From the NCBI GenBank assembly GCA_022701825.1, contig JAKONR010000293.1:1-37323 (forward strand): a DNA stretch of 37,323 nt, written 5' to 3'. How positions within the stretch are numbered: position 1 is the first letter of the stretch; each line of letters begins with the position of its first letter. Origin of the DNA: Hymenobacteraceae bacterium (GTDB taxonomy: Bacteria; Bacteroidota; Bacteroidia; Cytophagales; Hymenobacteraceae). Both the position numbers and the translations under genes were made by a program. Under the pieces are notes generated by a model. The model did not search any database. It saw only the letters and a program-made list of their open reading frames with translations, and had not been told where the DNA came from. Shown here in pieces: positions 1 to 37,323 of the stretch.

Positions 1-49
1 TTGCCTACCTTTGTATCACCATTCGCCGCCACAGCAGCGAAAACCTCAA

Positions 50-125
50 GCGAGAGTAGCTCAGTTGGTAGAGCGCGACCTTGCCAAGGTCGAGGTCGCG
101 AGTTCGAACCTCGTCTCCCGCTCCA
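50..125 (+). tRNA. tRNA-Gly (GCC)
   Basis: Cloverleaf folds by eye: anticodon GCC in the loop CTTGCCA, D-arm AGCTCAGTTGG, T-arm with GTTCGAA, and an encoded CCA at 123-125. The acceptor stem GCGAGAG/CTCCCGC has one A-C mismatch at the fourth pair, where G-C would be expected; this is either a real variant or an error. Confidence 0.93.
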
Positions 126-131
126 AACATT

Positions 132-158
132 AAAACGCCACCTTCGGGTGGCGTTTTT
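132..158 (+). terminator. Rho-independent terminator of tRNA-Gly
   Basis: Perfect 11-bp stem AAAACGCCACC/GGTGGCGTTTT closed by a TTCG tetraloop and followed by T-rich DNA, 6 bp after the tRNA CCA end. Confidence 0.9.
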
Positions 159-234
159 GTTTTCCACTATAGCTGCCTCGCGCAGAGACCTGCGCCCCGC
201 TGAGTAGGTTCGGCTAGCGAGCGCCGAGCGCCTC

Positions 235-640
235 TTGGTACGCCAGGTGCTGGCGCAAATGGACTCGGTACCTGCGGGTGGCAACTACAAAGCGGAGCAA
301 AATCGTCTCAAGCTGCTAGGGATTGCTACCGATTATCTTGCGGGTGCGGCCCGAAAGGTGGGCGCGCGCTACGAAGCAGTTGGCCTCCTGGCTACGCAGA
401 AAGAAAGGCTGTATGCCTCGGTACACGGGCTACGGGGGCGCTTACCCGAAAGAAGGCCGGAAGCAACGGTGCTGCGAGCAATGTGGGGCAGCTGAGTGGT
501 GCCGGCAGCCTGTCCTGCCAGAGCTTCACCATGGCAATCGCATCAGCAATGGCCATTGATTAAAAAATTTGCAGTTACTTTGTCCCAATCGCCACACGTT
601 GACCGGTAATTACAGCGGTAGAGACCTGCATCGAAGCGCA
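235..640 (+). pseudogene. Decayed HNH endonuclease gene
   Basis: Pieces of a common HNH endonuclease family can be read in two frames. Frame 1 from about 235 holds GGNYK...RLKLLGIAT, the usual pre-HNH segment. Another frame then gives CCEQCGAAEWCRQPV, ELHHGNR, an in-frame TGA at 557-559, and LKNLQLLCPNRHTLTGNYSG. In intact relatives this reads CxxCG..W...P..LELHHI(N/D)G...N.L.NLQLLCPNCH, so the gene needs at least one frameshift and one nonsense change (CGA to TGA fits) to have become what is seen. The second Cys of CPNC is also lost (CPNR). The remnant ends about 15 bp before tRNA-Leu. The non-coding DNA at 159-234 shows nothing else. Confidence 0.65.
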
Positions 641-654
641 ACGCCACTGCTTGA

Positions 655-737
655 GCCAGAGTGGTGTAATGGTAGCCACGAGGGACTTAAAATCCCTTGT
701 CTTCACGGACGTACGGGTTCGAGTCCCGTCTCTGGTA
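655..737 (+). tRNA. tRNA-Leu (UAA), integration target
   Basis: Acceptor stem GCCAGAG/CTCTGGT, anticodon stem AGGGA/TCCCT with loop CTTAAAA (anticodon UAA), a long variable arm typical of class II tRNA-Leu, and T-arm ACGGG-TTCGAGT-CCCGT. No CCA is encoded. The last 22 bases are part of the duplicated attachment core, so the 3' end present now was supplied by the integrated element. Confidence 0.93.
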
Positions 738-738
738 C
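716..738 (+). other. attL core (left copy of 23-bp repeat)
   Basis: Identical to 23842-23864. Covers the T-loop, T-stem 3' strand and acceptor 3' strand of tRNA-Leu plus one base. Confidence 0.92.
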
Positions 739-742
739 TAAT

Positions 743-778
743 AAAAACCGCGTTTCTGCAATAGAAACGCGGTTTTTT
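743..778 (+). terminator. Terminator behind tRNA-Leu, element-borne copy
   Basis: Stem AAAACCGCGTTTCT/AGAAACGCGGTTTT with a T run. It is related to, but diverged from, the hairpin behind the right core (23866-23903; both contain CGTTTCTGCAA). The element therefore seems to have carried in its own tRNA terminator and displaced the native one to the far end. Confidence 0.85.
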
Positions 779-794
779 ATTGCTCAAAAATTTA

Positions 795-814
795 ATTCCG
801 ACAAAAATCCGACA
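795..814 (+). promoter_or_regulatory. Putative integrase arm-type binding site (left)
   Basis: A 20-bp motif made of two TCCGACA half-repeats (ATTCCGACA...CCGACA). It matches 19 of 20 bases at 23740-23759 in the same orientation. It lies 56 bp inside the left core and ends two bases before the integrase ATG, so integrase binding might also autoregulate int. Confidence 0.6.
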
Positions 815-816
815 CT

Positions 817-1968
817 ATGCTATCGCCAGAATACGAGCCCCGGCTGTATGATGCAGGCGGCGACCTGAGCAAGACTTGGTATATCGACTACCGGATTTGG
901 GACACGGATAAAGGGCAGTTTGTGCGGAAGCGGTATGAAGGCCTGAATAGATACCATACGCTGGCCAGTCGCCGCAAGCAGGCCAAAGCCAAGCTGGTAG
1001 AAATCCGCGAGCTGCTGGCGGCGGGCTTCACCGCAGGCGTGTCGCCTTCGGCCTCGGTGCCGCTCGACATGCGCAAGGCTACACTAGTGGAGGCAGTAGA
1101 ATACGTGTTGAGCCAAAAGGCCCTGCGCCGGGGCGTGGAGGAATACAAACGCCTGCTGCGCCGCCTACGCGAGTACCCCGCGCTGGGCGGGATGCCGGCG
1201 CGCATGGTGGCCCCCGTACACGTGGGCGCATTTATGGACTTCATCAGCAAGCGGCCCAAAACCGATGGGACGCTGACCGGCAACAAGTCCTTCAATCACT
1301 ACCGTAACACGCTCAGCACCTGCTTTAATTTCCTGGTGAAAATGGAGCTACTACCGCGCAACCCGTGCGCAGCTATCGACGTGCGCAAAGTAGCGCCCTC
1401 GGCCATGCACCGGCCCTATACGGATGCACAGCGCGCCGCCGTGCGCGACGAGCTGTTGCGACAAGGTGATGAGCAGATGCTTCTTTTCATCAGCTTCATC
1501 TACTACTGCTTTATTCGGTCGGGCGGTGAACTGCGGCTGCTACGTGTGCGCGACCTGCACCCGCGCACTGTGCTGGTGCCCGCCAGCACCGCCAAAAACG
1601 ATAAGCCCGAGCACGTAGCTATTCCGGTTCAGCTGGAGCAAATGATTGTGGCCCTGGGCCTGCGCAGCTATCCGGCTGACTACTTCATTTTCACTCACCG
1701 CGGGCACCCTGGGCCAAAGCCAGTAGGGCCGTACTGGTTCCCAAAACACCACCGGGCGCTACTCGTGAGCCTGGGTATTACCGACCCAGCTTATACCATC
1801 TACGGCTACAAGCATACGGGCGCAATCAACCTATACCTGGCCACCGACAACATTGAGCTAGTGCGCCGGCACTGCCGCCACGACAACGCGGCCACTACTA
1901 CCAACTACCTGCGCGGCCTGGGCGTGCTGACTGATGCCGAGAAGCTGGCGGCAATGCCCGACTTTTGA
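817..1968 (+). CDS. int: Tyrosine recombinase / phage integrase
   Basis: 383 aa. It would catalyse integration and excision at the tRNA-Leu site. The N-terminal half (about 1-195) holds the arm-binding and core-binding SAM-like regions; the catalytic domain follows. Visible catalytic positions are Arg234 in IRSGGELR, Lys260 region, the box YGYKHTGA (His333), His355 in CRHD and the nucleophile Tyr364 in TTNYLRGL. The HxxR box reads YxxK, a variant I recognise as usual in Bacteroidota integrases (YSFKHTG type). The ATG at 817 is the first in frame and sits two bases past the putative arm site. The gene is transcribed away from attL towards the element and ends at a shared terminator. Confidence 0.93.
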   Translation: MLSPEYEPRLYDAGGDLSKTWYIDYRIWDTDKGQFVRKRYEGLNRYHTLASRRKQAKAKLVEIRELLAAGFTAGVSPSASVPLDMRKATLVEAVEYVLSQKALRRGVEEYKRLLRRLREYPALGGMPARMVAPVHVGAFMDFISKRPKTDGTLTGNKSFNHYRNTLSTCFNFLVKMELLPRNPCAAIDVRKVAPSAMHRPYTDAQRAAVRDELLRQGDEQMLLFISFIYYCFIRSGGELRLLRVRDLHPRTVLVPASTAKNDKPEHVAIPVQLEQMIVALGLRSYPADYFIFTHRGHPGPKPVGPYWFPKHHRALLVSLGITDPAYTIYGYKHTGAINLYLATDNIELVRRHCRHDNAATTTNYLRGLGVLTDAEKLAAMPDF

Positions 1969-1991
1969 TTTCGCGGAAAAATACAAAACGC

Positions 1992-2033
1992 AAAAATGCC
2001 CCTAGTGCGATTCCACGCAATAGGGGCATTTTT
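1992..2033. terminator. Bidirectional terminator between int and the late operon
   Basis: Stem AAAAATGCCCCTA/TAGGGGCATTTTT with a 16-base loop. The A/T tails on both strands let it stop int (rightward) and the long leftward structural operon that ends at 2077. Confidence 0.88.
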
Positions 2034-2076
2034 GTCAGCTGCTGGCCACGGTGCCGGCGGTGCAGTCAATGCAATT

Positions 2077-2568
2077 TTAGGCAACCATCGGCTCGGGGTA
2101 GAGCAACGCCCACGCATCCTCAAAATCCTGCACGTCGATGCTGGCCGTAACACCGGCCTTTCGCCACGGCGAGCCAACTTCTTTTTTGATGATGCCTAGC
2201 GTTAGCTTCTTGATGGTGGCCTTGTCGGGGGTGAGGGTAGCGGTGGCGCTGAGGCCCGCATTTTTAGCTACGCCAGCTGTCCATTCTGCCCGCGCCGAAG
2301 CGGCGGGGTAAACTGTTGCTAGTTTCTTGATGCTGTTGTAGTTGCCTTTGACAATGCGCGAAATCAAAAGCTGAATCATAGCTCGCATCCCGTAGGCCAT
2401 ATTTTCAAAGGCGTAGTACGTCTGGCCGGCCGCGGTATCGCCACCGGGCTTGGTTGTTTCGCCCGCGTAGAGCCCCCGCTTACCGCGCAGGTTGCCGGGG
2501 TTGTTGCGGCGAATACCTATCGGAAATCCTTGCGCAGCAGTGAGGTTGAGGTAAGATTTAGTAGCCAT
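2077..2568 (-). CDS. Muralytic/virion protein with RNNPGNLRG motif
   Basis: 163 aa, last gene of the late operon. Residues about 20-110 carry RRNNPGNLRG...GLYAG...YYAFENMAYGMRAMIQLL. This is a family signature I know from phage structural proteins and putative peptidoglycan hydrolases (R-N-N-x-P-G-N-[IL]-R, followed by the f.f...YG.RA segment). A role as cell-wall-degrading virion protein or lysis enzyme is inferred from that and from its place behind the receptor-binding gene. It has no signal peptide or membrane segment. It starts 13 bp after the SGNH gene's coordinates begin (separate ATG at 2568). Confidence 0.7.
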   Translation of the reverse strand: MATKSYLNLTAAQGFPIGIRRNNPGNLRGKRGLYAGETTKPGGDTAAGQTYYAFENMAYGMRAMIQLLISRIVKGNYNSIKKLATVYPAASARAEWTAGVAKNAGLSATATLTPDKATIKKLTLGIIKKEVGSPWRKAGVTASIDVQDFEDAWALLYPEPMVA

Positions 2569-2580
2569 TTTGATAGTTGA

Positions 2581-4362
2581 TTACAGTAAGAAAATGTTAG
2601 GATTGACCGCCGCCGCCAGGGCCGCCGCGCCGGTTTCGTTGGGGTGCAAGCCGTCGTTGGTGTAGCCGGGCTTCCACAGGTTGGAATTGATAGCCGTTTC
2701 AGCCCGCGCCGCCGCGTCGATGCAGCTTGTCAGCGGGGCGGGCACGCTCCGAATCCAGTCGTTGAGCTGCGCCTTGAGCGACACAAACGCGGGGTCGGTG
2801 TTATCGTAGGGCGTGATGGTGCACTGGTGCACCTTGGCCCCGTTCGCCGCCAGCGCGTTCCACAAAGTCATGTAGCGCGCCTGCATGGCAGCTAGGCCCT
2901 GATTGAGCAAGTCGAGCATATTATTCACGCCCAGGTTGCAGATGATATGGCCGATGCCGGTGAGGGCTGGCAGCGCCACGGCGGGCTTGTCCTGGCGGGT
3001 GTAGGTGTCGAGCAGCGCCCCATACGTGGCCATGCGCGTGAACGGAATGTTAGCAGCGTTCAAGGCGCGGGCGGGATAGCCCAAATCAACTAGGTCGGCC
3101 CCGCCGCCGCCCACACAAATGCTATCGCCTACCACGGCCACGCTATCGTAGAGGCGCGGGGCGGCCGGGTCGCCCAGCACGGCAATGGGATGGTAGCTAG
3201 GCACCGGGCCGTTGTAGTTGGCGCCCGCGTTGTGGGCCACGTCACCGGCCGCCGTGCCCCGGCACGTAATGCCCAGCGGCCACTTCTCGCCGGCATTGTC
3301 CACGGCCACGCTCACGCGCAGCAGCGTCGCGCCCGCGCCGGGCTTTAGGAAGGCCGGAAACTTGTCGGTCAGGGCCGTCAGGCCGGGCAGGATGCGGGCC
3401 GAAAGCTGACCGTTGTTAAACGTTAGGGGGTAGTAGCCCTCGCCGTTGTAGAGCGCAGCCTTCACCGTGATAGCGTTCAGGCCCAGCAGCTGCCCCGGAT
3501 TTACCGCGCCGCCCGAATAACTCGCGCCCAGGCTGAAGTTGCCAAACAGCAGCTGCGCGCCGCTGGCAGCAAAGGGGGCGTTGGGCTCAAACGAGTAGGA
3601 GCGCGCCAGCTCCGTGCCATCCGACCAGCCGTTGTTATAGCCGCCGAACGTCCCGAATACGAGCGACCGGCTGAGCACGCCCCCGGTGCGGCGCACGATA
3701 GCTCGCCCCGCCCCGCCTACCCACTTGGCCGGGTCGGGCGTGGTAGTGGTGTCGCTGCCTTCTACTTGCCGCAGGTAAAGCGTGCCCTGCGAGGTCACTA
3801 CGTCGCCAGGCAGATAGTAGGTATCAGGGGCAAAAGCGCCGCGATTGTTGAGGGCCGTGGGCGTCGTCTGCTCCAACGTCTGCAAGCCGTACTGTGCTGC
3901 TACCGGATTGCCGTTTGTGTCGGTAGAGGCGGGGGCCAGGAGGTGATAGCGAAATACCAGGCTGATGCCTTTGGTATAACGCTTGGTTGGTTGTCCGTCA
4001 ATACCGCCCGCCGCGCTGGTGCTGAGTACGATGCGGACAATGGCGCTAGTCGGGTTGATGTACACGCCGAACACGTCGCCTTCCTGCACGTCGTCGGGAA
4101 AACGCAGATTGCACCCGAACGTGAGCATAACCGACCGGCCCGGCTTCAGTACCCATGTGCCCACCGAGCCGGCAGCTTCGTAGCGCCAGTTAACCCCGCC
4201 GCGCAGGTCACTTTGCGGCGCGGCCGGGTCGTCGTCCGTAACCTGGCTGAAACGGGCGTCGTCGTTTACGATGAGGGGATTGTTGCCGCTCGCGGTGGCG
4301 GGGAAAGACGCCTTTTGGGCATCGGTCAGGCCGGTTTCGGCCGGTTCGGTAGTAAAGAGCAT
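2581..4362 (-). CDS. Receptor-binding protein with CBM-like module and SGNH/GDSL esterase domain
   Basis: 593 aa. N-terminal beta-rich region. Around 175-216 lies a pattern like CBM5/12 carbohydrate-binding modules (YYLPGDVVTSQGTLYLR...DPAKWV). The C-terminal 190 residues are an SGNH hydrolase: GDSIC with Ser414, NLGVNN (block III Asn about 476) and DGLHP with Asp570/His573. The likely job is deacetylation or hydrolysis of a surface glycan during adsorption. It sits in a three-gene block of spike-like proteins near the end of the late operon, where host-range genes are expected. The N-terminus (FSQVTDDDPA...GTWVLKPGRSVMLTF) probably attaches it to the virion. The SGNH assignment is firm; substrate is unknown. 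Confidence 0.82.
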   Translation of the reverse strand: MLFTTEPAETGLTDAQKASFPATASGNNPLIVNDDARFSQVTDDDPAAPQSDLRGGVNWRYEAAGSVGTWVLKPGRSVMLTFGCNLRFPDDVQEGDVFGVYINPTSAIVRIVLSTSAAGGIDGQPTKRYTKGISLVFRYHLLAPASTDTNGNPVAAQYGLQTLEQTTPTALNNRGAFAPDTYYLPGDVVTSQGTLYLRQVEGSDTTTTPDPAKWVGGAGRAIVRRTGGVLSRSLVFGTFGGYNNGWSDGTELARSYSFEPNAPFAASGAQLLFGNFSLGASYSGGAVNPGQLLGLNAITVKAALYNGEGYYPLTFNNGQLSARILPGLTALTDKFPAFLKPGAGATLLRVSVAVDNAGEKWPLGITCRGTAAGDVAHNAGANYNGPVPSYHPIAVLGDPAAPRLYDSVAVVGDSICVGGGGADLVDLGYPARALNAANIPFTRMATYGALLDTYTRQDKPAVALPALTGIGHIICNLGVNNMLDLLNQGLAAMQARYMTLWNALAANGAKVHQCTITPYDNTDPAFVSLKAQLNDWIRSVPAPLTSCIDAAARAETAINSNLWKPGYTNDGLHPNETGAAALAAAVNPNIFLL

Positions 4363-4367
4363 AATTA

Positions 4368-4943
4368 CTAGTAGTTGAAACGAATCTGGTTCTGGCTATC
4401 CGTGGCCGTGGCCGTGGCCAGGGTCACGCGGGCTTGAATGGTGTAGCCCGGCCCCGTTTCGGTGAAAGTGTTGGCGGGCAAGGCGTTGATAGCTGCCGAT
4501 GCAGCCGCTACGCTCTGGTACGACCCCCCATTTATGCTAAGCTCGGTGGTGCCCACGCTGCTGGCCGCTAGCACCAACGAGGCCGGCGCGCCCAGACGAT
4601 GGATGGGGTACGCCACTACCCGCGCCGGGCCGGCTGGAATGGCTAGCACCATCGTATCATCGGTGGCCTGCTGCCCACCGGGGGCGGTGCCGTTGTCCAC
4701 GTCGAAGTAGCTGCTGGGCGTGCCCGCTACGATGCCCAAGGCGTCGAGCGTGAGCACGTCGCCCGTGCTAATCGTCGTGAGCGAGTTAGCCGGCCGGGCT
4801 GGGTCAAAACTGACGTAGCCCGCACCGGCCGGGTTGATGCGGCGCAGGCTGCGAATACGACTTTTCCAAGCGTAAGTACCGCGTAGGTCGAGGGGGGCAG
4901 CGTTCCACACAAAGGAGGTCAACCGCTTGTCTATCTGTATCAT
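4368..4943 (-). CDS. Putative spike/fibre protein
   Basis: 191 aa, not recognised as a known family. Composition is Ala/Thr/Ser-rich with alternating hydrophobics typical of beta-structured phage fibres, without membrane segment or signal. The start ATG (4943) abuts the stop of the upstream gene, and its stop is 5 bp before the SGNH gene, so the three are co-translated. Context suggests an adaptor between the vertex and the receptor-binding esterase. Confidence 0.6.
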   Translation of the reverse strand: MIQIDKRLTSFVWNAAPLDLRGTYAWKSRIRSLRRINPAGAGYVSFDPARPANSLTTISTGDVLTLDALGIVAGTPSSYFDVDNGTAPGGQQATDDTMVLAIPAGPARVVAYPIHRLGAPASLVLAASSVGTTELSINGGSYQSVAAASAAINALPANTFTETGPGYTIQARVTLATATATDSQNQIRFNY

Positions 4944-5795
4944 CTAGTTGTACAGGTTAGCGTTGGTAGTGCCATCCACAAACGAGCCAGTGTAGCGCTT
5001 ACCGCCCGCCTCAAACGTCCACGGAGTAGCCGTATTGGTATAGGTGGCTGGGAAGTCAAGCAAAAGACCGAAAGAGCCGTTAATGTTGACAATCATAGTT
5101 TTAGCGGTAGAGTCGCCGCCGGGGCTCGCGTTGAACTTGAACACGCCATCCGGGTAGGGGTCGCCAAGGGTCAGCGTTACCTCACCACTCGGGTCTACTG
5201 GCACTTGCTGGGTCAGCGTAGTGGAGTAGTTGGGGAAAGGCACCGGGCACACGATAGCATTAAGCGCGTCGGCCTTGGCGGCAGCGTCGGCCGTGGCTTG
5301 GTCTACGGTGCTGGTAGCCGAGCGCGAAACGCTGGCCCCGCTAGTACCCTGCCCACATTTGGCTTGATAATCGGCGGGCGTGGTTTGGTAGGTGCCCGTG
5401 TAGGTGATGACCACGGGGCACACAATAGCGTCGAGCGCAGCCGCTTTGGCGGCGGCCAGTGCTTGCGCGTTGGCAAACTGCTGGCTCACCGACGAGCTGC
5501 CGGCACTGCTGGTTCGCGTTACCGCGTTGCCCGTCTTGCCCGCCCCGCACTTCGCCTCAAAGTCGGCTGGGGTGGTGGTATAGCTTTGTAGCGTAGCCTG
5601 ATAGAACGTGGGCGGTACGATGATGGGGGGCACGTAGCTCGTGCCGCGCAGGGTGCGCAGCAGGTCGTACCACTCTTGCTCCTGCTCATCGAAAAAAGGC
5701 CCTTCCGGCTCGGCCACATCGGGGGGCAGCCCCTTGAAGGCACGCTGAAAAAGGTGCTGAAGAATTTTGGCCGTGGCCGTTAAGCGTGCTGCCAT
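4944..5795 (-). CDS. Spike protein with two DUF5977-like repeats
   Basis: 283 aa. Two tandem repeats, about residues 73-127 and 135-183, each TTTPADF(E/Y)(A)KCG.G..G..V.R......A.A.A.AAALDAIVCPV. This resembles the DUF5977 repeats of Bacteroidota surface and phage-tail proteins, with a paired Cys at each end of the repeat. The C-terminal 100 residues are beta-rich. The N-terminal 55 residues are polar and acidic and may dock to the particle. The ATG at 5795 lies inside the putative frameshift extension of the upstream gene, which suggests translational coupling. Confidence 0.65.
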   Translation of the reverse strand: MAARLTATAKILQHLFQRAFKGLPPDVAEPEGPFFDEQEQEWYDLLRTLRGTSYVPPIIVPPTFYQATLQSYTTTPADFEAKCGAGKTGNAVTRTSSAGSSSVSQQFANAQALAAAKAAALDAIVCPVVITYTGTYQTTPADYQAKCGQGTSGASVSRSATSTVDQATADAAAKADALNAIVCPVPFPNYSTTLTQQVPVDPSGEVTLTLGDPYPDGVFKFNASPGGDSTAKTMIVNINGSFGLLLDFPATYTNTATPWTFEAGGKRYTGSFVDGTTNANLYN

Positions 5796-5894
5796 AAGTT
5801 AAGAAACTGGGTGCGCAGCTCGCGCCGGTAGTGCCAGGCGGCCCACGCGGCCAGCGCCAGCACTACCAGCGTGAGCGCTACACGCTTTTTTTTT
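5780..5894 (-). other. Putative -1 frameshift/slippage site and membrane-anchor extension of the transglycosylase
   Basis: The transglycosylase ends with CAA AAA AAA AGC GTG TAG. The nine-A run (5886-5894 read on the minus strand) contains the heptamer A AAA AAA in the correct phase. A -1 shift, or one extra A from polymerase slippage, bypasses the stop and continues as KKRVALTLVVLALAAWAAW, then HYRRELRTQFLNLWQHA and TAA at 5780-5782. That adds a basic-flanked membrane span and overlaps the next gene's start by 16 bp. The extension fills the only 80-bp hole in this stretch of otherwise abutting genes, has no ATG of its own, and its LVVLALAA..AW.Y..R pattern matches the C-terminal anchor of the gene at 7593-8000. 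Confidence 0.62.
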
Positions 5895-6411
5895 GAGTTG
5901 CGAGATAGGCTTGGGCCTCAGCGGGCAGCCTTTTCAGGCAGCTCGCCTCAAACTCGGCCTTCGTGATTTTACCGTCCTTATTCACGTCGAAAACGGGGTT
6001 GGCTTTCGCGGTTTCGGCTACCCGATTGCCCACGCTACCAATCAAGTAGCTGTCCGGCTTACCGATTGCGGCGGGGTAAAACGTGATGAGGTACAAGTCA
6101 AAACACGACTTGATTTTGCCCGTGTACGGCTTGAAGTAGGCGTGCACGTAGTCGAGCTGCTGCACGTTGGACATCTGCGCCAGCGCGGCCGTGGTGGTGC
6201 CGAGTTGTTTGGCAGTGGACTCAATAAATTGAATCAGGCCGGTGGCGCTGCCCAACGGATTCTTTGCGGTGGACTTCAAGCCCGACTCTAACCACATCAC
6301 GCACATTAGCCAGTTGGGGTCACAGCGCAACTTGGCCGCGATTTCGCGCACCTTATCAGCAAAGGCCGCCCGGTTGGCTGGAATCTTATCTTCGAGTACC
6401 AGCGCGGCCAT
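5878..6411 (-). CDS. SLT-type lytic transglycosylase with EF-hand
   Basis: 177 aa in frame 0. It would cleave the glycan strand of peptidoglycan, probably as a virion enzyme for genome entry or for lysis. The soluble lytic transglycosylase core is WLMCVMWLESGLKSTAKN with catalytic Glu42, followed by SATGLIQFIESTAK. A canonical 12-residue EF-hand loop runs from Asp142 to Glu153 (D-V-N-K-D-G-K-I-T-K-A-E), suggesting calcium-dependent folding or activity. No signal peptide is present, but an A9 run at the 3' end may shift a fraction of product into a membrane-anchored form (5780-5894). The start overlaps the previous stop in a TAATG junction at 6411. Confidence 0.88.
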   Translation of the reverse strand: MAALVLEDKIPANRAAFADKVREIAAKLRCDPNWLMCVMWLESGLKSTAKNPLGSATGLIQFIESTAKQLGTTTAALAQMSNVQQLDYVHAYFKPYTGKIKSCFDLYLITFYPAAIGKPDSYLIGSVGNRVAETAKANPVFDVNKDGKITKAEFEASCLKRLPAEAQAYLATQKKSV

Positions 6412-6596
6412 TACGATAGTTTTTTAAGCAGTTGAATCACGAGCAGCACCGCTACGGCCGTGAAAAAAGCGCCCGCGAACAGGTCTACCAACGTCTCGGA
6501 TTTTACCGACACGTTTACGTCCATGCTGGGCAGTTCGCCCTCGTCTATCAGCTTGGTAACGAGGGTAGAATTAAGTAAACTTTGAATCGTGGCCAT
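6411..6596 (-). CDS. Small C-terminally anchored membrane protein
   Basis: 61 aa, family unknown. Soluble N-terminal 38 residues (DEGELPSMDVNVSVKSE), then one span (LFAGAFFTAVAVLLVIQLL) ending KKLS. This tail-anchored layout recurs in several neighbours and fits a minor protein of an internal virion membrane. Confidence 0.65.
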   Translation of the reverse strand: MATIQSLLNSTLVTKLIDEGELPSMDVNVSVKSETLVDLFAGAFFTAVAVLLVIQLLKKLS

Positions 6597-6598
6597 AG

Positions 6599-6868
6599 CT
6601 AAAACGTTAAAAATGGGTTATCCCAAGCCACAATCGGCGGGGTTTGAAAGCCAGTAGTTTTGGGCGTAAAGCCAGGAGATGGAGCGGGAGCTTGCGGCTG
6701 GTTCAGGCCCTCTATCGTGTCCTGGCTGGGCTCCAGCATCATCGGCCGGGGTATTGCCTGCACCTCCTGCACCTGGGTAAACATCTTCGCTTTAGGCGGA
6801 ATGGTGGGCTTGGCCCGGAGCCTGAATAGCAACACGGCCGCCAGCAGAATGCCAAAAAATGGAAACAT
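6599..6868 (-). CDS. Small N-terminally anchored membrane protein
   Basis: 89 aa, family unknown. One span at residues 2-17 (FPFFGILLAAVLLFRL), then a Pro/Gln-rich soluble tail (PQAPAPSPGF). No lipobox. It starts 2 bp after the upstream gene's stop. Likely virion membrane protein by context. Confidence 0.62.
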   Translation of the reverse strand: MFPFFGILLAAVLLFRLRAKPTIPPKAKMFTQVQEVQAIPRPMMLEPSQDTIEGLNQPQAPAPSPGFTPKTTGFQTPPIVAWDNPFLTF

Positions 6869-6870
6869 AA

Positions 6871-7305
6871 TTAGCGGAGATTAAGGCTTTTAAGTTTATT
6901 TACCAAGTCGCCAAGCTTACCAGAGCTGGGCCGCCACCATTCATCATCGAGGTCGCGGGTAAGGGTGGCCGACGAGCCCACGCAGTACTTGCGATTGTAG
7001 GCGTTGTACACAGCCGTTATTTGGTCGTTGGTGAGGGCCAGCACCGACGAGCATACCCGGTCTTTCAAGCCGCTCAGCGTAAAAAGTCCGTCGATGATGC
7101 CGTGCAGGTCATCGGCAAACTTCACGGCCGTAGCGTCCCAGTTGGCCGGGATGCCCGAGCCCGAGTTGGGCAGCGGGTGGTCGTACTTCATGGTATCCGA
7201 AATGCTGTTGCGGCCGTACCAATACACCAGCGCCAGGACCACGGCGGCAATAATGAAAATTTGCAGAGGTCGGCTGGTCATTACCAGCGTTAGAGCCTTG
7301 TTCAT
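6871..7305 (-). CDS. Membrane protein with N-terminal span
   Basis: 144 aa from the ATG at 7305; an upstream ATG at 7332 would overlap the neighbour by 25 bp and is less likely. Span at about 13-32 (LQIFIIAAVVLALVYWYGR), then a soluble domain with LTNDQITAVYNAYNRKYC and LTRDLDDEWW. The second part resembles a small helical domain common in Bacteroidota phage proteins (LTnDqL..VYN.f), but I cannot name it. Two Cys residues could form a disulphide outside the membrane. Confidence 0.65.
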   Translation of the reverse strand: MNKALTLVMTSRPLQIFIIAAVVLALVYWYGRNSISDTMKYDHPLPNSGSGIPANWDATAVKFADDLHGIIDGLFTLSGLKDRVCSSVLALTNDQITAVYNAYNRKYCVGSSATLTRDLDDEWWRPSSGKLGDLVNKLKSLNLR

Positions 7306-7307
7306 AA

Positions 7308-7589
7308 CTACTTGCGCTTGAAGTACCACCACGCGGCCACCGCCGCCAGCACTACCCCAATGGTGATAAGTTGGTATTTGGTACGGTAGGTGGCTTGGTC
7401 AACCTTGAAGAAGGCGTTCCAATCGTCCTCGTTGTCGAAGTAGTACTTCTTGGTGCCGGCGCCTGGTAGCCCGCCGCCGTGCTCGCGCTGGTAGAAGTAC
7501 TTGGCGCCGACCGGCACGCCCTTGTCGGTGGATGCTACCAGCCCTTTGCTGTAGCCGCTCGAAAAGTTTTTACTAAATGGGTTCCACAT
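7308..7589 (-). CDS. Tail-anchored virion-type protein with WWYFKRK anchor
   Basis: 93 aa. Gly/Lys/Tyr-rich soluble part (WNPFSKNFSSGYSKGL...KKYYFDNEDDW), then the C-terminal span ITIGVVLAAVAAWWYFKRK. The anchor resembles those of the gene at 7593-8000 and of the frameshift extension at 5780-5894, at both protein and DNA level, suggesting duplication of a membrane-anchor module. Confidence 0.66.
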   Translation of the reverse strand: MWNPFSKNFSSGYSKGLVASTDKGVPVGAKYFYQREHGGGLPGAGTKKYYFDNEDDWNAFFKVDQATYRTKYQLITIGVVLAAVAAWWYFKRK

Positions 7590-7592
7590 GAG

Positions 7593-8000
7593 CTACTTGC
7601 GGTTGAAGTACCACCACGCCGAACCGGCAGCCAGGGCCAGTACCACGAGATAAACCCAGTTTTCTTGGCCGGTGAGCCACGACGGGCCTTTGTAGTTGAG
7701 CGCCCGGTAGAGCGAGGCCCGGCGCAGCCAGGGCGCTTGTTGGCCCACGACATCAACCTTGGGCAAGTTGTTGGCCGCGACCAACTCATCGGGGTCAACA
7801 TCTTGCGGGGTGGTGCCAGCATCGATATCTTGGCTAGCGGCTGCCTGCGAGGCAGATTGCTCAATCGCGCCAAACGTCTGGATAACGGGCGCACCGCCCC
7901 CAGCGAGATAATCTAGCGGGGCCGAGTCGGAAAAATCTATCGGGGCGAAACCGCTTGCGTTGATAGAGGGAAAGCGAGCTTGGGAAGCGGAAAAATTCAT
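7593..8000 (-). CDS. Tail-anchored virion-type protein with WWYFNRK anchor
   Basis: 135 aa from the ATG at 8000, preceded by an A-rich tract. A longer frame reaching 8279 would run deep through the gene at 8008-8730 and is rejected. The N-terminal 100 residues are polar and Ala/Asp-rich; the end is VYLVVLALAAGSAWWYFNRK. Unknown family; membrane-anchored virion protein by context. Confidence 0.66.
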   Translation of the reverse strand: MNFSASQARFPSINASGFAPIDFSDSAPLDYLAGGGAPVIQTFGAIEQSASQAAASQDIDAGTTPQDVDPDELVAANNLPKVDVVGQQAPWLRRASLYRALNYKGPSWLTGQENWVYLVVLALAAGSAWWYFNRK

Positions 8001-8007
8001 AAAAAAA

Positions 8008-8730
8008 CTATTTTTTGAGTAGCAGAATGGCGATGATGACAGCCAGCAGTGCCCCGCCGCCGAGTATGGCGTAGGTGGTGGTTTTGCTGGCTTTGGCTTT
8101 TTGGGCAGCTTCTTTAGCTTTGGCTTCTTCCTCAGCCTTTGCCTGCGCAATTGCTTGTAGCTGAGCCAAAACCTGCGCTTGCGTATTGCTCGCTTGGCTG
8201 GCTTGCTGGGGCAGAATGGGGCTAGATGGATGGTCGCGGTTGTAGTTAGTCCACAGTTGCTTAAACCAGCCGCTATCACTGGCCGCTTGCTTCACGATGT
8301 CGTCGTAATTGCGGGGCGAGTGCGATTCTTCGTAGCCGCAGATGTTGCTGGCGTCCTGCTCGGTGATGTTGTTGGCGGCGGCGATTTTCTGCAAATCGCT
8401 GCGCTCGTGGTCGGGCACCCCGCCGCCCCCGAATAGCCCACCGATAGACGAGCCGAGCCCAGCGCCCAGCGCCGTGCCGATGCCAGGCAGCAGGAACGTA
8501 CCGATAGCACCGCCAGCCAGGCCGCCGATTCCGCTACCAATACCACTTCCACTACTTTGCGAGCCGCCCGACGAGCCGTTGACCAAGCCGCCCAACTGGT
8601 TTAGGTTAAAACCGCCCGCACCGCCACCCGACGAGTTGCCGAACAGGCCACCCAACTGGCTGAAATCGAAACCGCTCTGGCTGCTGGTAGTGCCGCCCGT
8701 AAAGCCCTCAATGCCTTGTAGATTAAACAT
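8008..8730 (-). CDS. Glycine-zipper, coiled-coil membrane protein (possible DNA-delivery or spike-base protein)
   Basis: 240 aa. Residues 1-55 are Gly/Ser/Asn-rich. Residues about 63-103 form a glycine-zipper segment (GSGIGGLAGGAIGTFLLPGIG) able to insert into membranes. A soluble middle is followed by an Ala/Glu/Lys coiled coil (about 185-215) and a C-terminal span (TYAILGGGALLAVIIAILLLKK). Two membrane-active regions around a coiled coil are reminiscent of phage membrane-penetration proteins; function is inference. The start abuts the short stretch before 8744. Confidence 0.66.
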   Translation of the reverse strand: MFNLQGIEGFTGGTTSSQSGFDFSQLGGLFGNSSGGGAGGFNLNQLGGLVNGSSGGSQSSGSGIGSGIGGLAGGAIGTFLLPGIGTALGAGLGSSIGGLFGGGGVPDHERSDLQKIAAANNITEQDASNICGYEESHSPRNYDDIVKQAASDSGWFKQLWTNYNRDHPSSPILPQQASQASNTQAQVLAQLQAIAQAKAEEEAKAKEAAQKAKASKTTTYAILGGGALLAVIIAILLLKK

Positions 8731-8743
8731 GATTATGAGCTAG

Positions 8744-8947
8744 TTAAAATACTAAGCTGCGCTGGCTGCCCTTCTTGCCGTTTTTGGCTTCCTCGTACAT
8801 GCCCCGGATTTCGCGGAGCATCTTGCGGGCCTTTGTAGCGTTCTCAGGCGAGAGCTTCACGCGGCCTTTTTTGGCTTTGGGCTCAGCTTTTTTAGCTGCC
8901 TTTTTCTTGCCGCTTTTGCCAGCGGCTTTTTTGGTTTTCGTGGCCAT
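8744..8947 (-). CDS. Basic Lys/Ala-rich protein, histone H1-like
   Basis: 67 aa from the ATG at 8947. The first 34 residues are almost only Lys, Ala and Gly (MATKTKKAAGKSGKKKAAKK), like bacterial Hc1/AlgP-type and H1 tails. The rest, SPENATKARKMLREIRGMYEEA, is a short amphipathic helix. Between structural genes this probably packs or neutralises the genome in the particle. The ATG at 9037 would overlap the next gene by 86 bp and is not used. Confidence 0.72.
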   Translation of the reverse strand: MATKTKKAAGKSGKKKAAKKAEPKAKKGRVKLSPENATKARKMLREIRGMYEEAKNGKKGSQRSLVF

Positions 8948-8951
8948 CTGC

Positions 8952-9170
8952 TTAAGCGGCGAAAAGCGGCAGCGTGGCCGCGAGTTGAAGTTGATTGGTG
9001 ATGGGCAACTCACTGAATTGCTCGCGGGTAGGCACACTCAGCTTGTCGAAATAGGCCAGTACCTGCGCGGCGGTGGCTACTTCGATGGTTTGCTGCTGCC
9101 CGTCCACGGTAGCCGTAAAGCTGCGGTTTTGGGCTACGGCGTGCCCACAGCGTACTAAGAATTTTTCCAC
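8952..9170 (-). CDS. Hypothetical protein
   Basis: 72 aa, family unknown. N-terminal beta-rich segment (MEKFLVRCGHAVAQNRSFTATVDGQQQTIEVATAAQVLAYFDKL fits a ubiquitin-like or small beta-grasp order, unproven), then a helix. No membrane span. Placed between the HExxH protein and the basic protein in the structural operon. Confidence 0.55.
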   Translation of the reverse strand: MEKFLVRCGHAVAQNRSFTATVDGQQQTIEVATAAQVLAYFDKLSVPTREQFSELPITNQLQLAATLPLFAA

Positions 9171-9182
9171 TTAAAAGATTGA

Positions 9183-9512
9183 TTAAGAGTTAACAATGCG
9201 GCGGCTCATAAACTGTAGCCTGAGCTGTGCCAAGTCGGTGCCCACGCCGCGTAAAATGTGCTGTAGCGCTGCCTGAGCCTGGGCCGGCCGGTAGCCTTCG
9301 GCCACGTAGGCGGCAAAGGCCAGTTGGTCGGCCAGCAGCTCATCATCGCTGCGGGTTTGCCAGTGGGCCAGCTCGTGCAGGTACACGAAGCGGCGGGTGG
9401 CGGGCGGCAGCGCGTCCCACTGCGGGCCGTTCACGCGCAGCTGTCCGGTGTGCAGGTCCAGCACCGCCAGCGGCTGGCTACCACTTACCCGGTGCAGCGT
9501 CATGGTGCTCAC
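9183..9512 (-). CDS. Minimal HExxH zinc metallopeptidase-like protein
   Basis: 109 aa. The motif FVYLHELAHWQTRSDDELLADQLAF shows a zincin site (His46, Glu47, His50) with Glu58/Asp62 as candidate third ligand in the ELLADQLA helix, like the gluzincin ExxxD arrangement. No signal or membrane segment. A protease of this size in a capsid operon could process virion proteins or act on host wall proteins. Its ATG overlaps the upstream stop (ATGA). Protease fold likely, target unknown. Confidence 0.68.
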   Translation of the reverse strand: MSTMTLHRVSGSQPLAVLDLHTGQLRVNGPQWDALPPATRRFVYLHELAHWQTRSDDELLADQLAFAAYVAEGYRPAQAQAALQHILRGVGTDLAQLRLQFMSRRIVNS

Positions 9513-10009
9513 GGCTTGGCCTTGTGGTGGCGCACTAGCAGGAAAACCACGACGAGCAGCAGCATTACCACGCCTACCACGAAAACGGGCTGCGACAGGC
9601 CCATAATGCGGGGCGCGGGCTCGTCGGGGTCGTTCCCGTTGTTGCTAGTAGCGTCGTAGTCAACGCCCCCGGCGCTGCCAGACATGCTTACCGTAACTTG
9701 GCCGCGCAGAAAATCCACGATGGACTTGAGGCCACGACCCAGCGCCGAACGCTGCTGGCTGGTAGCGGCCGTGGCACCGGTGCCGGTGGCACTAGCGTAG
9801 CGGCCACGGCCGGCGCGTTCTACTTGGCCCAGCACGATAAACAGGTCATCGGTAAATACATCGCCGTGGACTTCGGCCAGCAAGGCTAGCGCCTCGGGCG
9901 AAGCGGGCACCTCACAGCCATAGCGGTGCATCAGCTCGCCCACGGCGGCCGGGGCGGCGGCTATAGAGCGGCTGAGGCGATTGGCGGTAGATTGAGCTAA
10001 CGGGGTCAT
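9509..10009 (-). CDS. Tail-anchored structural-type protein
   Basis: 166 aa, family unknown. The helical N-terminal domain (about 1-110) includes HRYGCEVPASPEALALLAEVHGD. A Gly/Asn/Asp linker follows, then a C-terminal span (VFVVGVVMLLLVVVFLLVRHHKAKP). It is the first gene after the capsid terminator, so its expression probably depends on read-through. Confidence 0.62.
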   Translation of the reverse strand: MTPLAQSTANRLSRSIAAAPAAVGELMHRYGCEVPASPEALALLAEVHGDVFTDDLFIVLGQVERAGRGRYASATGTGATAATSQQRSALGRGLKSIVDFLRGQVTVSMSGSAGGVDYDATSNNGNDPDEPAPRIMGLSQPVFVVGVVMLLLVVVFLLVRHHKAKP

Positions 10010-10020
10010 AAGCGGGAAGC

Positions 10021-10052
10021 AAAAAGGCCCGGCCGCTCGGCCGGGCCTTTTT
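10021..10052 (-). terminator. Terminator directly behind the capsid candidate gene
   Basis: Perfect 15-bp stem (AAAAAGGCCCGGCCG and its complement) with a 2-base loop, T5 on the minus strand. In a polycistronic late operon this would raise capsid mRNA over downstream genes by partial termination. Confidence 0.9.
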
Positions 10053-10078
10053 CACAGGTGAGGTAAAACGTGTGCCGA

Positions 10079-10804
10079 TTAGCTCAGCATCAGGTTGTTT
10101 TTCGCCACGGCAGCCTTCACGGCCAGCGCCTGGCTGGGGCTGAGGCTGGCACCCGCAAACAGCAAGAAATCAACCGTAACGCCCGCGCCGATGGTGTAGG
10201 TGATGTCCGACTTATCGTCGAGCTGCAACCCATCCGTGTTGAGGTCGGCCGAGTTGGTGTTGAACGAGCCACTGTTGAATGCCAAGTCGGCATTGATGGG
10301 GTAGCTCGTAGTGTCCACAAACGGGTCGAGGCTGGCCACGTTGATTTCCTGGTTGTACTGCGAGCGGGTGGCGCAGCTCAGGCGAATGGCCACAATCCGC
10401 GTGGGGTTGTACAGCACGTAGTTCAGGAACCCGCCGATTTTCTTGCGCGAGTTGGTCGAGGTGGCCACGAGGCCGGGCTTACCATCTACGTCGTTGAACG
10501 CGCCATCCTTGAGCTGGCCGGGCGCAGCCGTGGTGTCGCCCGTGTTGTAGCCCGCAAACAGGCGCGCCGTGAGTGGGCCATCGCTGGTGTTTTTGATGCT
10601 GAACCCGAACCGGCGCTGAATGTGGCCTTCCTGCGCAAACGACTGCACGTTGCCCATGATGGTGATGTCGGGGTCGCCCTGGCCGGTGTAGCCCGCGCTA
10701 TCAGCCACTTGCAAGCCCGTAGCAGCAGCGTAGCGGCCACCAGTGCCCGAATTGCGCAGCGCCAGCGCCATGAGTGCCGGCATCGTTTTGATGATGTGTT
10801 TCAT
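10079..10804 (-). CDS. Candidate major capsid protein
   Basis: 241 aa. It is not similar to anything I can name with certainty. Visible features are a basic N-terminal helix (MKHIIKTMPALMALALRN) and then a long run of predicted beta strands with polar loops (DITIMGNVQSFAQEGHIQRRFGF, LTARLFAGYNTG, FLNYVLYNPTRIVAIRLS, DITYTIGAGVTVDFLLFAG). There is no membrane span. Size and strand content would suit a compact double-jelly-roll capsid like that of PM2 (about 270 aa). Its own strong terminator and central place near the packaging ATPase fit the most abundant virion protein. The fold must be tested by structure prediction. Confidence 0.6.
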   Translation of the reverse strand: MKHIIKTMPALMALALRNSGTGGRYAAATGLQVADSAGYTGQGDPDITIMGNVQSFAQEGHIQRRFGFSIKNTSDGPLTARLFAGYNTGDTTAAPGQLKDGAFNDVDGKPGLVATSTNSRKKIGGFLNYVLYNPTRIVAIRLSCATRSQYNQEINVASLDPFVDTTSYPINADLAFNSGSFNTNSADLNTDGLQLDDKSDITYTIGAGVTVDFLLFAGASLSPSQALAVKAAVAKNNLMLS

Positions 10805-10834
10805 TTTTGTGAATGAGTTATCGAAGTAGCTGAT

Positions 10835-10963
10835 TTAGAACAGCTCAGAAGTGATTTCCCCAGTCGAGGACACTTTGCGCTTGAAGGCAAATTCTTGAAT
10901 GAGCAGGATAGCGATACCGGCAATAACAGCCGATAGCACTGTGCCCCAATTGACTTTCACCAT
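10835..10963 (-). CDS. Small membrane protein upstream of capsid candidate
   Basis: 42 aa from the ATG at 10963: one span (WGTVLSAVIAGIAILLIQ), then a basic-polar tail (EFAFKRKVSSTGEITSELF). A longer frame to 11056 is open, but its added residues read poorly (polar, Ser/Thr-rich) and lie in the probable leader region. Perhaps a membrane-scaffold peptide of the virion. Confidence 0.5.
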   Translation of the reverse strand: MVKVNWGTVLSAVIAGIAILLIQEFAFKRKVSSTGEITSELF

Positions 10964-11071
10964 GAGAAATAAGGTTGAGGTGGTTGAGCTTAAAACGGAC
11001 TCAACATTACGCCACCCCACCGGGCTGCTTAGCCATTTTTGGCCGTTTTGCGCCACTTACTGCGCTATACT

Positions 11072-11257
11072 TCAATTGCCTGCGCTTGCGCCTGGCTCGC
11101 CGAGGTGCCGGTGGCAGCGCGCCACGTCGGCCGGCGTCAGAATGTGCCGGCGGTGTAGTACGCCCGCCTGCCGCAGCCAGCGCCGGAAGGTGCGCGGTGT
11201 TACGCCGTAAGCCTGCCGCAGCTCGTCACGGGTTACTCGTTTCGGCGGCTGGTTCAT
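11072..11257 (-). CDS. Small HTH DNA-binding protein
   Basis: 61 aa from the ATG at 11257 (78 aa from 11308). TRDELRQAYGVTPRTFRRWLRQAG is a helix-turn-helix, followed by ILTPADVARCHRHLGEP. It is a clear paralogue of the 66-aa gene at 14531-14731 (same order: AYG(V/I)..RT(F/L)..WL, then (L/F)T.A.V...(H/Y)(R/A)HLG.P). It lies just before the capsid gene cluster and may control late transcription. It overlaps the holin-like gene by 32 bp. Confidence 0.68.
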   Translation of the reverse strand: MNQPPKRVTRDELRQAYGVTPRTFRRWLRQAGVLHRRHILTPADVARCHRHLGEPGASAGN

Positions 11258-11846
11258 CGGCGGGCGGGGCGGCTGGCTCGGGCTCGGGTGCGTGGTTTTG
11301 CTTGACATCGACTAGCTGCGCGCCCATTTTGGTATTTAGAAACTTCATCAGCCACTCGCGGAAGTAGGCCGCGAAGCTGCCCGATTGCAGCTTGAGCAGT
11401 ACCCAGTGATTGAAAATGGCCGTGAACTTGAAGCCAAATAAGTAGCTAAAAAGCATGTCGCGCAGCCCTTCCGAATGCGCCAAATATTGCGTGCCGTGGT
11501 GTACCATCGACATAGCCAGCACGTCGGAAACCATCACGGAGAAGGTTTTTTGAAACTTGATGAGCTTGAACTTCTCGGCCTTAATCTGCCGGGCCACCTG
11601 GTAGCCGTACCACGCATTCACCACGTCCATGCCCAAAATGAGAAACGAGGCCCCCGGTGGGTGCCATACCCACGTGCCCCAGTAGGTGAGGCCGTAGCCC
11701 AGCAGCACAAACGCCACCTTCAGCGCGGCCGGCGTGATAGCCGCGCTGAAGGTTTTCAGGCCCAGCACCGTGCGCGCATAATCGGCCGGCGAGTCGAACC
11801 CCCAGGCGCGAAAGATGTCGGTAAAGAAGGTGCGGGCGTGTATCAT
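11226..11846 (-). CDS. Multi-span membrane protein, holin-like
   Basis: 206 aa. Four hydrophobic segments at about 41-61, 65-80, 102-122 and 131-152. An amphipathic region and a charged Pro/Glu/Ala-rich C-terminal tail follow. The spacing LGMDVVNAWYGY...KFQKTFSVMVSDVLAMSMV is reminiscent of the phage holin family of the toxin-secretion type, but that family is usually about 140 aa. The start overlaps the ATPase stop (ATGA), so the alternative is a membrane partner of the packaging ATPase at the unique vertex. Confidence 0.58.
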   Translation of the reverse strand: MIHARTFFTDIFRAWGFDSPADYARTVLGLKTFSAAITPAALKVAFVLLGYGLTYWGTWVWHPPGASFLILGMDVVNAWYGYQVARQIKAEKFKLIKFQKTFSVMVSDVLAMSMVHHGTQYLAHSEGLRDMLFSYLFGFKFTAIFNHWVLLKLQSGSFAAYFREWLMKFLNTKMGAQLVDVKQNHAPEPEPAAPPADEPAAETSNP

Positions 11847-12421
11847 ATCAGGGTTTCCACCGTTTCATCGTGGTAGGGATTTTTGTGGGCCTGCACGCGG
11901 CGGAAAGCGGCCAGTACGTCGGGCTTGTTTGGGATAGGTCGTTTAAGTATCTCGGCTTCTTCGTCTTGCGTTTTTTTGAGCACGATGTAAGAAGTCATCT
12001 CCCAAAAGAACTTGGGCACCCGCATCAAGCTGTGGAAGGTGAAAAGCAAATCGGCATCCCACATGCGGTGGTCTACCAAAAAGGTCTTTATCTGCTTGTT
12101 GGGGTTGGGGTCGATGTACTTCGTGCAGTCCTCAAACACTATCAAGCCGTTGCGAAACCACTTGATAATAAACGCGAACATTTCAGCGTGGTCGGATTCG
12201 TAGAAGCGCTTGATGCCCTTCGTCCAGCGCTGGAATTGCTCGCGGTTGATTTCTTGATGCTCGCGGTAGGCGGGGCTACCGTTCACGTCGATAATCAGTA
12301 CCTTTTTGCCGGGGTGCTTGGCGTAGTAAGCTTTGGCTATCTCGTTGGTACGGGTGCTTTTGCCGGTGCGCTTGCGGCCCACCACCAGCGCCGCCAGGTG
12401 GCCGCGTGTCGAGTTGGCCAT
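11843..12421 (-). CDS. Genome-packaging-type ATPase (FtsK/HerA, PRD1 P9/A32-like)
   Basis: 192 aa. Walker A at 15-23 (GRKRTGKST, Lys21), a strand KKVLIIDVNG, Walker B at 93-98 (LIVFED), and a sensor-like strand LLFTFHS with His130 preceded by DHRMWDAD, the order of P-loop ATPases of the FtsK/HerA superfamily. Length and lack of a membrane span match the packaging ATPases of PRD1/PM2-type viruses better than the longer, membrane-anchored Zot/pI proteins of filamentous phages. It would drive genome packaging. It starts 3 bp after the lipoprotein's end coordinate and overlaps the next gene by 4 bp. Confidence 0.76.
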   Translation of the reverse strand: MANSTRGHLAALVVGRKRTGKSTRTNEIAKAYYAKHPGKKVLIIDVNGSPAYREHQEINREQFQRWTKGIKRFYESDHAEMFAFIIKWFRNGLIVFEDCTKYIDPNPNKQIKTFLVDHRMWDADLLFTFHSLMRVPKFFWEMTSYIVLKKTQDEEAEILKRPIPNKPDVLAAFRRVQAHKNPYHDETVETLI

Positions 12422-12424
12422 GCG

Positions 12425-12655
12425 CTACAGAATTACCCAGTGCCACTTGCCATAGCGCACCTTGCGCGGTGGGGTCGGCGCGGCGGGCCGCTGTTGGCAC
12501 TTGAGCCGCAGCCACTCGGCGGCGCTGAATCCGGTGTAGTCGCGGCCTTCCTCCAAAACCGTAATCCGCGCCGGGCCGGTGGGGCGCTGCACGGCGGCGC
12601 AACCCGTCAACCCAGCCCAGCACAGAAAACCCACGAAAAGTAGTAGTCTTTTCAT
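12425..12655 (-). CDS. Small lipoprotein
   Basis: 76 aa. Signal peptide MKRLLLFVGFLCWAGLTGC with lipobox LTGC (lipidated Cys19), then a short Arg/Pro-rich mature part. Size and position near the holin-like gene allow an outer-membrane spanin role; a virion lipoprotein is the alternative. Confidence 0.7.
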   Translation of the reverse strand: MKRLLLFVGFLCWAGLTGCAAVQRPTGPARITVLEEGRDYTGFSAAEWLRLKCQQRPAAPTPPRKVRYGKWHWVIL

Positions 12656-12659
12656 TGAT

Positions 12660-13265
12660 TTACAGATTAAAACCTTTTCGAAACTGCGGAATGAGCGGAG
12701 CCACGCGGGGTAGCATTACCATGGCCACGGCCAGTAGCAGCGCCACTTCGGGGCTGAGCTGCAAGCGCTGGTGCTTTTCGAGTACCTCGGCCAGCGGGTC
12801 GGTGAGCGACTGCTTTTCGTCGTCGGTGAAGGCAGCGCGGTCGCACAGCTCGGCAAACTCTTTGGCGCGGGCCAAGACGTGGTAAAAGTCCTTGTCGTCG
12901 GTTACAGCGTCTTCGATGGAGTAGCGGCCACGGGCGGCCCGCTCCTGCTCGTAAGCGTCCATGCGGGCCTCATCACCGGGCCGCAAGATGGTATTGCGGT
13001 AGCTGGCAATCAGGGCGGGCTTCTGGAGGTTGTCCAAAAAGTCAATCCAGCGCCGGGCCGACTTGCGGGCGTCCTCGGGGTTAGCTACGGGCTCAACGGC
13101 GGGTTCCTCGTCAACGGCGGCCGTGTCGGGCATCGTGGGCTCGGGGCCGAAGTCGGCGGTATAGTCGGCGGCGGGCGCGGCCTCTATCGGCGTGAAGTCG
13201 GTCGGGTTGTCGTTGTTTACCGCCTCGGTGGCCTCGCCAAGTACTTCTAGTAGGTCAAGGGCCAT
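12660..13265 (-). CDS. Acidic protein with C-terminal membrane segment
   Basis: 201 aa, family unknown. Acidic, Pro/Ala-rich N-terminal 65 residues, a helical middle (ARKSARRWIDFLDNLQKPALIASYRNTI...DAYEQERAARGRYSIEDAV), and a hydrophobic segment at about 171-190 (SPEVALLLAVAMVMLPRVAPLI) before a basic tail. Adjacent genes abut it on both sides. Confidence 0.62.
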   Translation of the reverse strand: MALDLLEVLGEATEAVNNDNPTDFTPIEAAPAADYTADFGPEPTMPDTAAVDEEPAVEPVANPEDARKSARRWIDFLDNLQKPALIASYRNTILRPGDEARMDAYEQERAARGRYSIEDAVTDDKDFYHVLARAKEFAELCDRAAFTDDEKQSLTDPLAEVLEKHQRLQLSPEVALLLAVAMVMLPRVAPLIPQFRKGFNL

Positions 13266-13667
13266 CTACTGCGCGAGCTGGGGCGCCGGGGCGGGGGCCG
13301 TGTACTTATCTACCACCTGCGCCATCGGGCCGATAGCGGCCATCAGCTTATCCTTGTTCTGCATCAAGGTCATGAGGCTTTTGGGGTTGAAACCCCCATT
13401 GCCTACGAGCGGGGCGAGCTGCACAAAGCAATTCACCATCGTGGTGATGTCCTGCTTGTATTCGTCATTTTTGGCCCGCAGCTCCTTTTTCTGTTGAACG
13501 AGTTGCTGGGCTACGTCGGTGAGGCGGTTGTAGGCTTCCTCGTTTACCAGCATCATGCCCTTGGGCACCATCAGGTCGTCGTAGCTCAGCGGAGTGGGGG
13601 TGGTGGCGACCGGGGCGGGCGCGGGCGGCGCGGGGTGCGCGGGCTGCATTTTAATAGCTTTTCCCAT
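13266..13667 (-). CDS. Pro/Ala-rich coiled-coil protein
   Basis: 133 aa from the ATG at 13667, 2 bp after the upstream stop; an earlier ATG at 13697 would overlap. An N-terminal Pro/Ala/Thr linker, a coiled coil (NEEAYNRLTDVAQQLVQQKKELRAKNDEYKQDI) and a short hydrophobic region follow. Function unknown; scaffold-like by composition. Confidence 0.6.
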   Translation of the reverse strand: MGKAIKMQPAHPAPPAPAPVATTPTPLSYDDLMVPKGMMLVNEEAYNRLTDVAQQLVQQKKELRAKNDEYKQDITTMVNCFVQLAPLVGNGGFNPKSLMTLMQNKDKLMAAIGPMAQVVDKYTAPAPAPQLAQ

Positions 13668-13669
13668 GT

Positions 13670-13903
13670 TTACTTGCCCGTTGGGAAATCGCCCCACGGG
13701 TTCTTTTTGAGGTAGTTGAACATCTGCTCTATCAGGTCGCTGCCGTTTTTACTTTTACCCTTGCGCTGCCGGTAGGCCAGTACGTCGGCAAATTCCTGCG
13801 CCAGCTTCGGATTGCTCCACCGCACCGATGAGATGGGGGGCGGGCCTTTGGGCTGAGCCGGCGCGGCGGCCGGCTCAGCCACGGGGTTTTGCTCGTCGGC
13901 CAT
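13670..13903 (-). CDS. Hypothetical protein
   Basis: 77 aa. N-terminal Pro/Ala linker, then a compact basic segment SSVRWSNPKLAQEFADVLAYRQRKGKSKNGSDLIEQMF. No membrane span. Unknown. It starts 3 bp after the preceding stop and belongs to the same co-translated series. Confidence 0.55.
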   Translation of the reverse strand: MADEQNPVAEPAAAPAQPKGPPPISSVRWSNPKLAQEFADVLAYRQRKGKSKNGSDLIEQMFNYLKKNPWGDFPTGK

Positions 13904-13906
13904 TAC

Positions 13907-14380
13907 TTAGGCGGTAGCTTCGGGGCTGGGGGCGGACGCGGCCGGCACGTTGGCTTTGCGGTCGGCGTAGGCGAGCTGCGTGAAGGTGTCGGCCTCGGCC
14001 TGCGTCAGCGTGTAATCGCTGAGGTGCATCGTTACCAGCGTGGCCAACTTGCCGTAAACGGCGGCGCGCATGGCGGGCGTGAACTTGCGCAGTGCTTTGA
14101 GGAAACAGGCAATTTTCGCCACCTCATCGGGCTCTTTCGAGCAAGCGGCCGTGAGGCTCAGCGTATCCATTGCCACGGTGAGGGCCTGCCGGATTTTGCC
14201 CAGCAGGTCGGTCGACCAGCCTTGCCCGCTCAGGGCGGCCAGCAAGTCCAGGCCGGGGTTGTCGGCGGCGGCCTTCACGATGTCTACCACTGTCAACACC
14301 TTGTCGATGTGCTGAAAATTCTGTTTGAAGAAGCTGGCGACGGTGGCAGCCAGCAGCTTGATGCGTTGGAAAAATTTCAT
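13907..14380 (-). CDS. First gene of the late operon, hypothetical
   Basis: 157 aa, all-helical by appearance. An amphipathic N-terminus (MKFFQRIKLLAATVASFFKQNF) might associate with membrane; the C-terminus is Pro/Ala-rich. No family recognised. It is the first gene after the terminator at 14494-14529 and so lies closest to the presumed late promoter. Confidence 0.58.
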   Translation of the reverse strand: MKFFQRIKLLAATVASFFKQNFQHIDKVLTVVDIVKAAADNPGLDLLAALSGQGWSTDLLGKIRQALTVAMDTLSLTAACSKEPDEVAKIACFLKALRKFTPAMRAAVYGKLATLVTMHLSDYTLTQAEADTFTQLAYADRKANVPAASAPSPEATA

Positions 14381-14493
14381 GGGTAACTAGCCGATTGTTG
14401 CGGGTTTACCCAAAATTCAGCCGTGTTTACAGCGCCCAAATCGGTTGGCTGCGCTTCGCTGCATTGGCTGCGCTTAACTGCGGCTAGGGCACA
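14381..14493 (-). promoter_or_regulatory. Presumed late promoter/regulatory region
   Basis: A gap between the early-operon terminator and the first late gene. On the minus strand it holds two direct copies of AAGCGCAGCCAA with a 19-bp period (about 14443-14473), then two GTAAAC sites 21 bp apart (14425-14430 and 14404-14409). An AATTTTGGG stretch near the second site could be part of a Bacteroidota -7 box. Repeats at helical spacing suggest regulator sites; no experiment is implied. Confidence 0.5.
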
Positions 14494-14529
14494 AAAAAGC
14501 CCGTTTACTGAGCTGTAAACGGGCTTTTT
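14494..14529. terminator. Terminator separating early and late operons
   Basis: Perfect stem AAAAAGCCCGTTTAC/GTAAACGGGCTTTTT with a 6-base loop; both arms contain the GTAAAC motif. It lies immediately behind the 66-aa HTH gene on the minus strand. Confidence 0.92.
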
Positions 14530-14530
14530 A

Positions 14531-14731
14531 CTACTTGCCTTTGGTGGGTGAGCCGAGGTGGGCGTAAATCCTTTCGACCTGCGCCACGGTGAAACATCGG
14601 CCTCGGTACTCGCCCAGGTCGGGCACGTCGAGCAGCCAGGCATTCAGCGTGTACCGCCCGATACCGTAAGCATCGGCAAGCTGCTGCTTGTTCTGAGGCT
14701 CAATTTTGGGGGCTGGGGCGGTAGTAGACAT
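14531..14731 (-). CDS. Small HTH DNA-binding protein
   Basis: 66 aa: NKQQLADAYGIGRYTLNAWL forms an HTH, followed by FTVAQVERIYAHLGSP. Paralogue of the gene at 11072-11257. It is the last gene of the early operon, a common place for a late-gene activator. A GTAAAC site lies 14 bp upstream of its start. A TAG stop abuts the terminator. Confidence 0.66.
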   Translation of the reverse strand: MSTTAPAPKIEPQNKQQLADAYGIGRYTLNAWLLDVPDLGEYRGRCFTVAQVERIYAHLGSPTKGK

Positions 14732-14755
14732 AGCTAGGCGGGCTGTAAACGGTGA

Positions 14756-15226
14756 TTATTGAGCAGGCGCGGCAGCGGGCGTAGCCTTTGCGCGGGTGGG
14801 CTTGTTAGCGGCGGGCGCAGCGGCCGGGGGCGCGGGGTTGTCGAAGTCGGTAGGCTGCAAGTCGCCGGGCTGGGGCTTGGCCTCGGGGGCGGGGGCCTCT
14901 TTTTTGGCCGATAGCAGCTCTTGGCTGAATACCCGCAGGGTTTGCACCACTACCACTTCCCCGTCGCCATTTACATACCAGCGAAGGTCAGGCTGGCCCT
15001 GCACGAGGATCTTGGTCCCCGCCTTGATGTACTGGGCAATGTCGGTGCTCTCGCCCTGTTTACGCCAGATGGTGCAGTCAATCCATTTGGTTTCTTCCAC
15101 CTCTACGCCCTGCCCATTGCGGTACTTGCGGTTTACAGCGATGGAAAAGTTGATTGCGGTGTCGTTGCCGCTTTTGCTGAGCGTGGCATCTTTGCCAACG
15201 TTGCCGGTTGCAGTTAGTTGAAGCAT
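14756..15226 (-). CDS. ssb: Single-stranded DNA-binding protein
   Basis: 156 aa. OB-fold of SSB at 1-105: LTATGNVGKDATL, INFSIAVN, TKWIDCTIWRKQ, YIKAGTKILVQGQPDLRWYVNGDG. The C-terminal 50 residues are a Pro/Ala linker ending AAAPAQ; the acidic DDDIPF-type tip by which host SSB recruits partners is absent. It would coat single strands made by Rep-driven rolling-circle replication. The leader is TGTAAACCAATG, with a GTAAAC site directly before the ATG. Confidence 0.92.
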   Translation of the reverse strand: MLQLTATGNVGKDATLSKSGNDTAINFSIAVNRKYRNGQGVEVEETKWIDCTIWRKQGESTDIAQYIKAGTKILVQGQPDLRWYVNGDGEVVVVQTLRVFSQELLSAKKEAPAPEAKPQPGDLQPTDFDNPAPPAAAPAANKPTRAKATPAAAPAQ

Positions 15227-15230
15227 TGGT

Positions 15231-15479
15231 TTACAGTGGGGTTTGGGTTGTGGAATCTTCTTCGGCAGGGAGAGTATTGTCCCAGCGGTTTTCGGTGAAG
15301 CTATTGTAGTTTGCTTCCTCGTAGGCGGTCAGGCCGTGAGCATCAATGGTGCGGTAAGCTTCTTCTCGTAAGATGTTTACCGATACACTTTCAACGCCAT
15401 CACTGACAGTGAGCGTGTAAATGGGTTTTTCTTGCAAATTGATAGTATCAATTTCGCGGCGGCTAACTGTTATTTTCAT
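15231..15479 (-). CDS. Hypothetical small acidic protein
   Basis: 82 aa, beta-rich start (MKITVSRREIDTINLQEKPIYTLTV) and acidic tail. Family unknown. It lies between rep and ssb with 4-bp gaps and also has GTAAACCA just before its ATG, so it probably works in replication. Confidence 0.6.
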   Translation of the reverse strand: MKITVSRREIDTINLQEKPIYTLTVSDGVESVSVNILREEAYRTIDAHGLTAYEEANYNSFTENRWDNTLPAEEDSTTQTPL

Positions 15480-15483
15480 TGGT

Positions 15484-16851
15484 TTACACAGGTTTAGGGT
15501 GGATACTCAAGTCAATCATGAAGCGCAGGGCCTGGGCCATGTTGCGGGCCTCGTGGATATAGAGGCGGGGGGCTTTTTTGCCGATTTTGGGCCGTAAACC
15601 GGTATCGCGGAAGTGGTACACGCTGGCCGTGCTGGCGATGAAGTAGGTGTACTCGTCGCGCTCAGCCTCTTGCAGCGTGTCGGGGTTGATGATTTCCTCG
15701 TGGGCGAAGTCGGCCAGTAGCTCGGCAGCTTCGCCGGCTGCGGTTTTCGGGGCGTTGATGTTCAGCTCCTTCACGCCCCGGAAGGCCCCGAACTTTTGGT
15801 ACAGCGGCTTGCCCTTCATTTTGGGCAGTAGCTCCACCAGCAAGTCCATATCGTACTCATCGGAGTCGTGTTTACGTAGTGAAAACGGCTCAAAATGGTA
15901 CTTCAAGCACTCCATCACGCCCGACAGCAGCGAGTCGAGATTTTTGCCGTTTACATACTGTTTCCACTGCCCGCGCTCGGCGTCCCACTTTTCCGACCAT
16001 CCCCGTTTTTTGTCGGAGTAGGTGTAGAGGCTTTCGAGGCCCACCAGCGTACTGCCCTGCGGCAGTAAACAAGCCAGGTCGGCGGGCGTAAGCTGCTTGT
16101 TGCCCTTGCCGATGCTGGCCAGGTCGTCGGGGCCGAACTGCTGGCGCTGGGCGGTGTGGTCGAGCGTCGCCAGGTTCCAGCTTAGCAAAATATGCCGGTG
16201 CAGTTCGTTGCGGTTCTGTAAACTCTTGTGGACGAATACTAAGCTGTGAATGTGGAAGTGCAGGCCGTTGGCGTTGCGCGTTACCTCAGCCCCGTACTCG
16301 CCGCCGTGTACATGCTCTTTCCACCACGGGGCGCGCCGCAGCTCCTTGAAAATGTTGATAAGCGTCATCACGTAGAACTGCTCGCCCCGAAACCCACTGG
16401 CGGCCGTATGCGGCACCGTCAACGTGAGGTGCATCAGGTCATACTCAGTCGTAAGCTCGGGGTGGGCCGTGAGGTAGGTGAGCCACTTGCGCCGCAGCCG
16501 CTTGCTGCGCTCGCTATTGCAAACGGGGCAAACCTTATGTTTACAGGTCGCTGAGCCGATATATTCTAGCGGTTGGTCGCCGCCCAAGTGCTCGCGATAC
16601 AGCGAGTGGCACGAGCACGAGCCCAACCGGCGCGTGAGGTGCTTGAGCGTGTCCTGTGCGTCTTCGGTCAGCGTGTCGATGTTGGCGAGGCGGTGCGCTT
16701 CGGCGGCTAGGGCCATGCGGTTAGCTTCCCGCTTGAGGCTGCTGTTGCGGTTGCTGCGCTTGCGGTTGCGAGCCACGCGCAGCTGTAATTCGTCGGGCTT
16801 CGGCTGGGCGGGCTGGGGCAGCGCGGCGAGGTCTAGGTAGGCTTGTTTCAC
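15484..16851 (-). CDS. rep: Rolling-circle replication initiator (HUH endonuclease, Rep_1-like)
   Basis: 455 aa. It would nick the origin, stay covalently bound through Tyr and prime rolling-circle replication. A zinc-finger-like CKHKVCPVCNSERSKRLRRKW (Cys103, Cys108, Cys111) is followed by motif I HLTLTVPH (141-148), motif II LHFHIHSLVF (His198/200/202, the HUH metal site), and motif III VMECLKYHF with candidate nucleophile Tyr318. This order is that of plasmid Rep_1 proteins and of Rep proteins of ssDNA phages. The 110-residue insert between motifs II and III is large. The ATG is 2 bp past the upstream stop. At least six GTAAAC/GTTTAC motifs lie within the gene. Confidence 0.87.
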   Translation of the reverse strand: MKQAYLDLAALPQPAQPKPDELQLRVARNRKRSNRNSSLKREANRMALAAEAHRLANIDTLTEDAQDTLKHLTRRLGSCSCHSLYREHLGGDQPLEYIGSATCKHKVCPVCNSERSKRLRRKWLTYLTAHPELTTEYDLMHLTLTVPHTAASGFRGEQFYVMTLINIFKELRRAPWWKEHVHGGEYGAEVTRNANGLHFHIHSLVFVHKSLQNRNELHRHILLSWNLATLDHTAQRQQFGPDDLASIGKGNKQLTPADLACLLPQGSTLVGLESLYTYSDKKRGWSEKWDAERGQWKQYVNGKNLDSLLSGVMECLKYHFEPFSLRKHDSDEYDMDLLVELLPKMKGKPLYQKFGAFRGVKELNINAPKTAAGEAAELLADFAHEEIINPDTLQEAERDEYTYFIASTASVYHFRDTGLRPKIGKKAPRLYIHEARNMAQALRFMIDLSIHPKPV

Positions 16852-16853
16852 GA

Positions 16854-17909
16854 TTAGCGATTCTCGCAGATGTTATAGTGAGAAATGCAGCCTGTTGTGC
16901 TACATGCTTTATCAAGTAGCTCGGCTTGGTCTTTATGCCGCTGCACATAGCCTACCACGTCATGTATGTAGTTCACTGTATTCGCTGGCCCATCTCCTTT
17001 TTTCGGTGCCCATACACCCGTATGGAATGCTTTAGGAATCTTGTCATTGGAGAAGAATGCAGAGCCAGAGCCTATCTCTTTTTCTAGGTCATCTATCTCA
17101 TCAATTCGCCAAGGGTCGTTTTCTGCAATTGAGGCTACTTCACTGAGCGAAGAGTTGATGCAAGGGTAGCAGCCAACACGCTTAGCACCTCGGTAATACA
17201 GCGGATTCAGCTTAAACCCTTGTCCGAGGATATAGGAAATGACCTCCCCAGCAGTCCAAGTGATAACTGGCCGCTCCACATCAGCACTATACTTGTCGCA
17301 CCAAGCCACCACGTCTTTACGCCGGTAGGTATGGAAAACCGGCGTAAGCGTGCGCAGATTCTTTTGCTCCCATTCTGCTAGCTCCTGAGCGATAGAGTTG
17401 CCAAAAAGTGCCTGCTGGCCTTCGCCCGCGTGCGACTTAGCTAGTTTCTTTTTGAGGCGATTTATCTTCTTATCGTACTTGCCTCGAAACTTGACGGGCT
17501 CGAAATAGTAGCGGAAGTATTCATCCTTGCGCTTGAGCAGGCGGCGGGCAAGGCTCTCATCAGCCCGCACGCCCTGGTACACTGTTACGTCGTCGGTTTG
17601 CGCTAGCACATAATCAATACCTGGCTGAACCTTCAGTGCTTCGGTGCAGAATCGTGCGCGCAGGGCAGGAAAGCGCTTCCTAGCCCGCACGAGGTCAGGC
17701 ATACCAGCCGAGTATTTGGGATTGCGAACCATCGTAATAGGTAGCCCAACGGCCTCGCCAAATTCCTGAATGAATTGGTATGTATCGGGGTGCTCCCATC
17801 CAGTATCACAGAAGACAAGCCGAATGTCTTCTCTGGGAACAGTATTAAGCACAGTAAGCGCGGCGGCTTCCGAATCTTTACCGCCAGAGAATTTGATAAT
17901 GTGCTTCAT
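16854..17909 (-). CDS. PAPS reductase/DndC-like PP-loop protein
   Basis: 351 aa. The N-terminal PP-loop SGGKDS (8-13) binds ATP in the adenine-nucleotide alpha-hydrolase family. LVFCDTGWEHPDTYQFI and RARFCTEALK (Cys88) are hallmark segments of phosphoadenosine phosphosulfate reductase-like proteins. Cys247-Tyr-Pro-Cys250 and C-terminal Cys residues could hold an Fe-S cluster, as in DndC. Such genes are frequent in phages and may serve DNA or nucleotide modification; the substrate is unknown. The gene looks less GC-rich than its neighbours and lacks the GTAAAC motif that fills both sides, so it may be a later acquisition. Confidence 0.8.
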   Translation of the reverse strand: MKHIIKFSGGKDSEAAALTVLNTVPREDIRLVFCDTGWEHPDTYQFIQEFGEAVGLPITMVRNPKYSAGMPDLVRARKRFPALRARFCTEALKVQPGIDYVLAQTDDVTVYQGVRADESLARRLLKRKDEYFRYYFEPVKFRGKYDKKINRLKKKLAKSHAGEGQQALFGNSIAQELAEWEQKNLRTLTPVFHTYRRKDVVAWCDKYSADVERPVITWTAGEVISYILGQGFKLNPLYYRGAKRVGCYPCINSSLSEVASIAENDPWRIDEIDDLEKEIGSGSAFFSNDKIPKAFHTGVWAPKKGDGPANTVNYIHDVVGYVQRHKDQAELLDKACSTTGCISHYNICENR

Positions 17910-17991
17910 TTTGGTAAAAGGGTTTCCCCGAGCGTTTCTTTATTATCTAGGAAGGGCTTAACAACTGGTTTACAGCGCCAAGCAAACGGGA

Positions 17992-18246
17992 CTAAAAAAG
18001 TGCTAGCTGTTGGTCGGCGGGGGCCTTACGCTGGCCAGGAGTGCCCACCAACAAGCAATCGGCGACCAACTGGCGGGCCGTAGTAAGGGCGTCGCGCTGG
18101 CGCTGGCGGCGGGCAAAATCTTCGGTGCCCTGCACGCGCTCAGCGACTGCGCTAGCCGCTTCCTCCATCTTTTGCAGCTCCGCCAGCGCCTCGCTGAGCG
18201 AGAGCCGGTAGGACTGGGCGAGCTGTTGGTGTGGGCTGGGGGCCAT
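17992..18246 (-). CDS. Hypothetical helical protein
   Basis: 84 aa from the ATG at 18246; the open frame reaches 18345 but the extra residues are low-quality and run into the hairpin region. Coiled-coil appearance (LSLSEALAELQKMEEAASAVAERVQG...ARRQRQRDALTTARQLVADC). Unknown. Confidence 0.52.
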   Translation of the reverse strand: MAPSPHQQLAQSYRLSLSEALAELQKMEEAASAVAERVQGTEDFARRQRQRDALTTARQLVADCLLVGTPGQRKAPADQQLALF

Positions 18247-18542
18247 CGGTGGGCGGGCTGAATTGGCGTTAGGTTTTTTTCTCGTTTGGCACTCCCTCAG
18301 AGTGCTCAATTGTGGTTTTTGGCCCGAAGGCCAGCCAGGGCGCAAGCGCCCCGGCTGGTGCTACAGGTGGGGGGAGTAGCTGGCCCCGTGTTGACTTAGG
18401 GTTCACCCATCGGTCGTGCCGCCGGTTACGCTACGACGTTGCTCCTCAGCATTGCGTCGATACCCTCGCCGGTTGTGGCCTTGGGTGGAGTCGAACCACC
18501 GCGCCGCTGTAGTTGCGGGCTCATCGTGACAGGGCCAAAAAA
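18247..18542. other. Structured non-coding region, candidate replication origin
   Basis: About 300 bp without a convincing gene, the largest gap in the early block. Hairpins read on the plus strand: GCACTC/GAGTGC at about 18281-18308, GGCC-CGAA-GGCC at 18321-18332, and a long GC-rich stem CCAGCC.GGGCGC-AA-GCGCCC.GGCTGG at 18331-18358. It ends in the tRNA-like fold at 18476-18536. A cluster of strong hairpins in a Rep-encoding element is what a double- or single-strand origin looks like, but no nick site is proven. An attenuator or structured RNA is the alternative. Confidence 0.5.
18476..18536 (-). ncRNA. D-armless tRNA-like fold with CUA at the anticodon position
   Basis: On the minus strand: acceptor-like GGCCCTG/CAAGGCC (one mismatch), a perfect T-arm GGTGG-TTCGACT-CCACC, and a CCGC/GCGG hairpin with a 7-base loop AACTACA placing CUA at the anticodon. 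Only 10 bases replace the D-arm and position 33 is A instead of U, so decoding is doubtful. It could be a degenerate suppressor tRNA, a tRNA mimic, or part of an origin. Confidence 0.35.
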
Positions 18543-18950
18543 TCAAAAAGGAACGTCCTCGTCAGTGCTGGGGGCGTTGTAGACTGTCCAGAATTCCATC
18601 TGGCGGGTTTCGGGGTTGTAATCGCCTTCTACTCGCTGCTTTAGCACGTTTTCGCGGTTGGTGAGTACCTGAATGTTGCTAGCGGTGTAGCCCTTTTCGG
18701 GGTCGATGCGGTCGATGTGGTAGCTGCTGGCGGTGCGGCCCCGGCGCGTCATGTACTCGGTGCGCTGGGCAAACTCGGTGAACTGCTCCAGCGTGAGGTC
18801 GAAGGGCTTGCCGCGTCGTTTGGCGTTGGCTTTGAGGTGGCGGTAGGCGTAGCGGGCGGGGTTTACCTGAGCTTGGCAAGTGTGGCACTTAGTGCGGGCG
18901 GGGCGGGCCTGATTGCGGCAGCCAGGCGTAACGCAGGGGCCTTTTTTCAT
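18543..18950 (-). CDS. HNH endonuclease-like protein with zinc ribbon
   Basis: 135 aa. N-terminal Cys pairs CVTPGC and CHTC (Cys6, Cys11, Cys22, Cys25) suggest a zinc ribbon. Then a basic helix and the HNH core SSYHIDRIDPEKGYTASNIQVLTNRENVLK (His78, Asp80, Asn92, Asn98). This phage HNH type (H-I-D-R-I-D...GY...NI..L...N..K) cuts DNA in homing or processing. It overlaps the previous stop (ATGA at 18947). Confidence 0.74.
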   Translation of the reverse strand: MKKGPCVTPGCRNQARPARTKCHTCQAQVNPARYAYRHLKANAKRRGKPFDLTLEQFTEFAQRTEYMTRRGRTASSYHIDRIDPEKGYTASNIQVLTNRENVLKQRVEGDYNPETRQMEFWTVYNAPSTDEDVPF

Positions 18951-19264
18951 AACGCCACCTCCATTTGTTCACCTGGGCCAGTTTCTATCAATTCGACCAG
19001 CTCCGTGAGGCGGGCAAACACGCGGGGCGCGGTGCCAGGGTGAGGGGTGCCATCGGTGGGGCCGAACTCGTAGCTGCGCTCACCATCGGCAGCCGTGTAG
19101 CTCGTGACGGTGGGCAGGCTGTAGGCCCGGTGCATGATGTCGTACTCACGGCGGTGGTGGGCGTGGTCGGTGCCGCCCGCCCGGTAGCCACCGATAGCCG
19201 CCCGCTCGGCTGGCGTGAGGTGGTTAGCCGTGGCCCCGTCGTTTTGGGTGCGCAGCTTTGCCAT
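18947..19264 (-). CDS. Hypothetical protein
   Basis: 105 aa. Contains AAIGGYRAGGTDHAHHRREYDIMHRAYSL and a C-terminal amphipathic helix (PRVFARLTELVELIET). Family unknown. It abuts the M15 peptidase gene with a 2-bp gap and overlaps the HNH gene by 4 bp. Confidence 0.55.
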   Translation of the reverse strand: MAKLRTQNDGATANHLTPAERAAIGGYRAGGTDHAHHRREYDIMHRAYSLPTVTSYTAADGERSYEFGPTDGTPHPGTAPRVFARLTELVELIETGPGEQMEVAL

Positions 19265-19266
19265 GC

Positions 19267-19725
19267 CTAAAAGCCTAAGTCGATGTGAACAGGGTCGTAG
19301 CCAGGGCGCATCTTCCCATCAAGCCCAAGCCAGGGCGTGACGAAGTCGCCGCCCCAGCGCATCGAGCGGGCGCGAATGAGGGCGGGTAGGCCGGTGGCTT
19401 CCCATTCGGCTTTTGGAGTGGCCATGCGGTACCACTTGCCGTTGGCATCAACCACGTTGAGGTCGATGGCGCGCCACTTGCCGTGCAGGCTCTTTTCGCC
19501 CGACCGGTAGCCGCTCGTGATAACGACGGTGAAGCCACGTGCCTCAAACTCGGCCAGTAACTCGGAAAAACGGCCCCGCTGGTACGCAGGGAAGGCGGCC
19601 AGCTTGGCGGCCACGGCGGCAGATACTTTCATGCGGCGCAGGTAGAGCGCGAGCACCACGCCCGCCACGGCCACGGCCGCCACGGTGCGGGGGTGCTGGC
19701 GCAGGTAGGGCGTGAGCTGGAGCAT
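19267..19725 (-). CDS. M15-type peptidase, membrane-tethered endolysin-like
   Basis: 152 aa. Would cleave peptide stems of peptidoglycan. The family landmarks are TSGYRS (70-75), SLHGKWRAIDL (His81 and Asp88 as zinc ligands), MRWGGDF and DPVHIDL (His147, third ligand), as in D-Ala-D-Ala carboxypeptidase/VanY-like endolysins. A single N-terminal span (TVAAVAVAGVVLALYLRR, about 14-31) gives a signal-anchor topology, so it can reach the wall without a holin. It lies in the early operon, away from the transglycosylase. Confidence 0.85.
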   Translation of the reverse strand: MLQLTPYLRQHPRTVAAVAVAGVVLALYLRRMKVSAAVAAKLAAFPAYQRGRFSELLAEFEARGFTVVITSGYRSGEKSLHGKWRAIDLNVVDANGKWYRMATPKAEWEATGLPALIRARSMRWGGDFVTPWLGLDGKMRPGYDPVHIDLGF

Positions 19726-19730
19726 GAGAA

Positions 19731-19955
19731 TTAGGCGAAAAGGGCCAGGGGCTGGCCCGTGATAGCCTCGGCGCGGTCGCTCAGCGCCTTCATATCGGCT
19801 TGTATCAGCCGCTCGGCCTCGTTGTAGGTGGGCTGGTCGTAGTTGCCGCGCGCGTGTTGGGTGCCAACCTCAAACAGCAGCGTATCGAGTGCATCGGTAC
19901 AGGCTTGCAGCGCCTGTAGCTGAATTTTGGCTAGGGGGGTAAGTACTTGTGCCAT
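19731..19955 (-). CDS. Hypothetical protein
   Basis: 74 aa, helical (LTPLAKIQLQALQACTDALDTLLFEVG...NEAERLIQADMKALSDRAEAI). Unknown. Its start shares a base with the upstream stop (TAATG at 19953-19957). Confidence 0.55.
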   Translation of the reverse strand: MAQVLTPLAKIQLQALQACTDALDTLLFEVGTQHARGNYDQPTYNEAERLIQADMKALSDRAEAITGQPLALFA

Positions 19956-20167
19956 TAGCGTTTGAGCTTTTGAGATTCGGCCACCGACTTCTCGCGGTAT
20001 TGGCGCTGCTTTTTGGGGGCGGGCTTGAGGGCGGGCGCAGAGACAGCGCCCGCTTTGAAAATCAGAAAGAGGGCCAGGGCGGCGGGCCGCAACTCGGCGG
20101 CGGGCACGGTGGGGAGCTGGCAGGCGAGCAAGCCTAGTAGCTCATCCTGAGTGATAGCGGGCTGCAT
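19955..20167 (-). CDS. Hypothetical protein
   Basis: 70 aa, helical first half and a basic C-terminus (KPAPKKQRQYREKSVAESQKLKR) that could bind nucleic acid. Unknown. It follows the Cro-like gene by 4 bp. Confidence 0.52.
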   Translation of the reverse strand: MQPAITQDELLGLLACQLPTVPAAELRPAALALFLIFKAGAVSAPALKPAPKKQRQYREKSVAESQKLKR

Positions 20168-20171
20168 GGCG

Positions 20172-20438
20172 CTAGGCAGCTAAGGCGGTGACTTTGCCAA
20201 CGGCGGCGGGCGGTGCGTTGAGGACGGTGCCCGAATCCTTGCCCAGCAGCACGCAGATTGCCAGCACCGAATCGAAGGGGCAAACCAGCGTCGAACCCGC
20301 CTCAGCATCTACCCACGTATTGAGCGAGCGGCGCGACACGCCAGCCACGGCAGCCATTTCGTTCAGCTTCTCGCTGCGCTTGGCGCGGGGCAAGTCGCTG
20401 ACCCATTCCCAAAACTTGTATTTGCGGGCGTAAGACAT
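20172..20438 (-). CDS. Cro-like HTH regulator, first early gene
   Basis: 88 aa from the ATG at 20438, preceded by the A/T-rich leader expected in Bacteroidota; the longer frame to 20549 would cover the promoter and operator. KLNEMAAVAGVSRRSLNTWVDAEAG is a helix-turn-helix. It is divergent to the S24 repressor across about 190 bp, the classical Cro position, and heads the early operon. Confidence 0.74.
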   Translation of the reverse strand: MSYARKYKFWEWVSDLPRAKRSEKLNEMAAVAGVSRRSLNTWVDAEAGSTLVCPFDSVLAICVLLGKDSGTVLNAPPAAVGKVTALAA

Positions 20439-20546
20439 AGCGGCAGATTTATTTTCCAACTGGGGAACTTTCGCCGGCCTGTGGCATACTGCTTGCATTT
20501 CAGCCCGTAAGCGTACTTTGTGCAGTCGGTTGCACTTCCGACAATG

Positions 20547-20586
20547 CAAACATACGCTTTCGATTGAAGTAATGATGCTACTTCAA
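20547..20586. promoter_or_regulatory. Early promoter box and palindromic operator
   Basis: On the minus strand TATGTTTG (20547-20554) matches the Bacteroidota -7 consensus TAnnTTTG exactly. Ten bases upstream lies a perfect inverted repeat, TTGAAGTA-N7-TACTTCAA (20564-20586), over the expected -33 region. A related half-site, TTGAGGTAATG, overlaps the repressor start at 20628. The natural reading is an operator through which repressor or Cro-like protein shuts off the early operon. Confidence 0.66.
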
Positions 20587-20627
20587 AGAGAATATTTTTT
20601 CAACCTTGTAAAGTTTCTATTGAGGTA

Positions 20628-21473
20628 ATGCAGACTATCAATCAGAGAATCATTAGCTTGATTGAGCATTACAAACTCAATTATAGCAGCTTCGCTGCGT
20701 CAATTGACGCAAGCCGAGGCACTCTGTACAACGTGGTGGGGCCACGTAAGAGCAAGCCAAGCCACGACCTAGTCACGGCCATACTGCGCAAATACCCGGA
20801 AGTCAGCAGTAATTGGCTACTTACTGGCGATGGTGATATGCTTTTTCAATCGGAAACGCAAGCCGTAGAAGAAGCACAATTGAAGCACCAGGCCAATAAA
20901 CAGCCATCTATCAAGCCCGTGGGGCCGCCCATCACGGTGCCCGAGTACAGCCCCGACTTCTCGGAAGTGAAGTTTGTGGACGTGCCGGCTGAGGCCAGCT
21001 ACCTGCGTGGGTTTGGCGACCGGGAGTTCATTGAGCAACTGCCTACCCTGCGCCTGCCCCCGATGGGCGTAGGTACCCGCGAGCTGTACGGCTTCACAGT
21101 GCGCGGCGACAGCATGAATGACCGATTCAGCAACGGTGATATTATTCTGGGCCAGCGCGTGGAGCGCAACGACGCCCTGCGCTGGGGCGAGGTGTACGTG
21201 CTGCTACTCAACGACGGGCTGGTGGTGAAGGAACTGCGGCGTGGCACCGACGACGAGCACTTCACGCTACATTCGTTCAATCAGCATTTCGACCCCTACG
21301 ACGTGCTAAAAACCGAAGTGCGGGCCATGTTTCGCTATCAGGCCAGCATCAGCTTCAACAGCTCAAATCCTAACCGGGGCGGCATCATGCGCTTTCTTTC
21401 CGCTCTCAGCGAGCAAATGAATCAACTTAGTCAATCCATTTCTAACCCACCAACTCCCCAAACTGAAAAATGA
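20628..21473 (+). CDS. S24/LexA-type phage repressor
   Basis: 281 aa. N-terminal HTH (about 1-60: YSSFAASIDASRGTLYNVVGP), linker, then S24 domain (about 112-242) with GFTVRGDSMNDRFSNGDII (Ser162) and LVVKELRR (Lys201), the Ser-Lys dyad for self-cleavage. The expected Ala-Gly cleavage pair before the YL..GYGD motif reads Ala123-Ser124 (AEASYLRGFGD). The C-terminal 35 residues (FLSALSEQMNQLSQSISN) form an extra helix. Transcribed with the two secreted-protein genes as a lysogeny operon. Confidence 0.87.
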   Translation: MQTINQRIISLIEHYKLNYSSFAASIDASRGTLYNVVGPRKSKPSHDLVTAILRKYPEVSSNWLLTGDGDMLFQSETQAVEEAQLKHQANKQPSIKPVGPPITVPEYSPDFSEVKFVDVPAEASYLRGFGDREFIEQLPTLRLPPMGVGTRELYGFTVRGDSMNDRFSNGDIILGQRVERNDALRWGEVYVLLLNDGLVVKELRRGTDDEHFTLHSFNQHFDPYDVLKTEVRAMFRYQASISFNSSNPNRGGIMRFLSALSEQMNQLSQSISNPPTPQTEK

Positions 21474-21907
21474 AAAAGCTACTACTAATTGCCGCAGTAG
21501 TTTGCACAAGCACAATTGCCCACGCGCAAAACAATTCGCTAGAAACGCGCAAAGCAATCCTTGTTAGTAAAACATGGAAAATCAATTCTACTTTTATAAA
21601 TGGAATGTTTCCCGCGTCGTTTGAGCAATCGAACAATATTAAAAACGTTGATTTATACCCGGCCGGCGACCGCTACAAATTCAGCAACGACGGTACTTTC
21701 ACGATAATACAGGCCGCAGGCGGCACCAAAATGGGCGTTTGGGAGCTTAACCAGACAGGCCAGCTCGTTTTTAACCCTGGCGGCAAGAGCACGAAATTCA
21801 CCATTATTATGATAGATGAAAGCGGTTTTGCTACTCGCACGTTTGCCAGATTAGGAATGTGTAATGTAACCAGCTTGTACGAGGTTAACTGGACTTCTGC
21901 GCAGTGA
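21470..21907 (+). CDS. Secreted lipocalin-like protein (lysogenic conversion candidate)
   Basis: 145 aa. Cleavable signal peptide MKKLLLIAAVVCTSTIAHAQ. The mature part has the order LVSKTWKINS...DRYKFSNDGTFTI...MGVWELN, like lipocalin-like domains of Bacteroidota. The ATG overlaps the repressor stop (ATGA), so it is made in the lysogen. Periplasmic or surface role likely; ligand unknown. Confidence 0.7.
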   Translation: MKKLLLIAAVVCTSTIAHAQNNSLETRKAILVSKTWKINSTFINGMFPASFEQSNNIKNVDLYPAGDRYKFSNDGTFTIIQAAGGTKMGVWELNQTGQLVFNPGGKSTKFTIIMIDESGFATRTFARLGMCNVTSLYEVNWTSAQ

Positions 21908-22311
21908 ATACGCGGTGGCTACTCTTGCTAACTATGTTGTTAGCTGGTCCGGTATGTGCCCAGCATCCCATTGACAAGGCTTGCGCGAATTGTATTACTA
22001 AAGCAGAGTCAGACCCCTATTTCATGGGAGAGCCAGGCCCAGCCCGGTCTTGCGAGGCCACTGCCTTACGCAAGTGGAATGCAGAAATGGTACGGCTTTT
22101 GGCAAAAATGCCCAGCGAGCGGCTCTCTCAAACTGCATGGGCTCGTCAGCGAGACAAGCACGTTATGGATATGAAGCGCGATTTTATGAAGAGTGCAGAC
22201 ATCGCTTCTGAGGCTGATTTACCAATGACCTTATTTGATGAGATACGATGGTATCAGATATCGATTACGCGCAAACGGGTTTTAGCACTCGCAAAAATTA
22301 GTCGCGAATAA
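21904..22311 (+). CDS. Secreted LprI/DUF1311-like protein, possible lysozyme inhibitor
   Basis: 135 aa from GTG at 21904, overlapping the previous stop (GTGA). Signal peptide MNTRWLLLLTMLLAGPVCAQ. The mature helical part, RSCEATALRKWNAEMVRLL...LSQTAWARQRDKHV, follows the DUF1311 layout (C..A...WN.EM..L...L...Q..W...RD), a family that includes the lysozyme inhibitor LprI. Produced with the repressor, it might protect the lysogen from muralytic enzymes of incoming phages; that is inference. Confidence 0.62.
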   Translation: MNTRWLLLLTMLLAGPVCAQHPIDKACANCITKAESDPYFMGEPGPARSCEATALRKWNAEMVRLLAKMPSERLSQTAWARQRDKHVMDMKRDFMKSADIASEADLPMTLFDEIRWYQISITRKRVLALAKISRE

Positions 22312-22322
22312 CTTCTTACAAA

Positions 22323-22352
22323 AAAGGGCCAGTGATTATCACTGGCCCTTTG
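22323..22352. terminator. Bidirectional terminator between lysogeny operon and parA
   Basis: Stem AAAGGGCCAGTGA/TCACTGGCCCTTT with a TTA loop, between convergent genes ending at 22311 (plus) and 22358 (minus). Confidence 0.9.
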
Positions 22353-22357
22353 CGTTA

Positions 22358-23395
22358 CTAAATCATTGACGCGAGGTATCTAATCTGTTTTTTATAGCGA
22401 GAAGCAGATGAGTTCACTTGTAGACGCCGCCCCTCCACTGTGTGAAATTTATTAACAACTAACTCTGTTATCGGTACTCGCTCAGCACCAGAAATGCGAC
22501 CAGCAGAATGGAAGTCTTCGGTTATTACAAAGGCATCGGCTGGGTCTTCATGGTGGAAAAGATGACTGTGTTTCTCCGCTATCCCGATTGCTCGTTCGAT
22601 ATACATGCGCGAAGCATTGTCAGGGGTTGCTTCCTCTCGGCTCTTGGAGCCCACCATTGTCATTACAACAGCTGCTATTTTTGGAGTAGGTAATCCGCCA
22701 GCACGTTCATTCCATACTTGGAAGTCCCTAATTGGGTCTGATAAATGTTTACATAGTAACTCTAAAGATTCTATAGAGTGCTCATCAACTCGCACTGGAA
22801 CAACCAACGCTTCCACTGCACACCAAGCTAAGTGCGTGCCGCCTGCATAAAAAGGGCTAGTGTCAAGCAGTATTTTACTGGCTTTCAAAGCTCCTGCTTC
22901 AGCAACTAGTATATTTTTAAGGCCGTGAAGTAGCCGCGCAACTGCTTTTTGATTACCCTGTGAATAAGCAGTATTTAATTGCTGGTATAGTAATGAGGGG
23001 AAGGAAAAAAGCTCAGCATCTCCGGGTACTATCCATGCTCCTTTACCACCCTTGAATGAGTTGCAATACTGGCTAACCTTATAGCTTATATCATCTGGTG
23101 CATCACCGAATGCAGAGCCAAGAATTGCAGGTCTTAAGCCATCGTAAATCGTGACATTAGGTCTGCCGTCTCCCATAAGCAGTTCAGTAAAATTCGATTG
23201 CGGGCATAAATCGCTAAAAAGTGTAGGATAATGCCGAGACATCTCGAAGGCTAGATTGAACGCCATAGATGATTTGCCCACGCCTCCTCGCAGATTAGTT
23301 ACCGCATAGCTATTAAAATTCTGTCCATCAGGGGCAAGAAAGTCGCCTAAAACGACGCCTTGATGAATGCCGAGTACTTTTTCTAGTCCTGTCAT
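22358..23395 (-). CDS. parA: ParA/Soj-type ATPase
   Basis: 345 aa from the ATG at 23395; the frame stays open to 23491 but that part lies in the iteron region. Deviant Walker A NLRGGVGKSSMAFNLA (RGGVGKS at 36-42), Walker A'-like FSDLCPQSN (61-68), and ILLDTSPFYAGG for the B motif, as in ParA/MinD partition ATPases. No ParB gene is evident. It would segregate an extrachromosomal form or control copy number. Base composition is more AT-rich than the structural operon. Confidence 0.82.
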   Translation of the reverse strand: MTGLEKVLGIHQGVVLGDFLAPDGQNFNSYAVTNLRGGVGKSSMAFNLAFEMSRHYPTLFSDLCPQSNFTELLMGDGRPNVTIYDGLRPAILGSAFGDAPDDISYKVSQYCNSFKGGKGAWIVPGDAELFSFPSLLYQQLNTAYSQGNQKAVARLLHGLKNILVAEAGALKASKILLDTSPFYAGGTHLAWCAVEALVVPVRVDEHSIESLELLCKHLSDPIRDFQVWNERAGGLPTPKIAAVVMTMVGSKSREEATPDNASRMYIERAIGIAEKHSHLFHHEDPADAFVITEDFHSAGRISGAERVPITELVVNKFHTVEGRRLQVNSSASRYKKQIRYLASMI

Positions 23396-23471
23396 TGAAA
23401 CTATGCTTATGTGCCAGCAGGTGTTGCAGGCAATGCAAGAGCAAAGATATAATGCAGGAGATGCAGGAGCA

Positions 23472-23530
23472 AGAAAAAAGTGCAGGAGCACAGAAAAAGT
23501 GCAGGAGCACAGAAAAAGTGCAGGTGATAC
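23472..23530. repeat. 19-bp iterons upstream of parA
   Basis: Three consecutive units AGAAAAAGTGCAGGAGCAC (the first with one extra A, the third diverging at its end) place GTGC-AGGA-GCAC palindromes at 23480, 23499 and 23518 with exact 19-bp spacing. Extra TGCAGG copies continue at about 23424-23468. The position in front of parA suggests a centromere-like or autoregulatory site. Confidence 0.75.
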
Positions 23531-23841
23531 AGGAGCTCTATGGCTGGCCTATTGAAGTGTTCTTCACAGAATATTTGTGTTATTTATTTAAAAAATGACC
23601 CTATTCAGGCTTGGTATCACAACCTCTTGACGCGATACGAACAAAATACTAGTACATCTACTATAAGTCATGCCGCGACGTTGATAGTGCTGATAAATAG
23701 ATAATTAGCCAATTAAAGATTGAGCAAAAAAACGTGCAGATTCCGACAAAAAACCGACAAATAGCCATTAAAAACTCGTACTTTAGCAGAGAGAAAAGCG
23801 CCTTTATAGTCTGGAAACGCATTTTATAGTATCAGTGCGTT
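23531..23841. promoter_or_regulatory. Non-coding right end of element with integrase arm site
   Basis: About 310 bp, AT-rich, no gene seen. It contains the right copy of the arm motif at 23740-23759 (19 of 20 bases as at 795-814), 82 bp from the core. The rest presumably forms the other attP arm. Confidence 0.6.
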
Positions 23842-23864
23842 GGTTCGAGTCCCGTCTCTGGTAC
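23842..23864 (+). other. attR core (right copy of 23-bp repeat)
   Basis: Exact copy of 716-738, now an orphan tRNA-Leu 3' end without the 5' part. Confidence 0.92.
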
Positions 23865-23865
23865 G

Positions 23866-23903
23866 AAATAACCCCGTTTCTGCAACAGGAACGGGGTTAT
23901 TTT
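23866..23903 (+). terminator. Original tRNA-Leu terminator, displaced by integration
   Basis: Stem AAATAACCCCGTT/AACGGGGTTATTT with T tail immediately behind attR; homologous in loop and layout to the hairpin at 743-778. Confidence 0.85.
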
Positions 23904-23952
23904 CTATTTGGGGTGTAATGTACAGAGAGCAGGGCTTGCGGCAGCTGACTGC

Positions 23953-24672
23953 CTAGCCGATAGAAGCCAGCGCCTTACTCACTTGCTGGTGTAGCAACTG
24001 CGTGACGAGCAGTACTTCGTCTTCGCGCGATTGCTGATAGCTCAGGGCGGCCGCAGTAGTGGGCGACTCCTCCCAGCGGGCAAGTTCGGCCAACGTATCC
24101 AGGCGGCGTAGCGAGGTATCCAAGTGGTCGTAGAGCCCTATCCAGGTGGCCCCGGCGTGTCCCGGGTGCTGGTGCAGGGCAAGTCGTAGCTGGAGCATCT
24201 GCATGACGATGCCCGCCAGCTCCTGCAAGCGCTGCTGCTCAGGAGCTGATAGCTGCCGGGGCTGCCGGTCGATAATGCACAGCGCACCAATGTTATAGCC
24301 TTGTTCATCCCGAAGGGGGTGCCCGGCATAGAAGCGCATATGCAAGGCCTCGGCTACGCCAGGGTCAGTCAGCTGGCATGGCTCGGCTACCAGGTCATTG
24401 TAGACCGTGGTTTGTTCATCCAAAATAGCTACGGAGCACACGCTCTCCTTGCGGGCTACGCGCTCGGCACCGGCCAGGCCGAAGTTTGCCTTAAACCATA
24501 CGCTGCCTTCATCTACCAGCGAAACCAGGGCAATCGGCACGTTAAACAGCTTAGCCGTTAGCCGAACCACTTCGTCAAATACCGCATCCGGGGCCGTGCC
24601 CAGCACCCGGTAGGGAGCCAGGGCTAGTAGGCGTTCCGAGTCGTTGAGTGGGATAAGAGTAGAAAGGGCCAT
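23953..24672 (-). CDS. GAF-domain protein
   Basis: 239 aa from the ATG at 24672. The N-terminal GAF domain (about 20-165) has FDEVVRLTAKLFNVPIALVSLVDE, WFKANFGL, CSVAILDEQTTVYNDL, RFYAGHPL and GALCIIDRQPRQL, the pattern of GAF sensors found before histidine kinases and GGDEF proteins. The C-terminus is helical with no output domain. It may be a stand-alone sensor working with the kinase downstream on the opposite strand. Confidence 0.8.
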   Translation of the reverse strand: MALSTLIPLNDSERLLALAPYRVLGTAPDAVFDEVVRLTAKLFNVPIALVSLVDEGSVWFKANFGLAGAERVARKESVCSVAILDEQTTVYNDLVAEPCQLTDPGVAEALHMRFYAGHPLRDEQGYNIGALCIIDRQPRQLSAPEQQRLQELAGIVMQMLQLRLALHQHPGHAGATWIGLYDHLDTSLRRLDTLAELARWEESPTTAAALSYQQSREDEVLLVTQLLHQQVSKALASIG

Positions 24673-24785
24673 GCAGAAGGGCAAACAGGAAATAAGTCCT
24701 AAAATTAATCCTTATTCGGTGATTGCCGCCGGAAATACTTCGTCTGCCGGCAAGTTTGCCGTAGAGCCAGCCCCGCCCAAATCGG

Positions 24786-25640
24786 CTATGTTGCCAAAAA
24801 GCGCTGCATGGCGGCTGCCACTTCGGCCGGGGCCGTGAGGTGCGGCGAATGACCAGTAGTAGCCAGCGTGACCAGCGTGGCACGGGGCAGATGCGCCAGC
24901 AGATACGCATTAACTTCTTCCGGCACGGCCGGGTCGTCGGTGCACTGCAGCAGCAGCGTGGGCACCCGGACCTGCGGTAGCTGGGGGCGAAAGTCGCCCA
25001 GGAAGTTCAGCTCCAGTGATTGAGTAGCCAGGGCCGGGTCGGCCTGCGTAGCGCACGCCACTAGCTCGTGGCTTAGGGCCGAGGCCTGGTGCTGGCCTAG
25101 CAGCATGGTGGCAAAGGTGCTGGCCCAGCGGGCATAGTTGGCGTGCATCTCGGCCAGGATGGCCAGCAAGTCTGCCCGCTCGAAGCCACCGTAATAATCC
25201 GGCTCGTTGAGGTAGTGCGGCGAAACAGCCAGCAGCACGAGTTTGCCGATGCACTCCGGGGCCAAAATAGCGGCTAGCAGCGCTACGATGGCCCCGGCCG
25301 AATGGCCCACCAGCACCACCTCGCGCAGTTGCAGGGCCTGGCAAATGGCGACGACATCCTGCGCGTATCCCCAAAGGGTGGCGTATTTCACCGGGTCGTA
25401 GGCCGAGCGGTCCGACTGGCCAACCCCCATCTGGTCGAAAAGAATGAGCTGGTGGTGGGCCGCCAGGGCCGGGGTGAGGTAATGCCAGACCTGCTGGCTG
25501 CAATTGAAGCCGCTGCAAAATAGCAGCGGCGCCTGGCCCACTCCCAACACCTGCACGTGGTGGCGGCGCAGCACGAGTTGGGTAGCCTCCTCCGCAACAA
25601 GGTGAAACGCAGGCGTCGTTGGCAGAGGAGAAAGGGGCAT
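24786..25640 (-). CDS. RsbQ-like alpha/beta hydrolase
   Basis: 284 aa. Catalytic triad visible: Ser114 in VGHSAGA, Asp235/236 in LQCTDDPAVP, His264 in GHSPHL. The lid segment SPHYLNEPDYYGGFERADLLAILAEMHANYARW is strikingly like RsbQ of the Bacillus stress pathway (SP.YLND..YYGGFE...L...L..M..NY..WA) and its KAI2/DAD2 relatives. RsbQ partners a PAS-containing phosphatase; here the divergent neighbour is a four-PAS histidine kinase, so it may make or sense a small ligand for that kinase. Confidence 0.82.
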   Translation of the reverse strand: MPLSPLPTTPAFHLVAEEATQLVLRRHHVQVLGVGQAPLLFCSGFNCSQQVWHYLTPALAAHHQLILFDQMGVGQSDRSAYDPVKYATLWGYAQDVVAICQALQLREVVLVGHSAGAIVALLAAILAPECIGKLVLLAVSPHYLNEPDYYGGFERADLLAILAEMHANYARWASTFATMLLGQHQASALSHELVACATQADPALATQSLELNFLGDFRPQLPQVRVPTLLLQCTDDPAVPEEVNAYLLAHLPRATLVTLATTGHSPHLTAPAEVAAAMQRFLAT

Positions 25641-25962
25641 GATTGGAAAAGCAGAGTGGCTCGCGCCCTTACTAACGGAAACCAGACGGAAATAGTAGGA
25701 GCTTGCTATTTATAAAGTAGTGCTCGCGAGCTGCGGCAGGCCGCGCCGACTGGCTGGCTGTTTAGCTTTAAATAGCTGAATAGTGGCCGCTCGGCCTAGC
25801 CGGCGGGACTTGCGACGCTGCCAAATGCTGCCAACGGTAAGCACCGCGCTTGTCGGAAGGCTAGCAGCGGCGCCCGTTGTGGGCCAGGCAAGTAGGGTAG
25901 GGGCGCCGGGCGGCAATTATAGCCCCCGTTTTATATTCGGGCCGTCTGCTGCAATTTCTTCC
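25641..25962. promoter_or_regulatory. Divergent intergenic region
   Basis: About 320 bp between the RsbQ-like gene and the kinase gene, presumably with promoters for both. The kinase frame is open from 25783, but the ATG at 25963 starts the recognisable protein. No clear operator or repeat seen. Confidence 0.4.
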
Positions 25963-28900
25963 ATGAATACTCTTACCGCCACCGCCGCGCTCCCCAGCGA
26001 TGTTCCGCCGGAGGCGCTGTTTCAGACCCTGCTAGCCATTGCCCCCATCGGCATTGCCCTGCTGCGCCCGCTCTACGCCGAGGGCGCAGCCGAGGCCACG
26101 CCTATCGTGGATTTTGCCCTGGTGCAGCTCAGCCCTGTGGCCCGGCAAATGCTGGGCGGCTTGCCCGAGCGCCCCACTGAGTCGCTGCTGGCATTGGTTC
26201 CTTTTGAGCACGAGGTGGGCGGGTTTGCGTTTTACCGCCAGGCGTTTTTGTCGGGCGAGGTGGCGCGCCACCAGCAGCTCTACCAGGCCGATGGCGTCGA
26301 TGGCTACTATCAGGTGGTGGCCCAGCGCCAGGGGCCGCTGCTGCTGGTCACTTTCACCGACACCAACGAGCAGCCCCGCTCGGCCGTGGAGCAGGCCCTG
26401 CGCGACAGCCAGGCCCGCGAGCGGGCCGCCCTGGCCGAAGCTGAAGCCCAGCGCCAATTGCTCTTTCAGACCCTGAACCAGTTGCCGGCGGCCGTGGCCG
26501 TGCACGAGGGGCCGGCACACGTGCTCACGTTTTATAATAGCCGTCACGCGGAGCTTGCCGGCCGGCCCCTCGCGCTGGGCCGGCCCGCCGCCGAGTTCTA
26601 CCCCGAGCTGGTTGGGCAGGCGTTCTTCGCGGTGCCCGACCAGGTTTACGCCACCGGCGAGCCGGTGGAGCTGGTCGAGGCACCGGCGCAGCTTCGGCAC
26701 CCGGCTACGGGCGAGGTGTCCCAGCACTACTTCACCTTGCGCTACGCCCCCCGGCGCGATGCTGCGGGCCACGTGATAGGCCTGCTGGCCACGGCCACGT
26801 CGGTAACGGAGCAGGTGCTGGCCCGCCAGCAGGTGCAGCGCCTCAACGAGGAGCTGACTGCCACCAACGACGCGCTGCGGACCAGTAACCTAGAGTACCA
26901 GCGGGCCAACACGGCCCTAGGTGACATGCAGCGGCAGTTGCAGCAGCTCAACCAGGAGCTGGAAGCCCGCGTGCAGCAGCGCACGCAGGAGGCCGTAGCC
27001 TTGCAGGCCGAGCTGCTGGCCGCCGCCCAGCGCCAGGTGCACGCGCGGGAAGAGCTTTACCAAGTCTTCGAGCAGGCGCCGGTAGTGGTGGCGCTGCTGC
27101 GCGAGCCCGAGCACCTTTTTCACTACTGCAATCCCGCGTTTCAGGCCCTGTTTCCGGAGCGCGCCCTCGTCGGCCGGCGCTACGCCGAGGCCATGCCCGA
27201 AATCGTGGCCGCCGGCCTGCTGCCGGAGCTAGACCGGGTGTACGCCACCGGCCAAACGTATGCCGGCACGGCCCTGCCCGTGGTTGTGAGCCCACCCGGC
27301 GGGGGCGCGCCGCACCAGCGCTACTACGATTTCAGCTACCAGCCCTACCGCGAAAACGGCCGCATCGTGGGCGTTTCCATCTTCGCCCACGACGTGACCG
27401 AGCAGGTGCAGGCCCACCGCCAGGTCGAGCAACTGAATGCAAAGCTCGAAGCCCGGGTGCAGGCGCGCACCCAGCAGCTGCGCGAGGCGCAGGCCGCCAC
27501 CGAGCGCGAGCGCGCCCAGCTGCAAGCCCTCCTTACGCAGGCGCCGATGGCCATTGCCTTGTTTCAGGGCGAAGACCTGCGCGTGGCAACGGTGAATACC
27601 GAGATGGCCGCGCTTTGGGGGTACGCGACCGAGCAGGTCCTAGGCCGGCCGCTGCTGGCGGGCGTGCCCGAGCTGCGAGGCCAGGGCTTCGACGACCTGC
27701 TGCGGCAAGTGCTGCACACGCGGGTGCCGATTACCGGCCGGGAGGTGCCCGCCGAGCTGCGGCGTGCCAACCAGGTGCAAACCAGCTACTACAACTTCGT
27801 GTACCAGCCGCTCTACGATGCCGATGGCCAGGTAGCGGGCGTCATCGACGTGGCCATGGACGTGACCGAGCAGGTGCTGGCCCGCCAGCAATTGCAGCAG
27901 CTGAATGCGGAGCTGGAAACGCGCGTGCAAGAGCGCACCCAGGAGGCGCAGACGGCCCGCGCCCAGACCGAGCTGCAAAAGCAACGCCTAGAGCAGCTTT
28001 TTAGGCAGGCCCCGGCCGCCATCTGCATTCTCGATGGGCCGGACTTGGTGTTTGAGCTGGTCAATACCTTGTACCAGGAGCTCTTTTCGGGCCGGCCCCT
28101 GCTTGGCTTGCCTATACTGACGGCCCTGCCCGAACTGACCGACCAAGTGGTGTGGCACCGGCTGCAACACGTCTACCGCACCGGCCTTGAGCACCAGGAC
28201 CTAGGCTTGCACGTGCCGCTAACGCGCACCGCCGGCGGCCCGCTCGAAGACTTTTATTTCAACTGCGTTTTCCAGCCCCGCTACAACGCCGCGGGGCTGG
28301 TTGATGGGGTCGTGGTGTTTTGCTTTGAGGTAACCGAGCAAGTGCTGGCCCGCCAGCAGGTGCTGGCCCTCAACGAGCAGCTGACCACGGCCAACGCGGA
28401 GCTCACGCGCACCAACGTGGACCTCGACACGTTCGTCTACATCGCTTCGCACGACCTGAAAGCCCCCATTACCAACATCGAGGGGCTGCTCGCGGCCTTG
28501 CGCTACGAGCTGCCGGCCGCCGTGCAAGAGGAGGAAATGACCAGCCAGCTTTTGGGCATGATACAAGGGGCCGTGGAGCGCTTCCGCACCACCATCGACC
28601 AGCTCACCGACGTCTCGCGCATGCAGCACGCGCAAAACCAACCCGCCGAGCAGGTGCTCCTGGCCGCGGTGGTCGAAGACGTGCGGCTCGACCTAGAGCC
28701 GCTGCTCAGCAGCACCCACGCCCAGCTCACGGTGGAGGTTGCCCCGGACCTGACCGTGCACTTCGCTCCCAAAAACCTGCGCTCGGTGGTGGTGAACCTG
28801 CTTAGCAATGCCTGCAAGTACCACCGGCCCGGCCTGCCGCCCGTGGTGCGGCTGCGCGCCGTGCGGCAGGCCCAGCAGGTTGTGCTCACCGTGGCCGACA

Positions 28901-29091
28901 ATGGGCTGGGCATGAGCGAAGCCCAGTTGCGGCAGCTCTTTGGTTTGTTTCAGCGCCTGCACACCCACGTCGAGGGCTCGGGCGTGGGCCTCTACATGGT
29001 CAAGCGCCTGCTCGAGAATGCGGGCGGCACCATCGCGGTGCAGAGCCAGTTGGAGCAGGGCACCACGTTCACTGTCACCTTCCCCGGCTGA
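25963..29091 (+). CDS. Four-PAS sensor histidine kinase
   Basis: 1042 aa. Four PAS domains in tandem, each followed by a nearly identical linker (DVTEQVLARQQ..QLN.EL..RVQ.RTQEA), which shows internal duplication. Then the dimerisation box FVYIASHDLKAPITNIEGLL with phospho-acceptor His830, an N box NLLSNACKYH, G1 DNGLGM, and G2 GSGVGLYMVKRLLENAGG. There is no membrane span or receiver, so this is a cytoplasmic sensor kinase of the light/redox/ligand type. The cognate regulator is not in the window. Confidence 0.9.
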   Translation: MNTLTATAALPSDVPPEALFQTLLAIAPIGIALLRPLYAEGAAEATPIVDFALVQLSPVARQMLGGLPERPTESLLALVPFEHEVGGFAFYRQAFLSGEVARHQQLYQADGVDGYYQVVAQRQGPLLLVTFTDTNEQPRSAVEQALRDSQARERAALAEAEAQRQLLFQTLNQLPAAVAVHEGPAHVLTFYNSRHAELAGRPLALGRPAAEFYPELVGQAFFAVPDQVYATGEPVELVEAPAQLRHPATGEVSQHYFTLRYAPRRDAAGHVIGLLATATSVTEQVLARQQVQRLNEELTATNDALRTSNLEYQRANTALGDMQRQLQQLNQELEARVQQRTQEAVALQAELLAAAQRQVHAREELYQVFEQAPVVVALLREPEHLFHYCNPAFQALFPERALVGRRYAEAMPEIVAAGLLPELDRVYATGQTYAGTALPVVVSPPGGGAPHQRYYDFSYQPYRENGRIVGVSIFAHDVTEQVQAHRQVEQLNAKLEARVQARTQQLREAQAATERERAQLQALLTQAPMAIALFQGEDLRVATVNTEMAALWGYATEQVLGRPLLAGVPELRGQGFDDLLRQVLHTRVPITGREVPAELRRANQVQTSYYNFVYQPLYDADGQVAGVIDVAMDVTEQVLARQQLQQLNAELETRVQERTQEAQTARAQTELQKQRLEQLFRQAPAAICILDGPDLVFELVNTLYQELFSGRPLLGLPILTALPELTDQVVWHRLQHVYRTGLEHQDLGLHVPLTRTAGGPLEDFYFNCVFQPRYNAAGLVDGVVVFCFEVTEQVLARQQVLALNEQLTTANAELTRTNVDLDTFVYIASHDLKAPITNIEGLLAALRYELPAAVQEEEMTSQLLGMIQGAVERFRTTIDQLTDVSRMQHAQNQPAEQVLLAAVVEDVRLDLEPLLSSTHAQLTVEVAPDLTVHFAPKNLRSVVVNLLSNACKYHRPGLPPVVRLRAVRQAQQVVLTVADNGLGMSEAQLRQLFGLFQRLHTHVEGSGVGLYMVKRLLENAGGTIAVQSQLEQGTTFTVTFPG

Positions 29092-29093
29092 AC

Positions 29094-29166
29094 CTAGAGC
29101 GGTTTTCAGGTTAGTGCATAGCCGTCACCAATGCGAAGAGACGCACTAATTTGAAAACCGCTCTAG
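29094..29166. repeat. Long imperfect palindrome, MITE-like
   Basis: Arms CTAGAGCGGTTTTCA and its exact complement, extendable to 24 nt with two mismatches (to GTGC/GCAC), around a 25-base loop, directly behind the kinase stop. It can act as terminator; perfect ends with CTAG at both borders also suit a miniature transposable element. Confidence 0.65.
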
Positions 29167-29510
29167 AAACTACTTGCTGGTATAGGGATGGTAGCTGGCG
29201 TGCAACGGAGTCGGGCCGGCTTTGCCGCTGGTCGGGTATCTTCGGCTTCGGCCCCAGCCAACGGGTTTAGCTAGTGTACAGCACCCGGCTGCGGCTGCGT
29301 GTAGTCAGCACCAGCGTAAGCCCTGCCTGCGTACCGGCGAAAATAACTGCTGGTAAGCAGCGGCTGGCTAGCAAAGAGGGGCAGCAGCGCCTGCGCACGA
29401 TGCGGCCAAAAGGCGGCTTTGGCCGGCCGGCCGGTACTGCCCAGCGTAACGCTGACAAGCCCGCAAGCAAATGATTAGTAGCCGATTGACTGAATTTCGC
29501 CTTCGCCTTG
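29167..29510. other. Intergenic region without recognisable gene
   Basis: About 340 bp. Short open frames here do not resemble any protein. A GGCCGGCCGGCC stretch near 29430 is the only visible peculiarity. Confidence 0.4.
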
Positions 29511-30095
29511 CTACGCCACCACTGGTAGCAGCGGCTCCAGCACGGCCCACACGTTGGCCGCCAGCAGGTGCTGGCCGGCAGCGTTGGGGTGCACGCGGTC
29601 GGGCAGGTTTAGCTCGGGGCGGCCTAGCACGCCGGCCAGCAGCGAGGGCACGAAAGCCACGTTTTCAGCCTCGGCCAACTGCCGAAACAGCCCGCCAAAC
29701 TCTTGCGCGTAGCGCGTGAGGCCGGGCACGCCCAGCGGCCCCAGGTCGAAGGGTACTTGCAAGCCCGCCAGCACCAGCCGCGCCGCTGGAAACTGCCGCC
29801 GCACCTCGGCCAGAATATGGCGTAGGTTAGCCACCGTTTCGCGCACCGCAATGCCGCGCAGGCCGTCGTTGGCCCCCAGGGCCAGCACAAAAATATCGGG
29901 CGCGTGCCGGGCTAACACGCCGGGTAGGCGCTGCCGGCCGCCCGCGCTGGTTTCGCCGCTCACGCCGTAGTTGAGGGCGCGGTAGGCGAGGCTGGCCGCA
30001 TCGAGCTTTTCCTGAATGCGGGCCGGAAAACTAGCTGCCGCCGGCAGGCCGTAGCCGGCCGTGAGGCTATCGCCGAAGAAAATTATATTTTTCAT
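29511..30095 (-). CDS. tesA: TesA-like SGNH arylesterase
   Basis: 194 aa. All SGNH blocks: FFGDSLTAGYGL (Ser10), NYGVSGET (block II Gly), LGANDGLRG (block III Asn), and DRVHPNAAGQ (Asp/His). The length equals E. coli TesA without its signal peptide; no signal is seen, so it is cytoplasmic or exported otherwise. It hydrolyses thioesters or short acyl esters. Confidence 0.88.
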   Translation of the reverse strand: MKNIIFFGDSLTAGYGLPAAASFPARIQEKLDAASLAYRALNYGVSGETSAGGRQRLPGVLARHAPDIFVLALGANDGLRGIAVRETVANLRHILAEVRRQFPAARLVLAGLQVPFDLGPLGVPGLTRYAQEFGGLFRQLAEAENVAFVPSLLAGVLGRPELNLPDRVHPNAAGQHLLAANVWAVLEPLLPVVA

Positions 30096-30104
30096 AGCTA
30101 TAAA

Positions 30105-30147
30105 AACTGCCCCGCCGCCCGGCCCCAGCGGGCGGGCGGCGGGGCAC
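30105..30147 (-). terminator. Terminator of the tetR-like gene
   Basis: GC-rich stem TGCCCCGCCGCCCG with its complement, followed on the minus strand by GTTTTTAT, between the tetR-like and tesA genes. Confidence 0.75.
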
Positions 30148-30181
30148 CGTTACCGAAACAACGTGTTAGGGCATTGCCTAG

Positions 30182-30796
30182 CTACATCCGGGCAAAGTGC
30201 TCGGCTGCCAGGCGCGCGCCCTGGTCGGTGCACAGGCCCCGGATATAATACAAAAAAATGCTGCGAAAAATTTCAGCGACCTGAAAGCTGCCGGTTGGAA
30301 AAATACCCGGCGTGATGACGACATTAACCTGCTGAATCAGAATGATAGTAACCAGCCGGATATTGATATCGCTCCGAAAAAGTCCCTGCAACACCCCTTC
30401 GTTGAGCAGCTGGTGCAGTTGCGGCGTAGAGTAAGTGGCGAGGTGGTCTTGCACCAGCTGCCAGGCAGCAGGAAAATGGGCCAGGTCGGCAAAGTAAGAG
30501 CTGTGGGTAACGACCAGGTCTTCAATGCTATAATTGATGAGTGCGTAGAGCCGCTCGACTGCCGACGGAAACTGCGCATACAAGCGCGCGTGGTCCTGCT
30601 TCTGGCGCTCAAGGTCGGCGCGCAGGCTGTGTAGCACCAGGGCCGCCCGGTCGGGGTACTGCGCCGCCAGCGCGGCCGGTACGGTGCCCAGGGCTGCGGC
30701 CAGCTCCGCATCGGTGGGCGCGCTAAGGCCTTTGCGCCGAAACACGGCCATGCACGCGGCGGGGGCCGTAGCCGCGAAAGAAGGAAGAAGGGGCAT
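30182..30796 (-). CDS. TetR-family regulator
   Basis: 204 aa from the ATG at 30796 (213 from 30823). The N-terminal region FRRKGLSAPTDAELAAALGTVPAALAAQYPDRAALVLHSL follows the TetR HTH order (f...G...t...iA.alg.....ly..f.dK..L), with a weak recognition helix. The C-terminal ligand domain is helical (RLVTIILIQQVNVVI, FRSIFLYYIRGL). It lies downstream of the carotenoid genes on the same strand and may regulate them. Confidence 0.72.
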   Translation of the reverse strand: MPLLPSFAATAPAACMAVFRRKGLSAPTDAELAAALGTVPAALAAQYPDRAALVLHSLRADLERQKQDHARLYAQFPSAVERLYALINYSIEDLVVTHSSYFADLAHFPAAWQLVQDHLATYSTPQLHQLLNEGVLQGLFRSDINIRLVTIILIQQVNVVITPGIFPTGSFQVAEIFRSIFLYYIRGLCTDQGARLAAEHFARM

Positions 30797-30868
30797 GAGA
30801 AAGGCGGGCGCGGCAAAGGTCAATGCCGTCCGAACGACGCAGCTGGCCGCAAGGTTGCGCCGGGCCGG

Positions 30869-31540
30869 CTACCGGCCCGCCAGCAGGCCCAGCCCAAAAA
30901 AGAACAGCAGCTGCACTAGATACACCAGCGGCACCAGCGGGTTGCGCTTGGGAAAGCCAGCGCGCAAAAACAGAAATTGCAGCACCACCGACAGCAAAAA
31001 CCAATCGCGGAAATTGCGCAGCGGAATGACGTGGCCCGTCCAGTGCCAAAAATCGTACTGGCTGGCCACGGGCTCGAGGCACAGGTCGAAGCCCACCATG
31101 AGGGCCGCGCCCACCAGCACCCGCAGCAGCCCGGGCAGCGGCAGGTACGAAGCCAAAATGCCCGCGCAGTAGGTGATAGTCACCCAATTGAGCCCGATAA
31201 GCCACGGTACTTCCTCGTACTTCAGCCCCAGCGTGGCGCCATAAGCGTAGCTGCCAAACAGCGCGCCCGTGTGCACCCCGATAAACTCGGCAAGGAAGCC
31301 CAGCATAAAGGCCTGCACCACAAACAGCCAAAAGGCCCAGGTGCGCCCTTCCTGAAACAGCCCCAGCAAGCCCGCCGTGAGCAGCAGCGTCAGCGGCGTA
31401 TACTTGAGGTAAAAAGTCTTATCCTGGGCAAACGCCAGCCCCACGAACCCCGTGAGGTGAAACAGCAAAACCAGCCCTTGCGCCACCCGCAGCCGCGAAG
31501 TAAACGCGGCCGAGGACGCAGGTGAATTCGAAAACTCCAT
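30869..31540 (-). CDS. cruF: CruF-like carotenoid 1',2'-hydratase
   Basis: 223 aa, about six to seven membrane spans. The family of carotenoid hydratases (DUF422) is recognised by AEFIGVHTGALFGSYAYGATLG..Y..VPWLIGLNW and DLCLEPVASQYDFWHWTG. It hydrates the end of acyclic carotenoids on the way to 1'-hydroxylated, flexixanthin-type pigments. Placed after the CrtD-like desaturase gene, which acts on its product. Confidence 0.85.
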   Translation of the reverse strand: MEFSNSPASSAAFTSRLRVAQGLVLLFHLTGFVGLAFAQDKTFYLKYTPLTLLLTAGLLGLFQEGRTWAFWLFVVQAFMLGFLAEFIGVHTGALFGSYAYGATLGLKYEEVPWLIGLNWVTITYCAGILASYLPLPGLLRVLVGAALMVGFDLCLEPVASQYDFWHWTGHVIPLRNFRDWFLLSVVLQFLFLRAGFPKRNPLVPLVYLVQLLFFFGLGLLAGR

Positions 31541-31550
31541 AGGTAGGAGC

Positions 31551-31620
31551 TAAGCGTTAAGAGATGAGAGTTAAGAATTCGCTATTCGGCTAGCTCTTAA
31601 CTCTCATCTCTTAACGCTTA
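31551..31620. repeat. Perfect 26-bp inverted repeat between carotenoid genes
   Basis: Arm at 31551-31576 (TAAGCGTTAAGAGATGAGAG and six further bases) is the exact complement of 31595-31620, loop 18 bp. The right arm contains the end of the crtD-like gene. Strong hairpin, not T-tailed, so likely a dispersed intergenic repeat or mRNA-stabilising element. Confidence 0.8.
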
Positions 31621-33111
31621 ACTAATTAAGTCGGCCACTATTTTGGCCGAGAGTAAACACAGCGGAATGCCGCCGCCCGGATGCACCGAGCCGCCGCAAA
31701 AGTACAGTCCGTGAAGTCGGCCCGAAAAGTTGGGGTGCCGCAAAAAAGCCGCCAGCGCATTATTGCTGGAGCTGCCGTAGAGCGCGCCCCCAAACGACGA
31801 CGTGTCGGCCGCGATGCCGGGCGGCGTCCAGGTTTTTTCGACTTTGATAAACGGCTCTAAATCAATGCCCAGCGCATGACTGAGCTTAGCCAGCACCACG
31901 CGGCGGGTTTTGGCCGTGAGGGCGGCCCAGTCCTGGCCCTCGTCGTGGGGCACGTTCACCATCACAAACCAGTTTTCGTGGCTAGCTGGGGCGTCGGTAG
32001 GCGTTTTTTTGGAGGTGATGTTGACGTACACCGTCACGTCGTCGGCCACGGTTTTCTCCTGGAAAATGGCGTCGAACTCGCGTTTGTAGTCGGCCGAGAA
32101 GAAAATGTTGTGCAAGTCTAGCTCGGCAAATTCGCGCCCGATGCCCCAGTAAAAAATGAGCGCCGACGACGAGCGCGGCTGTCCCAGCGTGCGCTCGGGC
32201 GCGGGCTGCTGCGGCAGCAGCTTGCGGTAGGTGGGCACCACGTCCATGTTGCTCACCACCAGCCCGAAATCGTAGATGTCCTGGTCGGTACGCACGCCCG
32301 TGACGAGGTCGCCAGCTGTCAAAATCTCGCGCACCGGCTCGTTGAAGCGGAATTTCACGCCAAATTCCTTGGCTAGCCGGTGCAGGCTTTGGGCGATGGC
32401 ATAAATGCCACCCTCCGGATAAAACGCCCCGATGCCGTGCTCGAGGTGCGGAATGAGCGAGAGCGTAGCCGGCGCCTGGTAGGGGTCGGAGCCGTTGTAC
32501 GTAGCGTAGCGGTCAAATAATTGCACCAGCCGCGGGTCGCCCGCAAACGCCTTTTCGTGGCGCGCGTGCATCGTGCCCGTGAGGCCCAGCGAGGGCAGCG
32601 CGGCCACCGCTTTCAGCGTTTCGGGGCTGAAATAGGTGCTGGCTTTGTGCAGCGACTTGTGCAGAAAGGTGCCCGCCGTAGCGTCGTAAGCCTTGCCGCT
32701 CCGGCCCAGAAACTGCGCAACCGCCGCCGCCGGGGTGCTGAGCTTCTGCTCGACCTCAGCGGCAAATTTGGCGGCGTCGGCCCAGGCGGTGAGGCGCGTG
32801 CCATCGGCAAAAAAGTAGTTCGTAATCGGGTCGAGGCGCTCGTAGCGGAAATATTCGCTCGGCTCGCGGTGCGCCAGCCGAAAAATATCATCCACCAGCT
32901 GCGGCAGCGTAAACAGCGACGGCCCCGCGTCGAAGCGGTAGCCGCCCGGCAGCTCAAACTGGTGCATCTTGCCCCCAAACGAGCCGCTGGCCTCAAACAC
33001 CGTGACCGGGTGCCCCGCCACTGCCAAGCGAGCGGCGGCGGCCAGCCCCGCCACGCCCGCGCCGATGACGGCCACGGGTTGCTTTACCAAACTACCGCTT
33101 TTCTTATACAT
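31618..33111 (-). CDS. crtD: CrtD/CrtI-family carotenoid desaturase
   Basis: 497 aa. FAD-binding N-terminus VAVIGAGVAGLAAAARLAVAGHPVTVFEA, the RFDAGPSLFTLP segment, and the C-terminal family signature GLYFCGGSVHPGGGIPLCLLSAK. These identify the phytoene desaturase/CrtD family. Adjacent to cruF, it is more likely the 3,4-desaturase acting on hydroxylated carotenoids than phytoene desaturase itself. Confidence 0.85.
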   Translation of the reverse strand: MYKKSGSLVKQPVAVIGAGVAGLAAAARLAVAGHPVTVFEASGSFGGKMHQFELPGGYRFDAGPSLFTLPQLVDDIFRLAHREPSEYFRYERLDPITNYFFADGTRLTAWADAAKFAAEVEQKLSTPAAAVAQFLGRSGKAYDATAGTFLHKSLHKASTYFSPETLKAVAALPSLGLTGTMHARHEKAFAGDPRLVQLFDRYATYNGSDPYQAPATLSLIPHLEHGIGAFYPEGGIYAIAQSLHRLAKEFGVKFRFNEPVREILTAGDLVTGVRTDQDIYDFGLVVSNMDVVPTYRKLLPQQPAPERTLGQPRSSSALIFYWGIGREFAELDLHNIFFSADYKREFDAIFQEKTVADDVTVYVNITSKKTPTDAPASHENWFVMVNVPHDEGQDWAALTAKTRRVVLAKLSHALGIDLEPFIKVEKTWTPPGIAADTSSFGGALYGSSSNNALAAFLRHPNFSGRLHGLYFCGGSVHPGGGIPLCLLSAKIVADLIS

Positions 33112-33156
33112 TTGTATTGAACCACTGAAAGCCCGAATGGACCGTAGGTGGTGTTT

Positions 33157-33785
33157 TTATTTGTGCGGATAGTAAACTATCCCAAAAGGACTAGCGGAAT
33201 TGGTTTTGATGTTGGAAATAGACCTTGCACCATCTATCAGCGCAAGAACATCTTCTGTCGTTAAAAATCCACTTTATAATACCTGAAGCACTTATTAATT
33301 GATTCAATTACAAGGGAAGTGCTCGCCCAACAAGAAAAAATCTTTCCAATATCGTCTGTCGGACATGGCTCTCGCCAGCCCATCCAGGTAAATCGTAACC
33401 CTAAGCCTTCTCGGTGAGCCATTACCAGCCAAGCGTCTTGTGTTTCATCAAGACCTAAACGGTGCTTCGCCCAAACATTTTCCAACTCTTCCGGCCATTC
33501 TACTTCGACCTCGGAATCTCGCTGCATGATGGTGAAAATAGCCGCCACCATATCGTCAGTAACTGTCGGCTTGAAAGAAAGTATTTGAGGAAGTCGGAAT
33601 TGTTTAAAATTACCTAGAGCAGCTAGCCATATGGGAAGGTAGCAGGGCTCTTGCGGGTCGCCGATTAACTTATCTCCTAACAGCCAATGGCAATAATTGT
33701 CAAGTTCTCTTGGCAGAGCTAGTGTATTCTTCGCGCAACGAATGGCAAAGCTTCGGGTCTCGCCAAAAATCACAGCATGTTCCAT
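33157..33785 (-). pseudogene. Immunity-protein-like gene (Imm42-like) with a homopolymer frameshift
   Basis: The uninterrupted part (33261-33785) gives 174 aa starting MEHAVIFGETRSFAIR...YCHWLLGDKLIGDP, a layout like Imm42-type immunity proteins; assignment is tentative. It stops at TAA in a T5 run (plus-strand A5 at 33263-33267). One more T would carry it on as VDFLTTEDVLALIDGARS, continuing with ISNIKTNSASPFGIVYYPHK to a stop at 33157, clearly protein-like and without its own start. So the C-terminus is lost by a one-base deletion, slippage or a sequencing error. Composition is less GC-rich than both neighbours, suggesting transfer. No toxin gene is adjacent. Confidence 0.6.
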
Positions 33786-33786
33786 G

Positions 33787-34977
33787 CTACTCCACCGCCA
33801 GCACCAAGCCCTTCAAATAAGCGCCCTCGGGGTGAAATAAGCTTACCGGGTGGTCGGCGGGCTGGGTGAGGCGGTGCAGGATGCGCGCCGGCCGCCCGGC
33901 CTCGATGGCGGCGGCCAGCACCGCGCCTTCAAACAGCTCGGGGCTAACGACTTGCGAGCACGAGAAGGTGAAGAGCAACCCGCCCGGCGCGAGGTGCGCA
34001 ATGCCCGAGGCATTGAGGCGCTTGTAGCCCATAAGGGCGGCGTGGCGGGCGCCCATGTGCTTGGCAAAAGCGGGCGGGTCGAGCACCAGCAGGTCGTACT
34101 CGGCCGAGTGGTTTTTGAGGAAGCTAAGCACATCCTCGGGGTAGGCGGCATGGCGCTCGGCGTGGCTCGACAGCTCGGCGTTGCGCTCGGTGAGGGCGAT
34201 GGCCTTCTTGCTGCTATCGACGGAGTGCACCAGCTCGGCGCCCGCTTCGAGGGCGTAGACCGAAAAACCGCCCGTGTAGCAGAAAGTATTGAGCACGCGG
34301 CGGCCGGGCGAATAGCGAGCCAGCAGGGCGCGGTTGTCGCGCTGGTCGATGAAGGAGCCGGTTTTCTGGCCCGTCTCCCAATCCACGGCAAACTGATGGC
34401 CGTTTTCGTGCACAAGGTGCTCGGCGCCGGTGCTTTCGCCGAAAAGGTAGCCATTTTTGGCATCGCCCACGGCGTTGCCGGGCACAGTTTCCGAGCTTTT
34501 ATCGTAGATGGCGCGCAGCTTGTCGCCGAATATAACTTGCAGGGCACTAGCTATTTCGGGGCGAGCGCGGTACATACCCACGCTGTGCGCCTGCACCACG
34601 GCCACGTCGCCATACACGTCGATGATGAGGCCGGGCAGGCCGTCGCCCTCGGCGTGCACGAGGCGGAAAACGTTGGTATCGGCCATGCCCGTGAGGGCCA
34701 GGCGCTGACGCAGGGCGTAGGCGTTGGCCAGCTTCTTCACCCAAAAATCGGGGGTAGGCAGCTCGGCCGCCGGCCCAAAATCAAGCATCCGCACCGCGAT
34801 GGAGCCGCCGCCCGAGTAGTGGCCCACGCCCAGCAACTCGCCCGCTTGGGTCTCGACGCGCACGGCCTCGCCCTCCGTCGGCTCGCCCTGCACGCGGGCA
34901 ATGGCGCCCGAAAATACCCAGGGGTGGCGGCGGCGTAGGGAGTGGTCTTTTCCGTTTTTGAGGACGATAGTAGTCAT
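33787..34977 (-). CDS. rlmI: RlmI-like 23S rRNA methyltransferase
   Basis: 396 aa. PUA domain (about 1-75, KDHSLRRRHPWVFSGAI), an EEHEE-like central domain, then a Rossmann methyltransferase with NTFCYTGGFSVYALEAGA (SAM motif I), HSVDSSKKA and LLVLDPPAFAK. FTFSCSQ holds the catalytic-region Cys. Matches class I SAM-dependent cytosine-C5 methyltransferases of the RlmI/YccW family. Confidence 0.9.
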   Translation of the reverse strand: MTTIVLKNGKDHSLRRRHPWVFSGAIARVQGEPTEGEAVRVETQAGELLGVGHYSGGGSIAVRMLDFGPAAELPTPDFWVKKLANAYALRQRLALTGMADTNVFRLVHAEGDGLPGLIIDVYGDVAVVQAHSVGMYRARPEIASALQVIFGDKLRAIYDKSSETVPGNAVGDAKNGYLFGESTGAEHLVHENGHQFAVDWETGQKTGSFIDQRDNRALLARYSPGRRVLNTFCYTGGFSVYALEAGAELVHSVDSSKKAIALTERNAELSSHAERHAAYPEDVLSFLKNHSAEYDLLVLDPPAFAKHMGARHAALMGYKRLNASGIAHLAPGGLLFTFSCSQVVSPELFEGAVLAAAIEAGRPARILHRLTQPADHPVSLFHPEGAYLKGLVLAVE

Positions 34978-34987
34978 TTTTGAGTTG

Positions 34988-35081
34988 TTAGCTAGTGGCT
35001 ATTAGCTGTTAGCGCTTCTTAATCAATCGCCTGCAAACTCAAAAAGAAGCTAACAGCCAATAGCTATTGGCTAACAGCTAA
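34988..35081. repeat. Imperfect intergenic palindrome built from TTAGCTGTTAGC units
   Basis: Left arm 34988-35020 and right arm 35044-35081 are inverted copies with a few gaps, each made of repeated GCTGTTAGC/GCTATTAGC words, with the right arm entering the end of the SRPBCC gene. Same style as the repeat at 31551-31620. Confidence 0.65.
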
Positions 35082-35518
35082 GCAAATTTACGCCGGTACA
35101 CCGGCCCGCGCAGTTTAAACTGTGCCCACATGGCGGGCCGAATCAGCCAGTCGAGCCAGCGGCGGCCGGTGCTGTACGTAATGTCCTCCACGATGACGCT
35201 GCCACCGCCCGGCGCGGGCTGGAGCAGGTGGCGATGCCGCCACTGCCGCAGCGGCGCGGGCAGCGTTTGGCCCTCATCCACAAAGTAGTGCGTGCCGTCG
35301 GGCAGCACGCCGTTAGCGGTGATGAGCGAGGTCCAGCGCCAGCGCTTGGGGCCGACTTGCAGCTCGATAATTACCGTGTCGCCGGTCTGGTTGCCGTCGT
35401 AGCGGATAAGGTGAAACTTTGGGAACGGCGGGGCCAGGGCCACGAAAAGCTCGCGGGTGAAGCCCGCCATAACGGCGGCCGGCGGCTGGGCCACTGGGAA
35501 ACGAAGAACGAAGTGCAT
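35078..35518 (-). CDS. SRPBCC/START-like protein
   Basis: 146 aa. Pattern of the SRPBCC ligand-binding fold: FTRELFVALAPPFPKFHLIRYDG, WTSLITANGVLPDGTHYFVDEG, ...GGGSVIVEDITYSTGRRWLDWLI and a C-terminal helix KLRGPVYRRKF. Cytoplasmic. Ligand unknown. Separated from the MotB-like gene by 18 bp and may be cotranscribed with it. Confidence 0.65.
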   Translation of the reverse strand: MHFVLRFPVAQPPAAVMAGFTRELFVALAPPFPKFHLIRYDGNQTGDTVIIELQVGPKRWRWTSLITANGVLPDGTHYFVDEGQTLPAPLRQWRHRHLLQPAPGGGSVIVEDITYSTGRRWLDWLIRPAMWAQFKLRGPVYRRKFA

Positions 35519-35536
35519 ACCCGCTATACGGCCGGG

Positions 35537-36238
35537 CTAGCGGGCCGGTGCAGACGCGGCGTCGAGCGAGCCGATTTTGGGCTGAATCTGAATGATAAAG
35601 CGCTTATTAAGTTCTTCTTGCGCGTCGCGGTAGCGGTTTACGCCGCCGAAGCCGCTGCCCGCTGGCACTACCTCGTAGCGCGGCGCGGGAAACACGATGC
35701 CCGCCTCGCGCCACAGCTGGTACACGGCCAGCGCCCGCAGGTAGCTGAGCTGGCGCGTGGCCGGCCCGTCGTAGTTCTGGGGCGAATTGTACGAATAGGT
35801 GCCATCGGCCTGGCGGGTGGCGTAGCGGGCGGTGCGCCCCTCGATAACTACCAGGTATTGAATATTATCGCGCTCGTTGAGCGAACTCAGCTGATTAAGC
35901 AAAAACCGGCCGGCCTGAATGAGTTTTGGCTTGTAAGCTTCTTTCAACACCGGGCTGCTCGGGTCAAAAATGACGTCAAAGCTCAGTTCGTAACGCTTGA
36001 AATCCTTGTTGTAAATGAAGTATTTTGGGTTTTCCAGCCGCTTCAATGCCTGCTTTATCTCGTCGATTTTCTTCTTCTCCTTGAGCTGCACCTTCAGCTG
36101 GGCATTGGCCGTGATGAGGCCCTGCTGCTTGTCCTGAAACAGCTTGTAGCTCAGCACAAACAGCACCAGCATAGTCAGGAATAGGGCCGTCATCAAATCG
36201 ACGTAGCTGGGCCAGAAGAAGTCTTTGCTTTGCTTCAT
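35537..36238 (-). CDS. MotB/OmpA-like protein, ZorB-like
   Basis: 233 aa from the ATG at 36238 (251 from 36292, where the leader carries the hairpins). One N-terminal span, FFWPSYVDLMTALFLTMLVLFVLSYKLF, has an Asp in the position of the ion-channel Asp of MotB. A coiled coil (LKVQLKEKKKIDEIKQALKRL) and an OmpA-like domain follow (VVIEGRTAR...LSYLRALAVYQLW...YEVVPAGSGF...NKRFIIQI). The domain would bind peptidoglycan, though GHTD reads EGRTA. With the MotA-like gene upstream it forms an ion-driven stator pair as in Zorya ZorA/ZorB. Confidence 0.76.
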   Translation of the reverse strand: MKQSKDFFWPSYVDLMTALFLTMLVLFVLSYKLFQDKQQGLITANAQLKVQLKEKKKIDEIKQALKRLENPKYFIYNKDFKRYELSFDVIFDPSSPVLKEAYKPKLIQAGRFLLNQLSSLNERDNIQYLVVIEGRTARYATRQADGTYSYNSPQNYDGPATRQLSYLRALAVYQLWREAGIVFPAPRYEVVPAGSGFGGVNRYRDAQEELNKRFIIQIQPKIGSLDAASAPAR

Positions 36239-36251
36239 GAGGGGAAATGTA

Positions 36252-36319
36252 AAACGGAGTGGTACTCCGTTTCGCGGCCGGCGCGGCTGCACAACGAGAA
36301 ACGGAGTGCCACTCCTTTT
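36252..36319. repeat. Two related short hairpins between the MotA- and MotB-like genes
   Basis: AAACGGAGT-GGT-ACTCCGTTT at 36252-36272 and AAACGGAGT-GCC-ACTCCTTTT at 36299-36319, 47 bp apart, enclosing a GC-rich spacer. The second can terminate minus-strand transcripts poorly at best; the paired layout looks like a dispersed repeat element. Confidence 0.6.
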
Positions 36320-36325
36320 TGCAAG

Positions 36326-37323
36326 CTAGCCGACCATGCGTTGGAGCCAGTTGCGGCTGGTGAGCTTTTCGAGCACGGCGTTGGTGCGCTCGGTCTGGCG
36401 CAGTAATTCCTCCTGAATGCGGCGGTTTTGCTCCAGCGGCTGCTGTAAGGCTTGCAGCGCCTCGGCGCTGCGGCGGGCCTGCGCCTCTTGTAAAGTGTTG
36501 AGGGCCTGCTGTTGCGCGGGTAGCTGCTGAAACGGGTTCAGGTACTCGACTATCTTCTGGTACACGTTGTCCTTGTTAAGCTGCCGGAAGTAGGCATCCC
36601 ATTGCACGTGGGCCGATTGAGCCTGGGCCACAAATTCTTCGCGGCGCTTTTCGAGCACCTCGTTCATCTGGTGGGCGTCTTCGCTCAGGGCCTGGGTCAC
36701 GCCCTGGCTAATCTGCGAAAGCAACGCTTGATGCTGCCCAAAAAACTGCGCCTGCTCGCGGATGCGGGCGTCGTGCTGCTCCAGGTAGCCGGGCACCTGT
36801 TTCAGGGCCGTTTCCAGGCTGCTGAGGCGGTCGAGCAGCGAGGTAATGGTTTGGGCCGTGTCAGCGCCTTTGCTCACGGCCACGTTCAGGCTCTGCTGGT
36901 ACCCTAGGAATTTCTCGAACGAGGCCGCGCTCTCATCCACCCGGTCAAATACCTTGATGGTGGCGTTGGCCAGCTCGGTGTAGCCTATCTGCTGCAGCTT
37001 TTCGAGGAAGTTTTTCTGGATGCTGATATTCTCGGTAATGCGACTGATGAGCGGCGTAAACTCCGCGATTTTTGAGAAAAAATCGGCCTGAATCTTTGAG
37101 AAAAAGTCTTGGTTGAACGTGTCCAGCACCGATTTTAGGTTGCTCATGCTGGCCTGCATGTCCGAGTTGAGGCGGGGCAGCAGGGCTTTTTGCAGAAAAT
37201 TGTAGTAGCCGTTTTTGTAGCGGTCGCGCTGGGCGCGGGCCGATTTCAGCAGCTGGTTGCCCCCTAGGGTCAGCAGCAGGCCGATAAAGCTGCCGCTCAT
37301 GGCGATGAGAATGCCGCCCAAAA
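36326..37323 (-). CDS. MotA/ExbB-like protein with long coiled-coil tail, ZorA-like (partial)
   Basis: At least 331 aa; the N-terminus lies beyond the window, since the frame is open at the edge and no ATG fits. GGILIAMSGSFIGLLLTLGG is the pore-type TM pair segment of MotA/TolQ/ExbB proteins. More than 250 residues of cytoplasmic coiled coil follow, the hallmark that separates ZorA-like proteins from flagellar MotA. Upstream of the MotB-like gene in the same orientation. Confidence 0.7.
   Translation of the reverse strand, partial: LGGILIAMSGSFIGLLLTLGGNQLLKSARAQRDRYKNGYYNFLQKALLPRLNSDMQASMSNLKSVLDTFNQDFFSKIQADFFSKIAEFTPLISRITENISIQKNFLEKLQQIGYTELANATIKVFDRVDESAASFEKFLGYQQSLNVAVSKGADTAQTITSLLDRLSSLETALKQVPGYLEQHDARIREQAQFFGQHQALLSQISQGVTQALSEDAHQMNEVLEKRREEFVAQAQSAHVQWDAYFRQLNKDNVYQKIVEYLNPFQQLPAQQQALNTLQEAQARRSAEALQALQQPLEQNRRIQEELLRQTERTNAVLEKLTSRNWLQRMVG

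Follow-up and report, generated by a model that had tools for sequence, protein, structure and literature searches.

The lytic transglycosylase (LT) gene found in the window, by which we mean the whole stretch of 37,323 nucleotides analyzed here, ends shortly after a run of nine adenines, and a second reading frame leads from that run across the stop codon into a hydrophobic segment. This arrangement raises the question of whether a single gene directs the synthesis of two proteins, a soluble enzyme and the same enzyme fused to a membrane anchor, and, if so, by which mechanism. The first-pass annotation had argued for programmed frameshifting or transcriptional slippage at the run, and the comparison with homologous genes supported that interpretation, providing strong evidence, comparative in kind, that the gene is likely to be recoded.

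The end of the transglycosylase gene

The features of the window that are relevant to this question are the following.

4944 to 5795, minus strand: next gene, whose first 16 nt are shared with the end of the extension; its DUF5977 match lies below the cut-off
5780 to 5887, minus strand: extension in the -1 frame, KRVALTLVVLALAAWAAWHYRRELRTQFLNLWQHA, plus the stop codon TAA; ATG is absent
5828 to 5881, minus strand: predicted transmembrane span of the extension, VALTLVVLALAAWAAWHY; Kyte-Doolittle mean of 1.9 over 17 residues
5878 to 6411, minus strand: SLT lytic transglycosylase, frame-0 open reading frame (ORF); 177 amino acids, EF-hand-like repeat, C terminus QKKSV and stop
5886 to 5894, minus strand: slippery A9 run (CAA AAA AAA AGC in frame 0), corresponding to T9 on the plus strand; its position is the same in relatives
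6871 to 7305, minus strand: syntenic upstream gene, with an N-terminal hydrophobic span recognized by eye
7593 to 8000, minus strand: neighbor protein with the natural C-terminal anchor LVVLALAAGSAWWYFNRK

In the LT, the transglycosylase domain was recognized by Pfam (PF01464, E value of 4e-7, 30 bits against a curated cut-off of 21.3), and the EF-hand matches were below the cut-off. The active-site Glu-Ser pair (E42 and S43), whose glutamate we take to be the catalytic one, was unchanged in 8 of 8 aligned sequences. Neither hydrophobicity nor inspection by eye revealed a signal-like segment at the N terminus.

The last codons of the ORF (6411 to 5878, minus strand) read ACT CAA AAA AAA AGC GTG TAG, which bears out the description of nine adenines just before the frame-0 stop. 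This run is the sole homopolymer of at least eight nucleotides in the window, where random sequences with the same dinucleotide steps would hold a mean of 0.38 A9/T9 runs (300 draws). Read from the run, the -1 frame gives KKKRVALTLVVLALAAWAAWHYRRELRTQFLNLWQHA, which comprises 35 codons, contains a span predicted as transmembrane from hydropathy and flanked by basic residues on either side, and stops at 5780, 16 nt into the next gene, as had been reported. The likeness noted between LVVLALAAWAAWHYRR in the extension and the natural anchor of the gene at 7593 to 8000 is also present. The claim that the -1 frame lacks a start codon stood for ATG and TTG but not for GTG, one of which occurs at codon 9, within the hydrophobic span.

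It is possible to hypothesize that RNA polymerase slips on A9 (T9 in the template), so that some transcripts would acquire one additional A. The unslipped transcripts would yield the 177-amino-acid LT devoid of a membrane anchor, and those with the extra A would be translated into the -1 frame, giving a protein of about 210 amino acids composed of the same enzyme, a KKKR hinge, one transmembrane helix and a basic tail. By frame arithmetic, one extra A would lead to the -1 frame, and either two extra As or one fewer would lead to the +1 frame.

Collection of homologous genes

No other LT was found in the 119 other genomes of the window's own genus, and no homologue of the putative ATPase of the element (described below) was found in the 203 other genomes of its family. 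The search of the order with this ATPase matched 9 other genomes out of 390, and 10 regions were taken, 5 of which contained LT homologues, in every case accompanied by at least one further element gene. The LT frame of L023 (genome G510) ends at an A9 run and that of L024 (genome G496; the same stretch as L067, from Runella limosa) at an A10 run, the -1 frame encoding in both cases a transmembrane span and a short tail. In L026 and in the second LT of both L019 and L020, the transmembrane span is in frame.

LT homologues were obtained from the family of G510 (23 of 222 genomes), from genome_contigs (21 loci), from the class (14 of 395 genomes, including the window's own) and from IMG/VR (at least 80 loci in each of three overlapping searches), counts that do not represent prevalence because the queries were alignments of the A-run LTs. 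We classified 218 nonredundant LT ORFs ending inside their locus, in two batches of 189 and 29, and a transmembrane span was assigned where the Kyte-Doolittle mean over 17 residues was at least 1.4. The search centered on G812 reached 7 genomes and returned only G812's own two known genes. The first LT matches in IMG/VR (L006 and L007) and in phages, tailed-phage-like among the matches listed (20 of 300 phage records), were discarded as uninformative on the anchor.

Homologues of the upstream gene at 6871 to 7305, identified with an HMM, occur in L023, L024, L066, L067, L061, L033, L019, L020 and other loci, where they adjoin LT genes both with and without the A run.

The shifted hydrophobic frame in homologous genes

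A run of at least nine adenines is present in the C-terminal region of 19 of the 218 LT ORFs (17/189 in the first batch and 2/29 in the second), and 16 of these 19 have a transmembrane span in a shifted frame and none in frame. The shifted span lies in the -1 frame in 15 cases (the window, L029, L030, L198, L031, L032, L033, L061, L060, L062, L064, L202, L161, L176 and L284) and in the +1 frame in one, the LT of Tenacibaculum caenipelagi (L076, 10001 to 10597), which contains an A10 run and has a Cys-rich tail in frame 0. As for the others, the contig carrying L203 ends inside the hydrophobic -1 frame of that LT, L207 is a tailed-phage-like LT without a transmembrane span, and L303 carries the span in frame, with A8 and A9 runs located about 270 to 310 nt before the stop. 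L303 had been considered as a mirror case of the hinge run and was dropped, since its run lies inside the LT domain.

Both patterns that the first-pass annotation had proposed to look for were thus found: the A9 or A10 run is kept together with a hydrophobic -1 frame in the LT genes of other Bacteroidota elements, and many run-free homologues are natural fusions with the transmembrane span in frame. In the first batch, the in-frame span occurs in 0/17 LTs with at least nine As versus 64/172 without (Fisher P of 8e-4); with both batches, the figures are 1/19 (L303) versus 66/199 (2/27 of the latter kind in the second batch). No signal-like N terminus was recognized among the 16 A-run LTs, as judged from hydrophobicity and by eye. 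By single linkage at 70% identity the 16 sequences fall into 11 groups. When 150 LT domains are arranged in a tree, the slippage label undergoes 9 changes, at least 3 of which are forced by starred branches, and the LT of the window is placed with L038 and L045, both having an in-frame span, with 91% SH-aLRT.

This recurrence bears on the possibility of a sequencing error or a decaying gene, in which only one frame would be genuine or the tail would be junk. The quality of the draft genome of the window (G000, 573 contigs, 83% complete) speaks for it, and this genome is visibly incomplete, as no match to PF00562 (RNA polymerase beta subunit) was found in it; but the out-of-frame state with an open hydrophobic frame is repeated in 16 sequences, which derive from isolates, metagenome bins and viral contigs and include that of G510, a one-contig genome, and an artifact of this kind is hardly credible.

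Start codons in the extensions could instead suggest that the -1 ORF encodes a small membrane protein in its own right, translated by reinitiation and not fused to the enzyme. In particular, ATG occurs at codons 2 to 4 of the extension in L060, L062, L061 and L284, and GTG or TTG occurs within the first seven codons in L032, L064, L031, L161, L029 and L076. However, the extension of the window has no such codon apart from the GTG inside its transmembrane span, those of L033 and L202 hold no start-like codon at all, homologues have the span fused in frame, and a separate protein would make the keeping of the A run unneeded; we therefore consider this explanation highly improbable.

Control runs and background

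As controls we used, in the same loci, the non-LT ORFs of at least 100 codons having a run of at least nine As within 90 nt before the stop or starting in the stop codon. A shifted transmembrane span accompanies such runs in 15/17 LT ORFs versus 2/13 other ORFs (Fisher P of 1e-4). In both positive controls the run starts inside the stop codon itself, and control runs lying inside the ORF show a shifted span in 0/8 cases (Fisher P of 4e-5 versus the 15/17 LTs). The bare background is above zero, since a hydrophobic frame crosses the stop in 16/108 of the run-free LTs without an in-frame span (11 in the -1 frame and 5 in the +1 frame), some of these frames being neighboring genes with their own ATG.

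The extension has the same length in the two members of close pairs. The changes in it are distributed over codon positions 1, 2 and 3 as 0/3/6 between L060 and L062 and as 7/4/10, 4/2/7 and 8/2/7 in three Runella-type pairs, a modest bias, which appears coding-like for L060 and L062 and weak for the Runella-type pairs.

Slippage of the polymerase or of the ribosome

The same two proteins could be produced from an unaltered mRNA by programmed -1 ribosomal frameshifting at A_AAA_AAA or A_AAA_AAG. From their contexts, one of these heptamers is in phase at every -1 site (A_AAA_AAA in the window), 15 of the 16 shifts have the -1 direction, and in L032 and L064 a stop codon directly follows AAG. 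Moreover, stable folding with respect to shuffled sequences is predicted downstream of 2 of the 15 sites considered (L284 was left out), namely, in the 60 nt following that of the window (z of -2.9) and in L062 (z of -5.4). On the other hand, the remaining 13 sites have z values of -1.4 to +1.2, so that no shared downstream structure was recognized, and no general Shine-Dalgarno-like site was found in the 15, GAGG occurring only in the Runella-type L030, L198 and L031. L076 requires a +1 shift. Furthermore, a heptamer of 7 nt would suffice for the ribosome, while the runs kept have 9 or 10 nt, in a search that was centered on at least nine As.

The run starts occupy all three codon phases across the sites. 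Slippage in vivo has been described as high at 9 As or Ts, with a hybrid of 9 to 10 bp (review, PMC5009743). All 16 cases have A9 or A10, but since they were defined by at least nine As, the argument from run length is partly circular. As regards shorter runs, 9 LT ORFs, all of the first batch, contain A8; 5 of them have no in-frame transmembrane span, and only one of these 5, L008 of an Erwinia phage, has a shifted span (in the +1 frame). Among the A7 runs of one smaller listing, L068 is the only LT without an in-frame span, and it has no shifted span either.

Because runs of 9 to 10 nt are kept where 7 would serve the ribosome, one case needs the +1 frame and no common stimulator was found at the sites, the evidence, which is that of sequences, leans toward transcriptional slippage, and ribosomal frameshifting, its principal competitor, appears unlikely. 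Overall, we assign a probability of about 0.7 to the reading that these integrated virus elements possess a conserved recoding site, at which slippage of RNA polymerase on A9 to A10 would give a soluble and an anchored LT from one gene.

The run could also act at the DNA level, replication slippage making the gene alternate, by phase variation, between a soluble and an anchored state. Long A runs can be unstable in DNA (PMC3711429), and a muramidase of two Fibrella loci (L022 and L269, see below) occurs in the in-frame state. Yet, in 0 of the 11 groups of hinge-run LTs was the in-frame state found, an outcome with a chance of 0.012 if each state had a frequency of one third, and for this reason DNA-level switching is disfavored. 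In addition, all four Runella-type elements have A10 (relatives are found in Runella limosa DSM 17973 and Runella defluvii DSM 17976), and a scan of viral_contigs for the Runella-type site, allowing for other run lengths, returned one contig, which was already known. Phase variation is thus very unlikely.

The virus-like element carrying the gene

Two further genes of the window were used to delineate the element.

10079 to 10804, minus strand: candidate capsid protein of 241 amino acids, with weak jelly-roll matches and no Pfam or PHROG match
11843 to 12421, minus strand: putative P-loop ATPase, with GRKRTGKST recognized by eye and a Pfam AAA_14 match below the cut-off

The AlphaFold2 model of the capsid candidate has low confidence (pLDDT of 62.6). 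With Foldseek, its best match in the PDB had an E value of 1e-3, nearly all of the best 50 rows being viral coat proteins, and its best match in BFVD had an E value of 3e-4, with mixed rows; TM-scores were low in both cases. As single-protein queries, the ATPase and the capsid candidate gave no match in IMG/VR and in phages, nor did the ATPase in plasmids. The window also encodes a Rep_1 protein (Pfam), and the far end of this gene block (2581 to 4362, minus strand) is occupied by a 593-amino-acid protein with a GDSL lipase/esterase domain. The element is likely a tailless membrane-containing virus. Its host shares the order of G496, in which Runella occurs, and hence probably belongs to the Cytophagales, with Hymenobacter as a tentative candidate genus.

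Two loci with ATPase homologues contain two capsid-candidate matches each (L092, 8297 to 8917 and 10577 to 11302; L026, 10701 to 11435 and 14663 to 15493), which might point to a lineage of viruses with two capsid proteins in Bacteroidota.

Alternative arrangements of the anchor

P14, a virion protein of the Flavobacterium phage FLiP (CDS14, MF361639), shares 44% identity with the LT over 141 amino acids. It resembles the LT of the element in having a homologous LT domain, an EF-hand, a C-terminal transmembrane span and a basic tail, which follow one another in this order; different from the element, where the span is in another frame, P14 is encoded in a single continuous frame and has no run of at least eight As in its C-terminal region. 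CDS14 is a structural protein according to ICTV and is predicted to help in penetrating peptidoglycan at entry (PMC7654751). By analogy, the anchored form of the LT would probably reside in the virion membrane and open the cell wall at entry, and P14 may likewise be placed in the virion membrane. The anchorless form, which lacks a signal peptide, would probably serve in lysis or in setting the dosage. FLiP has no identified packaging ATPase (PMC7654751), and the profiles of the ATPase and the capsid candidate of the element gave no significant match with the 16 FLiP proteins; on the tests made, the element would not belong to the Finnlakeviridae.

In the search of the G510 family, 14 pairs of side-by-side LT genes were found, several of which are near relatives of one another (G407 and G445 [Fibrella], G642, G655, G639, G637, G486, G510, G647, G500 and G508, with three in G592). 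In all 14 pairs, one copy has a C-terminal transmembrane span and the other does not. We rejected the description of all pairs as anchored plus soluble, since, from hydrophobicity and inspection by eye, 8 of the 14 anchorless copies (L257 to L264) have a signal-peptide-like segment at their start, and these copies are probably exported and not cytosolic. Consequently, only the 6 pairs whose anchorless copy has no signal-like start (L019, L020, L038, L053, L265 and L266, from 4 genomes) directly parallel a free cytosolic enzyme and an anchored one. On one reading, slippage within a single gene and gene duplication are alternative routes to two forms of the enzyme. Nevertheless, a general need for both forms is doubtful, because in many elements the sole LT is the anchored one and L068 and L070 have no anchor in any frame examined. 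Three LT genes in a row occur in L213 (5994 to 7678), with a C-terminal transmembrane span only in the middle one.

In the Fibrella element of L022 and L269, the place of the LT is taken by an N-acetylmuramidase (PF11860) unrelated to it. Here, an A9 run (L022, 19275 to 19283, plus strand; L269, 3275 to 3283) directly precedes an in-frame transmembrane span; since each of the other two frames reaches a stop no more than 9 codons beyond the run, slippage would remove the anchor.

Taken together, we judge it only slightly more probable than a coin toss that a dual-localization device operates across the virus elements of Bacteroidota, in which stuttering of the polymerase would set the ratio of free to anchored enzyme, would be interchanged with gene duplication (an anchored copy beside a free or exported one) and in-frame fusion, and would have arisen independently, with opposite polarity, on the muramidase. 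The signal-like starts of the eight anchorless tandem copies make this reading somewhat less probable than it would otherwise be.

Comparison with known recoding systems

A gene finder working in a single frame would annotate only the short form, and the anchored form would be missed. If our reading is true, a conserved recoding site would be added for viruses of Bacteroidota, it would be explained how a compact element can have one enzyme in a free and a membrane-bound form, and a simple rule based on A runs would become available for locating hidden membrane anchors. A natural test of the need for both forms is offered by the tandem LT pairs. No report of recoding, be it by slippage or by frameshifting, through which a phage peptidoglycan enzyme gains an anchor was found among the titles and the beginnings of abstracts listed by full-text searches of open PMC; in the main text of PMC3711429, the GeneTack survey of frame transitions, the word transglycosylase is absent.

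Ribosomal -1 frameshifting at A_AAA_AAG and A_AAA_AAA is described for dnaX and transposases (PMC5009743 and PMC3711429). The heptamers of the LT genes are compatible with those sites, but here no common stimulators were found, the runs have 9 to 10 nt and one case is +1.

In Thermus thermophilus dnaX, slippage occurs at nine Ts, where RNA polymerase adds As and two products result (review, PMC5009743). The run of nine is shared with the LT site, and so would be the two products. However, the polarity is reversed: in Thermus dnaX the standard frame gives the long product and slippage truncates it, as would be the case for the muramidase of L022 and L269, whereas in the LT genes the standard frame gives the short product.

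In tssM1 of Citrobacter rodentium, slippage takes place at an A11 run before the stop, and both protein lengths have been reported to be needed (PMC4256274). In both genes the A run stands a few codons ahead of the stop; in tssM1 a C-terminal domain is restored by extra As and two lengths are made, as would be the case at the LT site. The two systems differ in that tssM1 belongs to type VI secretion and its C-terminal domain is long, whereas in the virus-like element studied here the site would join a cell wall enzyme to a membrane anchor.
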